This document shows, in pieces, positions 1 to 64,000 of a stretch of 64,000 bases of DNA. A program made the translations under genes and the position numbers. The DNA is taken from assembly GCF_004217045.1 (NCBI RefSeq), contig NZ_SGXM01000001.1, positions 1,364,001-1,428,000 of the forward strand, read 5' to 3'. The notes under the pieces are model-generated. The model was not told where the DNA came from, searched no databases, and saw nothing but the letters and a program-made list of their open reading frames with translations. This DNA comes from Cupriavidus agavae (lineage in GTDB: Bacteria; Pseudomonadota; Gammaproteobacteria; Burkholderiales; Burkholderiaceae). Each line of letters begins with the position of its first letter. Position 1 is the stretch's first letter.

Positions 1-11
1 TCGCGCCGGCC

Positions 12-449
12 TCAAGCCTCCGGCTTCACCACCTCCCACCCCCCAATCCTCTCCCTCACCTCCCCTGGGATCGGCGCCGATTTCTGCGTCGCCGGATCGG
101 CGCAGACGTAGACGATCTCCCCGGTGATCAGGTGCTCGTCGCCCCGGTACATTTCCACCCGGAACAGCATGCTCGACCGGCCCAGCCGGGCCATCCGCCC
201 GTGGATCTCCAACTCGTCGTCGAAGCGCGCCGAGGCGTGGTACTCCAGCGTCGACTTGACGACGAAGATGTCCACGCCGTGCGCGTGCAGCACGTCTTCC
301 GGGTAACGGATGCCTACCGCGCGCCAGTACTCGGTCACGCAGATGTCGCAGTAGGTCAGGTAGTGGGCATTGAAGACGATCGATTGCGGATCGACTTCTG
401 ACCAGCGCACGCGCAGCGGCACGCTGTGGCGAAAGTCCTCTTTGGCCAT
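12..449 (-). CDS. Acyl-CoA thioesterase, hotdog fold (4HBT/YbgC type)
   Basis: This 145-residue protein has the hotdog thioesterase pattern. An N-terminal strand leads into WSEVDPQSIVFNAHYLTYCD, with the expected acidic residue D20 and the following H29-Y30 that in YbgC/4HBT enzymes sit at the catalytic helix. The family hydrolyses acyl-CoA thioesters in the cytoplasm; the acyl group here is unknown. The reading frame stays open upstream to 578, but the ATG at 449 is chosen because the longer form would run into the terminator and the 3' end of the next gene. It lies downstream of a Bug binding protein and an esterase on the same strand, next to a large acyl-CoA catabolic cluster, so a role in releasing CoA from a pathway intermediate is a reasonable inference. 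Confidence 0.8.
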   Translation of the reverse strand: MAKEDFRHSVPLRVRWSEVDPQSIVFNAHYLTYCDICVTEYWRAVGIRYPEDVLHAHGVDIFVVKSTLEYHASARFDDELEIHGRMARLGRSSMLFRVEMYRGDEHLITGEIVYVCADPATQKSAPIPGEVRERIGGWEVVKPEA

Positions 450-467
450 CGGTTTGGCGCTCCCATG

Positions 468-497
468 AAAAAACGGGGCGCCCGATGAGCGCCCCGC
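468..497 (-). terminator. Intrinsic terminator after the Bug gene
   Basis: On the minus strand a 7-bp G/C stem (GGGGCGC with GCGCCCC, loop of 7) is followed by a run of six T. It starts 14 bases past the stop codon of the Bug-family gene and ends just before the thioesterase start, so the thioesterase probably has its own promoter or depends on readthrough. Confidence 0.75.
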
Positions 498-510
498 GTC
501 CGGCTGCCGC

Positions 511-1494
511 TTATTGCGGCTTGGCCAGGCCCAGCTTCTCGATGATCGCGCGCTCGCGCTTGACCGTATCGGCGGCAAACGCCGAATACTGGCTGCTGCT
601 CATGTAGTACGGCTCCATGTCGAACTTGGCCAGCGACTCGCGGTAGTTCGGCATCTCCATGGCCTGCTTGAACGCGTCATGGAGCTTCTTGACGATGGCC
701 GGATCGGTGCCCTTGGGCGCCACGAGGCCGAACGGCGAGGTCTGCACGATGCCCATGCCCAGCTCCTTGAGCGTCGGCACGTTCGGGAAGCGCGCCGAAC
801 GCTTGTCGCCCCAGGTGGACAGCAGGCGCAGCTTGCCGTTTTCCACGTACTGGGCCCAGGCCGGGGTATCGGCCACCGACATCACGTGGCCGCCCAGCAG
901 CGCCTGCATCGATTCCGAGTTGCCCTTGTACGGAATGTGCGAGAACTGCACGCCCTGGCGCAGCGCCAGGTCTTCCATCGTCAGGTGCAGCGTGGTCATC
1001 GAGCCCGGCGAGCCGTAGGTCAGCTTGCCCGGATTGGCCTTGGCATAGGCGATGTAGTCCTGCATCGTCTTGATCGGCGAATCGGCCGGCACGACCAGGC
1101 CGAACGAGTAGCCGGCCAGGTTGATCACGTAGGTCAGGTCCTTGACCGGATCCCAGTTGATCTTCTGCGTGTACGGCAGGCGGTAGACGGGCATGGCCAC
1201 CTGGGCCAGCGTGTAGCCATCGGGAGGCGTGGCCTGCATCATCTGCGCGGGCAGCACGCCGCCGGCGCCGGGCTTGTTCTCGACGATCACGGGCTGGCCC
1301 AGGATCTTCGAGGCGTTTTCAGCCAGCACGCGGAACGGAATGTCGGTGGAACCGCCCGCGGTGTAGCCGATCACGAGCCGGATCGGCTTGTTCGGGAACT
1401 TGTCCGCCTGGGCGTATGCCGGCACGGCGGCCGTGGCGATGGCCGCGGTGGCGGCGATCAGGCCCATCTGGGCCATGAATTGGCGGCGTTGCAT
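511..1494 (-). CDS. Bug/TctC-family tripartite tricarboxylate transporter substrate-binding protein
   Basis: This 327-residue periplasmic binding protein starts with a signal peptide: basic MQRRQF, a hydrophobic Ala/Ile stretch, and cleavage probably after AYA near residue 28. It then has the Bug signature around GYTAGGSTDIPFRVLAENAS and VENKPGAGG. The family binds carboxylates or other small organic molecules for TctABC-type uptake or for sensing. No tctA or tctB genes are present, which is usual for the many orphan Bug proteins of Burkholderiales. The frame is open upstream to 1605, but the ATG at 1494 has a good AGGAGA ribosome site and gives a proper signal peptide. The ligand cannot be told from sequence. 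The gene follows an HSL-type esterase on the same strand. Confidence 0.9.
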   Translation of the reverse strand: MQRRQFMAQMGLIAATAAIATAAVPAYAQADKFPNKPIRLVIGYTAGGSTDIPFRVLAENASKILGQPVIVENKPGAGGVLPAQMMQATPPDGYTLAQVAMPVYRLPYTQKINWDPVKDLTYVINLAGYSFGLVVPADSPIKTMQDYIAYAKANPGKLTYGSPGSMTTLHLTMEDLALRQGVQFSHIPYKGNSESMQALLGGHVMSVADTPAWAQYVENGKLRLLSTWGDKRSARFPNVPTLKELGMGIVQTSPFGLVAPKGTDPAIVKKLHDAFKQAMEMPNYRESLAKFDMEPYYMSSSQYSAFAADTVKRERAIIEKLGLAKPQ

Positions 1495-1617
1495 GAGTCT
1501 TTGTCTCCTTCTGCTGCAAAAATGCACTGTTGCGACTTCGATCAAACCGATAAAGCGATAAACAGTTGCAGGCCCGCCCCGGTGTTCTGGTGGGGGGTCG
1601 GGCACATGGGTCGGACG

Positions 1618-2616
1618 TCAGCGGTCGAATGCCTCCCGCAGGGCGGCCACGGCATCGGCATGGGCGCCGGCCACGGCGCCGATGAAACGTCCGAGCTTGA
1701 AAAAATCGTGAATCATGGTCGGGTAGTCGGCCAGCGTGGCGGGCACGCCTGCCGCCTGAAGCTTGGCCGCATAGGCCACGCCCTCGTCGTGCAGCGGATC
1801 GTAGCCGGCCACCGCGATCCACGCCGGGCAGACGCCGTGTACGTCTGCCCCCCGCCCGCCGCCGTCGAGCGGCGCGAAGCGCCAGTCGTCACGGCTGGCC
1901 TCGGCGTCGAGGTACTGGCCGAAGAACCACTGGATCATGTCGGCCGTCAGCAGATAGCCATCGGCCAGCGCGCGGTGCGACGGCGTGTCCTGCCGGGCGC
2001 TGGTGCCCGGATAGACAAGCATCTGCAGCACGGGCCGCAGGCCGGTGTCGCGCGCCTCGATGGCACAGGCCGCAGCCAGCGTGCCGCCGGCACTGTCGCC
2101 GCCAAGCGCAATGCGCGCCGGATCGGCGCCGAGCCGGCCCGCCTCGGCAAAAACCCAGTGGAGCACGTCGAAGGCGTCATTGGCCGCGGTCGGAAACTTC
2201 CAGTCGGGGCCCAGGCGGTAATCGACTGACAGCACGAGGCAATCTGCCTCGTTGCAGAGCATGCGGCACAGCGGATCGTGCGAATTGACACTGCCGACCG
2301 TGAAGCCGCCACCGTGGAAATAGACCAGCAGCGGCAGCGGATCGGCCCAACTGGCCTCCCTCGGCGCGTAGAGCCGTACGGGAATGCCGAAGCCGTCGCG
2401 CGCGGGGACGGTGAAATCCTCCACCGCATGCACGGCAGCCGGCGGGATATCGAGAATCAGCGCGCTTTTTTCGTAGCCGATCTTGGCGTCCGCCGGATCC
2501 ATCGTATGGATGGCCGGGCGCCGGGCGCGCGCCACGAGTTCGAGCAACTGCGCGACCTGGGGATCGAGCGGCTGGGCGGGCAGGCCGGGCGTGGATGGAG
2601 CAGGCTGAGCGGACAT
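1618..2616 (-). CDS. Alpha/beta hydrolase, acetyl-esterase (HSL/GDXG) family
   Basis: This 332-residue cytoplasmic esterase/lipase has the hormone-sensitive-lipase motifs in order: the oxyanion loop HGGGF at about residues 101-105, the nucleophile elbow GDSAGG with Ser175, the acid Asp273 in GYDPLHDEG, and the base His303 in MIHDFF. Such enzymes hydrolyse short to medium acyl esters. A start eight codons upstream (2640) is possible; MSAQ at 2616 is preferred because family members begin near here and the extra residues look unconserved. The gene is divergent from the macro-domain gene. A GAACGnnCGTTC operator-like site lies in the shared upstream region, about 100 bp from the start codon, suggesting control together with the beta-oxidation genes. 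Confidence 0.85.
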   Translation of the reverse strand: MSAQPAPSTPGLPAQPLDPQVAQLLELVARARRPAIHTMDPADAKIGYEKSALILDIPPAAVHAVEDFTVPARDGFGIPVRLYAPREASWADPLPLLVYFHGGGFTVGSVNSHDPLCRMLCNEADCLVLSVDYRLGPDWKFPTAANDAFDVLHWVFAEAGRLGADPARIALGGDSAGGTLAAACAIEARDTGLRPVLQMLVYPGTSARQDTPSHRALADGYLLTADMIQWFFGQYLDAEASRDDWRFAPLDGGGRGADVHGVCPAWIAVAGYDPLHDEGVAYAAKLQAAGVPATLADYPTMIHDFFKLGRFIGAVAGAHADAVAALREAFDR

Positions 2617-2713
2617 CTGAGACAGTCGAAGTCGGGGCACGCGGGCATGTTAGACCCGAATGCCGACCGGGGGCGCACCAGTTCGGCGTTCAATCGGGGA
2701 AAGACCATTTCTG

Positions 2714-2725
2714 AACGGTCGTTCG
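2714..2725. promoter_or_regulatory. Putative TetR-type operator (site 1)
   Basis: The sequence GAACGGTCGTTC is an interrupted palindrome (GAACG-GT-CGTTC) lying between the divergent esterase and macro-domain genes. Eleven of its twelve bases match a site in the beta-oxidation promoter at 15330-15341. A weak plus-strand promoter, TTCTGA then TATCAT with an 18-base spacer, would overlap it. Confidence 0.45.
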
Positions 2726-2871
2726 ATTTACGTATCATGCCAGCGTTTCCGGCAGGCAGCATTACGAAATAACCCTCGGCGCGCCGGTTGCTCCACCTTT
2801 TGCGCGATCACCGGCCATGCCACAGGCGGCGTTTGGCGGCTATGCTTGGAAGGCAAACCCTTGGAGACACC

Positions 2872-3399
2872 ATGACAGGCGAACACTTGCAGGTTGTGCA
2901 CGGCGATATCACGCGGATGGAAGTCGATGCCATCGTCAACGCGGCCAACAACGGGCTGCTGGGCGGCGGTGGCGTGGACGGCGCGATCCACGGCGCGGGC
3001 GGGCCATCGATCATGGCCGCCTGCCGGGCCATTCGCGACAAGCAAGGCGGCTGCCCCACCGGCGAGGCGGTGATCACCACCGGCGGGCTGCTGCCGGCGC
3101 CCTATGTCATCCACGCCGTGGGGCCGGTCTGGCATGGCGGCGCGCAGAACGAGGACGCGCAACTGGCCAGCGCCTACCGGAGCGCCATCCGGCTGGCCGC
3201 CGAACACAACCTGCGCACCGTGGCGTTTCCGAACATCAGTACCGGCATCTACGGCTTCCCGCGTGAGCGGGCCGTCGATATCGCCATCGCGGCCGTGCGG
3301 GAGGCACTGGCCAAGGCGCCCTCGATCGAACAGGTGACGTTCGTCTGTTTCGACGACGAGAACTTCCGGCTCTACCGCGACCGGCTGCGGGGCAACTGA
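2872..3399 (+). CDS. Macro-domain protein, probable O-acetyl-ADP-ribose deacetylase
   Basis: This 175-residue, single-domain macro protein of the MacroD/YmdB class binds ADP-ribose and in this class removes acyl groups from O-acyl-ADP-ribose or ADP-ribose from acidic residues. The visible motifs are GDITRMEVDAIVNAANNGLL near residues 11-30 with the conserved Asn pair, the glycine-rich GGGGVDGAIH loop at 31-40, and the phosphate-binding STGIYGFP segment. The frame is open upstream to 2788, but the ATG at 2872, just after a GGAGACACC ribosome site, starts directly at the domain. It stands alone on the plus strand between two minus-strand hydrolase genes. Sharing an upstream region with the esterase and its operator is the only hint of regulation. 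Confidence 0.9.
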   Translation: MTGEHLQVVHGDITRMEVDAIVNAANNGLLGGGGVDGAIHGAGGPSIMAACRAIRDKQGGCPTGEAVITTGGLLPAPYVIHAVGPVWHGGAQNEDAQLASAYRSAIRLAAEHNLRTVAFPNISTGIYGFPRERAVDIAIAAVREALAKAPSIEQVTFVCFDDENFRLYRDRLRGN

Positions 3400-3431
3400 G
3401 GCCGGACGTGCCGGGCAGCTTCGGGGCAGCT

Positions 3432-4379
3432 TCAGGGCAGCGCGCCGCGGATCAGCAGGTTGATCCGCTCGGGCTGCTCGTGGATGATCCAGTGCGTGCC
3501 TTCCGGAATCCGCTCCAGCCGCAGGTCGGGTACGAAATCCTCCAGCCCGTCCACCAGCGACCTCGGCAGCGCGCGGTCATTCTCGCCCCAGATCACCAGT
3601 GTCGGCACCCGGACCACGAACATCGCCGGGTCGAGCCGCGAGATATCGGGCGAGGTCTCGCCCTTGGCGGGCGGATGCATGGGCGTGGCGCGGTAGTAGT
3701 TGACGCCGCCGGTCAGCGGGTGCGAACCGTTGTCGCCCGGCTCGGACCACGCGCCGTGGTACCGCACGCGCGTGTCGCCCGCGAACCACGCTGGCAACGC
3801 CCCAGCGTCGCCGGTCAGCATTTTTTCCAGCAGCGCAAACTCGTTGGCGGCCAGTGCCTGCTCCGAGCCGGGCTTGCGCAGCCAGTTCATGTAGGCCGAG
3901 GCTTGTTGCTGCGCCGGGTCCGCCGACAGCGCCCGGGCGAACAGGTACGGATGCGGCGAGTTGATGATGACCAGCCGCTCGACCAGTTCCGGGAACTGCG
4001 CGGCCAGATTCCAGCAGACCGCCCCGCCCCAGTCGTGCGCCACGATCACGCATGTCTCGTAGCCGAGCACGCGGATCAGCTGCACCAGGTCTTCCACGAG
4101 CAGCTTGGGCCGGTAGGCCTCGGGCTCGGCCGGCTTGCTCGACAGGTTGAAGCCGCGCAGATCGGGCGCCACGGCGAAGTGGGTCTGGCCAAACTCGGCA
4201 AGCTGGCGCTCCCAGGCGTACCAGAACTCCGGGAAGCCGTGCACGAACAGGATCAGCGGCTTGCCCGGCTCGCCCGCGCTGCCGTAGTGCAGCCGCGTGC
4301 CGTTGGGCAGGTTGGCGAACTGCAGGTGATGAATCACGGCGGGCGCGGTCATCATGGTCTCCCTCGTCATTTCCGGCAT
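3432..4379 (-). CDS. Alpha/beta hydrolase, epoxide hydrolase-like
   Basis: This protein has up to 315 residues and an epoxide-hydrolase or haloalkane-dehalogenase-type core. It shows HGFPE at residues 47-51 (the HGxP oxyanion motif), nucleophile Asp116 in VAHDWGGA, acid Asp268 in WGENDRA and base His296 in GTHWIIH. An NYYRA segment near 227-231 carries a lid tyrosine of the kind epoxide hydrolases use to activate the epoxide. The Asp nucleophile argues against a simple serine esterase. The start is ambiguous: ATG 4379 has a GGGAG site, and ATG 4355 has an equally good GAGGGAG site. It is the last gene of the long minus-strand run that begins with the beta-oxidation genes, 37 bp after the upstream SDR. 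The substrate is unknown. Confidence 0.8.
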   Translation of the reverse strand: MPEMTRETMMTAPAVIHHLQFANLPNGTRLHYGSAGEPGKPLILFVHGFPEFWYAWERQLAEFGQTHFAVAPDLRGFNLSSKPAEPEAYRPKLLVEDLVQLIRVLGYETCVIVAHDWGGAVCWNLAAQFPELVERLVIINSPHPYLFARALSADPAQQQASAYMNWLRKPGSEQALAANEFALLEKMLTGDAGALPAWFAGDTRVRYHGAWSEPGDNGSHPLTGGVNYYRATPMHPPAKGETSPDISRLDPAMFVVRVPTLVIWGENDRALPRSLVDGLEDFVPDLRLERIPEGTHWIIHEQPERINLLIRGALP

Positions 4380-4416
4380 GCGGATCTCCCGTAGGCTATG
4401 CAAGAACGTGGCCAGG

Positions 4417-5319
4417 TCAGCCGCGCAGCGCGGCAACCAGGCTGGCGCGGACTTCGGACTTGTCGCCGAACGGATCGCCCGGGTTGCGCTGGCTGACGAT
4501 GTCTTCCATGCGCTGGCGAACCGTGGCGAGCGCCTGCGGGTGGGAATAAATATAGAAGCTTTCGTTGCGGATGGCGTCGAACGTGAGCTGACCCACATCG
4601 GCCGCGCTGACCTTGCCCGAACCTACCGCCTTGTCGGACAACGCCTGGGACACCATCTGCGAGCGCGTCGGCGGCGCGTCGTTGGTCAGGCCGGCGGGTC
4701 GATTGCGGTGCGACTGGCTGATGCCGGTCGGCACGAAGTACGGGCACAGCACCGAGCAGCGCACCTGATCGGTGACCAGGCTCAAGTCCTGGTAGAGCGT
4801 CTCTGTCAGCGCCACCACCGCGTGCTTCGACACGTTGTAGACGCCCATTGCCGGCGGGTTCAGCAGACCAGCCATCGACGCCGTGTTGACGATATGGCCC
4901 TGGAACGACGGATCCTTCTTCGCGGCCTCCAGCATCAGCGGCGTGAAGATCCGCACGCCGTGGACCACGCCATACAGGTTGACGCCCAGCACCCACTCCC
5001 AGTCCTTCTCGGTGTTCTCCCAGACCAGCCCGCCCGCGCCGACGCCGGCATTGTTGAAGACGAGGTTGACTTCGCCGAACGCGGTCATCGTGGCATCGGC
5101 CAGCGCCTGCACCTCGGCCGCCTTCGACACATCCGTCCGGAGTCCGATCACCTGGGCGCCCTGGGCCTTGAACTCGGCCACCGTGGTGTCGAGCGCGTCT
5201 TCCTGGACATCCGCCAGCACCAGCTTCATGCCGAGCTGGGCGCCGATCCTTGCGAATTCCTTGCCGAAACCGGAAGCGCCGCCTGTGATCACGGCAACCT
5301 TGCCTTCGAACTGGTTCAT
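4417..5319 (-). CDS. Short-chain dehydrogenase/reductase (SDR)
   Basis: This 300-residue classical SDR has the NAD(P)-binding TGGASGFG motif at residues 12-19, the structural NNAG at 89-92, and the catalytic Ser148, Tyr161 and Lys165 in the YNVSK context. Asp37 after the second strand suggests NAD(H) rather than NADP(H). The ATG at 5319 is chosen because it begins the Rossmann fold and is preceded by a GAGGAGAC site; the frame is open further upstream. A C/T-rich repeat element separates it from the GST-like gene upstream. The substrate is probably a hydroxyacyl or alcohol intermediate of the surrounding pathway, but nothing in the sequence fixes it. Confidence 0.85.
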   Translation of the reverse strand: MNQFEGKVAVITGGASGFGKEFARIGAQLGMKLVLADVQEDALDTTVAEFKAQGAQVIGLRTDVSKAAEVQALADATMTAFGEVNLVFNNAGVGAGGLVWENTEKDWEWVLGVNLYGVVHGVRIFTPLMLEAAKKDPSFQGHIVNTASMAGLLNPPAMGVYNVSKHAVVALTETLYQDLSLVTDQVRCSVLCPYFVPTGISQSHRNRPAGLTNDAPPTRSQMVSQALSDKAVGSGKVSAADVGQLTFDAIRNESFYIYSHPQALATVRQRMEDIVSQRNPGDPFGDKSEVRASLVAALRG

Positions 5320-5356
5320 GGTGTCTCCTCGTGATTGTTTTTTGTGTTGCTTTGCT

Positions 5357-5474
5357 CCCCTCTCCCGCACCGCGGGAGAGGGGTCGGGGGAGAGGGTCAG
5401 CGGCTCTGCTTGCCGACTTGTCGAAACTTGACCCGCCTGCCCTCTCCCCTGCCCCTCTCCCAGAGGGAGAGGGG
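5357..5474. repeat. C/T-rich dispersed palindromic repeat, copy 1
   Basis: An intergenic element of about 118 bp holds two hairpins. The first has 12-bp arms CCCCTCTCCCGC and GCGGGAGAGGGG around a 3-base loop. The second pairs CCCCTCTCCC with GGGAGAGGGG around AGA. The same layout, with a diverged centre, recurs at 11639-11755. It lies between two co-directional genes and holds no ORF of its own. Confidence 0.8.
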
Positions 5475-5497
5475 AATACCGTCAGGGCAGGAAGGGG

Positions 5498-6433
5498 CTA
5501 AACCCCCGCCTGCACCCAATACCCCTGCCTCGGAAAATGCACGTTCACCGCACCGGCGCGAGAATCCTGGCGGCGGATCGTCACCACGTGTTCCGTCAGC
5601 GTCAGCAGCACGCCGGCCACAGGATCCTTCGCATAGTCGGTGGGCGTGACCGTCACGGCGTCGCCGGCCGAGAAGCCGCCGCCGGGCAGGATCGTGGTGT
5701 CGTGCGGCAGCGGATCGTGGTTGTACGCATCGGCCAGTGCCGATTCCGAAGGAATCACGCGCAGCTTGCCGTGGCCGTAGGCCTGCATTCGCGCAAACCA
5801 CGTCTTGACCAGCGGGTAGCCGTCGAGCAGCGCGGCCAGCGGCGTGGCGCGGCGGATGAACCAGATGCAATGGAACAGCGAGAAATCGGCGACCGACAAT
5901 TCCGGGCCGGCCACGTGCTGGACGCCGGCCGCGAACTGCTCCTGCAGGCGCGCGAAGGTCTCGTGGAGCATGGCGGCGGCCTCGGGCAGCGGCATGCGCA
6001 GCGCATTGGTGTCACCGCGCATGGCCTTGCGGTCGGCCATGAACGCCTGGACCTGGCCCGGGCTCAGATGGGACAGCATGGCCTGCACCCCGGCCGGCTG
6101 CATCGTGTAGGTGACCGACGCGGTGAACAGCGCGCTGTCGATCCAGGCCGCCATCATGCGTGCCTGGGCCGCCTGGAAGGCCGGATACAGCGGCGGCTGG
6201 GGCGCCAGCCGGTCCAGCACATCGCAGATCAGCGCGGTATCGCAGTAGATATCGGCACCGATCTGCATGACCGGCGTGCGCCGGTAACCGCCCGTCAGCG
6301 CGGTTACATCGGGCTTGGGCATGATCGTCGGGATCTCCACCGCGCACCACGACAAGCCCTTGGCGCCCATTACCAGGCGGATTTTTTCAGAAAACGGCGA
6401 TGTTGCGTACTGATGAAGGATGATGTCGGGCAT
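5498..6433 (-). CDS. Glutathione S-transferase family protein with a C-terminal extension
   Basis: This 311-residue protein begins with a GST thioredoxin-like domain (MPDIILHQYATSPFSEKIRL, then TPVMQIGADIYCDTALICD near residues 53-71, where the glutathione-binding Asp/Thr pair is expected) and continues with an all-helical GST C-domain to about residue 215. Usual GSTs end there at 200-220 residues. This one carries about 90 more residues containing GGGFSAGDAVTVTP and ending VHFPRQGYWVQAGV, which look like a separate small beta domain. Such proteins may act on epoxides or thioesters, but activity is not shown. It sits in the catabolic run between the C/T-rich repeat and a class II aldolase-like gene. 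Confidence 0.75.
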   Translation of the reverse strand: MPDIILHQYATSPFSEKIRLVMGAKGLSWCAVEIPTIMPKPDVTALTGGYRRTPVMQIGADIYCDTALICDVLDRLAPQPPLYPAFQAAQARMMAAWIDSALFTASVTYTMQPAGVQAMLSHLSPGQVQAFMADRKAMRGDTNALRMPLPEAAAMLHETFARLQEQFAAGVQHVAGPELSVADFSLFHCIWFIRRATPLAALLDGYPLVKTWFARMQAYGHGKLRVIPSESALADAYNHDPLPHDTTILPGGGFSAGDAVTVTPTDYAKDPVAGVLLTLTEHVVTIRRQDSRAGAVNVHFPRQGYWVQAGV

Positions 6434-6473
6434 CCGAGCCTCTCCAGGGAGTGATTAAAAGGGTCTACCCCTG

Positions 6474-7316
6474 TTAATCGAGCAGATCCGGCTGTTCCTT
6501 AACAATACGTGCGTATAACGGCTGGAACTGGAACCAGCCGGCCTGGGCCGTGCCGACGATGGAATACGACTGGCGGGCCGCCGTGTCGCTGATCGTCTTC
6601 GGCGCTTGCCCGGTCCGGGCGGCGGCCGATTCGGCCAGGATCTGCACCTGGCACGAGCGCTCCATCGTGATGAACCACCACGCGGCCTCGTCCACGGTCT
6701 TGCCCACGGTCAGCAGCCCATGGTTCTGGAGGATCGCCGCCTTGTTCTGGCCCAGCGCGTTGGCGATGCGCTGGCCCTCGTCCAGTTCGACCACCACGCC
6801 ACCGAAATCGTCGTATAGCGCGTGGTCGTCGTAGAACGCGCAGACGTCCTGCGTGAGCGGGTCGAGCTTGCGGCCCAGCGTGGACCAGGCCCGGCCGTAG
6901 GTGCTGTGGGAATGGGCCGCCGCCACGGCGTCCTCGCGCGTCTGGTGGATGCGCGAGTGGATGGCAAAGGCGGCCGCGTTGACCGGGTAGTCGCCCTCCA
7001 CCACGTTGCCGTGGTGGTCGCAGCGGATCAGGTTCGAGACGTTGACCTGGCTGAAATGGACGCCGAACGGATTGACCCAGAAGGTATCGGTGAATTCGGG
7101 ATCACGGGCCGTGATATGGCCCGCCACGCCCTCGTCGAAGCCGAACTTCGAGAACAGCCGGAACGCCGCCGCCAGCCGCTGCTTGCGGTGCAGCCGCTCT
7201 TCCGCAGCGGTCTCGAACCTGGGCGGGCGCGGCAGGTTGCGGTAGCGGGCCTTGACCTCTTCGGACAGGCCGGACGCGATCTCGTCGCGTTCAGCGGTCA
7301 CTTGCGGGGCGTTCAT
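6474..7316 (-). CDS. Class II aldolase/adducin-family protein
   Basis: This 280-residue cytoplasmic protein has the zinc ligands expected of class II aldolases: His67 in AGHITARDP, His135 and His137 in AAHSHSTYG, and His199 in LQNHGLL. The family includes fuculose-phosphate aldolase and decarboxylase/dehydratase relatives. Members embedded in acyl-CoA clusters are usually uncharacterised, so cleavage of a specific aldol is not claimed. It starts at the ATG at 7316, with CAGGAGACAG upstream. It lies between the MDR reductase and the GST-like gene on the same strand, and the spacer upstream contains only a short G/C hairpin without a T run. Confidence 0.8.
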   Translation of the reverse strand: MNAPQVTAERDEIASGLSEEVKARYRNLPRPPRFETAAEERLHRKQRLAAAFRLFSKFGFDEGVAGHITARDPEFTDTFWVNPFGVHFSQVNVSNLIRCDHHGNVVEGDYPVNAAAFAIHSRIHQTREDAVAAAHSHSTYGRAWSTLGRKLDPLTQDVCAFYDDHALYDDFGGVVVELDEGQRIANALGQNKAAILQNHGLLTVGKTVDEAAWWFITMERSCQVQILAESAAARTGQAPKTISDTAARQSYSIVGTAQAGWFQFQPLYARIVKEQPDLLD

Positions 7317-7381
7317 GGGCTGTCTCCTGTGAGGGGGGCGCGCCCCTTCGCGGGGCGTCTTTGCCGGGTGATTCGGGCGAA

Positions 7382-8395
7382 TTACGCGAGTTTCACGAGC
7401 TGCTTGCCAAAATTCTTGCCCTTGAGCAGGCCCATGAACGCCTCGGGCGCGCTGGCCAGTCCTTCGGCCACGCTCTCGCGGAACTTGATCTTGCCCTGGG
7501 CCACGTAGCCGCCCAGTTCCTTCAGCGCCTGCGGCCAGACTTCCATGTGCTCGGACACGATGAAGCCCTCGATCTTGCAGCGCGAGACCAGAATGGCGCG
7601 CGGGTTGCGGATCGGCATGTCCTGGCCGTCATAGCCGGCGATCAGGCCGCACACCGCAATGCGGGCGAACGGGTTCAGGCGGGCCAGCACCGCGTCGAGG
7701 ATGTCGCCGCCGACATTCTCGAAGTAGCCGTCCACGCCCTTCGGCGTCACGGCCTTGAGCATGCCGTACAGCTCCTTGGCATCGTTGGCGGCCTTGTAGT
7801 CGATGCAGGCGTCGAAGCCCAGCTCTCCGGTCACGTAGTCGCACTTGTCCTTGCCACCGGCCACGCCCACCACGTAGCAGCCGGCCAGCTTGGCCAACTG
7901 GCCCACCACGCTGCCGACCGCGCCCGAGGCGGCGCTGACGACGATGGTCTCGCCGGCCTTCGGCGCGATGATCTTGTTCAGGCCGTACCAGGCCGTGACG
8001 CCGGGCATGCCCACCGAGCCGAGGTAGGCCGACAGCGGGATGTGCGTGGTATCCACCTTCTGCATGCCGCTGCCGTCCGTGACGCCGAGTTCCTGCCAGC
8101 CGAACATGCCCACGACCTTGTCGCCCACGTTCCACTTGGCGTTCTTGCTGGCGATGACCTCGCCCACCGTGCCGCCGATCATGACTTCGCCCAGCGGCTG
8201 AGGATCGGCGTAGGACTTGCCTTCGCTCATGCGGCCACGCATGTACGGGTCCAGCGACAGGAAATGGTTGCGCACCAGCACCTGGCCATCGGCCAGTTCG
8301 GGCACGGGTACTTCTTCCAGGCGGAAGTTGTCGGGCGTGACGGCTGCGGTGGGGCGCGAGGCCAGGACGATACGCTTGTAGGTTTGGTTCGACAT
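7382..8395 (-). CDS. NADP-dependent oxidoreductase, MDR family (CurA/leukotriene-reductase-like)
   Basis: This 337-residue medium-chain dehydrogenase/reductase lacks the alcohol-dehydrogenase zinc ligands. It has the LSLDPYMRGRM segment characteristic of the zinc-free prostaglandin/CurA reductase subgroup, followed by a nucleotide-binding ASGAVGSVVGQLAK loop near residue 160. These enzymes reduce C=C bonds of enones or enals using NADPH. The ATG at 8395 (MSNQTYKR) is preferred over a start five codons earlier because the family begins here and AAGGAACCGCAT supplies the ribosome site. Its place after the thioesterase gene in the beta-oxidation run suggests reduction of an unsaturated intermediate or detoxification of reactive enals; this is inference. 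Confidence 0.85.
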   Translation of the reverse strand: MSNQTYKRIVLASRPTAAVTPDNFRLEEVPVPELADGQVLVRNHFLSLDPYMRGRMSEGKSYADPQPLGEVMIGGTVGEVIASKNAKWNVGDKVVGMFGWQELGVTDGSGMQKVDTTHIPLSAYLGSVGMPGVTAWYGLNKIIAPKAGETIVVSAASGAVGSVVGQLAKLAGCYVVGVAGGKDKCDYVTGELGFDACIDYKAANDAKELYGMLKAVTPKGVDGYFENVGGDILDAVLARLNPFARIAVCGLIAGYDGQDMPIRNPRAILVSRCKIEGFIVSEHMEVWPQALKELGGYVAQGKIKFRESVAEGLASAPEAFMGLLKGKNFGKQLVKLA

Positions 8396-8446
8396 ATGCG
8401 GTTCCTTCACTCGGTGGGAGGTAAGTCTGGACAGGGCGCGCCGGGA

Positions 8447-8878
8447 TCAGCCGTCCGCGCCCGAATCGGCCGCCCCGCTTTCGCGCTTGGGCGGCATACG
8501 CTTGATGAACTTGAACGTGCCGGAGGCCTTCGAGACGATCTTGCCGTCGGCGTCGACAATCTCGCCTTCGCAGAACGCCATCGTCGACGTCCGGTGCACG
8601 GTCTGGCCGCGTGCGGTCAGCTTGCCGCGCCCGGGCGCCATGAAGCTGGTCTTCATCTCGATGGTGACCACGCCGCGCCCGTCGGGGTCCGACGAGCGGC
8701 CGGCGATGGCCATGGCCACATCGAGCAGCGTCATGATGACGCCGCCGTGGGCCATGTCCCAGCTGTTCTGGTGCCGCTGCTGGAGGTCAAGCTCGATCTC
8801 GCTGCGGCCGCCCTCCATGTAGTTGCAGAGGACGCCGAGATCGGCGAGGAATGGGATGTTGAGGGGGCGTTGGGACAT
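8447..8878 (-). CDS. PaaI-family hotdog thioesterase
   Basis: This 143-residue hotdog protein has the PaaI/acyl-CoA thioesterase 2-type signature AHGGVIMTLLDVAMAIA, with His44-Gly45-Gly46 and the catalytic-position Asp53. The later strand segment VVTIEMKTSFMAPGRGKL is also typical. The last ~15 residues (PPKRESGAADSGADG) form a polar, probably disordered tail. It would release free acids from acyl-CoA and so relieve CoA sequestration. It is 47 bp after the SDR gene and 51 bp before the MDR reductase gene, well placed to be co-transcribed with the acyl-CoA dehydrogenase and thiolase genes. Confidence 0.85.
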   Translation of the reverse strand: MSQRPLNIPFLADLGVLCNYMEGGRSEIELDLQQRHQNSWDMAHGGVIMTLLDVAMAIAGRSSDPDGRGVVTIEMKTSFMAPGRGKLTARGQTVHRTSTMAFCEGEIVDADGKIVSKASGTFKFIKRMPPKRESGAADSGADG

Positions 8879-8925
8879 AAGGGGACGAAAGTAGCGTGAC
8901 CGGGATTATGCGCCTTGTCTGGCAC

Positions 8926-9708
8926 TCAGACCGCGCTGACCCCGCCATCCACCGCCAGCACCTGCCCCGTAATGTGCTTGCCGGCATCCGACGCGAACAG
9001 CAGCGCGGCGCCCTTCAGGTCTTCATCGTCGCCCAGCCGGCGCAGCGGCACGCCTTCGCACATCTTGTCCACGCCGATCCGCTCCAGCGAGCCGCGCGTC
9101 ATCTTCGACGGGAAGAAGCCCGGCGCCAGCGCGTTGACCGTGATGTTGTGCTCGCCCCATTCCGCGGCCAGCGTGCGCGTGAAATTGATCACCGCACCCT
9201 TGGACGTGTTGTAGGCAATGGTTTCCATCGAGCCCGGCGGGTTGCCGGCCAGGCCGGCGATCGACGCCACGTTGATGATGCGGCCATGGCGGCGCGGGAT
9301 CATCGACAGCTTGCCGATCTTCTGTGACAGCAGGAACAGGCCCCGGATATTGAGGTTCATCACCTTGTCCCAGGCCTCGACCGGATGGTCTTCCGCCGGG
9401 GCGCCCCACGTGGCGCCGGCGTTGTTGACGAGGATATCCACATGGCCGAGCCGGGCCAGTGCCTCGTCGGCCAGCCGGGCGATCTCGTCGTCGCGTGCGG
9501 CATCGGCAGCGATGAACGAGGCGTCGATACCGCGCGCCTTCAGGTGCGCCTGCGCGGACTCCAGTTCATCGGCCTTGCGCGCCGACAGCACCACGCGGGC
9601 GCCCTGCTCGCCCAGCGCCTCGGCAATCTGCAGCCCCAGGCCGCGCGAACCGCCGGTGAGCAGCGCGGTGCGGCCCTTGAGATCGAACAGTTGCTGGATG
9701 GTCTTCAT
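8926..9708 (-). CDS. SDR-family oxidoreductase (3-hydroxyacyl-type candidate)
   Basis: This 260-residue classical SDR has TGGSRGLG at residues 18-25, NNAG at 95-98 and the catalytic Ser149, Tyr166 and Lys170 (YNTSKGA). The C-terminus GQVLAVDGGVSAV is typical of FabG-like enzymes and gluconate dehydrogenases. Arg23 and Arg44 near the cofactor site suggest NADP(H). The start ATG 9708 is preceded by GGGGGAGACAACC. It follows the acyl-CoA dehydrogenase gene by 26 bp and precedes the PaaI thioesterase, so action on a hydroxyacyl-CoA or a related alcohol is plausible but unproven. Confidence 0.85.
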   Translation of the reverse strand: MKTIQQLFDLKGRTALLTGGSRGLGLQIAEALGEQGARVVLSARKADELESAQAHLKARGIDASFIAADAARDDEIARLADEALARLGHVDILVNNAGATWGAPAEDHPVEAWDKVMNLNIRGLFLLSQKIGKLSMIPRRHGRIINVASIAGLAGNPPGSMETIAYNTSKGAVINFTRTLAAEWGEHNITVNALAPGFFPSKMTRGSLERIGVDKMCEGVPLRRLGDDEDLKGAALLFASDAGKHITGQVLAVDGGVSAV

Positions 9709-9734
9709 GGTTGTCTCCCCCTTTCTCTGTCTTG

Positions 9735-11594
9735 TCAGAACCAGCTGTCCTGCATGTCGAGCGTGGTGCGGTCCAGCGAGCCCAGCAGGTCAAACTGCGG
9801 GTACACCTTCGGCAGCTCGAACCGGAAGAAGTATGCCGCCGCCGCCAGCTTGCCGCGATAGAAGTCGGCGTCGTCACCGGCGGCCGAGGGCAGTGCCGCC
9901 TGCGCGACCAGCGCCTGTTCGAGCCAGATCCACGCCACCACCACATGCCCGAACGCTTCGAGGTACACCGACGCATTGGCCAGCGTCACGTTCGGATCGC
10001 CCGCCGCCCAAAGCGCCTGCGTGACCTCGGCCAGCCGGCCGGCTGCTGCGCCCAGCGCACGGGCCTGTTCGCCCAGCGTGGCGTCGCCAGCGGCCCGCGC
10101 CCGCGCACAGGTGTCCTGCACGCGCTTGCCGAGCAACTGGAAGGCCGCGCCGTCCTGCATCACGACCTTGCGGCCCAGCAGGTCCAGGCCCTGGATGCCG
10201 TGCGTGCCCTCATGGATCGGGTTGAGCCGGTTGTCGCGGTAGAACTGTTCGACGTTGTACTCGCGCGTGTAGCCATATCCGCCGTGCACCTGGATGGCCA
10301 GGCTGTTGGCTTCGAGGCACCACTGCGACGGCCAGCTCTTGGCGATCGGCGTCAGGATATCGAGCAGCAGCGATAGTTCGCGGTGCTTCGCGGCGTCCCC
10401 GGTGGCCTTGGCCGCATGTTCTTCGTCCACCAGCCGCGCGCAGTACAGGTTCAGCGCCAGGCCGCCCTCGACATAGCTTTTCTGCGCCAGCAGCATGCGG
10501 CGAACGTCGGCATGTTCGACCAGCCTGACCTGCGCCGAAGCCGGGTCCTTGCCCTGCGGCCCCACCGGACGGCCCTGCGGCCGGCTGCGCGCATAGTCGA
10601 GCGCATGAAGGTAACCGGTGTAGCCGAGCGCCACGGCGCCCAGCCCCACGCCGATCCGGGCCTCGTTCATCATGTGGAACATGCAGGCCAGGCCCTTGTG
10701 CGGCTCGCCGACCAGATAGCCGATGGCGCCGGCCTTGCCGCCCGGCTGGTACTTCATGCCCTCGCCGAAGTTCAGCAGGCAGTTGGTGGTGCCGCGATAG
10801 CCCATCTTGTGGTTCAGGCCGGCCAGCACCACGTCATTGTGCTCGCCGAGCGAGCCGTCCGGATTGACGAGGTACTTCGGCACGATGAAAAGCGAGATCC
10901 CCTTCACGCCGGGAATCAGCTTGCCATCCGGGCCCGGGATCTTGGCCAGCACGAGGTGGACGATGTTCTCCGACAGCTCATGCTCGCCGGCCGAGATCCA
11001 CATCTTGTTGCCGCGCAGGCGGTACTGCTGGCCCAGCGGGGACTCGCCCTCGTAGTCGGCCCGCGTGGCCACGTCTGACAGCGACGAGCCCGCCTGCGGC
11101 TCCGACAGGCACATCGTGCCGAAGAAGCGGCCTTCCAGTTCGGGACGCACGAAGGTATCGACCTGCGCCGGCGTGCCGTGCGTCAACAGCAGATTCGAGT
11201 TGCCGATGGTCAGGAACGGGTAGGAGCTGGTGCCGACGTTGGCTGCCTTGAAATAGGCAAACGCAGCCTTTTCCAGCGTAACGGGCAGTTGCATGCCGCC
11301 GTAGTCGTAGTCCTGGCCGGCAGCCATCAGGCCGGCTTCGCAGAACGCCTTCAGCGCAGCCTTGACCTCGGGGATGATCGTGACGGTTTCGCCATCGAAA
11401 TGCGGTTCGTGCGCATCGCTTTTCTTGTTGTGCGGCGCGAACAGGTCGGTGGCGATTTTCTCGCAGGTATCCAGCGCGGCGTCGAACGTCTCGCGCGAAT
11501 GGTCTGCAAAGCGGGGAATCTGGGTCAGCGACTCGGCATCGAGCCATTCGTACAGGACGAAGTTGAGATCGCGTCGGGAAAGGATCAGCGACAT
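9735..11594 (-). CDS. Acyl-CoA dehydrogenase, DmdC-like long form
   Basis: This 619-residue flavoprotein is about 200 residues longer than classical acyl-CoA dehydrogenases and has the extra N-terminal helical region and C-terminal extension seen in the 3-methylmercaptopropionyl-CoA dehydrogenase (DmdC) class. Visible landmarks are MCLSEPQAGSSLSDV (FAD/substrate loop), GVKGISLFIVPK, and the C-terminal helical domain with GGYGYTREY. It would introduce the 2,3-double bond into an acyl-CoA, passing electrons to ETF. The frame is open through to 12602, but the upstream part is a shadow of the thiolase gene; the ATG at 11594 (MSLILSRRDLNF) matches family starts. A C/T-rich repeat separates it from the thiolase upstream. 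The acyl-chain preference is not decidable here. Confidence 0.9.
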   Translation of the reverse strand: MSLILSRRDLNFVLYEWLDAESLTQIPRFADHSRETFDAALDTCEKIATDLFAPHNKKSDAHEPHFDGETVTIIPEVKAALKAFCEAGLMAAGQDYDYGGMQLPVTLEKAAFAYFKAANVGTSSYPFLTIGNSNLLLTHGTPAQVDTFVRPELEGRFFGTMCLSEPQAGSSLSDVATRADYEGESPLGQQYRLRGNKMWISAGEHELSENIVHLVLAKIPGPDGKLIPGVKGISLFIVPKYLVNPDGSLGEHNDVVLAGLNHKMGYRGTTNCLLNFGEGMKYQPGGKAGAIGYLVGEPHKGLACMFHMMNEARIGVGLGAVALGYTGYLHALDYARSRPQGRPVGPQGKDPASAQVRLVEHADVRRMLLAQKSYVEGGLALNLYCARLVDEEHAAKATGDAAKHRELSLLLDILTPIAKSWPSQWCLEANSLAIQVHGGYGYTREYNVEQFYRDNRLNPIHEGTHGIQGLDLLGRKVVMQDGAAFQLLGKRVQDTCARARAAGDATLGEQARALGAAAGRLAEVTQALWAAGDPNVTLANASVYLEAFGHVVVAWIWLEQALVAQAALPSAAGDDADFYRGKLAAAAYFFRFELPKVYPQFDLLGSLDRTTLDMQDSWF

Positions 11595-11638
11595 GGAATG
11601 CGAGGCTCCGGGCTGAATCGAAAGGAAGTGGTTTGACT

Positions 11639-11755
11639 CCCCTCTCCCGCAAACAGGAGAGGGGTTGGGGGAGAGGGCCAGCGGTTCAATTTGCCATGAC
11701 CGGCAAGCAGAACCCCCTTCCCTCTCCCCCTGCCCCTCTCCCAGAGGGAGAGGGG
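11639..11755. repeat. C/T-rich dispersed palindromic repeat, copy 2
   Basis: This is a second copy of the element at 5357-5474. The outer hairpins CCCCTCTCC with GGAGAGGGG and CCCCTCTCCC with GGGAGAGGGG are kept, while the centre differs. It too sits between two co-directional genes of the same operon (thiolase and acyl-CoA dehydrogenase), so it may shape mRNA stability or termination within the transcript. Confidence 0.8.
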
Positions 11756-11785
11756 AAACTACATACAGGCAGTAAGAAAAAACGC

Positions 11786-12964
11786 TTACAGCACCTCGAA
11801 CAGCCCGGCAGCACCCTGGCCGCCGCCGATGCACATCGTCACCACGACGTACTTGACGCCACGGCGCTTGCCTTCGATCAGCGCATGGCCGACCAGGCGC
11901 GCGCCCGACACACCGTACGGATGGCCCACGGCGATCGCGCCGCCGTTGACGTTCAGGCGATCCATCGGGATGCCGAGCTTGTCGGCGCAGTACAGCACCT
12001 GCACGGCGAACGCCTCGTTCAGCTCCCACAGGCCGATGTCGTCGACCTTGAGGCCAGCCTTCTTGAGCAGCTTCGGCACCGCAAAGACCGGGCCGATACC
12101 CATTTCGTCCGGCTCGCAGCCCGCCACGGCAAAGCCGCGGAACACGCCCAGCGGCTGCAGGCCGCGGGCAGCGGCCACGCGGGCATTCATCACCACGGCA
12201 GCCGAGGCGCCATCCGAGAACTGCGACGCGTTGCCGGCCGTGATCACGCCGCCGGGCATGGCCGTGCGGATCTTCGACACGCCTTCCAGCGTGGTGTCGG
12301 CGCGGATGCCTTCGTCGGCGTCGATCGTGACTTCCTTCGTCAGCAGCTGGCCGGTAGCCTTGTCGGCCACGCCGGCGAGCACCGTCATCGGTACGATCTC
12401 GTCCTTGAACTTGCCGGCCTCCAGCGCGGCCGCGGCACGCTGCTGGCTCTGCACGCCGTACTCGTCCTGGCGTTCCTTCGAGATGTTGTAGCGCTTGGCC
12501 ACGTTCTCGGCGGTCTGCAGCATGCTCCAGTAGATTTCCGGCTTGTTCTTGTTCAGCCAGCTTTCCTGGATCATGTGGCGGTTCATCTCCTGCTGCACGC
12601 ACGAAATGGATTCCACGCCACCTGCCACGAAGATGTCGCCTTCATCGGCGATCACGCGCTGCGCGGCCATGGCGATGGTCTGCAGGCCCGACGAGCAGAA
12701 GCGGTTGACGGTGGCGCCAGGCACGGTGACCGGGCAGCCGGCGCGCAGGGCAATCTGGCGCGCGATGTTGGCGCCGGTGGCGCCTTCGGGGTTGGCACAG
12801 CCCATCAGCACGTCTTCCACTTCACCGGCCTCGATCTTCGCGCGGGAAATGGCGTGCTGCACCGCATGGCCGCCCAACGTGGCGCCGTGCGTCATGTTGA
12901 AAGCGCCCTTCCAGCTCTTGGCCAGCGCGGTGCGCGCGGTGGATACGATGACTGCCTCGTTCAT
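11786..12964 (-). CDS. fadA: Acetyl-CoA C-acyltransferase (3-ketoacyl-CoA thiolase)
   Basis: This 392-residue protein is a full-length thiolase with all catalytic landmarks: nucleophile Cys90 in NRFCSSGLQ, His348 in [11 protein letters not shown] and Cys378 in [10 protein letters not shown]. It cleaves 3-ketoacyl-CoA with CoA in the last step of beta-oxidation. The start ATG 12964 follows a GAGGAGCAAC site. It lies just downstream of the fused hydratase/dehydrogenase gene, which is the usual fadB-fadA order. The symbol reflects this pairing; a biosynthetic thiolase (PhaA-like) is less likely given the neighbours. Confidence 0.9.
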
Positions 12965-13021
12965 GTGTTGCTCCTCGGATTCTTTGTGTCTCTGCGTCTA
13001 GCGGAGGGATGTTCGGTGTCT

Positions 13022-13062
13022 GCGAACGGACGGTTCGGTATGCCCGTCATGCGTCCGTTCGC
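13022..13062. repeat. 10-bp perfect inverted repeat between the fadB-type and thiolase genes
   Basis: The arms GCGAACGGAC (13022-13031) and GTCCGTTCGC (13053-13062) are exact reverse complements separated by 21 bases. The left arm overlaps GAACGGACGGTTC, which loosely resembles the operator-like sites elsewhere. No T run follows, so it is not an ordinary terminator. It could be an mRNA hairpin between co-transcribed genes or a protein-binding site. Confidence 0.5.
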
Positions 13063-13073
13063 GTGGCGGCCAA

Positions 13074-15155
13074 TCAGCCGTTGAAGCCCTTGCCTTCGTC
13101 GGCCAGCTTCTGCAGCAGCGGCGCAACGGTCCAGGCTTCGCCGTGGTAACCCTTGGCGTAGCGCTTCATCGACTGGGCCACGTTGAACAGGCCAACCTGG
13201 TCCGCGTAGAGCATCGGGCCACCGCGGAACAGCGGGAAGCCGTAGCCGGTCAGGTAGACCATGTCGATGTCAGACGCCTTCGAGGCAATGCCCTCCTCCA
13301 GGATCTTCGCGCCTTCGTTCACGAGGGCGAACACCAGGCGCTCGACGATTTCGTCGTCCGAGATCTTGCGGCGCGTGATGCCGAGCGACTTCGAGTGCTC
13401 GACGATCATGTCGTTGACCTGCTGGTTCGGGTACGGCTTGCGGTCTCCCGCCTTGTAGTCGTACCAGCCCGCGCCGGTCTTCTGGCCGAAGCGGCCCATC
13501 TCGCACAGCAGGTCGGCGGTCTTCGAGTACTGGATGTCCGGCTTGTCCACGGCGCGGCGCTTACGGATGGCCCAACCGATGTCGTTACCAGCCAGGTCGC
13601 CCATACGGAACGGACCCATGGCGAAACCGAACTTCTCGATGGCGCGGTCCACTTGCTCCGGCAGCGCGCCTTCGTCCAGCAGGTAGCCAGCCTGGCGGCT
13701 GTACTGCTCGATCATGCGATTGCCGATGAAGCCGTCGCACACGCCCGACACCACGGCCGTCTTCTTGATCTTCTTGCCAATCTGCATCACCGTGGCCAGC
13801 ACGTCCTTGCCGGTCTTCTCGCCGCGCACCACTTCCAGCAGCTTCATCACGTTGGCCGGGCTGAAGAAGTGCATGCCAACCACATCCTGCGGACGGCGCG
13901 TGAACGAGGCAATCTTGTTCACGTCGAGCGTGGAGGTGTTGGAGGCCAGGATGGCACCGTCCTTCATCACTTCGTCCAGCTTCTTGAAGACGGTTTCCTT
14001 GACGCCCATCTCCTCGAACACGGCTTCGATCACCATGTCCGCATCCTTGATGTCGTCGTACGACAGCGTGGTGCTCAGCAGGCCCATGCGCTGCTCGACC
14101 TTCTCGGCCGTCAGCTTGCCCTTCTTGGCGCTGTTGTCGTAGTTCTTGCGGATGATGCCGACGCCACGATCGAGCGCTTCCTGCTTGGTTTCCAGCATGA
14201 TCACGGGGATGCCCGCGTTCAGGAAGTTCATCGTGATGCCGCCGCCCATCGTGCCGGCGCCGATCACGGCCACCTTCTCGATCTTGCGGACCGGCGTGCC
14301 TTCCGGCACATCGGGAATCTTGCTCGCGGCACGCTCGCCGAAGAACGCATGGCGCAGCGCGCGCGATTCCGGCGTGCCCACCAGGTACATGAAGCCTTCG
14401 CGCTCTTCCTTCAGGCCCTGCTCGAACGGCTTCAGCGAGGCCGCCACGGCATCCACGCACTTCGACGGGGCCGGGAAGTTCTTGGCCACGGCCGCCACGG
14501 TGTTGCGGGCGAACGCGATGAAGCCCTCGGCGTTTTCATGACGCACCTTCAGGTCGCGCACCTTCGGGTGCGGGCCGCTGGCGGCGCCCACGTTCTGCGC
14601 GAACTTGATGGCGGCCGGCAGCACGTCACCGTCGACAACCTCGTCGAACAGCTTCGAACCGGCAAACTTCTCCGAAGGAATGGCCGTGCCCGACACGATC
14701 ATGTTCAGTGCGTGCTCCAGCCCGATCAGGCGCGGCAGGCGCTGCGTGCCACCGGCGCCCGGCAGCAGGCCCAGCTTGACTTCGGGCAGTGCGATCTGCG
14801 CGCCCTTGGCGGCCACACGGTAGTTGCAGCCCAGCGCCAGTTCCAGGCCGCCGCCCATGGCGACGGAGTGAATCGCGGCCACGACCGGCTTGGCCGAGGC
14901 TTCCAGCACCCGGATCACCGAGTGGAGCGTCGGCTCCTGGGTGGCCTTGGGCGTATTGAATTCGCGGATGTCGGCGCCGCCCGAGAATGCCTTGCCAGCG
15001 CCGGTGATGACGACGGCCTTGACGGCTGCATCGTCCAGCGCACGGGTCATGCCTTCGACGATGCCGAGCCGGGTGCTGTGACCCAGGCCATTGACGGGGG
15101 GATTGTCGAGCGTGATGACGGCTACGCCGTCCTGAACCTGATACTGCGCTGTCAT
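13074..15155 (-). CDS. fadB: Fused enoyl-CoA hydratase / 3-hydroxyacyl-CoA dehydrogenase
   Basis: This 693-residue bifunctional beta-oxidation enzyme has an N-terminal crotonase domain of about 190 residues, with GGADIREF near 59 and both catalytic glutamates (Glu105 in GGGLE, Glu125 in LPEV). It is followed by the 3-hydroxyacyl-CoA dehydrogenase domains with the NAD-binding [10 protein letters not shown] at 297-306 and His429-Glu441 ([15 protein letters not shown]) as catalytic dyad. The overall layout resembles FadJ/peroxisomal multifunctional enzymes and FadB. The start ATG 15155 follows AAAGGAAC; the frame is open to 15200. It is the first gene of the minus-strand catabolic operon, with a clear promoter and operator-like site about 160-190 bp upstream. 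Confidence 0.93.
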
Positions 15156-15314
15156 ACAAGTTCCTTTGGTGTGTGCGAGCCCTCGGTTGGTCTCGGGCAT
15201 CAGTTGTCTCGGGATTCGAATTCTCGAATAAAGGTTGCTGCCAGGATTGCGGCGCTATGGTCTTGTTCCCGCAATCCCTTGCTCCACAAGCCCCTCCGGC
15301 TCGAAAGCGGGTCA

Positions 15315-15343
15315 AGCATACACAAAATAGCACGGTCGTTCAA
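15315..15343 (-). promoter_or_regulatory. Sigma-70-type promoter of the beta-oxidation operon
   Basis: On the minus strand a -35 box TTGAAC (15338-15343) and a -10 box TATGCT (15315-15320) are separated by exactly 17 bases, close to consensus. The operator-like site 15330-15341 covers the end of the -35 box and the start of the spacer, which is a classic repressor position. Confidence 0.6.
15330..15341. promoter_or_regulatory. Putative TetR-type operator (site 2)
   Basis: GCACGGTCGTTC matches site 1 (2714-2725) at 11 of 12 positions, and the following bases (RATTT) are also shared. It overlaps the promoter of the beta-oxidation operon. TetR-family fatty-acid regulators of the FadP/PsrA kind act from such positions and release DNA on binding acyl-CoA; which regulator acts here is inference, as none is encoded in the window. 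Confidence 0.5.
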
Positions 15344-15664
15344 TTTCATTTTTCGGCCATGGAATTTGCGTCATGCGTCCGCTTCATGCACGCATTTGCC
15401 GGCGTTCATGGTGAGCCGCCCGACCAGGCAAATCCCTCAGGGGGAACCCGTAGACGGCAACTTCCAACCGGGAGCGTTATGGCGAAAGATGCACTTTATT
15501 AATATGAACTCCGGCTTAAACACATTCATTTGACGCCGGCCTCCAATCCACTAAAAAAGAGACGGTAGACTCGCGCCTTTCGTTTTTCCGGGTGGCCACC
15601 GGAGACTGTCGCCCACAAGGCTTTGGTTCCGTGGCCCCTTCCCCCCGACGATCCAGCGACCCTG

Positions 15665-17149
15665 ATGTCTTCCGACTCCCAACCTCACCAGCACCCTGTC
15701 GTCGAGCACGACGACCTGCGCCGCAAGCTCAAGGCGCGCCACCTGACCATGATCGCCCTGGGCGGTGCCATCGGTACCGGCCTCTTCATTGCTTCGGGCG
15801 GATCGATCGCGCAGTCCGGGCCGGGCGGCGCCCTGCTGGCCTACTGCCTGATCGGCCTGATGGTCTACTGCCTCATGACGAGCCTTGGCGAACTGGCTGT
15901 GCACATGCCGGTGGCGGGGTCGTTCGTCACCTACAGCGCACTCTACGTCGATGAAGGGTTCGGCTTTGCGCTGGGCTGGAACTACTGGTTCAGCCTCGCC
16001 GTGACCATCGCCGTGGAACTGACGGCGGCTCAACTCGTGATGCAGTACTGGTTCCCCGAGGTGCCGGGCGTGTACTGGAGCGCCGGGTTCCTGTGCCTGA
16101 TGTTCGCACTCAACGCGTTCTCCGTCCGGGGCTTCGGGGAGGCCGAATACTGGTTCGCGCTGATCAAGATCGTGACGGTGGTGGTCTTCCTCGGCGTCGG
16201 ATTGCTGATGATCTTCGGCATTCTCTCGGGCGGTCCGCAATCCGGCTGGGGCAACTTCACGGTCGGTGAAGCGCCATTTGTCGGCGGCCTGCCCGGCATG
16301 TTCGCGGTGGCGATGATCGCCGGGTTCTCGTTCCAGGGCACCGAGACAGTCGGCGTGGCGGCAGGCGAGGCCGAAAATCCTTCACGCACCATTCCCCGCG
16401 CCATCCGCCAGACCTTCTGGCGCATCCTGCTGTTCTACGTGCTGGCGATCCTGATCATCGGCGTACTGATTCCCTACACCGACCCCAACCTGCTCCGCAA
16501 TGACGTGACCGACGTGGGCGTCAGCCCTTTCACCCTCGTCTTCCGCCACGCCGGCCTGGCGTTTGCCGCAGGACTGATGAACGCCGTGGTACTGACCGCC
16601 CTGCTCTCGGCGGGCACCTCCAGCATGTACGTGTCGACCCGCATCCTGTACGGCCTGGCGATAAGCGGCCGCGCGCCGCGCGCACTGGCAAGGCTGACCG
16701 CCGGCGGGGTGCCGTTCAATGCCTTGCTGGTCAGCACCGCCATCGGCGCGCTGTGCTTCTTCAGCTCGTTGTTCGGTGACAAGGCGGTCTATCTCTGGCT
16801 GCTCAACACCTCCGCCATGACCGGCTTCTTCGCCTGGATCGGCATCGCCGTCAGCCACTACCGCTTCCGCCGGGGCCTGGTCGCGCAGGGCTACAAGGTC
16901 TCGGACCTGTCCTACCGCTCGCCGCTCTATCCGTTCGGCCCGATCTTCGCCGGCGTGCTCTGCCTGGCCATCGTGGCCGGGCAGAACTATGAAGCGTTCG
17001 GCGACATTCCCGGACGCTGGCACGAGATCGTCGGCACCTACATCGGTGTACCGGTCTTCCTGGCGCTGTGGCTCGGATACCGGATCGTGCGCAAGAGCCG
17101 GATCATCGCGTACGAGGATATGCCGTTCGAGATACGGCGGCGGGGGTGA
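15665..17149 (+). CDS. Amino acid permease, APC superfamily (AAT type)
   Basis: This 494-residue integral membrane protein has about 12 predicted hydrophobic segments and the amino-acid transporter family hallmark near the N-terminus: LKARHLTMIALGGAIGTGLFIASGG, the unwound TM1 substrate site. GFSFQGTETVGVAAGEAENPSRTIP in the middle is also typical of AAT-family lysine, GABA and aromatic permeases. It would import an amino acid by proton symport across the inner membrane. The start ATG 15665 leaves a short polar cytoplasmic N-terminus; no strong ribosome site is visible, and an alternative start at 15623 is less likely. It stands alone on the plus strand, divergent from the beta-oxidation operon. 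Confidence 0.9.
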   Translation: MSSDSQPHQHPVVEHDDLRRKLKARHLTMIALGGAIGTGLFIASGGSIAQSGPGGALLAYCLIGLMVYCLMTSLGELAVHMPVAGSFVTYSALYVDEGFGFALGWNYWFSLAVTIAVELTAAQLVMQYWFPEVPGVYWSAGFLCLMFALNAFSVRGFGEAEYWFALIKIVTVVVFLGVGLLMIFGILSGGPQSGWGNFTVGEAPFVGGLPGMFAVAMIAGFSFQGTETVGVAAGEAENPSRTIPRAIRQTFWRILLFYVLAILIIGVLIPYTDPNLLRNDVTDVGVSPFTLVFRHAGLAFAAGLMNAVVLTALLSAGTSSMYVSTRILYGLAISGRAPRALARLTAGGVPFNALLVSTAIGALCFFSSLFGDKAVYLWLLNTSAMTGFFAWIGIAVSHYRFRRGLVAQGYKVSDLSYRSPLYPFGPIFAGVLCLAIVAGQNYEAFGDIPGRWHEIVGTYIGVPVFLALWLGYRIVRKSRIIAYEDMPFEIRRRG

Positions 17150-17186
17150 GCACCGGAGCGTGGAGCGCCACGGCGGTCCACCTCTC

Positions 17187-17327
17187 TCAACCAAGTTTTC
17201 CGGTAAGCCCCGCATAGGCAAGATAGAACATGAACGCGTAACCGAAAACGAGCATTACGCCGACTGCGCGCAATACGGCTGCGCGCGTCTGCTCGAAATT
17301 CTCGTCCGACAGGCATGCCAGTTTCAT
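17187..17327 (-). CDS. Small single-span membrane protein (46 aa), module A
   Basis: A 46-codon ORF with a good ribosome site (CTGGAG, 7 bases before ATG) encodes an acidic N-terminus (LSDENFEQTR), then one hydrophobic, aromatic-rich segment (about VGVMLVFGYAFMFYLAYAG), then a short basic tail. No known family is recognised. It lies 50 bp after the 153-residue membrane-protein gene. The same two-gene order recurs at 30912-31303, where the second gene encodes a 45-residue protein of the same design (S/T-D-x-N/D-F motif, then an aromatic-rich span). That parallel is the main argument that this short ORF is real. Confidence 0.6.
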   Translation of the reverse strand: MKLACLSDENFEQTRAAVLRAVGVMLVFGYAFMFYLAYAGLTGKLG

Positions 17328-17377
17328 TTGAATCTCCAGGTTCGAGTCGATAAATCAACGCTGCTGTAACGATGGGT

Positions 17378-17839
17378 TCATCCCGCGGTCACCACGGGCC
17401 GAATCAGAAACACGTAGCCAAGGAAGTGCATTCCTCCACTGAGCACCGACAGAAAGACGCACGTGCGCAACATCGGGCCATCATCCGTGTCCCTCGACAA
17501 CCAAAGCGCATCGCGCAGGCAGGCAGTCCTGGTAGCAAGCATCACCAGCACAGAGGACACCACGATAACCAGGACATGGGCCGTCATCACGCCCCACATG
17601 ACCTGTCTCAGCGCCCATGCCTCTTCCAACGCAGACGCCAGCATGTAGCACGCACTGGCGCTCAGTGGAATGACGGCCCAGAGCAATTGCCCATCCTTGA
17701 TGGCAAGTCTGACTGAACTCCCATGGCGGCCGGCGGGCACGTTGGCGAATTGCATCAACGGCAGCAACGCCAGCGGCGCCAGCAAGGGAATGGCGACGTT
17801 GAACACGAACCAGCCGAGCAGTTCCAGAACACTTTGCAT
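17378..17839 (-). CDS. Four-span membrane protein of unknown function, module A
   Basis: This 153-residue protein has about four hydrophobic segments (residues ~8-28, 51-68, 80-103, 128-148) and no recognisable domain. Its start, GWFVFNVAIPLLAPLALLPL, is nearly identical to the start of the 69-residue protein at 30912-31121, where GWFVFHVAIPLLAPLALLPL occurs; beyond residue ~28 the two diverge and the other is much shorter. GAGGTGCC precedes the ATG. It is followed by a 46-codon membrane-protein gene, probably co-transcribed. The function is unknown; envelope stress or respiratory-complex accessory roles are possible but nothing in the sequence decides. Confidence 0.7.
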   Translation of the reverse strand: MQSVLELLGWFVFNVAIPLLAPLALLPLMQFANVPAGRHGSSVRLAIKDGQLLWAVIPLSASACYMLASALEEAWALRQVMWGVMTAHVLVIVVSSVLVMLATRTACLRDALWLSRDTDDGPMLRTCVFLSVLSGGMHFLGYVFLIRPVVTAG

Positions 17840-18160
17840 GGCACCTCACGCTGAAGACGACGCAGGCAATGCTAGGCCCGAGATTCGCGCTCGCCAAGGG
17901 TCCATGTGTCAAATCGACGGGAAGACCGCCCACGGCGTGGCGCGGCACCAACTGAGTCCTGCGGAAGTGTTAAAGATGTAGTCGTTCTACGAGAAAAGGA
18001 GTCCTACTGGCCATCGGATGGCTTGCGCTATCGTTCCTCGTGTCAGACGCCAGGCGCCTGAGAGAGTTGGGAAGAAGCGCCGAGAATTGACGCCTCGCAA
18101 CGACTCGGCGCCACGCATTGGCTATGGTCGGCAGACTTGGAACTGTGGGGAATCTGCACC
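17840..18160. other. Intergenic region without a supported gene
   Basis: These 321 bp separate the divergent membrane module and the Tlde1-like gene and presumably hold both promoters. Short ORFs crossing it on both strands lack ribosome sites and overlap the flanking genes out of frame. No strong hairpin or operator was found. Confidence 0.5.
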
Positions 18161-18802
18161 ATGGCTGTCGTGACGCACTCGTTGGTCCGTGAGATAGAGG
18201 GAGATCCGATCCTCAGGCGAGCCCTTGCCGAAGCCCATCGGGCCAAGTTCGGGTTGGTCGCGCGTACGACTGATGTCCGGCTGATGGTCGAGATGCTTGG
18301 GCTCGAGGAAACCGCGCGGCGCATAGAGAGCCGTTACGCCAGGCTCGACTTTGATGGCAAGGTCCTTCGCTGGATCGAGAATGGCATGGCCTCACGATCA
18401 TGGCTTGCAGTTTCGGGAGCGCTGGGTTATCAACACAAAAGGTATCAGGACGTGCCAAACAAAGGGCCAATTCCAGAAGGCTTTTACGTTGCCAGACAGG
18501 CCGAATTGCAGAGGCGAGAGGATTACGCCGCGTTCAATCGAGTGATATGCCACTTGGGTGGGGTGCCTTATCTGAAGAAATTCTCCGGTGCGTGGCCGGG
18601 TTGTGGTTTTGCGTGGGGGGATCGTCGCATCTGGCTCGAACCGTTGGGCGGGAGCTCGATGCTCGGCCGCAACAACTTCTCTATCCACGGAGGAAGCTTC
18701 CCTGCATCTGCCGGTTGCATCGATCTCACGTCCGACATGCCCGACTTTGTGGATAAATTTCTCAAGTATGGCAAAGACCTCGAACTTCGCGTTAGGTATT
18801 GA
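18161..18802 (+). CDS. Tlde1-domain (DUF2778) L,D-transpeptidase-fold protein, putative T6SS effector
   Basis: This 213-residue protein has a C-terminal Tlde1/DUF2778 domain: DFDGKVLRW near 63-71, LAVSG at 82-86, NKGPIPEGFYVAR at 100-112, and the catalytic core FSIHGGSFPASAGCIDLT with His176 and Cys186. Proteins of this family are type VI secretion effectors that cut or exchange D-amino acids in peptidoglycan tetrapeptides in the target periplasm. There is no signal peptide, as expected for a T6SS cargo, and the first ~60 residues form a helical region of unknown role, longer than the minimal domain needs. The ATG at 18161 (GGGGAATC upstream) is preferred over a TTG at 18137. A membrane-protein gene overlaps its 3' end. 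No T6SS structural gene, VgrG or PAAR lies in the window. Confidence 0.75.
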   Translation: MAVVTHSLVREIEGDPILRRALAEAHRAKFGLVARTTDVRLMVEMLGLEETARRIESRYARLDFDGKVLRWIENGMASRSWLAVSGALGYQHKRYQDVPNKGPIPEGFYVARQAELQRREDYAAFNRVICHLGGVPYLKKFSGAWPGCGFAWGDRRIWLEPLGGSSMLGRNNFSIHGGSFPASAGCIDLTSDMPDFVDKFLKYGKDLELRVRY

Positions 18803-19100
18803 GATAGTCATCCGAATAGGCATCTCCGCCCTATCGGCCTTAGTTGCGGTAGGCATGAACGAACATCTGATGTCCGGCCTCTATCCACACTTCACCGGCG
18901 CCATAGTGTCGTACCTGTTCAGCGCGCTCCTGAGTCTTGGATCGATGGCGTGGCCAACTCGACTGAATTCCACGCGATGGTATCTAGGCGGGCCGTTCTT
19001 CGCGCTGACGGTGCTTGGAATAATATTCTCCGACTGCTCCACCTGCTGGACGGGAATGTTCAAGGTCCATGGATGGCTGGGAATTGACCCATTCTCTTAG
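18768..19100 (+). CDS. Three-span membrane protein, candidate immunity protein to the Tlde1-like effector
   Basis: This 110-residue protein has about three hydrophobic spans (residues ~8-30, 42-62, 71-89), Cys residues in FSDCSTCW and a short tail. No known family is recognised. It begins inside the last 35 bases of the effector gene in another frame, which implies translational coupling. This is how many effector/immunity pairs are arranged. Immunity to a periplasmic peptidoglycan enzyme would require its loops to face the periplasm, which the membrane topology allows. The start at 18768 lacks a clear ribosome site; a later ATG (residue 30) would remove the first span. The immunity role is inferred from position only. 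Confidence 0.55.
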   Translation: MAKTSNFALGIEIVIRIGISALSALVAVGMNEHLMSGLYPHFTGAIVSYLFSALLSLGSMAWPTRLNSTRWYLGGPFFALTVLGIIFSDCSTCWTGMFKVHGWLGIDPFS

Positions 19101-19117
19101 TGCTCGTTCCCGCCCCC

Positions 19118-19831
19118 TCACACCTCCAGCCACTCCTTCCTCACCTGCGCATTCGCCTTCAGATCCCTCGGCGTGCCCTCGAACACGATATGGCCGTGGC
19201 CCATCACGTAGACCCGCTGCGAGATATCCAGAGCAATGGCCAGTTTCTGTTCGATCAGCAGCACCGAGACGCCGCGCTCCTTCAGCGTCTTCAGGAAATC
19301 TCCGACCAGCGTGACGATCATCGGGGCCAGGCCCTCGGTGGGCTCGTCGATCAGGATCAGGTCGGGGTCGCCCATCAGCGTGCGGCACAGCGTCAGCATC
19401 TGCTGCTCCCCGCCCGAGAGCACGCCGGCCGCGGTGTTCTCGCGTTCCTTCAGGCGCGGAAACATGCGGTACATGTCCTCCACTGACCAGCGCGGAGTCT
19501 GCTGGCGAGGGTTGCGCTTCTCGCCTAGCAGCAGGTTCTGGCGCACCGTGAGCGTGGGGAAGATGTCGCGGTTCTCGGGCACATAGCCGATGCCGGCGTG
19601 GGCAATTTCGAACGTACGGCGCCCGAGGATCTCCTGGCCCCGGAACTTGACCGAGCCCTCCGCGCGAACCATGCCAAGAATGGCCTTGGCCATGGTGGAG
19701 CGGCCCACGCCATTGCGGCCTAGCAGCGCGACGATCTCGCCGTCGTCGATGTGGGCGTCCACGCCATGCAGGATGTGGCTCTTGCCGTAGTAGGCGTGCA
19801 GACCCGCGACTTCTAGCATGGGCTGGCTCAT
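19118..19831 (-). CDS. livF: Branched-chain amino acid-type ABC transporter ATPase LivF
   Basis: This 237-residue cytoplasmic ATPase of the LivF class has the Q-loop region VPENRDIFPTLTVRQNLLLG, signature LSGGEQQ at 138-144, Walker B LILIDEP with Asp162-Glu163, and the LivF-type switch segment LLIEQKLAIAL. Walker A at 38-46 reads GRNGVGRST: the usual catalytic lysine is Arg44, confirmed by the codon CGC. Its start overlaps the livG stop by 4 bases. It is the last gene of the ligase-binding protein-livHMGF operon. The R-for-K change may lower or abolish hydrolysis in this subunit, leaving LivG as the active site; alternatively it is a tolerated lineage feature. Confidence 0.9.
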   Translation of the reverse strand: MSQPMLEVAGLHAYYGKSHILHGVDAHIDDGEIVALLGRNGVGRSTMAKAILGMVRAEGSVKFRGQEILGRRTFEIAHAGIGYVPENRDIFPTLTVRQNLLLGEKRNPRQQTPRWSVEDMYRMFPRLKERENTAAGVLSGGEQQMLTLCRTLMGDPDLILIDEPTEGLAPMIVTLVGDFLKTLKERGVSVLLIEQKLAIALDISQRVYVMGHGHIVFEGTPRDLKANAQVRKEWLEV

Positions 19832-20607
19832 CCGATGGCTCCTTCCTCGGCATGTTCGTCGAGCGTGGTTCCCAGGTAGGCTTCCTTGACGCGACGGTTG
19901 TTGCGGATCGCTTCCGGCGTGTCGGTGGCGATGACTTCGCCGTAGACCAGCACCGAGATGCGGTCCGCCAGGCCGAATACCACGCTCATGTCGTGCTCCA
20001 CCATCACCAGCGTCTTGCCCACGGTCACCTTGCGGATCAGTTCCACGGCATGATCCGATTCCGAGCGGCTCATGCCGGCGGTGGGCTCATCGAGCAGGAT
20101 CACGTCGGCGCCGCCGGCAATCGTGATGCCGATTTCGAGCGCGCGCTGTTCGGCATAGGTCAGCAGCCCGGCCTGGCTGTTGCGCCGGTGTTGCATGCCG
20201 ATCAGCTCCAGCACCTCGTCCGCACGCTCCTTCGCGTCGCGCAGTGCCGATAGCCTGTGCCAGAACGAGTACTTGTAGCCGAGAGACCAGAGCACCGCGC
20301 AACGCAGGTTCTCGAACACCGAAAGCCGGTGGAAAATATTGGTGATCTGGAAGCTGCGCGACAGCCCCATCCGGTTGATCTCGAACGGCCGCAGGCCCGC
20401 GATGCTCTGCCCGTTCAGCTTCACCGCACCCGACGTCGGCGCGAAGCGGCCCGAGATCAGGTTGAACGTGGTCGACTTGCCTGCGCCGTTCGGGCCGATC
20501 AGCGCGTGGCGCTCGCCCTTGCCAATCGTCAGGGTGACACCGCGGATGATCTCGGTCTGGCCGAACTTCTTGCGTACGTCGGAAAGTTCCAGTGCGGCGG
20601 CGGTCAT
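19828..20607 (-). CDS. livG: Branched-chain amino acid-type ABC transporter ATPase LivG
   Basis: This 259-residue ATPase has an intact Walker A GPNGAGKST (38-46, Lys44), the LivG-specific RSFQITNIFHRLSVFENL segment, Walker B VILLDEPTAGMS and the H-loop MVEHDMSVVF. The ABC signature is LTYAEQRALEI instead of LSYGEQR, with Ala in the glycine position, a modest deviation. The ATG at 20607 overlaps the livM stop by 4 bases (20604-20607), and its 3' end overlaps livF by 4, so the three are translationally coupled. It pairs with LivF to drive the LivHM channel. Confidence 0.92.
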   Translation of the reverse strand: MTAAALELSDVRKKFGQTEIIRGVTLTIGKGERHALIGPNGAGKSTTFNLISGRFAPTSGAVKLNGQSIAGLRPFEINRMGLSRSFQITNIFHRLSVFENLRCAVLWSLGYKYSFWHRLSALRDAKERADEVLELIGMQHRRNSQAGLLTYAEQRALEIGITIAGGADVILLDEPTAGMSRSESDHAVELIRKVTVGKTLVMVEHDMSVVFGLADRISVLVYGEVIATDTPEAIRNNRRVKEAYLGTTLDEHAEEGAIG

Positions 20608-21917
20608 GCCAGTCCTCCCGTTTCGGCCTGGATGGCATCGAGTTCCGCGCGGACCTTGGCGCCGGCCCAGCGCCAGGCGGCGCAGCCGACGGCCCAGAGT
20701 ACGGCCGCAACGATCCATGGCGGCAGCGTCCCGGCGTTGAAGGCGATGCCAAACAGGCTCATGTCGGTGCCGTTGGCGCTGTCCACCTGCACCTTGTAGA
20801 TCAGTTCGACGGTCAGGATCGCAGCGACCAGCAGGATCAACCCGGCCACGGCGCCCTGCGCATACGAAGGCAGCATCCGGCCGAACTGCTTTTTCGCCAC
20901 GAGCGGCAGTTGCATCAGCAGCAGGCTGGCGATGCCACCCGGCACGAACATCACCATCATCACGAAGAACAGGCCCAGATACAGCAACCAGGCCTTGGTC
21001 AGGTCAGACAATGCCACCGCGAACAGCATGAACACGATGGCGCCGATCACGGGTCCGAAGAACACCCCGGCGCCGCCGATGAACGCCGCCAGCAGCACGC
21101 CACCCGAGCGCACCGCGCTGACGTTCTCGGCCGAGACGATCTCGAAATTGATCGCTGACAAAGCGCCGGAAATGCCCGCGAAGAATGCGGAGAGGATCAG
21201 CACCAGGTAGCGCACGCGCTGGGTGTTGTAGCCGATGAACTCGACCCGCTCGGGGTTGTCGCGCACGGCGTTGGCGATGCGGCCCAGCGGCGTCTGCGTC
21301 CAGGCGTACATGGCCACCATCGACAGGAAGCACCAGATCGCGATCAGGTAGTAGACCTGCCGCCCCGGCCCGAACGTGATGCCGAGGAACGGGTCGCCTA
21401 CCACCCGGTTGGTGGAGATGCCGCCTTCGCCGCCGAAGAAATCTGGGAACATCAGCGAGCTGGCAAACACCATCTCGCCAATGCCCATCGTGATCATTGC
21501 GAACGTCGTGCCTGACTTCTTGGTGGTCACGTACCCGAACAGCACGCCAAAGAACGCGCCGGCGAGCCCGCCCACCAGCGGCAGCATCGACACCGGCAGC
21601 CATACCTTGCCGGCCCCGACCATGTTCAGCACGTGCACCGCGATGAAGGCGCCCAGCCCCGAGTAGACCGCATGCCCGAACGAGAGCATGCCGGTCTGGC
21701 CCAGCAGCATGTTGTACGACAGCGCGAAGATGATCATGATGCCCATCTGCGACATCAGCGTCACCGCGAAACCGCCCGTGAAGATCAGCGGCATGGCGAT
21801 CATCAGCAACGCCGTGAGCGACCAGATGACCCACCGCGCCAGGTTCAGGGGCCGGTAGCGCAAGGTGCGGCCCGTCACCACAGGCCGGGAGCTTTGTTGC
21901 ATCGTCGTGGTTTCCAT
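20604..21917 (-). CDS. livM: Branched-chain amino acid-type ABC transporter permease LivM
   Basis: This 437-residue inner-membrane permease has the LivM core: SQMGIMIIFALSYNMLLGQTGMLSFGHAVYSGLGAF near residues 55-90, and GRIANAVRDNPERVEFIGYN, the coupling loop that contacts the ATPases. Typical LivM proteins have 320-430 residues. This one has an N-terminal cytoplasmic tail and a C-terminal extension with an extra hydrophobic span (about 360-380) and a probable further one before the end. It starts 3 bases after the livH stop. The substrate is set by the binding protein and is uncertain. Confidence 0.92.
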   Translation of the reverse strand: METTTMQQSSRPVVTGRTLRYRPLNLARWVIWSLTALLMIAMPLIFTGGFAVTLMSQMGIMIIFALSYNMLLGQTGMLSFGHAVYSGLGAFIAVHVLNMVGAGKVWLPVSMLPLVGGLAGAFFGVLFGYVTTKKSGTTFAMITMGIGEMVFASSLMFPDFFGGEGGISTNRVVGDPFLGITFGPGRQVYYLIAIWCFLSMVAMYAWTQTPLGRIANAVRDNPERVEFIGYNTQRVRYLVLILSAFFAGISGALSAINFEIVSAENVSAVRSGGVLLAAFIGGAGVFFGPVIGAIVFMLFAVALSDLTKAWLLYLGLFFVMMVMFVPGGIASLLLMQLPLVAKKQFGRMLPSYAQGAVAGLILLVAAILTVELIYKVQVDSANGTDMSLFGIAFNAGTLPPWIVAAVLWAVGCAAWRWAGAKVRAELDAIQAETGGLA

Positions 21918-21920
21918 GGC

Positions 21921-22868
21921 TCAGCTCTCCCGGGTGCCCATCAGCCCGCGCGGGCGGAAGATCAGCATCACCACGAGCAGCAGGTATGGCAGCACTGGCG
22001 CCACCTGGGCCACGGTGAGCTTCCAGAGCGAGCTGAACGGCGTGGCATCGGTGACGGCGAGCCCGAAACTGCCGAACAGCCCGGCCAGCGAGGCATCGAT
22101 GGTGACCGCGAAGGTCTGCAGCACGCCGATCAGGATCGACGCAATGAACGCCCCCACCAGTGATCCCATGCCCCCCACCACCGCCACCACGAAGACGATG
22201 GACCCCACCGCCGCCGCCATCGAAGGCTCGGTGACGAACGCATTGCCGCCGATCACCCCGGCCAGCCCTGCCAGCGCCGCGCCGCCGCCGAATACCATCA
22301 TGAACACGCGCGGCACATTGTGACCCAGTGCCTCGACCATTTCAGGGTGCGTCAACGCTGCCTGGATGACCAGGCCGATACGGGTACGCGTCAGCACCAG
22401 GTAGATAGCCACCAGCATGCCCAGCGACACCAGCATCATGAATGCGCGGTACTTGGGGAACGAGGACGTGAAGACCGTGAAGAGCGGGCCGTCAAGTTCT
22501 GCCGGCACCCGGTACGGTACGGCGGCGAGGCCCCAGACGAGCTTGACGCCCTCCTCGATCAGGTACGCCAAGCCGAAAGTAAATAGTAATTCGGCCACAT
22601 GGCCGTACTTGTGGACCGTGCGCAGCCCGAAGCGCTCCACCAGCGCCCCGGCGGCCGCCACCAGCAGCGGCGCGAGGATCAGCGCGGGCCAGAAGCCGAC
22701 CTTGGTGGCAATGGTGTAGGCAAAGTAGGCACCCAGCATGTAGAAGCTGGCGTGCGCGAAATTCAGCACACCCATCATGCTGAAGATCAGCGTGAGCCCC
22801 GACGAGAGCATGAACAGCAGCAGCCCGTAGCTGAGCCCGTTCAGCAGCGAGATGACAAAGAATTCCAC
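21921..22868 (-). CDS. livH: Branched-chain amino acid-type ABC transporter permease LivH
   Basis: This 315-residue permease begins VEFFVISLLNGLSYGLLLFMLSSGLTLIFSMMGVLNFAHASFYMLGAY, the LivH N-terminal hallmark, and contains ALTHPEMVEALGHNVPRVFM, the ATPase-coupling loop, plus GGMGSLVGAFIASILIG. The start is a GTG at 22868 with a GGGGA element upstream; a TTG at 22901 gives a longer polar N-terminus not typical of LivH. It follows the binding-protein gene after 153 bp containing a stable hairpin, which may reduce expression of the permease genes relative to the binding protein. Confidence 0.9.
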   Translation of the reverse strand: MEFFVISLLNGLSYGLLLFMLSSGLTLIFSMMGVLNFAHASFYMLGAYFAYTIATKVGFWPALILAPLLVAAAGALVERFGLRTVHKYGHVAELLFTFGLAYLIEEGVKLVWGLAAVPYRVPAELDGPLFTVFTSSFPKYRAFMMLVSLGMLVAIYLVLTRTRIGLVIQAALTHPEMVEALGHNVPRVFMMVFGGGAALAGLAGVIGGNAFVTEPSMAAAVGSIVFVVAVVGGMGSLVGAFIASILIGVLQTFAVTIDASLAGLFGSFGLAVTDATPFSSLWKLTVAQVAPVLPYLLLVVMLIFRPRGLMGTRES

Positions 22869-22917
22869 GGCAAGTCCCCGATCCGGAGCCTGATTCGACA
22901 AAGGCCATATTGTCAGC

Positions 22918-22939
22918 GGTTCCCGCGCTGGCGGGAACC
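22918..22939. other. mRNA hairpin between the binding-protein gene and livH
   Basis: Perfect 9-bp arms GGTTCCCGC and GCGGGAACC flank a GCTG loop. There is no T run, so a stability or attenuation hairpin is more likely than a terminator. This placement is common between a highly expressed binding-protein gene and its permease genes. Confidence 0.55.
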
Positions 22940-23021
22940 CTTCGCGCGCATCAACTTGCGGCTATGGCGCCGAGGGGTGGCCGGGCCAGCGGCGCCCGGC
23001 CGCTGGCTACCGGCTTTCCGG

Positions 23022-24281
23022 CTACTGCGACGAGCCGGGGCGCTTCATCTGGCACGAGGTGGGCTGTGCGGCCACGAACTGGTCGAGCGCGGCGTCGGTC
23101 TTCCAGCCGTACCCGGTGTTCTCCTGGTCGTACTTGACGTCCTTGCCGTTGACCTTGGTCCAGGTGGCCACCACCAGCGGCTGCTGGGCCTGGTGGTCGG
23201 ACGGACGCATTTCCACGGTGCCGTTCAGGCTTTCCACCTTGATGCCTTCGAGCGCCTTGGCCACCTTGACCGGATCGGTCGAGCCGGTGTCCTTCATGGC
23301 CTTCGACAGCATGGCGATGCCGGTATACGAAGCCATCACGTAGAAGTCGTCGTTGTACTTCTTCTTGTAGCCTTCGATGACGTCGGCGCCCTTGAACCCG
23401 GCGTTGTTGGGGTTGTAGTAGCCCACGTACTTGACGTGCTCCGCGCCGGCCGCGCCCATGGCCGTAGGCACGCCAGTGGTGCCGGCGTAGTAGGTATAGT
23501 AGTCCACCGGCAGGCCGGCATCCTTGCCTGCCTTGATCAGCAGTGCCAGGTCGCTGCCCCAGTTGCCGGTGATGACCGTGTCGGCCCCGGCCGCCTTGAT
23601 CTTGGCCGCGTACGGCGCGAAGTCCTTGACCTGTGCCAGCGGGTGCAGGTCCTCGCCCACGATCTGGATGTCAGGACGCTTGCGCTTGAGGTAATCCTTG
23701 GCGGCACGGGCCACCTGGTGGCCAAACGAGTAGTTCTGGTTGATCAGGTAGACCTTCTTGACCTTGGGGTCCTTGGCCAGGAACGTGGTCAGCGCCTCCA
23801 TCTTCATGTCGGAGTTGGCGTCGAGCCGGAAATGCCAGTAGTTGCACTTGCTGTTGGTCATGTCCGGGTCCACCGCCGCGTAGTTCAGGTAGACGATTTC
23901 CTTGCCCGGATTGCGCTCGTTGTGCTTGGCCACGGCGTCTTCGAGCGCCAGGCCCACCGACGAACCATTGCCCTGGACGATGTAGCGGATGTTCTGGTCG
24001 ACCGCCTGCTTGAGAATGGTCAGGCTCTCCTGGGGGCTCAGCTTGTTGTCGAAGCCCACCACCTCGAACTTGTGCGCACCGGCCCAGTTCTTCTGGTTGG
24101 CCAGTTCCGCCACGTACTGCCAGCTCTTGAGCTGATTCTGACCCACCGGGGCCATCAGGCCCGACAGCGGATCGATGAAGGCGATCTTCACCGTATCGGC
24201 CGCCGCCACGCCAGACGCCAGCGCGGAACCCAGCATCACGACTGCAGCCACTCCGGTAACCAGCGGACGCAACTTGGTCAT
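23022..24281 (-). CDS. ABC transporter substrate-binding protein, Liv/Leu-type (Peripla_BP_6)
   Basis: This 419-residue periplasmic protein has a signal peptide (MTKLRPL, hydrophobic core, cleavage probably near VAAA at residue 28) and a two-lobed type I binding fold: VKIAFIDPLSGLMAPVGQNQLKSWQ at the start of the mature protein and YYTYYAGTTGVPTAMGAAG in the middle. A frame opens upstream to 24416, but ATG 24281 follows AAGGAGACAGGT and gives the correct signal peptide. It is the first transporter gene, 157 bp downstream of an acyl-CoA ligase gene. Relatives in this position often bind aromatic or aliphatic acids or amides rather than leucine; the ligand here is not known. Confidence 0.88.
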   Translation of the reverse strand: MTKLRPLVTGVAAVVMLGSALASGVAAADTVKIAFIDPLSGLMAPVGQNQLKSWQYVAELANQKNWAGAHKFEVVGFDNKLSPQESLTILKQAVDQNIRYIVQGNGSSVGLALEDAVAKHNERNPGKEIVYLNYAAVDPDMTNSKCNYWHFRLDANSDMKMEALTTFLAKDPKVKKVYLINQNYSFGHQVARAAKDYLKRKRPDIQIVGEDLHPLAQVKDFAPYAAKIKAAGADTVITGNWGSDLALLIKAGKDAGLPVDYYTYYAGTTGVPTAMGAAGAEHVKYVGYYNPNNAGFKGADVIEGYKKKYNDDFYVMASYTGIAMLSKAMKDTGSTDPVKVAKALEGIKVESLNGTVEMRPSDHQAQQPLVVATWTKVNGKDVKYDQENTGYGWKTDAALDQFVAAQPTSCQMKRPGSSQ

Positions 24282-24438
24282 ACCTGTCTCCTTGGGATTA
24301 TTGTCGTTGGCGAATGGCAACGGCCGCCGCCCTCCTGTGCGCGGACGGCCGTCCTCGCGAAGCCCCCGCCCACGCGGAGCGGGATGTCGCAAAACGGTTG
24401 ACGGGATGGACGACACCCGGCGCGGTGCGATACGGCGT

Positions 24439-26064
<1,626 letters not shown>

Positions 26065-26102
26065 GAAACGGTCTCCTTGTTCTATGTTCAAGCACGAAAA
26101 AC

Positions 26103-26134
26103 GAACAACCGTTCTTATTTTTGACCGATTGTTC
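26103..26134. promoter_or_regulatory. Putative TetR-type operators (site 3, two copies)
   Basis: GAACAACCGTTC (26103-26114) and a weaker GACCGATTGTTC (26123-26134) sit upstream of the acyl-CoA ligase gene. The first fits GAACGnnCGTTC with one mismatch, as do the sites at 2714 and 15330 with none or one. Double sites of this kind would permit strong repression of the ligase/Liv operon. Confidence 0.45.
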
Positions 26135-26354
26135 CCTCGCGCTGCAAAAGCGTCGACACAATGCGACTAGCGGATGAGGTGATGGGACTGACGCGCAAGA
26201 GGCTCTCTCCAACCGCTTGCGGACCCTGTCATGCATGGGATTGATGTCCGCCATGTGCAGCGCTTTTCGAGTGGTCTGCGATGCGGCGGAAACCCTCGGC
26301 CAACAGGGGAAAACCGGTGCAAGTACAATACTGCGAGCCCCGATGCGTCTCAAT

Positions 26355-27968
26355 ATGTCGTTTTCCCCTAGCGCCGCGTCCGCCGCCCGGCGCGCCCGCC
26401 CAACACTCGCCAGCCCCATGCCTACCGACCTCCCCGAAGTCCTGCAGCGCCTGCCCTACGCCGTCCCCTTCGGCACCGCACCCGGCATCGCCGCGCTCGG
26501 CGAGCGGTTTTTCACGCGCCTGGCGCCGACGCCGCTGCCCTCGCCCTACCTCGTCAGCGTGGCGCCGGCCGCGGCCGCGCTGCTGGGATGGGACGAGGCC
26601 GGACTCGGCAAGGCGGTGGAGGATCCGGCCTTCCTCGACACCTTCGTCGGCAATGCCGTGCCGGACTGGGCCGATCCGCTGGCCACGGTCTATTCGGGCC
26701 ACCAGTTCGGGGTATGGGCTGGCCAGCTTGGCGACGGACGCGCGATCCGGCTTGCCGAAGCGCAGCGACCTGACGGGCCGTGGGAAATCCAGCTCAAGGG
26801 CGCCGGGCTGACCCCGTATTCCCGCATGGCCGATGGCCGCGCGGTGTTGCGCTCGTCGATCCGCGAGTACCTGTGCTCCGAAGCCATGTACGCGCTGGGC
26901 GTGCCGACCACCCGGGCGATGTCGATCATCGGCTCCGATGCGCCAGTGCGGCGCGAGACGCTGGAAACATCCGCCGTGGTGACCCGCCTCGCGCCGAGCT
27001 TCATCCGATTCGGTCATTTCGAGCATTTCGCCGCCCGCGAGGACCACGCCAGCCTCAGGCAACTGGCCGACTTCGTCATCGACCGCTTCTACCCGGCCTG
27101 CCGCGATGCCGCCAGCCCCTACCAGGCGCTGCTGCGCGAAGTGTCGCTGCTGACCGCCGACATGGTGGCGCATTGGCAGGCCGTCGGTTTCTGCCACGGC
27201 GTGATGAACACCGACAACATGTCGATCCTCGGCCTGACGATCGACTACGGCCCGTTCGGCTTCCTGGACGCCTTCGACGCCAACCATATCTGCAACCATT
27301 CCGACCAGCAGGGCCGCTATGCCTACAGCCAGCAGCCCCAGATTGCGTTCTGGAACCTGCATTGCCTGGCCCAGGCGCTGCTGCCGCTGTGGCGCGACAC
27401 CGATGCCGCCGACCCGGAAGCCGCCAAGCAGGCCGCCATCGACCTGGCCCACGAGGCGCTGGACCCGTTCCGCGACCGCTACGCCGAGGCGTTCTTCCGG
27501 CATTACCGCGCCAAGCTCGGCCTGCGCGCCGCACAGGACAACGACGAGGCACTGATGACCGACCTGTTCCGCGTACTGCATGCCAACCGGGTTGACTACA
27601 CGCTTTTCTGGCGCCACCTCGGGGACATCAGCGCCCAGGACGCCGGACGCGACGCCCCCGTGCGCGACCTGTTCCTCGACCGCGCCGCCTGGGACGCCTG
27701 GGCCGCCGGCTACCGTGCGCGGCTGCAGCAGGAACAGTCGGACGACGCCGTGCGCGCGGCTGCGATGCGCCAGGTCAATCCGAAGTACGTGCTGCGCAAC
27801 CACCTGGCAGAGACCGCCATCCGCGCCGCCCGGGACAAGGATTTTTCCGAGGTGAACCGTCTGCTGGCCGTGCTGTCGAAGCCGTTCGACGAGCAGCCCG
27901 AAGCGGCGCATTACGCCGCGCTGCCGCCGGATTGGGCTTCGGGGCTGGAAGTGAGCTGCTCCTCGTAA
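26355..27968 (+). CDS. selO: Protein adenylyltransferase SelO (YdiU/UPF0061)
   Basis: This protein of about 537 residues is a SelO pseudokinase, which transfers AMP to Ser, Thr or Tyr of proteins involved in redox homeostasis. Family segments seen are [50 protein letters not shown], and the metal-binding [24 protein letters not shown]. The last residues are SCSS: the penultimate-region Cys replaces the selenocysteine of eukaryotic SelO (USS) and is the redox switch. The start is uncertain: ATG 26355 is used here, and ATG 26418 would give 516 residues and also fit; neither has a clear ribosome site. It is divergent from the acyl-CoA ligase and followed by msrB, a fitting redox-repair neighbour. 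Confidence 0.9.
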
Positions 27969-28035
27969 TCGGCGCGTTCGTCCCCATATCCCCGGGGCAG
28001 GCCTTCCCGGGGCCACAACAACGAGAGGAAACAAG

Positions 28036-28443
28036 ATGACCACGACCAAGACCGACGCCGAATGGCGTGAGCAGCTTTCCGACATCGAATACCGTGTGGC
28101 GCGCCAATCGGCCACCGAACGGCCGTTCACGGGCAAGTACTGGGACCACTGGGACCAGGGCATCTACCACTGCGTGGGCTGCGGCACGCCGCTGTTCGAA
28201 TCGGGCACCAAGTTCGACGCCGGTTGCGGCTGGCCGAGCTACTTCAAGCCGATCAACGGCGAGGTGATTGCCGAGCACGCGGACCACACCCATGGCATGA
28301 CGCGCGTGGAAGTCCGCTGCAAGGAATGCGGCAGCCACCTGGGCCATGTCTTCGAGGACGGCCCCGCGCCGACCGGCCTGCGCTATTGCATCAACTCGGC
28401 TGCGCTAAAATTCGACGATCGCGATCCGGACGAGCGCGGGTGA
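28036..28443 (+). CDS. msrB: Peptide methionine (R)-S-oxide reductase MsrB
   Basis: This 135-residue enzyme reduces methionine-R-sulfoxide in proteins. It has the two zinc CxxC pairs Cys46/Cys49 (YHCVGCG) and Cys95/Cys98 (CKECG), the substrate-site [11 protein letters not shown], the HxGHVF motif ([10 protein letters not shown]) and the catalytic Cys118 in [11 protein letters not shown]. Cys64 in GCGW is in place as the resolving residue. The length is usual for single-domain cytoplasmic MsrB and there is no signal peptide. GAGAGGAAACAAG precedes the ATG. It follows selO by 67 bp on the same strand and is likely co-transcribed with it. Confidence 0.96.
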
Positions 28444-28537
28444 CTCTGCCCGCACACCCGGACGCCCGTCCGATCCGCCGCGCGGGTCGCCAGCGGGCCG
28501 GCCCTGCCGGCTGGCCCGTCCACCTGATCTCAAACGC

Positions 28538-29092
28538 ATGAAATTTCTCTTCGACCTGTTCCCGGTCATCCTGTTTTTTGTCGCGTTCAAGCTGTTCGGC
28601 ATCTACCCGGCCACCGCGGTCGCCATTGCCGCCACGGTGCTGCAGATTGCCTGGGTCCGTATCCGGCACGGCAAGGTGGAACCGATGCAATGGGTCAGCC
28701 TGCTGATCATCGGCGTGTTTGGCGGCGCAACGATCGTGCTGCACAACGAGACCTTCATCAAGTGGAAGCCCACCGTGCTGTACTGGCTGTTCGCGGTCAC
28801 GCTGATCGGCTCGGTCATCGGCTGGCGCAAGAACCTGATCCGCGCCATGATGGAGAAGCAGGTCACGCTGCCGGACCCGATGTGGGGCAAGCTCAATACC
28901 GCCTGGGCCGGGTTCTTCGCCGTGATGGGCGTGCTGAACCTCTACGTGGCCTACCAGTTCTCGACCGATACCTGGGTCAACTTCAAGCTGTTTGGCGGCA
29001 TGGGGCTGATGGCTGTGTTCATCGTGGTGCAGAGCATCTGGCTGTCGCGCCATATCCAGGAAACGCCCTCCCGCGAAGGCCGGCCCGAGTAA
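28538..29092 (+). CDS. yciB: Inner membrane septation protein YciB/IspZ
   Basis: This 184-residue integral membrane protein of the YciB (septation protein A) family has five hydrophobic segments. The characteristic start is [28 protein letters not shown], and the central motif is [17 protein letters not shown] followed by [30 protein letters not shown]. The family is needed for normal septation and envelope integrity in gamma- and betaproteobacteria and acts in the inner membrane. It lies 94 bp after msrB and 37 bp before a bolA-family gene, an order common in Burkholderiaceae. Confidence 0.95.
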
Positions 29093-29129
29093 CGGCCGCC
29101 CCGCTTCCCGCCCAATTCAAGGAATTCCG

Positions 29130-29444
29130 ATGGCAGCCGATCCCGCCCGCATCGAGGAGTTGCTGCGCGCATCCCTCGACCCCTCCCATGTACACGTGCA
29201 CGACGACAGCGCGGCCCACGCCGGGCACGCTGGCGCGGCCTCCGGCGGAGGCCACTACAACGTGCTGATCGTCAGCGAGCGCTTTGCCGGCCAATCGCGC
29301 GTGGCGCGCCACCGTATGGTGTATGATGCGCTGCGCGAGCTGTTCCCGGCGCAAATCCATGCGCTGGCCGTCAGCGCCTACACCGAACAAGAAAATCAAT
29401 CCCGCGAAGCATCACGCGACGCGACCCGCAACTCTCAGAACTGA
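29130..29444 (+). CDS. BolA-family protein
   Basis: This 104-residue protein has the BolA fold: an N-terminal helix (PARIEELLRASL), the central strand HYNVLIVSERFAGQSRVARHRMVYDALRELFP with the conserved RHRMVY segment, and a closing strand IHALAVSAYT. A His/Ala/Gly-rich insert (residues ~20-41) before the conserved strand could carry the metal-binding His expected of BolA partners of monothiol glutaredoxins. BolA proteins act in Fe-S cluster trafficking and envelope morphology. AAGGAATTCCG precedes the ATG. It overlaps nothing but ends only 4 bp before the parvulin gene, so the two are very likely co-translated. Confidence 0.9.
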   Translation: MAADPARIEELLRASLDPSHVHVHDDSAAHAGHAGAASGGGHYNVLIVSERFAGQSRVARHRMVYDALRELFPAQIHALAVSAYTEQENQSREASRDATRNSQN

Positions 29445-29448
29445 TTCC

Positions 29449-30243
29449 ATGAAGACCACCGTCCTCTCGTTCAGCCTGGCGGCTGTGCTCGCTGCAGGCA
29501 GCCTGCCCGCATTCGCCCAGAACGCCGCCGTTGTGAATGGCAAGCCCATCCCGTCGGCAAAAGTGGACAAGCTGATCGCCGGCACGGGCCAGCCCGGCTC
29601 GCCGGAACTGCGCGACCGTGCCCGCAACATGCTGATCGATCGGGAACTGCTGCTGCAGGAAGCCAACAAGCGCGGCATCACCCAGCGCGAAGACATTCAG
29701 GAACAGCTGGAACAGGCCCGCCTGAACGTGCTGGCCGGCGCGGTGTTCGAGGACTATGTCCGTACCCATGGCGCCAACGACGACGAATTGCGCAAGCAGT
29801 ACGACAAGATCAAGTCGCAGTTCGGTAACGGCAAGGAATACCACGCCCGCCACATCCTCGTGGAGAAGGAAGCCGACGCCAAGGCGATCATCGCCAAGAT
29901 CAAGGGCGGCGCCAAGTTCGAGGACCTGGCCAAGACGTCGTCGAAGGACACTGGCTCGGCAGCCAACGGCGGCGACCTGGACTGGGCCAACAGCAGCAGC
30001 TACGTGCCGGAATTCTCGGCCGCCATGACTGGCCTGAAGAAGGGCCAGATGACCGATACGCCGGTCAAGACGCAATTCGGCTGGCACATCATCGAGCTGG
30101 TGGACGTACGCGATGCCAAGGTCCCGACCTTCGAGGAAGTGAAGCCGCAGCTGCAGCAGATGCTGATGGGCGACCAGGCATGGCAGCGCGAGCAGTTCCA
30201 GGCGATGATGAAGTCGCTCAAGGACAAGGCCAAGATCCAGTAA
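29449..30243 (+). CDS. Periplasmic parvulin-type peptidyl-prolyl isomerase
   Basis: This 264-residue protein has a signal peptide (MKTTVLSFSLAAVLAAGSLPAFAQ, cleavage after FA(Q) near residue 23-24), a SurA/PrsA-like N-terminal helical part, and a parvulin PPIase domain of about 95 residues. The domain contains YHARHILVEKEADAKAII, GSAANGGDLDWANSSSYVPEF and TQFGWHIIELVDVR, all family hallmarks. It folds or chaperones exported proteins in the periplasm. The ATG at 29449 is four bases beyond the bolA stop; an open frame further upstream is a shadow of bolA. A strong terminator follows, closing the selO-msrB-yciB-bolA-parvulin run. Confidence 0.93.
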   Translation: MKTTVLSFSLAAVLAAGSLPAFAQNAAVVNGKPIPSAKVDKLIAGTGQPGSPELRDRARNMLIDRELLLQEANKRGITQREDIQEQLEQARLNVLAGAVFEDYVRTHGANDDELRKQYDKIKSQFGNGKEYHARHILVEKEADAKAIIAKIKGGAKFEDLAKTSSKDTGSAANGGDLDWANSSSYVPEFSAAMTGLKKGQMTDTPVKTQFGWHIIELVDVRDAKVPTFEEVKPQLQQMLMGDQAWQREQFQAMMKSLKDKAKIQ

Positions 30244-30272
30244 CTCCGCTCAGGGGCACTGCGATGACAGGA

Positions 30273-30299
30273 AACCGGCGCTGAGGCGCCGGTTTTTTT
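30273..30299 (+). terminator. Intrinsic terminator after the parvulin gene
   Basis: A 9-bp stem AACCGGCGC/GCGCCGGTT with TGAG loop is followed by T7. It ends the plus-strand run of genes that begins at selO. Confidence 0.9.
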
Positions 30300-30445
30300 A
30301 TGCGCCGCCCGAGTTATGCGTGATCTGGAACATTCGCGGCCGCTGCGGCGGTTCCCTCGCCCTGCCGGGATCAGTAATATCTCTACGATCGCCGCCGGCA
30401 CCGTGCGCGGGCGGCCCGGCTGAAGCGCGAAGGAGGCTGTCGTTC

Positions 30446-30787
30446 ATGGCGGTGATGAGCGGGTACTGGAACATGTGGCACCTCTTTTCGAGCGGCGTCG
30501 TCTACTGCGCACTGGGCATGCCGCACATTGCCTGCACCGGCGACCGCTGGCGCGAACTCCACCCTCACCTGCCCATCCGCGATCGCTACGCGCAATCCAA
30601 GGCATTGCAGGCCACCATCGCCTACATGGAAGTCTGTGGAGAAATTCCGGTGCCGCCCGGCTCGGACCGCATGCGGCTGCTGTATTCCCGCTACGTACCC
30701 TGGAGCGCGAGGGGCCAGACCGCCGTCCCGGCTCACGACCAGGGCACGGGCGGAGAGCCCGAGTATCCCCAGTCAGCCGTCGCTTGA
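30446..30787 (+). CDS. Hypothetical protein (113 aa)
   Basis: This is a 113-codon ORF with an AGGAGG ribosome site 10 bases before the ATG. The product begins MAVMSGYWNMWHLFSSGVVY with a weakly hydrophobic N-terminus, contains Cys23/Cys30-like and His/Arg-rich stretches (HPHLPIRDRYAQSK), and ends in a low-complexity acidic-polar tail. No family is recognised. It stands between the parvulin terminator and the small membrane module B, about 124 bp before the latter. The coding call rests on the ribosome site and the single open frame with the expected third-position G/C; it could be a shadow, though no other frame here is convincing. Confidence 0.5.
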   Translation: MAVMSGYWNMWHLFSSGVVYCALGMPHIACTGDRWRELHPHLPIRDRYAQSKALQATIAYMEVCGEIPVPPGSDRMRLLYSRYVPWSARGQTAVPAHDQGTGGEPEYPQSAVA

Positions 30788-30911
30788 GAGTTTTCTCATG
30801 ATCAGACGCAAACCACACTGCAACTGACACTAAAAGTTAACAAAAACACTCTTGGCGCGCCGTTCCGTGGCGCTTAGCATGGCTGCGTCCATTTCATCTT
30901 CAAGGAGCGCC

Positions 30912-31121
30912 ATGACCCATGCCATCGAGATGTTCGGCTGGTTCGTGTTCCATGTCGCCATCCCCCTGCTCGCCCCGCTGGCGCTGTTGCCGCTGGCGCG
31001 CCTGCCGGAGTTCTCGCGTTCGCGCAGCGGCGGCATCGTCCGGCGTTCCCTCATCGTAAGCTTTCTAAGTGCTTTTGCGACCTCGGTCGCACATGCCACG
31101 CTGTTTGTCGAACTCCCCTGA
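30912..31121 (+). CDS. Two-span small membrane protein, module B
   Basis: This 69-residue ORF has a near-perfect ribosome site (AAGGAGCGCC then ATG). Its first ~28 residues, with GWFVFHVAIPLLAPLALLPL, match the start of the 153-residue protein at 17378-17839 almost residue for residue. The rest is a basic linker (FSRSRSGGIVRRS) and a second hydrophobic span ending FVELP. It looks like a shortened relative that kept the first span and perhaps the last. A 45-codon ORF follows after 44 bp, repeating the gene order of module A. The function is unknown. Confidence 0.65.
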   Translation: MTHAIEMFGWFVFHVAIPLLAPLALLPLARLPEFSRSRSGGIVRRSLIVSFLSAFATSVAHATLFVELP

Positions 31122-31165
31122 CTGTGGCTTTCTCAGTCCATCAGTAAAAACGAAAGGAAACGAGT

Positions 31166-31303
31166 ATGAGCAATTTTCTCGAGCGCATGGTCACCGACAT
31201 CGATTTTCAGGAAAAGGTCATCTATCGCACCCTCGCTGCCATTTCCGCCTATGCCGTCTTTGTCGGCTTCTATGCGGTGTACTACGTCTTCACCCGCGAG
31301 TAG
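31166..31303 (+). CDS. Small single-span membrane protein (45 aa), module B
   Basis: This 45-codon ORF has a GAAAGGAAACGAGT ribosome site. The product has an amphipathic acidic N-terminal part (FLERMVTDIDFQEKVIYR) and one aromatic-rich hydrophobic span (ISAYAVFVGFYAVYYVF), then TRE. It shares layout and the (S/T)D-x-(N/D)F motif with the 46-residue protein at 17187-17327. It is the last plus-strand gene before convergent purL, and the terminator at 31313-31342 lies between them. The function is unknown; small single-span proteins often stabilise larger membrane complexes, but no partner is evident. Confidence 0.65.
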   Translation: MSNFLERMVTDIDFQEKVIYRTLAAISAYAVFVGFYAVYYVFTRE

Positions 31304-31312
31304 CCGTTCCCG

Positions 31313-31342
31313 AAAAGAAAAAACGCCCGCACGTGCGGGCGT
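31313..31342. terminator. Terminator between module B and purL
   Basis: Perfect 8-bp arms ACGCCCGC and GCGGGCGT flank an ACGT loop. On the minus strand the stem is followed by an almost unbroken T run, so it mainly serves purL. In the plus direction the tail (CTTCC) is weak. Confidence 0.8.
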
Positions 31343-31368
31343 CTTCCACTGCCAGCCAGACCGGCCGA

Positions 31369-34300
31369 TCAGCCGACCCACTTCCGCGCGTTGCGGAACA
31401 TGCGCATCCACGGGCTGCCGCCGTCGGCGATGTCCTTCCAGGCGTCGGGGGCCCAGCTCATGGTCGCGGTGCGGAACACGCGTTCCGGGTGCGGCATCAG
31501 GGCCGTGAAGCGCCCATCGACGGTCGTGACCGACGTGATACCGTCCGGCGAGCCGTTCGGGTTCAGCGGATAGGTCTGCGTGACCGCACCCTGGTTGTCG
31601 ACATAGCGCAGCGCCACGTTCACCTTGCCGATCTCGCCCTGCTGCGAGAAGTCGGCGAAGCCTTCCCCGTGCGCCACGGCGATCGGGATCCGGCTGCCTT
31701 CCATGCCCGCGAAGAAGATCGACGGCGATTGCTGGACTTCCACGGTCACGAAGCGGGCCTCGTACTGCTCCGACTGGTTGCGCGTGAACTTGGGCCAGGC
31801 ACCGGCACCCGGAATGATCGGGGCCAGGTTGCTCATCATCTGGCAGCCATTGCAGACGCCCAGCGCGAACGTGTCCTGACGGTTGAAGAAGGCAGCAAAC
31901 TGCTCGGCCATCTGGCCATTGAACAGGATGGTCTTGGCCCAGCCCTCGCCGGCGCCGAGCACGTCGCCGTAGCTGAAGCCGCCGCAAGCCACGAAGCCCT
32001 TGAAGTCGGCCAGGCTGGCACGGCCGGCGATCAGGTCGCTCATATGGACGTCGACCGTCTCGAAGCCGGCCTTGTCCATGCTGTAGGCCATTTCGATCTG
32101 CGAGTTCACGCCCTGCTCGCGCAGGATGGCCACGCGCGGACGGTTACCGGTGGCGATGAACGGTGCGGCGATGTCCTCGGCCGGGTCGAACGTCAGCACC
32201 GGGCTGATGCCGGGATCGGCAGCGTCGAGCACGCGGTCGTACTCGCTGTCGGCGCAGGCAGGATTGTCACGCAGGCGTGCAATGCGCCAGCTGACTTCGG
32301 TCCAGATGCGCTGCAGCTCGGCGCGCGGCGCACCGAATACCTTCTTGGCGTCGCGGTAGATCTCGATCTGGTCGCTCGCGTTCGGCTTGCCGATCACGTG
32401 GCTGCAAGCAGACAGGCCTGCCTCGCGCAGCACGGCGAACACGGCGTCGCGCTCTTCCTGGCGCACCTGGATCACGGCACCCAGCTCTTCCGAGAACAGC
32501 GCGCGCAGCGTCTGGTCATTGCGGCGCTCGGCAATCTGCTGCGCCCAGTTCTTGGCGTCGCCGTAGTCCTGCTCCTGGGTCGGGTCGAGCGCCAGCATGT
32601 CGACGTTCAGCGAGACCCCGGTGCGGCCCGCGAAGGCCATTTCAGCCACGGCCGCCATGAAGCCGCCGTCGGAACGGTCGTGGTAGGCCAGCAGCTTGCC
32701 CTCGCGGTTCAGGCGCTGGATCACGTTGAAGAAGTTCTTCAGGTCCTCGGGGTTGTCGACGTCCGGCACCGTGTCGCCAACCTGCTGCGACACCAGCGCC
32801 AGGATGCTGCCACCCAGGCGGTTCCGGGCGCGCCCCAGATCGATGGCGATCAGCGTGGTATCGCCAAGATCGGTACGCAGTTGCGGTGTCAGCGTGCGGT
32901 TGACGTCATCGACGGCAGCAAACGCCGAGATGATCAGCGAGACCGGCGCGACCACTTCCTTGTCGCCATCGGCGTCGGACCACTTGGTGCGCATCGACAG
33001 CGAATCCTTGCCGACCGGAATGCTGATGCCAAGCGCCGGGCACAGCTCCATGCCCACGGCATGCACCGTGTCGTACAGCCTGGCGTCCTCGCCTTCCACA
33101 CCGCAGGCGGCCATCCAGTTGGCCGACAGCTTGACCTTGTTCAGGTCCTTCACCGGGGCGGCCGCCAGGTTGGTCAGCGCCTCGCCGATCGCCATGCGGC
33201 CCGAGGCGGCGGCGTCGATCACGGCCAGCGGCGTGCGCTCGCCCATCGTCATTGCCTCGCCGGCCCGGCCCTTGTAGTCGAGCGTGGTCACGGCCACGTC
33301 GGCCACCGGCACCTGCCACGGGCCAACCATCTGGTCACGGGCGTTCATGCCGCCCACGGTACGGTCGCCAATCGTGATCAGGAACGACTTGCTGGCGACG
33401 GTCGGATGGCGCAGCACGTCACGCACGGCCTGCTCCAGCGAGAGGCCCGTCACGTCCACCGGAGGCAGCGACTGCTGCGAACGGCGCACGTCACGATGCA
33501 TGCGCGGCGGCTTGCCGAGCAGCACGTCCATCGGCATGTCGACCGTGAAGTGCTCCTTCAGCGCAGCGTCGACGCTGGCGTCCACCAGTTGCAACTGCTT
33601 CTCTTCGGTGGCGACGCCGACCACGGCGAACGGCGAACGCTCGCGCTCGCACATGGCCTGGAAGCGCGGCAGGTCGTTCGGCGCGATGGCCAGTACGTAG
33701 CGTTCCTGCGACTCATTGCACCAGATCTCGGCCGGCGACAGGCCCGACTCCTCCAGGTGCACCTGGCGCAGCTCGAAGCGCGCGCCACGGTCGGCGCCGT
33801 CCACCAGTTCGGGGAAGGCGTTCGAGATGCCGCCCGCGCCCACGTCGTGGATCGACAGGATCGGGTTGTCCTCGCCAAGCTGCCAGCACGCATTGATCAC
33901 TTCCTGCGCGCGGCGCTCCATTTCCGGGTTGCCGCGCTGGACCGAGTCAAAGTCCAGATCGGCGGTATTGGTGCCGGTCGCCATCGAGCTGGCGGCGCCG
34001 CCGCCCATGCCGATGCGCATGCCCGGGCCACCAAGCTGGATCAGCAGCGTGCCGGCCGGCAGCGGGTTCTTGTGCGTGTGGTTGGCGTCGATGCTGCCGA
34101 TGCCGCCGGCGATCATGATCGGCTTGTGATAGCCGCGCACGGTGCCGCCCACGTTCTGCTCGTAGACGCGGAAGTAGCCGCCCAGGTTGGCGCGGCCGAA
34201 TTCGTTGTTGAACGCGGCGCCGCCGAGCGGGCCGTCGATCATGATCTGCAGCGGCGAAGCGATGCGGTCCGGCTTGCCGGTCACGCCGGGCTTGTCGTCC

Positions 34301-35415
34301 GGGTTCCGGTGGGCCATCGGCTGGGCCGCGTCACGCGCGTTTTCCCACGATTCGATGGCATCGGGCAGCATCAGGTTCGAGACCGTGAAGCCGGTCAGGC
34401 CGGCCTTCGGCTTGGCGCCGCGGCCGGTGGCGCCCTCGTCGCGGATTTCACCACCGGCGCCGGTCGACGCGCCCGGGAACGGCGAGATCGCGGTCGGGTG
34501 GTTGTGCGTCTCCACCTTCATCAGCGTATGGGTCAGCGCCTCGTGGCGGCCATACTTCTGGTCCACGCCGCGCGGGAACCAGCGTTCGGCCACGTCGCCT
34601 TCCATCACGGCGGAATTGTCCGAATACGCCACGATCGAGCCCTGCGGGTTCAACTGGTGCGTATTGCGGATCATCGCGAACAGCGACTTGTCCTGCGCCA
34701 CGCCGTCGATCGTCCAGGTGGCGTTGAAAATCTTGTGGCGGCAGTGCTCGCTGTTGGCCTGCGCGAACATCATCAGTTCGACGTCGGTCGGGTTGCGGCC
34801 CAGCTTGCCGTAGTTCTCCAGCAGGTAGTCGATTTCGTCATCGGACAGCGCCAGGCCCATGGCCGTGTTGGCCTCCACCAGCGCGCTGCGTCCGCCCGAA
34901 ATGTCGATGAACTGCAACGGCTTGGCCGGCAGTTCCTGGAACAGGCCGGCGGCCTCGTCGCGCGTGGCGATGACCGTTTCGGTCATGCGGTCGAACAGGT
35001 GGGCAGCCACGGCGGCACGGGTGCCGGCGTCGAGCGACTTGCGGCCGCGCAGCAGACCCTTCTTGCAGACCACGGTGATCTCGATACCGCGTTCAATGCG
35101 GTGCACGTGCGTGAGGCCGCAGTTGTGTGCGATATCGGTGGCCTTGCTGGCCCACGGCGAAATGGTGCCGAAACGCGGGATCACCACGAAGCGGTCGCCC
35201 TCGGCCGGTGCCGTGAACGGCGCGCCATAGGTCAGCATGGCGCCGATGCGCGTCTGGTCCTCGGCGGAAAGCGGCGTGTCGGCATCGACAAAGTGCACGA
35301 ACTGGCCGTGCACCGACTCGATATCACTGTCGATTTGCTGGAGAGCGGCAAGCAGGCGTTGCTGACGGAAGGCGGAAAGCGCCAAAGCGCCGGGGAAGCA
35401 CGAAAAATGCGCCAT
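31369..35415 (-). CDS. purL: Phosphoribosylformylglycinamidine synthase PurL
   Basis: This 1,348-residue, single-chain FGAM synthase (large PurL of proteobacteria) makes FGAM from FGAR, ATP and glutamine in step 4 of purine synthesis. In order it has the N-terminal PurS-like domain, the linker with [17 protein letters not shown], two AIRS-like ATP-binding halves with [14 protein letters not shown], and a C-terminal class I glutaminase with the nucleophile Cys in [12 protein letters not shown] and the catalytic His in MPHPERVFR. The length agrees with the family. It is transcribed alone on the minus strand. The long plus-strand ORF opposite it is a G/C-bias shadow. Confidence 0.98.
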
Positions 35416-35536
35416 GATCGGTACGGGCAGGAGGCTGGAGGGTCGGGGCTCGCGGCCGCCGGCACTGCTGAATGGAATGCCGGCTGGCGGAAAACCGGTA
35501 TTGTACCTTGTTACACCGTCCCGAACGCGGGCAATC

Positions 35537-36121
35537 TCACAGCGAGGTCGCCGAGCGCGCCGCCTGCTCGTAAAGCCCGGTCAGCACGCGCAGCAGCCGC
35601 GCCAGTTCGCCGATTTCCACGTTCTCGTCGCTGCCCTCGGTGAAATTGCTCGTCAGGCACTGCTCGCGGATCTCCCGGTAGCGGGCGCAGGCCTCGGTAC
35701 CGGCCGTGGTCGTGGCGTAGGTAGCCTCCTTGCCGACCCGCTCGCCCGCCACCAGACCCAGCCCCACCAGCTTCTTGAGCGAATACGTCACGAGGTGGGT
35801 GTCCTCCACGTTCAGCACGAAGCAGATATCGGCCAGCCGCTTGGCGCGCCCGCGGTGGTTGACGTGGTGCAGCACCAGCACGTCAAGGAAGGTCAGGTCC
35901 CGCACACCGGCGGCGCCCATGCAGCGCACCACCCAGCGGCTGTAGGCGTTGTAGGCGGTGTTCAGGCCAAATTCGAACTCGGAAAGCTCCGGACTGCGCA
36001 CGGAGACCAGATGTGACGAGGAAACAATATTGACACCGGCGGCGCGGGTCAGGGGCGCTGGTCGGGCGGCAGGCGTGGAATCGTCGAGAACGGGAGTTTC
36101 CGGGACGGACTTGCGGGGCAT
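35537..36121 (-). CDS. MarR-like winged-helix DNA-binding regulator
   Basis: This 194-residue protein has a winged-helix core from about residue 50 to 150. [22 protein letters not shown] precedes the HTH region [73 protein letters not shown], in which the recognition helix and wing are clear. It resembles the predicted MarR-related regulators found next to purL or biosynthetic genes in Burkholderiales. The first ~40 residues are Pro/Ala-rich and probably disordered. It is 122 bp upstream of purL on the same strand; whether it regulates purL or something distant cannot be said. No palindromic operator of its own was found. Confidence 0.75.
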
Positions 36122-36305
36122 CGAGTAGGTTTTCCGGCGTTAATGCTCGGGATTTTATCGGTAAATTCCTGCAAAACCGTGATTTTCGTATGCCGTTGCC
36201 ACAGTCTCCAATGGCCGGGAGATCCGCAGACGCACGACTGAGGCAGTCCCCGCGCGCCCGCGCAGCCGATAGTCGCGCGGCGACATGCCGTAGGTTCGGT
36301 CCCGG

Positions 36306-37010
36306 TCAGCCCAGGCACACGGCCGTCACCACTTCATCGGGCGTCAACGCGTACTGGACCTCGAACACGGTGCCAGCCGGCCAGCGTTCGTGCCAGTCGC
36401 AGGTCAACGCCAGGCTCAGCGTGCCCGGTGCCGAGCCGGCCAGCCGGGCGGCGCTGAAATCGAAGAAACGGCACACGGTGGGATAGAGCGCCTTGTAGAG
36501 CGATTCCTTCGCCGAGAACAGCAGGGTCACGGCGTCGGCACGCGGCCGGCAAAGACTGGCGGCCAGTACCGCGATGTCGTCCGGCAGGGCCACCATGTCG
36601 GCAATCTCGTCGGCGCGATCGGGCGCCAGCCACTGCTCGACATCGACACCCAGCGCGAACATGGCACCTGATCCGTCCTGGCGCGCCGCCACGGCCACGG
36701 CCCGGTCCGACGTATGGCTGATCGACCCCGTCCACCCGTCGGGCCACACCGGCAGGCCATCGGGGCCGCGTGCAGGCGCCATGAGACCGGCGACGGCCTG
36801 CGCCAGCGCATGGCGCGCACAGTAACGTCCCGCGCGGAACTGGGCCTGACGGCGCGGCGAGGCGCCATACAGGTCCACGGGAAGCGGCTCGCCCGCAAAG
36901 GGTTCCGCGCCCCCGGCCCGCCATGCCACCGCGTGGAGCCACACGGCCTGCGGCAGGCCCAGGGCGGCCCGGAGCGCTTCCGTGTCGAACCGGCTGGCTT
37001 CATCGCTCAT
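36306..37010 (-). CDS. 4'-phosphopantetheinyl transferase, EntD/Sfp type
   Basis: This 234-residue protein has the Sfp-type motifs: SISHTSD at 96-102, magnesium-binding GVDVEQW with Asp123 and Glu125, and FSAKESLYKALYP at 165-177 with the essential Lys168-Glu169. It moves phosphopantetheine from CoA to carrier domains. The length and the SISH/KES pattern fit the group that activates secondary-metabolism carrier proteins (siderophore, PKS or NRPS), beyond AcpS for fatty acids. A frame opens upstream to 37349, but the ATG at 37010 with GAGGATGCG starts correctly. No NRPS or PKS gene is in the window, so its target lies elsewhere. It is divergent from a TRAP transporter operon. Confidence 0.88.
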   Translation of the reverse strand: MSDEASRFDTEALRAALGLPQAVWLHAVAWRAGGAEPFAGEPLPVDLYGASPRRQAQFRAGRYCARHALAQAVAGLMAPARGPDGLPVWPDGWTGSISHTSDRAVAVAARQDGSGAMFALGVDVEQWLAPDRADEIADMVALPDDIAVLAASLCRPRADAVTLLFSAKESLYKALYPTVCRFFDFSAARLAGSAPGTLSLALTCDWHERWPAGTVFEVQYALTPDEVVTAVCLG

Positions 37011-37363
37011 CGCATCCTCAGGTCGAAAATCGGGTAGGCGTGGCCGGGTTGGTCCCGCCGCAACATACAGAGCATCCCTATCTGTCGGGCCGGGCCGCTT
37101 CTTGCTAGGCTCAGGAATCCCCAAGCCCGGTTTCCCGCCCACCGGCAGACGGCCAGTGTAGCGTGCCGGGCACGGGGCTTGCATCAGCATCGAAGCGTTC
37201 GACCGTTGCGGCGGGTGGCCGAGCCCCCACCATGCCGGACCGCGCAGTACGTCGTGCAACGCGCCATGTAGCAGACAACCACCACATGGTGCATCGGCAG
37301 TTCCAGGTAGTCCAACCCGCGCAGTCGGGCAGGCGCCCACGCGCAACACCAGGAGAGATCGAG
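37011..37363. other. Divergent intergenic region, PPTase / TRAP operon
   Basis: These 353 bp carry both promoters. No convincing -35/-10 pair, palindrome or short gene was identified; ORFs crossing it are extensions of the two flanking frames. Confidence 0.5.
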
Positions 37364-38335
37364 ATGCGAGTCAAGGCATTGGCAGTCGCGGCGGCGGCAT
37401 TGATGCTGGCCGCCACGGCAGCACGGGCGGACACCAAATGGGACCTGCCCACGGGCTACCCGGCCACCAACCTCCACACCGAGAACCTGCAGCAGATGGC
37501 CGCCGACGTGGAGAAGGCCACGGGCGGCAAGCTCAAGATCGTGATCCATCCGAACGGCTCGCTGCTCAAGGCCAACGAGATCAAGCGCGGCGTGCAGACC
37601 GGCCAGGTGCAGATGGGCGAGATCCTGATGTCGCTGCTGGCCAACGAGAATCCGGTCTTCGGCGTGGACGCGGTGCCGTTCCTGGCCACCAGCTACGCTG
37701 ACTCGTACAGGCTCTGGCAGGCCTCGAAGACCACTACCGACAAGGTGCTGGACCGCCAGGGCATGAAGCTGCTCTACGCCGTGGCCTGGCCGCCGCAGGG
37801 CATCTACGCCAACAAGCCGATCAACAGCGCCGCCGACATGAAGGGGCTCAAGTGGCGCGCCTACAATCCGGCGACATCGAAGATCGCCGAGATCGTGGGT
37901 GCCCAGCCCGTGACGATCCAGGCCGCCGACCTGGCCCAGGCGCTGGCTACCGGTACCGTCAACTCGTTCATGTCGTCCGGCGCCACCGGCGTGGACACCA
38001 AGGTCTGGGAATCGGTCAAGTATTTCTACACGGTGGACGCCTGGCTGCCCAAGAACATGCTGGTGGTCAGCAAGAAGGCGTTCAATGCGCTCGACAAGCC
38101 CACGCAGGACGCGCTGCTCAAGGCCGTGGCCGACGCCGAGAAACGCGGCTGGCAGGTCTCGGAGCAGAAGACGAAGGAATACCTGGCCACGCTGGCGAAG
38201 AACGGCATGACCGTAGCCCCGCCCTCGGCCCAGCTCAAGTCCGACATGCAGAAGGTGGGCGAGACCATGGTCAACGAATGGGCCAAAAGCGCCGGGGACG
38301 ATGGCAAGGCCATCCTCGACGCCTACCGGAAGTAG
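37364..38335 (+). CDS. TRAP transporter substrate-binding protein, DctP family
   Basis: This 323-residue periplasmic protein has a signal peptide (MRVKALAVAAAALMLAATAARA, cleavage near residue 22) and the DctP fold. It shows TKWDLPTGYPATNLHTENLQQMA at the mature start, the helix-strand pattern of KANEIKRGVQTGQVQMGEILMS, and WRAYNPATSKIAEIVGAQPVTIQAADLAQALATGTVNSFMSSG, where Arg (in WRAYNP) is the residue that usually holds the substrate carboxylate. AGGAGAGATCGAG precedes the ATG. The ligand is probably an organic acid. It is the first gene of the operon with DctQ and DctM. Confidence 0.92.
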   Translation: MRVKALAVAAAALMLAATAARADTKWDLPTGYPATNLHTENLQQMAADVEKATGGKLKIVIHPNGSLLKANEIKRGVQTGQVQMGEILMSLLANENPVFGVDAVPFLATSYADSYRLWQASKTTTDKVLDRQGMKLLYAVAWPPQGIYANKPINSAADMKGLKWRAYNPATSKIAEIVGAQPVTIQAADLAQALATGTVNSFMSSGATGVDTKVWESVKYFYTVDAWLPKNMLVVSKKAFNALDKPTQDALLKAVADAEKRGWQVSEQKTKEYLATLAKNGMTVAPPSAQLKSDMQKVGETMVNEWAKSAGDDGKAILDAYRK

Positions 38336-38479
38336 GTCCCGGCGCTGTATCGACTGTATCGCCTGTATTGCCTGCGTTGCCCTGCCTTCCCGCAGCGCAC
38401 CCTGGCCCGGCGGGCATGCTCCGCGCAGCCCGCCGGGTTCCCTTTTCCGCCCCTGCCTCACAGGTAGCCCGTCATATCC

Positions 38480-39031
38480 ATGGAAGCCCCCTATCCCACC
38501 CGACGATGGCTCGACCGCCTGCTTGACCTGTTCGCCGCGCTCGGCGCGCTCTGCATCCTGGCCGTCTGCATCGTGATGATTGCCATGTCGATCTCGCGCG
38601 AGACCCAGATCGTGCTCAAGGGCGGCGACGATATCGTCTCCTGGCTGTGCGCGGCCTCGGCCTTCCTCGTGCTGGGCCAGACGTTCCAGCACGGCGGCAT
38701 CGTCCGCGTGGAAATGCTGCTCGACGCCGTGGGCCCCCGGCGGCGCTGGTTCCTCGAAGCCCTGTCCCTGTCGATCTGCCTGGCATTCGCCGCCTACGCG
38801 GCCTGGGCGCTCGGCACCTTTGCCTGGCAGAGCTGGGAGATCGGCGATGTCTCGCAGGGCCAGATCGTGATCCCGCTCTGGATACCGCAGAGCTTCGCGG
38901 TACTTGGCACGATCGGTTTCCTGCTGGCCGTGGCCGACGAATGGCTGCGCGTGATGCGCCGCCAGAAGCCGCGCTACCAGCTGGCGCAGGAGGCCAAGCT
39001 GGCCGCCGGCGATTTCGGGGAGACCGTCTGA
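38480..39031 (+). CDS. TRAP transporter small permease, DctQ family
   Basis: This 183-residue inner-membrane protein has four hydrophobic spans and the DctQ-type motif ETQIVLKGGDDIVSWLCAASAFLVLGQTFQHGGIVRVEMLL, in which the conserved (Q)hGGHI-like region is QHGGIVRVEML. It pairs with the large permease to form the membrane channel. Its TGA stop shares a base with the DctM start (ATGA, TGATG), so translation is coupled. The 144-bp gap after dctP has no strong hairpin. Confidence 0.85.
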   Translation: MEAPYPTRRWLDRLLDLFAALGALCILAVCIVMIAMSISRETQIVLKGGDDIVSWLCAASAFLVLGQTFQHGGIVRVEMLLDAVGPRRRWFLEALSLSICLAFAAYAAWALGTFAWQSWEIGDVSQGQIVIPLWIPQSFAVLGTIGFLLAVADEWLRVMRRQKPRYQLAQEAKLAAGDFGETV

Positions 39032-40341
39032 TGAGCACGGTACTGGTTGCGCTGATCCTGCTGCTCGTGATGATCGTGTTCCTGGCGATCGGCGCGTGGA
39101 TTCCGGTGGCCATCGCGGTCACCTCGTGGGTGGGGCTCGTGGTGTTCTCCGACCGCGAGGCGCTGGTCAACCTGGCCAACGCGTGGTGGTCGTCGAGCGC
39201 GTCATATACGCTGGCCTCGCTGCCGCTGTTCGTGTGGATGGGCGAGATCCTGTTTCGGACGAAACTGTCCGAGCAGATGTTCAATGGCCTGTCGCCGTGG
39301 CTGAACTGGCTGCCGGGCCGGCTGATGCACGTGAACATCCTGGGCTGCGGCATCTTCGGTTCGGTGTCGGGGTCGTCGGCAGCCACCTGCGCGACGATCG
39401 CCAAGTCCGCGCTGCCCGAACTGACCCGGCGCGGCTACGACGAGCGCATCACGCTCGGTTCGCTGTCGTGCGCCGGCACGCTGGGCATCCTGATTCCGCC
39501 ATCGATCACGATGGTCGTGTATGCGGTGTCCGCCGATGTGTCGATCATCCGCGTATTCCTGGCCGGCTTCCTGCCGGGGCTGCTGCTGATGCTGCTCTTC
39601 TCGGGCTACATCGTGGTCTGGGCGCTGATGAACCCGTCGCGCACGCCGAAGGCCGAGACGTTCGGCTGGCGCGCCCGGCTGGCGTCTATCCGGCAGTTGA
39701 TGCCCTGCATCATCCTGATCGCGTTCATCACGTGGATCATGATCACGGGCTACTCCACCGCCACCGAGGCTGCCGCCTACGGCGTGGTGGCGTCGCTGGG
39801 GCTGGCCTGGGCCGGCGGCTCGCTGACGCGCAAGGCGTTCTGGGAGAGCCTGATGTCGGCCACGCGGCTGACGGCGATGATCATGTTCGTGCTCGGCGCC
39901 ACATCGTTCCTGTCCGTGACCATGAGCTTCACGGGCATTCCGCGCGCGCTGGCCGAATGGGTGGCGGCGCTGAACCTCTCGCCATGGGCGCTGATCGCGG
40001 TGCTGACCGTGATCTACATCATCCTCGGCACCGCGCTCGACGGCATCTCGATGATCGCGCTGACCACGGCCACCGTGCTGCCGATGGTCCAGGCGGCCGG
40101 CTTCGACCTGGTCTGGTTCGGCATTTTCATCGTGCTGCTCGTGGAGATTGCCGAGGTGACGCCGCCAGTCGGCTTCAACCTGTTCGTGCTGCAGAGCATG
40201 ACCGGCAAGGACAGCAACTACATCGCCCGGGGCTCGCTGCCGTTCTTCATGATGATGGTCGTGGCCATCGGCATCATCACGATCTGGCCCACGTTCGTCA
40301 CGTGGCTGCCGGACCTCGTCATGGCGAAGGAGCTGAAGTAG
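39031..40341 (+). CDS. TRAP transporter large permease, DctM family
   Basis: This 436-residue membrane protein has about twelve hydrophobic spans. Family landmarks are GCGIFGSVSGSSAATCATIAKSALPEL near residue 110, GTLGILIPPSITMVVYAV near 150, and the C-terminal repeat with IILGTALDGISMIALTTATVLPMV and EIAEVTPPVGFNLFVLQ. It carries the ion-driven translocation, taking substrate from the DctP protein. It starts one base into the DctQ stop codon. The longer open frame to 38647 is a shadow of dctQ. Confidence 0.94.
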   Translation: MSTVLVALILLLVMIVFLAIGAWIPVAIAVTSWVGLVVFSDREALVNLANAWWSSSASYTLASLPLFVWMGEILFRTKLSEQMFNGLSPWLNWLPGRLMHVNILGCGIFGSVSGSSAATCATIAKSALPELTRRGYDERITLGSLSCAGTLGILIPPSITMVVYAVSADVSIIRVFLAGFLPGLLLMLLFSGYIVVWALMNPSRTPKAETFGWRARLASIRQLMPCIILIAFITWIMITGYSTATEAAAYGVVASLGLAWAGGSLTRKAFWESLMSATRLTAMIMFVLGATSFLSVTMSFTGIPRALAEWVAALNLSPWALIAVLTVIYIILGTALDGISMIALTTATVLPMVQAAGFDLVWFGIFIVLLVEIAEVTPPVGFNLFVLQSMTGKDSNYIARGSLPFFMMMVVAIGIITIWPTFVTWLPDLVMAKELK

Positions 40342-40409
40342 CGCCGGGGGCGGGCTGGAGCACGGGCGGCGGATCGGGCAGAATCGTGGCAAGCCCACGA
40401 GACCACGAC

Positions 40410-42011
40410 ATGACCAGCGCAGCGCCACCCTCCCCGGCCCCCGAACCCGCCCCGGCGTGGTTCCCGCTCGACGCCGCCGGCAACGGCAATCCCACGCCGC
40501 TGTACGACCTTGCCGCCGTGCGCCAGATCGAGCAGGCGGGGCTGGCCGCCACGCCGCCGTTCACGCTGATGTCGCGGGCGGGCGCCGCGGCAGCCGACTG
40601 GGTTGCCGGGCACGTGCCGGAGGGCCGCATCCTGTTCCTGGCCGGCCGGGGCAACAACGGCGGCGATGCACTCGTGGCCGCCACGCGCCTGCACCAGGCT
40701 GGCCGGCTCGTGGAGGCGTGGCTGATCGCCGAGGCCGACCAGTTGCCCGCCGACGCCGCCCGCGCGTGGCTCGACGCCCGCACGGCCGGCGTGCCGCTGC
40801 TGGCGATGCACCCGGCACCCGATGCCCCGCTGCCGCCCTGGCCCGCCCACTGCGCCGCCGTGGTCGATGGCCTGCTCGGCATCGGCCTGAACCGCCCCGC
40901 CGACGGCAACATGGCCCGCTGGATCGAACACCTCAACGCCGCTCACCTGCCGGTGTACGCACTCGACGTGCCAAGCGGCCTGTTTGCCGATACCGGCGCA
41001 GGGCAGCCCGCCGTGCGCGCGCGCCGCACGCTGACCTTCCTGGCGGCCAAACCGGGCCTGCTGACACTGGACGGACGCGATTGCGCCGGCCCCGTCGATA
41101 TCGCGCCGCTCGGACTTGAACCCGACGCCCCGGCGCCCGCGGCGATGGTCAACCAGCCGGGCGGCTTCGCCCACGCACTGCCGCGCCGCGAGCACGCCGG
41201 CAACAAGGGCCGCTACGGCAGCGTGGCGGTCATTGGCGGCAACCATGGCATGACCGGCGCGCCGCTGCTGGGCGCCCGGGCCGCGCTGTACCTCGGCGCC
41301 GGCCGCGTCCATGTGGGGTTTCTGGCCGATCCAGCCCCCGCCGTCGATCCGGTCCACCCCGAACTGATGCTGCATCGCCATGCCGAGTTGGCGCTGCAAG
41401 GCATGTCCGCGATCGTCGCCGGGCCAGGGATGGGCAGTGACGCCGCCGCGCGCACGCATTTGTCTGCCCTGATCGACGTGTGCGCCGCCGCCCGCCCCGC
41501 CATGCCGCTGGTGCTCGACGCCGACGCCCTGAACCTGCTCTCCGCCGACCCGGCGCTGGCCGCGCGGCTGCGCAACTGCGGCGTCCACCTCGTGATGACG
41601 CCGCACCCGCTCGAAGCGGCGCGGCTGCTCGGCAGCACGGTCGGCGAGGTCCAGCGCGACCGTCTGGCCGCCTCCCACGCGCTGGCACACCGATGGTGCG
41701 CCACGATCGTGCTCAAGGGCTCCGGCACGATCATCGCCACCCCGGGCAATGCCCCGCCAGCGATCAATCCCACCGGCAACGCGGGCCTGTCGACTGCCGG
41801 CACCGGCGACGTGCTGGCGGGCATGCTCGGCGCCCTGCTTGCCCAGGGCATGCCGCCGGCCGAGGCGGCGCGCGCAGCGGTCTGGATCCACGGCCGCGCC
41901 GCGGATCGGCTCGTCGAGGCCGGAACCGGCCCGGCCGGCATGACGGCCAGCGAACTCTACCTGCCGGCGCGCGCCATCCTCAACGCGCTGCTGGCGGGCC
42001 AGCCGGCCTGA
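40410..42011 (+). CDS. nnr: Bifunctional NAD(P)H-hydrate epimerase / ADP-dependent dehydratase
   Basis: This 533-residue YjeF-type repair enzyme has an N-terminal epimerase domain (to ~250) with [18 protein letters not shown] and [10 protein letters not shown], and a C-terminal ribokinase-like dehydratase domain with [14 protein letters not shown] at its start, [10 protein letters not shown] and the catalytic Asp in [16 protein letters not shown]. It restores NAD(P)H from its damaged hydrated form. The start at 40410 is chosen because MTSAAPP precedes the conserved [12 protein letters not shown]; the frame is open upstream under dctM. The order TRAP-nnr-pgi looks like adjacency rather than functional linkage. 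Confidence 0.94.
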
Positions 42012-42223
42012 AACCGCGCCGCCGCGTGCGGTGGCGCACACACCCACGGCAGCGTCGGACAACGCCCGATACGGCCGTTCGACCGACGCTGGTAAGGTTG
42101 CCGTTAGCGCAAGCGCCGTTACTTTTTGCAGCCACTTCGGGCTTTTGCCATCACATGGCGGCGATATACTTGCAGTCGCCCCCCGGCCCCGGCCGGGCTG
42201 TCTCCCGCTTTACAGAAGAACGC

Positions 42224-43852
<1,629 letters not shown>

Positions 43853-43870
43853 AACTTCGGAGCGCAGCGC

Positions 43871-44569
43871 TCAGACTTCGGTGCCCATCAGTTCGTCGCT
43901 GGCCACGCGGCCGGCGTCGATGGTCAGGATGCGGCCACAGCGGGCCGCCACCGAGCGGTCGTGCGTCACGAGCACCAGCGTGGAGCCCGCGTCGCGGTTC
44001 AGCGCGAACATCAGGGCGATGACGGCCTCGCCCGTGGCGGTGTCGAGGCTGCCGGTAGGCTCATCGGCAAACAGGATGTCGGGACGTGCCACGAAGGCAC
44101 GCGCCAGCGCCACGCGTTGTTGCTCGCCCCCGGACAACGTGCGCGGATAGTGCGTCAGGCGCTTGCCAAGGCCCACGCGCTCCAGCATCTCGGTGGCCCG
44201 CTCCCGCACAGCGTCCGTTTCGCCACGCAGCTCCAGCGGCAGCATCACGTTTTCCAGCGCGGTGAGGTGGCCAACCAGCTGGAACGACTGGAACACGAAG
44301 CCGACATGGCGGCCCCGCAATGCGGCGCGCTGGTCTTCGTCGAGTTGGAACAGGTCCTGGCCGTGCAGCCGGACAGCGCCCGTGCTCGGCAGGTCGAGCC
44401 CGGCCAGCAGGCCCAGCAGCGTGGATTTGCCCGAGCCCGACGCCCCGACGATGGCCAGCGTTTCGCCGGCCGTGACGGAAAACGAGACGTCATGCAAAAT
44501 CGTCAGCGAACCCGTCGTGTCGGCTACGGTCTTTCCGAGTGACTCGACAGCGAGAATGGAAGAAGACAT
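43871..44569 (-). CDS. ybbA: ABC transporter ATP-binding protein, YbbA/LolD type
   Basis: This 232-residue ATPase has Walker A GASGSGKST at 42-50, Q-loop FVFQSFQLVGHLTALENVMLPLELRG, signature LSGGEQQRVALARA, Walker B ILFADEPTGSLD and H-loop LVTHDRSVA. The pattern matches the MacB/LolD-related YbbA subfamily, which works with a large membrane permease (YbbP) to move lipophilic or peptide substrates. The permease gene is not in the window. Its ATG (44569) and the ATG of divergent tesA (44568) share the bases CATG, the same divergent arrangement as in E. coli ybbA/tesA. No good ribosome site is visible upstream. Confidence 0.88.
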   Translation of the reverse strand: MSSSILAVESLGKTVADTTGSLTILHDVSFSVTAGETLAIVGASGSGKSTLLGLLAGLDLPSTGAVRLHGQDLFQLDEDQRAALRGRHVGFVFQSFQLVGHLTALENVMLPLELRGETDAVRERATEMLERVGLGKRLTHYPRTLSGGEQQRVALARAFVARPDILFADEPTGSLDTATGEAVIALMFALNRDAGSTLVLVTHDRSVAARCGRILTIDAGRVASDELMGTEV

Positions 44570-45278
44570 GCGCGAGAAGATTGGAAGTGTTGGACGCCGG
44601 CGGCTGCTGGCGGCTTGTATTGCGACAGCGGCCGGCGCGTTCGGTTCGCTGGCCACGCCCGCCATGGCCCAGCCCGCTACCGGAACCCCGGCCGCCCCGG
44701 GCGCGCCCGCCGTACTGGTGCTGGGCGACAGTCTTTCGGCCGAATACGGCATCGCGCGCGGCACCGGGTGGGTGCACCTGCTCCAGGAGCGCCTGCGGCG
44801 CGAGCGGTTCGATTATAGCGTCGTGAACGCAAGCATCAGCGGCGAGACCACCGTGGGTGGCAAGACCCGCCTGCCCGACCTGCTCAAGCGCCACAAGCCG
44901 GCGCTGGTGATCGTGGAACTGGGCGCCAACGACGCGCTGCGCGGCCTGTCGCTGCAGTCCACCGAAGCCAACCTGCGCGGCATCGTCGGCGACGCCCAGA
45001 AAGCCGGCGCGAAGGTGGTGCTCGTGGGCATGCGCATTCCGCCCAACTACGGGCCGGACTACACCGAGCGCTTCTTCGCGCTCTACGCGAAGCTGGCAAA
45101 GGAACTCGGCACCCAGCTGGTGCCGTTCTTCCTCGACAAGGTGGTGACGCGCCCCGACTGGTTCCAGGATGATCGCATCCACCCCAGCGCCGCCGCGCAG
45201 GCCACGCTGCTCGACAATGTCTGGCCGGCGCTCAAGCCGCTGCTGAAGGCACCGTCGCCGTCATCGAAGCCCCGCTGA
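44568..45278 (+). CDS. tesA: Multifunctional arylesterase/acyl-CoA thioesterase I, SGNH family
   Basis: This 236-residue periplasmic SGNH hydrolase has an N-terminal signal (GRRRLLAACIATAAGAFGSLATPAMA, cleavage near residue 34), block I GDSLSAEYG with nucleophile Ser55, block III GAND, and block V DDRIHPSA with the Asp/His pair. It hydrolyses acyl-CoA, aryl esters and lysophospholipids. The ATG at 44568 has GGAAGAAGAC upstream; an in-frame ATG at 44556 is a close alternative. It is divergent from ybbA with overlapping start codons, and a bidirectional terminator separates it from ppiD. Confidence 0.92.
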   Translation: MREKIGSVGRRRLLAACIATAAGAFGSLATPAMAQPATGTPAAPGAPAVLVLGDSLSAEYGIARGTGWVHLLQERLRRERFDYSVVNASISGETTVGGKTRLPDLLKRHKPALVIVELGANDALRGLSLQSTEANLRGIVGDAQKAGAKVVLVGMRIPPNYGPDYTERFFALYAKLAKELGTQLVPFFLDKVVTRPDWFQDDRIHPSAAAQATLLDNVWPALKPLLKAPSPSSKPR

Positions 45279-45301
45279 CGCCGTCCGCCTGCGCAAGAAA
45301 C

Positions 45302-45337
45302 AAAAAACCCCTGCGACCGATCATCGCAGGGGTTTTT
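45302..45337. terminator. Bidirectional terminator, tesA/ppiD
   Basis: The arms CCCCTGCGA and TCGCAGGGG with a CCGATCA loop are flanked by A6 on the left and T5 on the right. It can end both convergent transcripts. Confidence 0.9.
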
Positions 45338-45365
45338 CTTGTGCTGCTGCCGGGATGGCGCCCGA

Positions 45366-47312
45366 TCAGCCTTCGGCGTCGCTGGCGGCGGTGTTGCCGT
45401 CCGCCGGCTTGGCCGGGCGCAGGATCTTGACCTTCGCCTTGGCCTTGAGCATGTCGTAGTACGCCGCCAGTTCGGTCTGCCCGGCCAGTTGGCTCAGTTG
45501 CTGGGCGTCGGCGTCACGCTGACCCGGATTGGCCGGGGCCGGCGTGTCGACCTTCGTGATGCGGTAGATCGCATAGCCTTCGGCACCGAGGTCCACACCC
45601 ACCACCGACGGCAGCTTGGTCGCGTCGGCGCGCATGATGGCCTCGACAGCCTTCGGCGGCAGTCCGTCGGTCTTGGTGCGCGATACGGCCAGCGTGGCGC
45701 CGAAGCCGTCGGCGTTGCCACCCTTCTTCAGCGCATCGAGACGCGCCTCGCCAGCCTTGCGGGCCAGTTCGGCCGCCTGCTGGGCGACATAGGCCTGGCG
45801 CACCTGGGCTTCCACGTCCTCGAACTTGCGTGCGGCAGCCGGACGATAGTCCACGACCCGCGCCGCCACCAGCGTGGTGGGGCCCACCTGGATGGCCTCG
45901 GTATTGCGCTTGTTCTTGAGCGCGTCATCGCTGAACAGCGCCTTGAGCACCTTCTCGTTGTTCAGCGGATTGTCCTTGCCCAGCGCCGGGTTCGGCTGGC
46001 GCGTCACGTTGTCGGCGGTCTGGATCGTCAGCTTGAACTTGTCGGCGGCCGGCTTCAGGCTGTCGGACTGCTCGTAGACCGTGTTGCCGAACGCGTCGGC
46101 CTGCTCCTGGTACTTCTTGCTGGCCAACTGCTTCTTCAGTTCAGCTTCCAGCTCCGGGCGCACCGTTTCGAGCGGTTGCGTCTCGGCCGGCTTGATGCCA
46201 GTCAGCTTGATGATGTGGTAGCCGTAGTCCGTTTCCACCAGGTCGCTGATCTGGCCGTCCTTGAGGCCATACATCGCGTCCTCGAACGGCTTGACCAGCG
46301 CGCCCCGGCCCATGAAGCCAAGATCGCCGCCCTTCTCCGCCGAACCCGGATCCTGCGAGTTCTTCTTCGCCACCTCGGCGAAGGTCTCCGGATGCTTTTT
46401 CACGTCGGCCAGCAGCTTCTCGGCCTTCTCCTTGGCAGCCTTGCGGTCGGCGTCCTTGCCGTCCTTGGGCGCGGCGATCAGGATGTGGCTGGCGCGGCGT
46501 TGCTCCTCGGTGCGGAAGCGCTGGATATTGCTGTCGTAGTAGGACTTCAGCTCTTCCGGCGTGACGGTCTGGCTGGCGGCCAGCGCATCGCCCGACAGCA
46601 CCACGTACTCGACCTTGGCCTGCTCAGGCGTCGTGTAGGCCGACAGGTGGGCCTCGTAGTAAGCCTTGAGCGCCGCCGCATCGGGCGTGACCTTCGACGT
46701 GAAATCGGCCGACTTGATCGTCAGCGCCTGAACATCACGCTGCTGGTCGCGGATGGCGATCAGGCGGTCCAGCAGCGACTTCGGCACGAATGCGGTGGAA
46801 CCCACGGCGGCGCCCAGCTGCTGCGTGGCCAGTTCGAAGCGCATGCGCGCATCGAGCTGCTCGGGCGTCATGCCCTGCTGCGCCAGCAATTGCACATAGG
46901 CCTTGTCGTCGAACTTGCCGTCCGGACCGCGCAGTTGGGCAACGGCGGGGATGGCCTGGATCGCGTCGCGCACCTGGGTGTCGGACACGGTCAGGTGGTT
47001 CTTCTGCGTGGCATCGGCCACCACACGCTGCAGGATCAACTGGTCCAGCACTGACTGGCGCGCGGCGGCACCCTCGAACATGCGCGGATCGTAGTTGTTG
47101 CCGAGCATCTGGCGCATGCGCTCGCTCTGGTCTCGCACCACGTTATCGACTTCCTGCACGGTAATGGCGCGGCCGTCCACCTTGGCCACGTCGTGCGAGC
47201 CGTCCATGAAGCGCGAGTAGCTCTCGACGCCGAAGAACACGAACGACGGGAAGACGAGCACCAGCAGCAGCAAAAGCATCAGGCGCCGGTTGTTGCGTAC
47301 GAAATCAAGCAT
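45366..47312 (-). CDS. ppiD: Periplasmic folding chaperone PpiD (SurA-N, parvulin)
   Basis: This 648-residue protein has a short cytoplasmic start ([10 protein letters not shown]), one inner-membrane span (about [19 protein letters not shown], residues 11-29), a SurA-like N-terminal chaperone region and a parvulin domain in the middle ([17 protein letters not shown], then [26 protein letters not shown] and [11 protein letters not shown]). It is a periplasm-facing chaperone tethered near the Sec translocon. The ATG at 47312 starts the membrane anchor; the frame is open upstream to 47585 only as a tRNA-region shadow. It follows lon and the two tRNAs on the minus strand, as in many proteobacteria. 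Confidence 0.95.
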
Positions 47313-47433
47313 GCTGATCGGAAAAAGGGTTGAGGCCAGGGGCCGAGGGTCAAACCTCGCGATTCTAGCAGGAGCGGGGCTGGAGACTGGCGGAAAGTGC
47401 GGGGTGGCTTTCTGTACGGTCAAGAAATGCGCT

Positions 47434-47494
47434 CGCCCAAAACAAAAAGCCCGCTGGCGCGGGCATTGTGTTTTGGCGGAGTGGACGGGGCTCG
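47434..47494. repeat. 61-bp repeat, copy A (duplicated 3' end of tRNA-Asp plus terminator)
   Basis: Identical over 61 bases to 47579-47639. It includes the tRNA-Asp terminator and the last 21 bases of the tRNA gene (47474-47494), including the encoded CCA. No functional tRNA is formed here, because the sequence diverges right after the shared 3' portion. Confidence 0.85.
47438..47464 (-). terminator. Duplicated terminator in repeat copy A
   Basis: The stem GCCCGC/GCGGGC with T-rich tail on the minus strand is identical to the one at 47583-47609, giving two consecutive terminators downstream of tRNA-Asp. Confidence 0.7.
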
Positions 47495-47513
47495 CCCACA
47501 TCCTGCAGGCCGC

Positions 47514-47535
47514 GGATTCGCTTGCAAGCGAATCC
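47514..47535. repeat. 22-bp perfect palindrome between the tRNA-end repeats
   Basis: The half-site GGATTCGCTTG reads identically on both strands with no spacer. It is followed by a second hairpin (GGGCGCTGC 47550-47558 with GCAGCGCCC 47563-47571). Together they fill the space between the two 61-bp repeats, a structure like a recombination or small mobile palindromic unit. Confidence 0.6.
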
Positions 47536-47578
47536 CTTCTCGCCCCGCCGGGCGCTGCGCAGGCAGCGCCCTCCACTC

Positions 47579-47639
47579 CGCCCAAAACAAAAAGCCCGCT
47601 GGCGCGGGCATTGTGTTTTGGCGGAGTGGACGGGGCTCG
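47579..47639. repeat. 61-bp repeat, copy B (native end of tRNA-Asp)
   Basis: This copy contains the real 3' end of tRNA-Asp (47619-47639) and its terminator. It is the source or partner of copy A, 145 bases away. Confidence 0.85.
47583..47609 (-). terminator. Terminator of the tRNA-Val/tRNA-Asp transcript
   Basis: The stem GCCCGC/GCGGGC (47594-47599 with 47604-47609) is followed on the minus strand by T5 and further T. It lies 10 bases past the tRNA-Asp CCA end. Confidence 0.75.
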
Positions 47640-47695
47640 AACCCGCGACCCCCGGCGTGACAGGCCGGTATTCTAACCAACTGAACTACCACTCC
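47619..47695 (-). tRNA. tRNA-Asp (GTC)
   Basis: The 77-nt cloverleaf on the minus strand begins GGAGTGG and ends CCACTCC-G-CCA with CCA encoded. The anticodon loop CTGTCAC gives GTC (complement of 47659-47661), and the T-arm reads GGGTTCGAGCCCC-like. It is the second tRNA after tRNA-Val and is co-transcribed with it. Confidence 0.95.
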
Positions 47696-47736
47696 AGAAT
47701 CTGACCCTGCGGGACGGCTGCGGTGCGACGGGAAAG

Positions 47737-47812
47737 TGGTGGGTGCTGAGGGGCTCGAACCCCCGACCTACGCCTTGTAAGGGCGCCGCTCTACCAACTG
47801 AGCTAAGCACCC
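47737..47812 (-). tRNA. tRNA-Val (TAC)
   Basis: The 76-nt cloverleaf on the minus strand begins GGGTGCTTAGCTCAGTTGG and ends GCACCC-A-CCA with CCA encoded. The anticodon loop CTTACAA reads TAC, serving GUA/GUG-type valine codons. It lies 41 bases before tRNA-Asp. Confidence 0.95.
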
Positions 47813-47966
47813 ACTGGACCGTCGCAGGCCATCTGCCTGCTGGGTAATCTCGCTGCGCACGACTCGGCGGTTACTGCTTCGGTGCCGCTGTTTGCGTTGC
47901 GAGGCCGCGATTGTAATACGAGAGTTTTCGGTTTGCCAAGTGTTGTTTGCGCAATCGCGCCCAAAC

Positions 47967-48000
47967 GAAAAACGCCGCAGGTTTGACCCTGCGGCGTTTT
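47967..48000 (-). terminator. Terminator of lon
   Basis: A stem ACGCCGCAGG/CCCTGCGGCGT around TTTGA is followed on the minus strand by a T-rich tail, 20 bases after the lon stop. A T4 also follows in the plus direction. Confidence 0.85.
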
Positions 48001-48021
48001 CGCTTGCTACGGCGTCACGGC

Positions 48022-50436
48022 TTAGTGATGGATGCGCTCCACCTGCGCGGCACCCTTGTCCGCCACTTCGGCGGGCTTGGCTTCCTCGTCAGGCAGCGAC
48101 TCGGGCTTGCGCTCCAGCGCCAGCTCCAGCACCTTGTCGATCCAGCGCACCGGCACGATCTCGATGGCGTTCTTGACGTTGTCAGGAATGTCCGCGAGAT
48201 CCTTGACGTTCTCCTCGGGGATCAGCGCCAGCTTGATGCCGCCACGGTGGGCCGCCAGCAGCTTCTCCTTGAGGCCGCCGATCGGCAGTACTTCGCCGCG
48301 CAGCGTGATCTCGCCGGTCATCGCCACGTCGGCACGCACCGGAATGCCGGTCAGCACCGACACCAGTACCGTCGTCATCGCAATACCGGCCGACGGACCG
48401 TCCTTGGGCGTGGCGCCCTCGGGAACGTGGATGTGGATGTCGCGCTTCTCGAACATCTCATCCGCGATACCCAGGCGGCGTGCCCGCGAACGCACCACCG
48501 AACGCGCAGCCTCGACCGATTCCTTCATCACATCGCCGAGCGAACCCGTGCGCGAGATGTTGCCCTTGCCCGGCATGATCGCGGCTTCGATCGTCAGCAG
48601 ATCGCCACCCACTTCGGTCCATGCGAGGCCGGTCACCTGGCCCACCTGGTTTTCCTTGTTGGCCAGGCCGAAATCGTACTTGCGCACGCCGAGGAATTTG
48701 TCGAGGTTCTCGGAATCCACCTTGACCGCGCCCGATTCCTTCTTCAGCAGCAGCAGCTTGACCACCTTGCGGGCGATCTTCGACACCTCGCGTTCCAGCG
48801 AGCGCACACCGGCCTCACGCGTGTAGTAGCGGATGATGTCGCGGATCGCCGCTTCGGTGACCTCGATCTCGCCAGCCTTCAGGCCGTTGTTGCGAATCTG
48901 CTTCGGCAGCAGGTAGCGCGTGGCGATGTTGACCTTCTCGTCCTCGGTATAACCCGACAGGCGAATCACTTCCATCCGGTCCAGCAGCGGCGGCGGAATG
49001 TTCAGCGAGTTCGACGTGGCCACGAACATCACGTCCGACAGGTCGAAATCCACCTCGATGTAGTGATCCTGGAACGTGTGATTCTGTTCCGGGTCCAGCA
49101 CTTCGAGCAGAGCCGACGACGGATCGCCGCGGAAATCCATGCCCATCTTGTCGATTTCATCGAGCAGGAAGAGCGGATTGCGCACGCCGACCTTCGACAG
49201 GCTCTGCAGGATCTTGCCCGGCATCGACCCGATGTAGGTACGGCGGTGACCACGGATCTCGGCCTCGTCACGCACGCCACCCAGCGCCATGCGCACGAAC
49301 TTGCGGTTCGTGGCGCGCGCCACCGACTGGCCGAGCGAGGTCTTGCCCACGCCGGGAGGCCCGACCAGGCACAGGATCGGCGCCTTCACCTTGTCCACGC
49401 GCTGTTGCACGGCAAGATACTCAAGGATGCGTTCCTTGACCTTCTCCAGGCCGTAGTGGTCCTCGTCCAGCACGCGCTCGGCATTGGCGAGGTCGTTGTT
49501 GACCTTGCTCTTCTTGCGCCACGGCAGGTTCACCAGCGTGTCGATGTAGTTACGCACGACGGTGGCCTCGGCCGACATCGGCGACATCAGCTTGAGCTTC
49601 TTGAACTCGGCGTCGGCCTTCTTCTTGGCCTCCTTGGGCATCCGGGCAGCCTTGATGCGCTTGTCGAGTTCCTCGAGGTCGGCACCTTCCTCGCCCTCGC
49701 CCAGTTCCTTCTGGATCGCCTTGACCTGCTCGTTCAGGTAGTACTCGCGCTGGCTCTTCTCCATCTGGCGCTTGACGCGGCCACGGATGCGCTTTTCCAC
49801 CTGCAGGATGTCGATCTCGCCTTCGAGTTGCGACAGCAGGCTCTCCAGGCGCTCGGTGACCTTCACCATTTCCAGGATCTTCTGCTTCTGCTCAAGCTTG
49901 ATGGGCAGATGCGCGGCAATGGTGTCGGCCAGGCGGCCAGCCTCGTCGATACCCGACAGCGAGGTCAGGATCTCCGGCGGGATCTTCTTGTTCAGCTTCA
50001 CATACTGGTCGAACTGCGACACGATGGCGCGGCGCAGGGCCTCCGTCTCGGCCGATTCAACCGCTGCGGGCGGCACGGGCACGGCTTCGCACATGAAGTG
50101 TGAATCGTCCTCGCTCACCTCGGTGATATTTGCGCGCTGCGTGCCTTCCACGAGCACCTTCACGGTGCCGTCGGGCAGCTTCAGCATTTGCAGGATATTG
50201 GCGATGCAGCCGACCTCGTAGAGGTCTTCAGCCGTAGGTTCGTCCTTGGCAGCCGTTTTCTGGGCCACGAGCATGATGCTCTTGCCCGACTCCATCGCAG
50301 TCTCAAGCGCCTTGATGGACTTCGGGCGACCCACGAACAGCGGGATCACCATGTGCGGAAACACCACCACGTCGCGCAGCGGCAACAGTGGGAGGCGAAT
50401 CGGCTCAGCCGGGAGGAGTTGTGTTCCGGACATCAT
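48022..50436 (-). CDS. lon: ATP-dependent protease La (Lon)
   Basis: This 804-residue LonA protease has the N-terminal LON substrate domain ([23 protein letters not shown]), the AAA+ module with Walker [10 protein letters not shown] and Walker [11 protein letters not shown], and a C-terminal serine-lysine protease with [11 protein letters not shown] carrying the catalytic Ser and [14 protein letters not shown] carrying the Lys. It degrades misfolded and regulatory proteins in the cytoplasm. The start ATG 50436 follows GGGGAAA. A sigma-32-like promoter lies 27-54 bases upstream. It follows clpX on the same strand and is itself followed by tRNA-Val. Confidence 0.98.
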
Positions 50437-50462
50437 TTTCCCCAGTCAGTCATATAAGGCGT

Positions 50463-50490
50463 AAATAGGGTCGCGGGTTTCGATTGCAAG
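50463..50490 (-). promoter_or_regulatory. Sigma-32 (heat-shock) promoter of lon
   Basis: On the minus strand CTTGCAA (50484-50490), then 13 bases, then CCCTATTT (50463-50470). The sigma-32 consensus is CTTGAAA-N13/14-CCCCATnT, so the two boxes differ at about one base each and the spacing fits. Transcription would start about 20 bases before the lon ATG. Confidence 0.65.
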
Positions 50491-50596
50491 ATACCCATCA
50501 TCAATTCCCGGCACAGTCAAAAATGCTGCAAACTGCACATGCGACCCCCAGTGAAACAGCATACCCGCGTTTTCTCCGGTTCGTTTGTGGAATTGA

Positions 50597-50629
50597 AGAA
50601 AAAAAGCCGTTCGCTTCCTCGCGAACGGC
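50597..50629 (-). terminator. Terminator of clpX
   Basis: The arms GCCGTTCGC and GCGAACGGC (50606-50614, 50621-50629) flank TTCCTC, and on the minus strand a T7 run follows. It separates clpX from lon, supporting an independent lon promoter. Confidence 0.85.
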
Positions 50630-50698
50630 CCCTTGAATTTCTGCCTGTGTGGTAGGGACCACGCGGGTCCTGCGCTTCGGCGTCAGATGAGCCTCGCG

Positions 50699-51976
50699 TC
50701 AGTTCGAACCGGCCACCTTGGGTTGCTGCTCCTCATACACCAGCAGCGGCGGCGCATCGCCGGTGATCGTGTTTTCGTCGATCACCACCTTCTGCACACC
50801 CTTGTAGTTCGGCAGGTCGTACATCACGTCCATCAGCGATTGTTCGAGGATCGAACGCAGGCCCCGGGCGCCGGTCTTGCGGCGGATCGCCTTGCGGGCG
50901 ATGGCCGTCAGCGCAGCCGGACGGATCTCGAGCTCAACGCCTTCCATGGCCAGCAGCTTCTGGTACTGCTTGACCAGCGCGTTCTTCGGCTCCACGAGGA
51001 TCTGCATCAGCGCGGCCTCGTCAAGCTTGGCCAGCGTTGCCACCACCGGCAGACGCCCGATGAGTTCCGGAATCAGGCCGAACTTGATCAGGTCTTCCGG
51101 CTCGGTCTGCGGCAGGACCTCGCTGACTTCGCGCTCTTCCTTGCTCTGGACCTGGGCGTCGAAGCCGATGCCGGTCTTGTCCGAACGCTGCATGATGACC
51201 TTTTCCAGGCCATCGAACGCACCGCCGCAGATGAACAGGATGTTCGTCGTGTCGACCTGCAGGAAATCCTGGTTCGGATGCTTGCGGCCGCCCTGCGGCG
51301 GCACCGAAGCCATCGTGCCTTCCACGAGCTTCAGCAGCGCCTGCTGGACGCCCTCGCCCGACACGTCGCGCGTGATCGACGGGTTGTCCGACTTGCGCGA
51401 AATCTTGTCGATTTCGTCGATATAGACGATGCCGCGCTGGGCCTTCTCGACCTCGTAGTTGCAGTTCTGCAGCAGCTTCTGGATGATGTTCTCGACGTCT
51501 TCGCCCACGTAGCCGGCTTCGGTCAGCGTGGTGGCGTCGGCAATCACGAACGGCACGTTCAGCAGGCGCGCCAGCGTCTGGGCGAGCAGCGTCTTGCCGG
51601 AACCGGTCGGGCCGATCAGCAGGATGTTGCTCTTCGACAGCTCGACTTCGTCCTTCTTGCCGAGGTGTTTCAGACGTTTGTAATGGTTGTAGACCGCAAC
51701 GGCCAGAATCTTCTTGGCCTGCTCCTGACCGATCACGTACTGGTCGAGGCTTTCGCGGATTTCGTGGGGCGTCGGCAGATCCGAGCGCGTCGTGGCGGCG
51801 GCGTCCTTGTCGGTCGCGGCGGCCTCGTCACGGATGATCTCGTTGCACAGGTCGATGCATTCGTCGCAAATGAACACCGACGGGCCGGCGATCAGCTTCT
51901 TGACCTCGTGCTGGCTCTTGCCGCAAAACGAGCAGTACAGAAGCTTTTCGCTGGATGAACCTTTTTTGTCCGCCAT
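50699..51976 (-). CDS. clpX: ATP-dependent Clp protease ATP-binding subunit ClpX
   Basis: This 425-residue AAA+ unfoldase has an N-terminal zinc-binding dimerisation domain with Cys15, Cys18 (YCSFCGK), Cys37 and Cys40 (ICDEC), Walker [16 protein letters not shown], Walker [12 protein letters not shown], and the pore loop GYVGEDVE. The ClpP-docking segment occurs as IGF (KTGIGFDAQ). It unfolds tagged proteins and passes them to ClpP. MADKKGSS at 51976 is the family start; an in-frame ATG at 51988 is less likely. It is 267 bp downstream of clpP, with a terminator between them, so it may also have its own promoter. Confidence 0.98.
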
Positions 51977-52093
51977 AGGAATCGTCACATTAGCAGTGTG
52001 GTTCCCATCAGAAAGCGCCTGATGGGAAACGCATTAAACGCATCATACGCCAAAACAATTGGCACAGTCGGCGGCATCCCATCCGTGTGGGGC

Positions 52094-52124
52094 AAAACGC
52101 AAAAACGAGGCGCACGGCCTCGTT
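52094..52124 (-). terminator. Terminator of clpP
   Basis: The arms AACGAGGC and GCCTCGTT with a 5-base loop (52104-52124) are followed on the minus strand by T5 and then GCGTTTTG. It lies between clpP and clpX. Confidence 0.7.
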
Positions 52125-52243
52125 CCGGTGTAGCCTGCGTCATTCGACGGCAACCTTGCGGCTGGTGCCCGGCAAGCCGGACACTCCCGGACGGTTCCGA
52201 GCGCATCGCAACCGGACGGGCGTGCCGGCACACAGGCCGGACC

Positions 52244-52894
52244 TTAGCTGCGGCGGGTGATCACCTTGTCGATCAGACCGTAATCCACCGCCTGGTCGCC
52301 GCTCATGAAGTTGTCGCGGTCGGTGTCGCGCGCGATCTTCTCCACGGGCTGGCCCGTCACCTCGGACAGAATGCTGTTCAGGCGCTCGCGCAGATACAGG
52401 ATTTCGCGGGCCTGGATCTCGATGTCCGACGCCTGGCCGCGTGCACCGCCGAGCGGCTGATGGATCATGATGCGCGAATTCGGCAGCGCGCTGCGCTTGC
52501 CCTTGGCGCCGGCGGCCAGCAGGAAGGCGCCCATGCTCGCGGCCATGCCCATGCACAGCGTCTGCACATCGGGCTTCACGAACTGCATCGTGTCGTAGAT
52601 CGCCAGGCCGGCCGAAACCGAACCACCGGGCGAGTTGATGTACAGCGACACGTCCTTGTCCGGATTTTCGCTTTCCAGGAACAGCAGCTGGGCCACTACG
52701 AGGTTGGCAGTCTGGTCGTTGACTTCGCCGACCATGAAGATGACGCGTTCCTTGAGCAGGCGCGAGTAGATATCGTACGCGCGCTCGCCCCGGCCGGACT
52801 GCTCGACAACCATCGGCACCAGCCCGAGACCCTGGGTTTCCAGGGCGGAGGCCTGCGTGGTGGCCAGACGATCAAGCAAATCATTGCGGGTCAT
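52244..52894 (-). CDS. clpP: ATP-dependent Clp protease proteolytic subunit ClpP
   Basis: This 216-residue serine protease has nucleophile Ser120 in [11 protein letters not shown], His145 in [10 protein letters not shown], and the Asp of [20 protein letters not shown] near residue 194. The oxyanion strand [16 protein letters not shown] is intact. Tetradecamers form the degradation chamber for ClpX and ClpA. The short N-terminal propeptide (about 15 residues) is in the usual range. CTGGAGAACC precedes the ATG. It is downstream of tig, from which a 12-bp inverted repeat separates it. Confidence 0.98.
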
Positions 52895-52921
52895 GCAGGT
52901 TCTCCAGATATTCAGGAATAT

Positions 52922-52954
52922 CGCCGATCGGCCAGCGCGCGCGGCCGATCGGCG
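52922..52954. other. 12-bp perfect inverted repeat between tig and clpP
   Basis: The arms CGCCGATCGGCC (52922-52933) and GGCCGATCGGCG (52943-52954) flank a 9-base GC-rich loop. No T run follows, so it is a strong mRNA hairpin or regulatory site rather than an intrinsic terminator. Confidence 0.6.
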
Positions 52955-53002
52955 TTGGCCGGCGCCGTCCGGTTACCCGGCGGCTTCCGGCCATGCCCGA
53001 CC

Positions 53003-54352
53003 TCAGGCTTGCTCGGGAGCGGCAGTCAGTTCTTCGAACGACACCGACTTGTCCGAAACCTTGGCCTTGTCGCACACGAAATTTACCACGTTGTTTTCGA
53101 GCACGTAGGCTTCCATCTCGGCCAGGCGTTGCTGGTCGCCGTAGTACCAGCGCATGACTTCCTTCGGGTCTTCGTAGCTCTTGGCGAAGTCCTCGATCTC
53201 GGCCTTGACCTGGTCCGGCTTGGCTTCCAGGCCGTTGGCCTTGACGATCTCGGCCAGGATCAGGCCCAGCTTCACGCGGCGCTCGGCCTGTTGCGCGAAC
53301 ATCTCGGCCGGAATCGGCATGTCTTTGGCGTTCGGCATGCCGCGCTGCTCCAGATCGCGACGAGCCATTTCCACCAGGCGCTCCTGGTCCTGTTCGATCA
53401 GGGCCTTCGGCACGTCCAGTTCGCTGACCTTCAGCAGCGCTTCCATGACCTGGTCCTTCAGCATGGAATGCGTGCGGCGCTTGACTTCGCGCTCCAGGTT
53501 CTCGCGGATGTCGGCGCGCATCTTCTCGACGCTGCCGTCAGCGATACCCAGCGACTTGGCGAACGCATCGTCCACTTCCGGCAGGTGCGCCCACTCGACC
53601 TTCTTCAGCGTGACCGTGAACTCGGCGGTCTTGCCGGCCACTTCCTTGCCGTGGTAGTCCTCGGGGAAGGTCAGCGGGAACGTCTTGCTCTCGCCTTCCT
53701 TCAGGCCCAGCGTGGCGGCCTCGAACTCGGGCAGCATGCGGCCTTCGCCGAGCACGTAGGCGAAGTCTTCAGCCTTGCCGCCGGCGAATTCCACGCCGTC
53801 GATCTTGCCCACGAAGTCGATCGTCACGCGGTCGCCGTTCTTGGCGGCCACATCGGCGCCACCGTCACCGTGCGCACCGGCTTCGCCGCGCGGGTGGTAG
53901 TGCACGCGCTGCTTGCGCAGGATGTCGACGGTCTTGTCGATCTCGGCGTCGCCGATCTCGGTCTTGGTACGCGTCACTTCGGCGGCCGTCAGGTCACCGA
54001 TCTTGACTTCCGGGTACACCTCGAAGGTGGCCTCGAATGCCACTTCGTCGTCGGCGACGCCGTCGGTCTTGAGGTCGAACTTCGGCTGGCCGGCAACCTT
54101 GACGTCCTGCGCCTGGGTGATGTCGAAGAACTTGCGGGCAGCCTTGTCGAAGCGGACTTCGAACTCGACCTGCTGGCCATACTGCTTCTCGACCATCTTC
54201 ATCGGCACCTTGCCGGGGCGGAAGCCGGACATCTTCACGGTCTTCGACAGGCGGACCAGGCGCTCCTGGGTTTCCTTCTGCACTTCAGCCTTGGGGATGG
54301 CCAGGGTTACCTTGCGGTCCAGCTTGCCGAGGTTTTCAATGACGTTCGACAT
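53003..54352 (-). CDS. tig: Trigger factor (ribosome-bound chaperone, PPIase)
   Basis: This 449-residue protein has the N-terminal ribosome-binding domain with the GFRPGKVP signature ([14 protein letters not shown]), an FKBP-type PPIase domain around [41 protein letters not shown], and a C-terminal chaperone arm. It meets nascent chains at the exit tunnel. The PPIase domain includes an unusual His/Gly-rich stretch ([15 protein letters not shown]) just before its first strand. The start ATG 54352 is the first in-frame Met. It heads the tig-clpP-clpX-lon block. Confidence 0.97.
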
Positions 54353-54462
54353 GGTCGTTAATCCAATTCAGAAATGTTGTTGTCAGCGCAACCGTTCGCG
54401 CGCCTGCCGCCTGGCCGCGGCCAGTGCTCGCTGCGGAGCGCCCGCGCAAACGGAAAACGCGG

Positions 54463-54471
54463 ATTATCGCA
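54463..54471 (-). promoter_or_regulatory. Probable extended -10 promoter of tig
   Basis: TGCGATAAT on the minus strand is an extended -10 element (TGn then GATAAT), about 110 bases before the tig start. No good -35 box is visible, which extended -10 promoters tolerate. Confidence 0.35.
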
Positions 54472-54506
54472 CGATTTTCATTGGCTTCCGGCAGTTTTTA
54501 CCCTAG

Positions 54507-56513
54507 TCAGCCTTGATCCTGATCTGGACGGCCGTCCGGCCTGCCCGGGGCCGGCCCGTGGCGCAGCGTCCGCAGCAGCAGCCGGGCGGGATCGATGGCA
54601 TCGGCCAGATCGGCTTCGAGCGGCAGCGGTTCGCCTTCGAGCTGGCTGGCGATCAGTTCGGCACCGAGCGCCGCCCATGTCAGCCCGCGCGAGCCGTAGG
54701 CCAGTGCGGCGTAGAGGCCGGGCAGCCGGGGCAGATCGCGCAGGTGGGCGCCACGCAGCGCGGTGGATTGCGCCAATGCCTGTGCCGTGTCGGGCAGCCG
54801 GCCGATCAGCGGCAGGCGGTTGTGCGTGACCGTGCGCACGCCGACATAGCCACGCAGCGTCGCCGGGTCTACCCCGTCGAGCGCCGTAGCGCGGCCCGGC
54901 AGCAGCCCGGCCAGTCGCCCGAGGTTCTCGGCGTGGACGGCCGCGCTTTCGACGAGCGGCCCGTCGTCGGGCTCGTAGCTCGACCCGAAGCGGGCACTGC
55001 CGTGCTCGTCGCGCGGCAGCAGGTATCCGCCGCCGGTCACGACGCAGTCGGGCCAGGCGGCGGCGCCCACCTGCCCGGCGTCGAGATCGGTCAGTTGCCC
55101 GCGCACGCGGCGCAGTTCGAACAGTTGCTCCGGCACCAGGCGTGCGGCCTCGTGCGCGTTGGCCAGCACCAGTACCGGCGCGGCAGCGAGCACCCTGCCC
55201 GCATCGTCCAGCACCCGCCACTGGTCCCCGGCGTGTTCGAGCGCCGCCACGCGGGTCTGGAAGCGGGCGTCGACCGCTGCGCCGGCCTGCGCCAGTTGCG
55301 CGCGGCAGATATCGGGCGGCGCCACCCAGCCGCCTTGCGCAAACCACAGGCCGCCGCGCGGGACTGCCGCGGCGTGCTGTTCGGTGGCCTCTTCGGCACT
55401 CATCCAGCGCACGAAGGTGTGCGGGAAATCAAGCGCAGTCAGTGACGCACACTGCGCGGCGATATCGGCCTCGTCCTCGCCGATCTGCAGCACGCCGCAG
55501 CCGTGCCACCCCACCGGATGGCCGGACGATTCCAACGCGCGCCAGGCACGCAATGCGTGGAGGTTGCCGGCACGCGAGAGCCGGGACAGGTGGCTGTCGT
55601 CGGGCGACACATGGGCGTGCATGGCGGCCGCGCGATGACCCGAGGTCTCGCGCGCCGGACCATCGTGCGCGTCGAACAGCGTGACGCGCCAGCCGCGTGC
55701 GGCCAGCCGCTCGGTCACGGCGCAGCCCGCCAGCCCCGCACCGATCACGATGGCGTGGCGGTCCGGCCATTGCGCGGCATCGGGCGGCACGTAGCGCCGG
55801 TTCTTCCAGGCCGGGGCGAAGCGTGCCACGGTCATGTCGCGCTTGCCGCCGAAGCCAGGCGCCTTCTCGGCCACGAAGCCGGCGGTCTGCAGCCCGCGCC
55901 GGACAAAGCCGGCCGCCGTATAGGTGGCCAGCGTGGCGTCCGTCCGGGCCAGCCGCGCCAGGCCGCGAAAGACCATGTCGCTCCACATGTCCGCATTGCG
56001 TGACGGGGAGAACCCGTCGAGATAGAACGCGTCGGCGCCAGCGACGAGCCGGGGCAGCATCGCCTCGACCTCGCCGAAGGCCAGCGTCAGCACCACGGCG
56101 CCCTCGTCGAACGACAGCCGGTGCAGGCCCGGCAACGGGTCCGGCCACTGCTGCTGCAGCGCCCCGGCCAGCGGCAGCAGTTCGCCCAGGCTGGCGTGCA
56201 GTGTCGCCAGCCCTTCACGGGTGAAGGGGTGCTTTTCGATGGAAACGAAGTGAAGGCGCCGGCAGCGCTGCGGATCGCGGCGCCAGGCCTGCCAGGTGGC
56301 CAGAAAGTTCAGTCCTTGCCCGAAGCCGGTCTCGACGATGACGAATTGCTCGCGGCCGGCCCAGTTGCCCGGCAGCCCGTTACCGCCCAGGAATACGTGC
56401 CGGGCCTGCTCCAGGCCGCCGGCGGCGCTGTGGTAGACATCGTCATAGCGCGGCGAGTACGGAATGCCGTCATCGGACAGAATGGGGTCGGCGGGCTCGA
56501 TCAGGCGCGGCAT
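54507..56513 (-). CDS. mnmC: Bifunctional tRNA mnm5s2U biosynthesis protein MnmC
   Basis: This 668-residue two-domain enzyme finishes the wobble-uridine modification mnm5s2U34. The N-terminal methyltransferase domain (to ~250) has [15 protein letters not shown] as the SAM loop and [17 protein letters not shown]. The C-terminal FAD oxidase domain has [26 protein letters not shown] and, near the end, [14 protein letters not shown]. The ATG at 56513 gives the family-typical [12 protein letters not shown]; the frame is open to 56579. It is divergent from rlmJ, another RNA methyltransferase. A 154-bp gap carrying the tig promoter separates it from tig. Confidence 0.95.
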
Positions 56514-56648
56514 GGCAGGCAGGGAAATTGGCCGGGAATCGACCAGGAAACGGTCAGAAATGGCGGCGGATGGTAGCATAGCGCCCTTCCCGCAAACCGC
56601 CCCGGCAAGCCTTGTCTGGCCATTGTTTGCGCGCCGTCATACCCTGCC

Positions 56649-57506
56649 ATGCTCAGCTATCGTCACGCCTTCCATGCCGGCAACCATGCCGATGTCCTCA
56701 AGCACGCCGTCGTCGTCCAGTTGCTGGACTATCTGACACAAAAGGACAAGCCGTTCTGGTACGTCGACACCCATGCGGGCGCCGGCCTTTATGCGCTGGA
56801 TCATGCCTACGCGCAGAAGAAGTCCGAATTCGAGACCGGCATCGGACCGCTCTGGCGCGCCGCGCAGGCCGGGCAGGCATTGCCGGAGTTGCTCGAAGCC
56901 TATCTGGACCAGGTACGCGAGCTGAACCAGGACGGCACGCTGAAGCACTATCCCGGCTCGCCGTGGCTGGCCTGGCAGATGCTGCGCGAGCCGGACCGCC
57001 TGCGCCTGTTCGAGTTGCACAGCACCGAAATCCAGGTGCTGCGCGACAACTTCCGGGGTGCCGGCCGCAAGGTCATGCTGTACGACGGCGACGGCTTCAA
57101 CGGCATCAAGGCGATCCTGCCGCCCCCGCCGCGCCGGGCGCTGGTACTGATCGATCCCTCGTATGAGGACAAGCAGGATTACGCGCGCACGCTCGACACG
57201 CTCAAGGCAGGTCTGGAGCGGTTTGCCACGGGCATGTATGCGATCTGGTATCCGCAGGTGCAGCGTCGGGAATCGACGCAATTGCCGTTTCAACTGACCC
57301 GTCTGCCGCTCAAGAGCTGGCTGCACGTGACGCTGACGGTCCGGCATCCGGTCGAAGGCGGGCTCGGGCTGCACGGCAGCGGCATGTTCATCGTCAACCC
57401 GCCCTGGACGCTGAAAGCCGCACTCGAAGAGGCGATGCCCAAACTCGTAGAAATGCTAGGTCAAGACGGCGGCGCCACGTTCACGCTCGAATCACTCGAT
57501 AACTGA
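56649..57506 (+). CDS. rlmJ: 23S rRNA (adenine2030-N6)-methyltransferase RlmJ
   Basis: This 285-residue SAM methyltransferase begins MLSYRHAFHAGNHADVLKH, the RlmJ signature, with motif I-like YVDTHAGAGLY (38-48) and catalytic motif IDPSYE (about 173-178), where DPSY takes the place of the more common DPPY. It methylates A2030 of 23S rRNA. The same motif at the C-terminus, GLHGSGMFIVNPPW, is also family-typical. No strong ribosome site precedes the ATG. Its last 26 bases overlap, tail to tail, the end of the VanZ-like gene. Confidence 0.95.
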   Translation: MLSYRHAFHAGNHADVLKHAVVVQLLDYLTQKDKPFWYVDTHAGAGLYALDHAYAQKKSEFETGIGPLWRAAQAGQALPELLEAYLDQVRELNQDGTLKHYPGSPWLAWQMLREPDRLRLFELHSTEIQVLRDNFRGAGRKVMLYDGDGFNGIKAILPPPPRRALVLIDPSYEDKQDYARTLDTLKAGLERFATGMYAIWYPQVQRRESTQLPFQLTRLPLKSWLHVTLTVRHPVEGGLGLHGSGMFIVNPPWTLKAALEEAMPKLVEMLGQDGGATFTLESLDN

Positions 57507-57819
57507 GCAACATCCCCACGCCGATGCCCACGGCATCGGCGCACAGATCGAACCATGACGCTTCCCGATAGCTGGTGAGCGCCTGCAGTACCTCGATCAG
57601 TCCCCCGTATCCCAGCAAACCCGCGACCACCGGCCACGGCCGGCCCGGCCATGCGCGTGCCGCGAGCGCCGTCAACACCCCGAAAGCCAATACGTGGTTG
57701 GACTTGTCCCAGCCCGTGGTGGGCCCCGGCACTTCGGGCGGCAGCAGCGAGAGCACCAGCACGGTGGCCGCGCAGACGCAGAACAGCACTCGGAACCGGG
57801 AGGGCGACGGAAGGCGCAT
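57481..57819 (-). CDS. VanZ-like family membrane protein
   Basis: This 112-residue protein has three to four hydrophobic segments and the VanZ-like core: SLLPPEVPGPTTGWDKSNHVLAFGVLTALAARAWPGRP and GYGGLIEVLQALTSYREASWFDLCADAVGIGVG, with the conserved DKxxH and E...D...N/D-type residues (Asp in WDKSNH, Glu in LIEVLQ, Asp in FDLCAD). In gram-positive bacteria VanZ gives low-level teicoplanin resistance; in proteobacteria such proteins are of unknown function in the inner membrane. MRLPSPSRF at 57819 is chosen; an upstream start at 57906 gives a poor Cys-rich leader. It overlaps rlmJ at the 3' ends. Confidence 0.8.
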   Translation of the reverse strand: MRLPSPSRFRVLFCVCAATVLVLSLLPPEVPGPTTGWDKSNHVLAFGVLTALAARAWPGRPWPVVAGLLGYGGLIEVLQALTSYREASWFDLCADAVGIGVGMLLSYRVIRA

Positions 57820-58076
57820 CAGAAATCCGCTAGGTGGATGGCAATTCCCACATCCTACACGGCGCGCACTGCACCCCGCGCTGCCATGCAAGGGCAGACA
57901 CTGCATCGGATTATATGAATATCTCCGAAGTTAATCCGTCACTGGATTAATTTGTCTCTCCGCCTACACTCGACCTGATTCTCCCGGACATTTATCTCTC
58001 CGCATTAACAATTAGCAAACTGGATATTTTCGCCCGGAGAAACCGACTGACACTGAAATCCGAGCCAGAGGAAATC

Positions 58077-61000
58077 ATGTCCAATCACATCAGCGCCATC
58101 TGGAAACAACTCCCGGTCACCGGGACGATCTGCGCCATGACGGTACTGGGAATCGCCCCGGTCTACGTGGCTTCGGCGGCACGGGCGCAGACCGTCATTC
58201 CCGCCGGCACTGATATTGGCACCTACATTATCGGCAGTACCGCGGGCACGCCGCACTGGTCTTCCAGCAGTTATCAGTTCGCAATGGGGGCCGACGCCAA
58301 CTGGAATACCGTGGTCAATTTGACCTCCTCATCGCCACTGCCATTTTCTCTCGATGGCCAGGGCCATACCGTGCGGCGCGGCAGCAATAGCCTGTTCAAT
58401 TTCTCGGGTTCGGCCAAGGCCGGCACCGACATCTCGCTGTCGAATATCACGATCAGTGATTCCGGCGTGGCAAACCGGTCGGTCTTCGATTTTGGCAGCG
58501 CACAGACCGGCACGGTAAAGATCTCGCTGAACAACGTCAGGTTCGACGGCCTGAACGGCGCCTATGCCAGCGTGTTCGAGATGACCAGCGGCAACCGGCT
58601 TGCCGTCGAGGTAAACGCCGGCACCGGCGAGAACGGTGTGACGTTCTCGAACAACAAGACCTACGGCGACGGTGGCGGCATCATGTCCATCTACGCCGGC
58701 ACCATGACGTTCAATGGCGACTACAACTTCATCAACAACCACACCGAAAACTACGGCGGCGCCATCGCCATGTACGAGGCGGCCGGCAACATTACCTTCA
58801 ACGGCAAGACCACCTTCACCGGCAACTACGCCACCGATGCGTTTGGCGGCGCGGTGGACATCTGGGGCGGCGCCTCGACACTGACGTTCAACGGGCCCAC
58901 CACGTTCACCGGCAACCATGTCGTGTCGGGTCTGACCGGCACCAACAACCCCCGGGGCGGCGCGGTCAACATCGGCTACACCAGCCCTGGATCGGGGGCC
59001 TCGGTGGTGCATTTCAACAATTCGGTCGTGTTCGATGGCAACTACATCGTCTCTACGGGCGCAGGGGGCAGTGCCTACGGCGGCGCGCTGAGCGCCTATG
59101 GCAATGGAGCGTCCTATAACTACCAGTACATTTTCGACGGCCCGGCGCTGTTCCAGAACAATTACGCGGCCAAGGTCGGCAGCGGTTCCGGCGGCGGCTA
59201 TGGCGGCGCGATCTACTACGACAGTTCGGCCGCGCTGTTGCAGTTTCACTCCGGCACGCGCTTCCTGGACAACATGGCGTCTACCTACGGCGGCGCGATC
59301 TACCTGCAGTCCGGCCGGATCGTGCTCGACGCGCACTCCGGCGACATCGAATTCCGGGGCAACCGCCAGGGAGTGCAGTTCGATGAAGAGCGCCTGCCCA
59401 TCTCGGGAACGGGAACGCCCAACGCCATCATGCTCGGCTCGGGCGGCACCCTGGAGCTCGACGCGGCGGCGGGCCACCAGATCCGCTTTCGCGACCCCAT
59501 TGCGTCGCGGTCCTCGTCCAAGGCCCATTTGATCAAGGTTGGAGAAGGCGAAGTCATCTTCTATGGCGACAAAGGCGCCACATCGCTCTATGACTCGAAC
59601 ATCGCCATCGACACCACGGTATCGGGCGGGTACTTCACCCTGGCCGACAGCGTGAAATATGGCACCACGGACGCCGGCGATTTCATCGTCACGGCAGGCG
59701 CAAACGGTACCGCCGGCACCTTGAGGGGCGGAGACCAGGCTCAGTTGAACGCCCACGCCGTCACGATCGAGGACAAAGGCACGGTGACCATCGACGGCGG
59801 CACTTTCACGCTGGAGTCGCCAAACATCCACTTCCAGGGCGGCAGCCGGCTGACCGGCTCTGGCACCTTGGCCGCCAACAACCGCCTGACACTCGACGGC
59901 ACCGTGGCCGCGGCAATCGATGCCGGCAAGACGCTCCAGATATCGCCCAGCGTGGTCGGCAACGGCGGGCTCGACGTGCAGAGCGGCACGCTGACCCTGG
60001 GCGGAGACGCCAACGCCTACACCGGCACCACCCGCATCGCCACCGGCGCAACGCTAGCAAGCACGCTACAAGCCAATGCCTTCGCGCAGAGCAGCGCGAT
60101 GACGGTGGATGGCACGTTCGACATGAGCAACAACCTCTCCCAGACGGCCAACAACCTGTCGGGCTCCGGCACGATCAACCTCGGCACGCAGGCCAGCACG
60201 ACGCTGACCGCCGCCAACAGCAGCGCCAGTGCATTCAGCGGCAAGATGTCTGGCGGCGGCAGCCTGGTCAAGACTGGCACGGGCACCCTCACGTTGTCGG
60301 GCATCAATACCTATACCGGCGGCACCACAATCAGCGCCGGACAGTTGACCGGCACCAACGCCGGCGCGTTCGGCACCGGTGCCATTGTCAACAACGGCGC
60401 GCTGAACCTGGACTTTGCTGCCAACAGCGCATTGGTCAACACGATCTCCGGCACCGGCGGCCTGACCAAGACCGGCTCCGGCGTGACCACGCTGACCAGC
60501 ACCGGCACACAGGGATCGACCACCGTCACGGCGGGCGAGCTCCGTTTTGGCCAGACCGGCGTGTTCAACACCGGCGCCCACAGCACCGCCTCGGGCGCCA
60601 CCACATCCCTGCTCGGCCACAGCCAGCTGGCGGTGACCGACACATTCACGCAGGCTTCAGGCGCCACGCTCAATGTGGAATTTGCCGACAATCTCCCGGT
60701 AATCACCGCCAAGAGCGCCACCATCGACGGCAGTCTGAACATCACCGGCTTCACCTCACCGGCGCCGGACACCGCCTCCGAGCTGATCGGCACCCAGTTC
60801 AACGTGTTGGAGACCACCGACGGCATCACGGGCGATTTCTCGTCGCTGAACCTCGGCGGCGCCTCCAGCGCGCTGGACTTCCTGATCGTGTCAGGCGCCA
60901 AGAGCGAGGACCAGTTGAGCTACAGCATCGGCCTGGCCCTGACCTGGTTCGGCGGCCCCACGGTGGGCAACGGCAACTTCACGCTGACCGGCGCGAGCGA

Positions 61001-64000
61001 GCGTTTCAACGTCGACCTCGTGCTGTCCGACCAGGAGGCATCGGGCACCGGCTGGTCCGGCACCACGCTGAACAAGAACGGCGCCGGCAACCTGGTGCTC
61101 TCCGCCGCCAACACCTACACCGGCGCCACCGTGGTCAACGGCGGCACGCTGACGATGGGAATCGCCGACGCGATTGCCACGAGCGAATCCGTGACGATCA
61201 ACACCGGCTCGACTCTGGCGCTTGGCGATTTCGACCAAACCGTCCATGCACTGTCTGGCGCCGGCACCATCGAACTCGGCAGTTCGGCGGACACTGTTTT
61301 GACCACCGTCAATGCCACCGACACCACATTCAGGGGCACCATCCACGGCGCCGGCAGCCTGACCAAGACCGGCGACGGCACGCTGACGCTCTCGGGTGCC
61401 AGCACCTTTACCGGTGGCATCACAAACAGCAGCGGCACACTGGTTGGTGCCGGTGGTGGCGCCTTCGGCACCGGTACCGTGACGAACAACGCCGCGGTGC
61501 GGCTCGACTTTGCCAGCAGCGGCGTGCTGACCAACGTGTTCGCGGGCGCCGGCAGCCTGACCAAGACCGGCACCGGCACGGCCATGCTGACATCGCCGGG
61601 CGCGCAGGGCGCGGTATCGGTGGAAGCCGGCGCGCTGGTCTTCAACCAGACCGGCGTGTTCCAGGCCGACAGCCTGACCACGGCGACGGGCGCCGCCACC
61701 CTGGTCACCGGCGATGCCCGCCTGAACGTAACGAACGGCTTCGACATGGCCTCCGGCACCACGTTGGGCGTGGTGCTCGGCTCGAACCAGCCGGTCGTCG
61801 CGGCCGGGAGCGCCACGATCGACGGCGCACTCTATATTGTCGGTTTCGCGCCGAGCGGACCGAACACGGCTTCCGGCCTGACCGGTACCCGTTTCACGCT
61901 GCTTGAGACCACCGGCGGCATCACGGGCGAGTTCACCTCGAAGAACTTCGGCGGCGCCGCCACCGGGCTTGACTACCTGCTGCTGGACGCCCGCAAGAGC
62001 GAGGACAACCTCAGCTACATCGCCGGCCTCGGCCTGACCTGGCGCTCCGGCGCCGAGACCGGCGACGGCTCGTTCACGCTCGGCAATGCCGGGGACCTGT
62101 TCAACGTCGACGTGGTACTGGCCGACCAGGCCGCTTCGGCCACCGGCTGGGACGGCACCACGCTCACCAAGAACGGCGCCGGCACCCTGATGCTGTCGGC
62201 GGCCAACACCTACACCGGCCCGACCCTCGTCAACGAGGGCACCCTGTCGATGGGCGCGGCCGACGGCTTCGCCAGCAGCCGCGCGGTCACGCTGGCCGAG
62301 GGCACCACGCTCGCGCTGAACGACTTCAGCCAGACCGCCAACGACTTGTCCGGTGCCGGCAAGATCACGCTGGGTTCGTCCGCCGACACGGTACTGACCA
62401 TTAACAATGCCGCCGACCGGACGCTTTCCGGCACGATCAGCGGCGCCGGCGCCCTGTTGAAAACGGGCGGCGGCACGCTGATCCTGGGCGACACGAACAC
62501 CTATGCAGGGGGCACCACGATCTCGGCCGGCGGCGTGTACGCCTCGGCGGCCAGCCTCGGCACCGGCGACGTCGTGAACAACGGCGCGCTGACCATCGAC
62601 CAACCCGCGGATGCAACCTTCGCCGCCGCCATCCACGGTACCGGCCACTTCACAAAGACCGGCGCTGGCGCGCTGAATCTCACGGGCAACGGCACGCTTT
62701 CCGGACCCACGACCGTCGCGGCCGGCATGCTGAGCGTGAACGGCTCCCTGGCGAACTCGGCCATGACCGTGCAGAGCGGCGCCACGCTGGCCGGCAGTGG
62801 CGCGGTGGGCGGCACCTCTGTCCTGGCCGGCGGCACCATGGCGCCCGGCAATTCGATCGGCACCCTCCAGGTCAAGGGCGCGTACTCGCAGGCGGCCGGC
62901 GCGACCTACCAGGCCGAGGTGGACGTCGACAGCAACGCCTCGGACCTGGTCCAGGTGGACGGCACGGCGACGCTCGAACCCGGCGCGGTGCTCAACGTGA
63001 ACAGGGCCGGCGCCGGCGCCCTCACCCGCACTACCCGATACACGGTGCTGAGCACGACCGGGGGCCTGACTGGCACGTTCTCGCTGACCGGCGACCTGCT
63101 TTCCGGCTTCTACAAACTCGTGGGTGTCTATGACGCCTTCAACGCCTACCTGGAAACGGTGCGGGTGCGAGACTTCACCGACGCCGCCGTCACCCCGAAC
63201 GAGATCGCCACGGCGGCCGGCGCCAACTCCCTGCCCGACGACAGCCCGATCAAGGTGGCCCTGAACAGCATCGACAACGACGCCGACGTGCGCCTGGGCC
63301 TGAACCAGTTGTCCGGCGAGATCCACGCCTCGCTGAAGACCGGCCTGCTCAACGACAGCCGGCAGGTACGCGACACCGCGGTGGCCCGTATCCGCCAGGC
63401 TGGCTGCTCGCCCGACGTGGGCCCCGGCATCGAGGCCGGCACCCCGCGCCCCACCCCCGGCACCGCCGATACCTGCACGGCCGGACGCTGGCAACCGGTA
63501 GGCTGGGTCCGCGTGTTCGGCGACTGGGGCACCACCGACAGCGACGGCAACGCCGCCGAGCTCAAGGCCAACACGGGCGGCATGCTGATCGGCACGGACG
63601 TCAACGTCTTCGACACCTGGCGTGTGGGTGCGCTGGCCGGCTACAGCCACGGCACGTTCAAGGCCAATGACCGCAGTTCGTCGGCCGATACCGACAGCTA
63701 CCACGTAGGCATCTACGGCGGCACCCAGCGCGACCGCCTGGGCCTGCGGCTGGGATCGAGCTTCACGTGGCACGAGATCGACACCGATCGCTCGCCCACC
63801 TTCCCCGGCTTCAACGAGCACCACAAGAGCGGATACGATGGCCGGACGATGCAAGTCTTCGGCGACTTCGGCTACCAGCTGACTTTCAGCCAGGGAACGC
63901 TCGAACCGTTCCTGGGCGTCGCCTACGTCAATCTGCACAACGAGTCGTTCGACGAGACCGGCGGTGTCTCGGCCCTGATCGGCGATAGCGAGACCACCAG
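58077..64000 (+). CDS. Large autotransporter with Pmp-like and PATR repeats (3' end beyond window)
   Basis: The frame is open for 1,974 codons to the window edge. The signal peptide is MSNHISAIWKQLPVTGTICAM and onward, with cleavage near ARA at residue 37; AGAGGAAATC precedes the ATG. Residues ~190-430 hold Chlamydia Pmp-like motifs: repeated FxxN (FSNN, FINN, FTGN, FDGN, FQNN, FLDN) each followed by GGA[IVL] (GGAIAMY, GGAVDIW, GGALSAY, GGAIYYD, GGAIYLQ). From ~646 PATR-type repeats follow (TKTGxGTLTLSGxNTYTGGTT), inside three tandem units of about 365 residues starting at 646, 1012 and 1377. A linker with a Cys pair precedes the C-terminal outer-membrane barrel, which begins near 1805 (GWVRVFGDWGTTD) and is truncated here. 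The passenger should form a long beta-helix on the cell surface; adhesion or aggregation is likely but unproven. Confidence 0.88.
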   Translation, partial: MSNHISAIWKQLPVTGTICAMTVLGIAPVYVASAARAQTVIPAGTDIGTYIIGSTAGTPHWSSSSYQFAMGADANWNTVVNLTSSSPLPFSLDGQGHTVRRGSNSLFNFSGSAKAGTDISLSNITISDSGVANRSVFDFGSAQTGTVKISLNNVRFDGLNGAYASVFEMTSGNRLAVEVNAGTGENGVTFSNNKTYGDGGGIMSIYAGTMTFNGDYNFINNHTENYGGAIAMYEAAGNITFNGKTTFTGNYATDAFGGAVDIWGGASTLTFNGPTTFTGNHVVSGLTGTNNPRGGAVNIGYTSPGSGASVVHFNNSVVFDGNYIVSTGAGGSAYGGALSAYGNGASYNYQYIFDGPALFQNNYAAKVGSGSGGGYGGAIYYDSSAALLQFHSGTRFLDNMASTYGGAIYLQSGRIVLDAHSGDIEFRGNRQGVQFDEERLPISGTGTPNAIMLGSGGTLELDAAAGHQIRFRDPIASRSSSKAHLIKVGEGEVIFYGDKGATSLYDSNIAIDTTVSGGYFTLADSVKYGTTDAGDFIVTAGANGTAGTLRGGDQAQLNAHAVTIEDKGTVTIDGGTFTLESPNIHFQGGSRLTGSGTLAANNRLTLDGTVAAAIDAGKTLQISPSVVGNGGLDVQSGTLTLGGDANAYTGTTRIATGATLASTLQANAFAQSSAMTVDGTFDMSNNLSQTANNLSGSGTINLGTQASTTLTAANSSASAFSGKMSGGGSLVKTGTGTLTLSGINTYTGGTTISAGQLTGTNAGAFGTGAIVNNGALNLDFAANSALVNTISGTGGLTKTGSGVTTLTSTGTQGSTTVTAGELRFGQTGVFNTGAHSTASGATTSLLGHSQLAVTDTFTQASGATLNVEFADNLPVITAKSATIDGSLNITGFTSPAPDTASELIGTQFNVLETTDGITGDFSSLNLGGASSALDFLIVSGAKSEDQLSYSIGLALTWFGGPTVGNGNFTLTGASERFNVDLVLSDQEASGTGWSGTTLNKNGAGNLVLSAANTYTGATVVNGGTLTMGIADAIATSESVTINTGSTLALGDFDQTVHALSGAGTIELGSSADTVLTTVNATDTTFRGTIHGAGSLTKTGDGTLTLSGASTFTGGITNSSGTLVGAGGGAFGTGTVTNNAAVRLDFASSGVLTNVFAGAGSLTKTGTGTAMLTSPGAQGAVSVEAGALVFNQTGVFQADSLTTATGAATLVTGDARLNVTNGFDMASGTTLGVVLGSNQPVVAAGSATIDGALYIVGFAPSGPNTASGLTGTRFTLLETTGGITGEFTSKNFGGAATGLDYLLLDARKSEDNLSYIAGLGLTWRSGAETGDGSFTLGNAGDLFNVDVVLADQAASATGWDGTTLTKNGAGTLMLSAANTYTGPTLVNEGTLSMGAADGFASSRAVTLAEGTTLALNDFSQTANDLSGAGKITLGSSADTVLTINNAADRTLSGTISGAGALLKTGGGTLILGDTNTYAGGTTISAGGVYASAASLGTGDVVNNGALTIDQPADATFAAAIHGTGHFTKTGAGALNLTGNGTLSGPTTVAAGMLSVNGSLANSAMTVQSGATLAGSGAVGGTSVLAGGTMAPGNSIGTLQVKGAYSQAAGATYQAEVDVDSNASDLVQVDGTATLEPGAVLNVNRAGAGALTRTTRYTVLSTTGGLTGTFSLTGDLLSGFYKLVGVYDAFNAYLETVRVRDFTDAAVTPNEIATAAGANSLPDDSPIKVALNSIDNDADVRLGLNQLSGEIHASLKTGLLNDSRQVRDTAVARIRQAGCSPDVGPGIEAGTPRPTPGTADTCTAGRWQPVGWVRVFGDWGTTDSDGNAAELKANTGGMLIGTDVNVFDTWRVGALAGYSHGTFKANDRSSSADTDSYHVGIYGGTQRDRLGLRLGSSFTWHEIDTDRSPTFPGFNEHHKSGYDGRTMQVFGDFGYQLTFSQGTLEPFLGVAYVNLHNESFDETGGVSALIGDSETT
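60012..62690 (+). repeat. Tandem 1.1-kb repeats in the autotransporter passenger
   Basis: The segments starting with N-A/T-Y-T-G at 60012, 61110 and 62205 are separated by 1,098 and 1,095 bases (366 and 365 codons). Copies 1 and 2 each carry the same order of blocks: SGAGTI, LTKTGxGTLTLSG, a GAFGTG turn, FNQTGVF, ATIDG, LETTxGITG(D/E)F, LSYxxGLxLTW. Copy 3 is incomplete and passes into the linker. Copies are diverged at base level, so this is an old duplication. Confidence 0.8.

Follow-up and report, generated by a model that had tools for sequence, protein, structure and literature searches.

A two-gene family of four-span and single-span membrane proteins in Cupriavidus agavae and other Burkholderiaceae

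Introduction

KdpF, CydX, AcrZ, and MgtS are small bitopic subunits of membrane complexes. A gene pair in a 64-kb stretch of the Cupriavidus agavae genome (64,000 nucleotides, hereafter the window) resembles these systems in having a single-span protein of fewer than 50 amino acids (aa), easily missed, that is encoded with or acts on a larger membrane protein. It differs from them in its partner, an unclassified protein with four helices in about 150 aa; neither protein has an accepted family match, and a survey of 60 Cupriavidus genomes located the small protein behind this partner and nowhere else. The pair can also be compared with paired small multidrug resistance (SMR) proteins and Fluc/CrcB pairs, in which both partners have four helices. 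These likewise consist of two small neighboring genes, one of which encodes four helices in about 110 to 150 aa. However, the second protein of the module described here has one helix, and neither protein type was matched in Pfam. By prediction, the module places a single-span protein of less than 60 aa beside a polytopic partner. A full-text literature search, at the level of titles and the openings of abstracts, found nothing on this gene pair.

Module copies in the C. agavae genome

A preliminary description of the window reported a duplicated unit of two small membrane protein genes, each preceded by a ribosome site. The open reading frames (ORFs) of copy A were found as described, with an SD-like sequence before each ATG, but two copies proved to be an undercount, as a third (copy C) lies beside alaS in the same genome. 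The features are as follows.

17378-17839, minus strand: copy A large gene, an ORF of 153 aa with four predicted membrane helices
17187-17327, minus strand: copy A small gene, an ORF of 46 aa with one predicted membrane span
30912-31121, plus strand: copy B large gene, an ORF of 69 aa, in-frame internal-deletion derivative
31166-31303, plus strand: copy B small gene, an ORF of 45 aa
31324-31341, between the copy B small gene and the convergent purL: GC-rich inverted repeat, terminator-like, seen by eye in the sequence and unscored
G000:C1:472515-472943: copy C large gene, adjoining alaS in the 5.79-Mb genome

In copy A, the small gene lies downstream of the large gene after an intergenic gap of 50 nt, and the SD-like sequences are GAGG (large) and GGAG (small). 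The AF2 model of the large protein places its helices at residues 2 to 30, 40 to 71, 78 to 111, and 121 to 152. The small protein resembles the family in position, length, SD-like sequence, and its SDENF motif. In copy C, a 44-aa ORF follows the large gene after 13 nt. The large proteins of copies A and C are 37% identical, and both large genes look intact. The small genes of these two copies appear too divergent for kinship to be claimed from sequence alone.

Between copy A and a livF-type ABC gene lies a plus-strand ORF of 221 aa (18137-18802) that matches the Tlde1 domain PF10908 (E = 1.1e-5; 26.3 bits, cutoff 30.1) and, weakly, YkuD. Its product is possibly an L,D-transpeptidase-like antibacterial effector, and a hydrophobic frame directly after it (about 18803-19100) could encode a membrane immunity protein. 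In the copies L010 and L059, livF and the module lie just 168 and 349 nt apart, respectively, so that the Tlde1-like gene is absent there; in L054, the distance is 1131 nt. An Rfam scan of the window at gathering scores yielded two tRNA genes (47622-47695 and 47740-47812, minus strand) and nothing else.

The second pair in the window had been said to repeat the design of the first. This held only by half, since the copy B large protein retains the first and last helices only. Positions 2 to 46 and 120 to 143 of the large-protein profile match it, with nothing between; N14 is replaced by H, and GQLLW is gone. Compared with L011, a 148-codon full-length relative at the same site, the gene lacks 79 codons in frame. 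The deletion ends map to GCATCGTCC and GCATCATCC in L011, and GCATC(G/A)TCC repeats lie at both ends, suggesting a deletion between short direct repeats. Over the first 46 codons, which were kept, comparison with L011 gave a pN of 0.11 and a pS of 0.45, differences that may all predate the deletion. The copy B small gene starts 44 nt after the large gene. The copy B large gene is probably a decaying remnant, whereas the small gene of this copy is intact.

The sequence likenesses noted between copies A and B are present, i.e., the nearly identical GWFVF(N/H)VAIPLLAPLALLPL in the large proteins (one difference in 20) and the similar starts of the small ones (SDENF in A, TDIDF in B). Direct BLASTP comparison was weak, with E = 9e-05 over 15 residues for the large proteins and no alignment for the small proteins. 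The kinship of the two large genes is nevertheless secured because copy B matches the family profile at 5.8e-17. Since the copy B large gene is a deletion derivative, the argument from duplication within one chromosome is weaker than had been stated, and other genomes provide much stronger evidence than the duplication within the window does. The observation itself largely holds, and the module is a genuine two-gene family that extends beyond the window.

Large-protein family and its distribution

When 200 Burkholderiaceae genomes were searched with the copy A large protein (P0001), 22 had matches at E <= 0.01, the weakest of them doubtful; the weak matches L025 to L030, four of which have internal stops, were excluded from use. 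A search with the L020 protein, from a second subfamily, gave matches in 42 of 398 genomes at E <= 0.001, decayed copies counted, and a profile search of 60 Cupriavidus genomes located 24 copies, spread over 12 of them. The final set comprised 52 distinct large-gene sequences from 93 loci with profile E < 1e-3, including those of the window. In an alignment of 44 large proteins, which omits copy B, the broken or degenerate L082, L083, L086, L087, and L089, and the near-duplicates L032 and L071, residues W10, P18, P22, L26, G50, and Q51 are invariant, and N14, L52, W54, and S127 are found in at least 90%. The copy A large protein has all of these residues (alignment A3).

The A1 search of 399 genomes of the order matched two, the source genome and one of the same genus. 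The A3 search of 300 genomes of the order returned the same two plus one weak match in G248, and in 229 genomes of the class A3 matched the source genome only. These order and class searches scored 9 to 17 candidates per genome, and A1 missed genera that were found by the protein query, so relatives outside the Burkholderiaceae may have been missed. The weak match (L126, G248:C31:57779-58072; E = 6.2e-4), in another family of the order, lies inside a 374-codon open frame and is possibly due to chance. With the L007 protein as the only tblastn query, there was no match in 72,556 plasmid and 50,697 phage records. Viral contigs, searched with A1 only, gave no match either; with a single query per collection, divergent members could have been missed in all three.

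Pairing of the small gene with the large gene

We scored a large gene as paired when an ORF of 40 to 55 aa with a hydrophobic 17-mer and an SD-like sequence started 0 to 70 nt downstream, with control genes taken from the same sequences. This was the case at 45 of 52 module loci compared to 2 of 211 control genes, which bears out the conserved pairing proposed for the window. The seven misses comprise L062, where the start of the small ORF overlaps the large gene; L005 and L049, with frameshifted small genes and intact large genes; L078, with a small ORF of 33 aa; and L083, L086, and L089, with fragmentary large genes. The small proteins are mostly 43 to 48 aa long and usually start 10 to 60 nt downstream of the large gene. 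At 47 of 50 listed small starts, GGA, GAG, or AGG occurs at -15 to -5, although this was also a criterion for choosing starts.

A profile of dissimilar small proteins scored higher on the real sequence than on at least 198 of 200 half-preserving shuffles for 42 of 46 small proteins (L049, L078, L083, and L086 were left out beforehand, and the set included no small ORF for L005 or L089). The failures were copy A (L001; 12 of 200 shuffles as good, at 5.6 bits, making its membership by sequence marginal), copy C (L002; 163 of 200), L060 (49), and L079 (14). The copy B small protein scored 22 bits against the profile of the other small proteins, with none of 200 shuffles as good. The small-protein profiles of the two subfamilies align with each other (P = 4.9e-05; probability, 68%). 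In 60 Cupriavidus genomes, all 21 small-profile matches at E <= 3.2e-8 lay directly downstream of a large gene; as the profile included most of these 21 sequences, the informative part is that there were zero orphans. Six further matches at E values of 0.014 to 0.083 were taken as noise. Behind each of the divergent large copies on G123:C5, G222:C1, and G208:C4 (L023, L061, and L062) there is a small ORF without a small-profile match.

The preliminary description had named decay in close genomes as a possible refutation. Stops, frameshifts, or truncation were found in L005, L049, L082, L083, L086, and L089, and most copies are intact. In L049 (G217:C14), the frameshift lies in a run of seven G just ahead of the membrane span and is compatible with decay, sequencing error, or phase variation. 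The L005 and L049 frameshifts were each seen in one assembly, that of L005 being a metagenome bin, and may be sequencing errors; if real, they suggest that the large protein may persist without the small one.

This pattern bears on whether the module could be a toxin-antitoxin or other addiction module, with one membrane protein as the toxin and the other as its neutralizing partner. Two small codirectional membrane protein genes that are accessory and multicopy, with a fast-evolving small partner, would suit such a system, and 1 of 23 small proteins weakly matches the GhoT/OrtT membrane toxin family (Pfam, E = 0.051). However, although the two genes strongly co-occur, each is found intact beside a broken partner, the small gene in copy B and L082 and the large gene in L049 and L005 (subject to the same possibility of sequencing error), which makes addiction less likely. 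In addition, the copies mostly stay at fixed sites, the one or two queries run against the phage, plasmid, and viral collections had no relative there, and PADLOC gave one weak match among 20 large proteins and none among 32 small proteins. We therefore consider an addiction module quite unlikely.

Selection on the two genes

By the Nei-Gojobori method, the dN/dS of the large genes was 0.10 to 0.54 in every within-site pair listed, and that of the copy A large gene against the livF-site copies of three relatives was 0.19 to 0.38. The computation shows that the large protein is under purifying selection, and its reading frame is conserved in relatives, as the preliminary description had expected of a real gene. 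For the small genes, the same check gave a divided answer, favorable in many close pairs and unfavorable for copies A and C. Values of 0.00 to 0.30 were obtained in the slipin-site and allA-site pairs, in L015/L017/L091 and L013/L032/L058, and in L006/L009, L006/L047, L054/L059, L034/L071, and L067 with L068, L069, and L072. Other pairs were near 1 (L068/L069, 1.00; L022/L075, 1.13; L022/L074, 0.82). The alaS-site pairs except L013/L032/L058 ranged from 0.6 to 1.5 and the more distant pairs from 0.2 to 1.5. Against same-site relatives, the copy A small gene gave 0.51 and 1.18, with the third pair saturated, and five pairs with the copy C small gene gave 0.61 to 1.04, of which three were within 0.05 of 1 and the others were 0.61 and 0.75. 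Purifying selection is thus supported for part of the small genes, and copies A and C are not among them. The small gene evolves fast.

The poor conservation of the copy A and copy C small genes and the pairs with dN/dS near 1 would be expected if the large gene alone were functional and the small ORFs were a hydrophobic by-product of operon-tail sequence. This is very unlikely in view of the pairing counts against control genes, the passing of the profile shuffle test by nearly all small proteins tested, the SD-like triplet at most small starts, and dN/dS values of 0.0 to 0.3 for the small gene in several groups.

Predicted structure and searches for known families and folds

AF2, run on A3 (large protein) as a single chain, returned four long helices with a pLDDT of 82 and a pTM of 0.68. 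The mean net charges of loops 1, 2, and 3 over the 44 rows were +2.48, -0.64, and +1.73, respectively. By the positive-inside rule, loops 1 and 3 would be cytoplasmic and both ends of the large protein periplasmic. The copy B small protein was predicted (AF2, A6; pLDDT 92) to form a short helix at residues 2 to 10, a break at D11, and a long helix at residues 12 to 43. K or R occurs within the last four residues of 35 of 40 small proteins, and either orientation is compatible with this. We also considered docking of the acidic N terminus of the small protein on the cationic loop 3, but this was dropped (Spearman rho = -0.23, p = 0.15, 40 pairs).

Foldseek searches of the four-helix model against PDB and BFVD gave nothing at E <= 0.001. 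The best VIA-align Z score, 11.1, was for helical bundles and is within the range for unrelated models. A profile search of PDB sequences gave one designed protein, at E = 0.18. With no confident fold match, no biochemical activity can be assigned to the large protein.

The preliminary description recognized no family for either protein, and nothing in the family libraries reached accepted thresholds. For the large proteins, the libraries covered were Pfam, PHROGs, and PADLOC (20 members) and NCBIfam (44 members); for the small proteins, NCBIfam (18 members), Pfam (23), and PHROGs and PADLOC (32). The large and small proteins of copies A and B (P0001 to P0004) had no accepted match in Pfam and NCBIfam. 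No match to the KdpF or CydX families proper was found for small proteins A and B (Pfam and NCBIfam), 18 Cupriavidus members (NCBIfam), or 23 others (Pfam), and the large protein matched neither KdpA nor CydAB in Pfam and NCBIfam. The library matches were scattered, and those for which a cutoff was shown fell far under it. We rejected as generic helix matches, among 20 large proteins, DUF2434 (E = 0.00084; 1 of 20), CopD (0.0027; 1 of 20), DUF308 (0.0048; 2 of 20), phrog_10233 (0.0092; 1 of 20), PADLOC Specificity_I (0.011; 1 of 20), and DUF1218 (0.031; 3 of 20). MFS LfrA (0.0065; P0003, the copy B large protein), Blr (best 0.025; 7 of 44), and, among small proteins, phrog_26171 (0.0027; 2 of 32) and MmpA (0.0065; 1 of 18) were set aside likewise.

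Two weak profile matches were considered individually and rejected. Residues 44 to 100 of P0001 resemble SdhC, the cytochrome b556 subunit of succinate dehydrogenase (NCBIfam NF007021; E = 0.00069), but the score was 19.7 bits against a curated cutoff of 180 bits, it was obtained for 1 of 44 members, and no histidine is invariant in the 44 rows, where a conserved heme histidine would be expected. The N-terminal part of the copy B small protein matches the Nif11-like leader pattern of RiPP precursors (TIGR03798; E = 0.011), but at 16 bits against 32.3 bits and for this protein only among 18; a membrane span follows, and the predicted structure of this 45-aa protein finishes with a long helix.

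A promoter-like element ahead of the module

A three-box element lies upstream of both copies in the window.

17869-17912, minus strand: copy A promoter-like element, TTGACA-N9-TTGGCG-N17-TAGCAT
30837-30880, plus strand: copy B promoter-like element, TTAACA-N9-TTGGCG-N17-TAGCAT

The form TTCACA-N9-TTGGCG-N17-TAGSAT, with constant spacing, occurs ahead of most Cupriavidus copies. In its wider form, TT(C/A/G)A(C/G)A-N9-TTGGCG-N17-TAG(G/C)AT, the -10-like box lies 35 to 121 nt before the ATG. Two regular expressions applied to the 260 nt upstream found the element in 18 of 24 Cupriavidus copies and in none of the other 28 of the 52. The divergent L023, L061, and L062, which have no element, are among the six Cupriavidus copies that neither pattern matched. 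L011, L054, and L058 carry a near version, and L060 fits poorly; this display used the best-fitting window chosen for each of 20 copies, so it leans towards the motif.

TTGSSG-N17-TAGSAT occurs twice in the 64-kb window, at copies A and B, compared to 0.06 expected. In the 5.79-Mb genome, the element had three matches at up to two mismatches, all at module copies. At up to three mismatches there were four, three of them at modules; the fourth is at chance level, since the reversed control gave two, and no further regulon members were found in this genome with this pattern at that tolerance. Across 60 genomes, there were 36 matches at up to two mismatches. Those with no more than one mismatch, 12 in number, all lie upstream of a module, compared to 2 of the 24 with two mismatches; many of the rest are recurrences of a single similar sequence in different genomes. 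Each duplication could simply have carried the element along. However, the protein paralogues A and C are only 37% identical and the N stretches are not the same, which makes the boxes look as though they have been kept by selection. The element and both protein families are new as far as could be seen.

At the metC-serB site in other genera, a CATTCGGCCGAATG-like palindrome lies ahead of a TACGAT box; it reads ACCATTCGGCCGAATGGT in L067 and is partly conserved upstream of L072 and its relatives. This different conserved palindrome suggests that the regulator of the module may differ in another genus.

Genomic sites and inheritance

In Cupriavidus, the module mostly adjoins purL, livF, or slipin/alaS. 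In other genera, it is found between metC and serB or beside lipA, allA, or other housekeeping genes (names were read by eye from translations, with at most one neighbor per side). In a 46-row tree, the livF, alaS, and slipin copies each fall on one side of a branch. The support of the alaS branch (92/83) is under the starred level, and the purL copies need three changes (L005 and L014 stand apart). We examined 30 of 60 purL sites, to about 1.5 kb beyond purL, and 7 had a large-gene match below 1e-14, while 23 had none below 0.8; G069, which carries the module at this site, was not among the 30. The carriers are mostly the nearest relatives of the window genome, and when genomes are ranked by PurL match, 11 of the 12 Cupriavidus carriers come within the top 14. 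The site grouping, the position of carriers among nearest relatives, and the absence of plasmid, phage, and viral matches to the single query used for each point to vertical, site-bound inheritance, and in Cupriavidus the module looks clade restricted and sometimes lost.

The same data bear on the possibility of an immunity or exclusion unit, whose four-span protein would guard against a membrane-acting bacteriocin, effector, or phage with the small protein as its partner. Such a unit might well show dispersed paralogues of small membrane proteins that diverge from one another and are carried by a minority of species, as is the case here (12 of 60 in Cupriavidus), and a gene with a subthreshold Tlde1-domain match adjoins copy A. 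However, this gene is transcribed divergently to copy A, and the space between livF and the module in L010 and L059 is too short to hold it. Across the neighbors covered, at most one per side, effector or secretion genes do not recur, and the ones identified by eye are housekeeping genes (purL, livF, alaS, metC/serB, and lipA). A private promoter-like element common to several sites and site-bound inheritance are not typical of immunity genes. An immunity role is in our view unlikely.

Proposed role of the module

The preliminary description interpreted the pair as a functional membrane complex. This is supported in part: the pairing, the absence from family libraries, and the selection on the large gene agree with it, and the complex itself is what these features suggest. 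We somewhat favor the reading that the module is a self-contained bicistronic unit whose products form an inner-membrane complex, in which the small protein serves the four-span protein as a subunit or regulator. The unit would be driven, in most Cupriavidus copies, by a sigma-70-like promoter that has an additional box 15 bp ahead of its -35 box, presumably as a single transcript. The first gene would encode the four-helix inner-membrane protein, both ends of which would be periplasmic and the two positively charged loops cytoplasmic, and the second gene the bitopic partner with its short helix, acidic kink, and one membrane span. The two proteins would bind each other and assemble in the inner membrane, where the small protein may act as a subunit or as a regulator of activity or stability, in a mode comparable to that of KdpF or CydX. 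The four-span partner may be of a channel, carrier, or sensor type, unrelated to the partners of KdpF or CydX. Counted against this reading are the AF2 model without a confident fold match; the small genes of copies A and C, whose products do not score clearly above shuffled sequences and whose dN/dS values, like those of some other small-gene pairs, reach about 1; the intact large genes beside frameshifted small ones in L049 and L005; and the six of 24 Cupriavidus copies in which neither pattern found the promoter-like element.

More tentatively, and with considerable doubt, the module may represent a new class of inner-membrane machine, so far seen only in Burkholderiaceae, in which a four-helix protein organized around a W-N-P-P-L face on helix 1 and a GQLxW entry to helix 2 is gated or stabilized by a dedicated partner of 45 residues. 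One Cupriavidus clade would then have several coexpressed paralogues kept by a regulator of the private three-box promoter, which would serve no other genes of the genome, and these paralogues may form isoforms with different partners.

The module adds a pair of membrane protein families without an accepted Pfam, NCBIfam, PHROGs, or PADLOC model, of which the small gene is easily missed by automatic annotation. The mode, in which a membrane protein has a tiny bitopic partner, is already known and is an active question in small-protein biology. As one private promoter-like element is common to most Cupriavidus copies, the signal that controls the module, and with it the physiology, could be approached through a single reporter or DNA pull-down.
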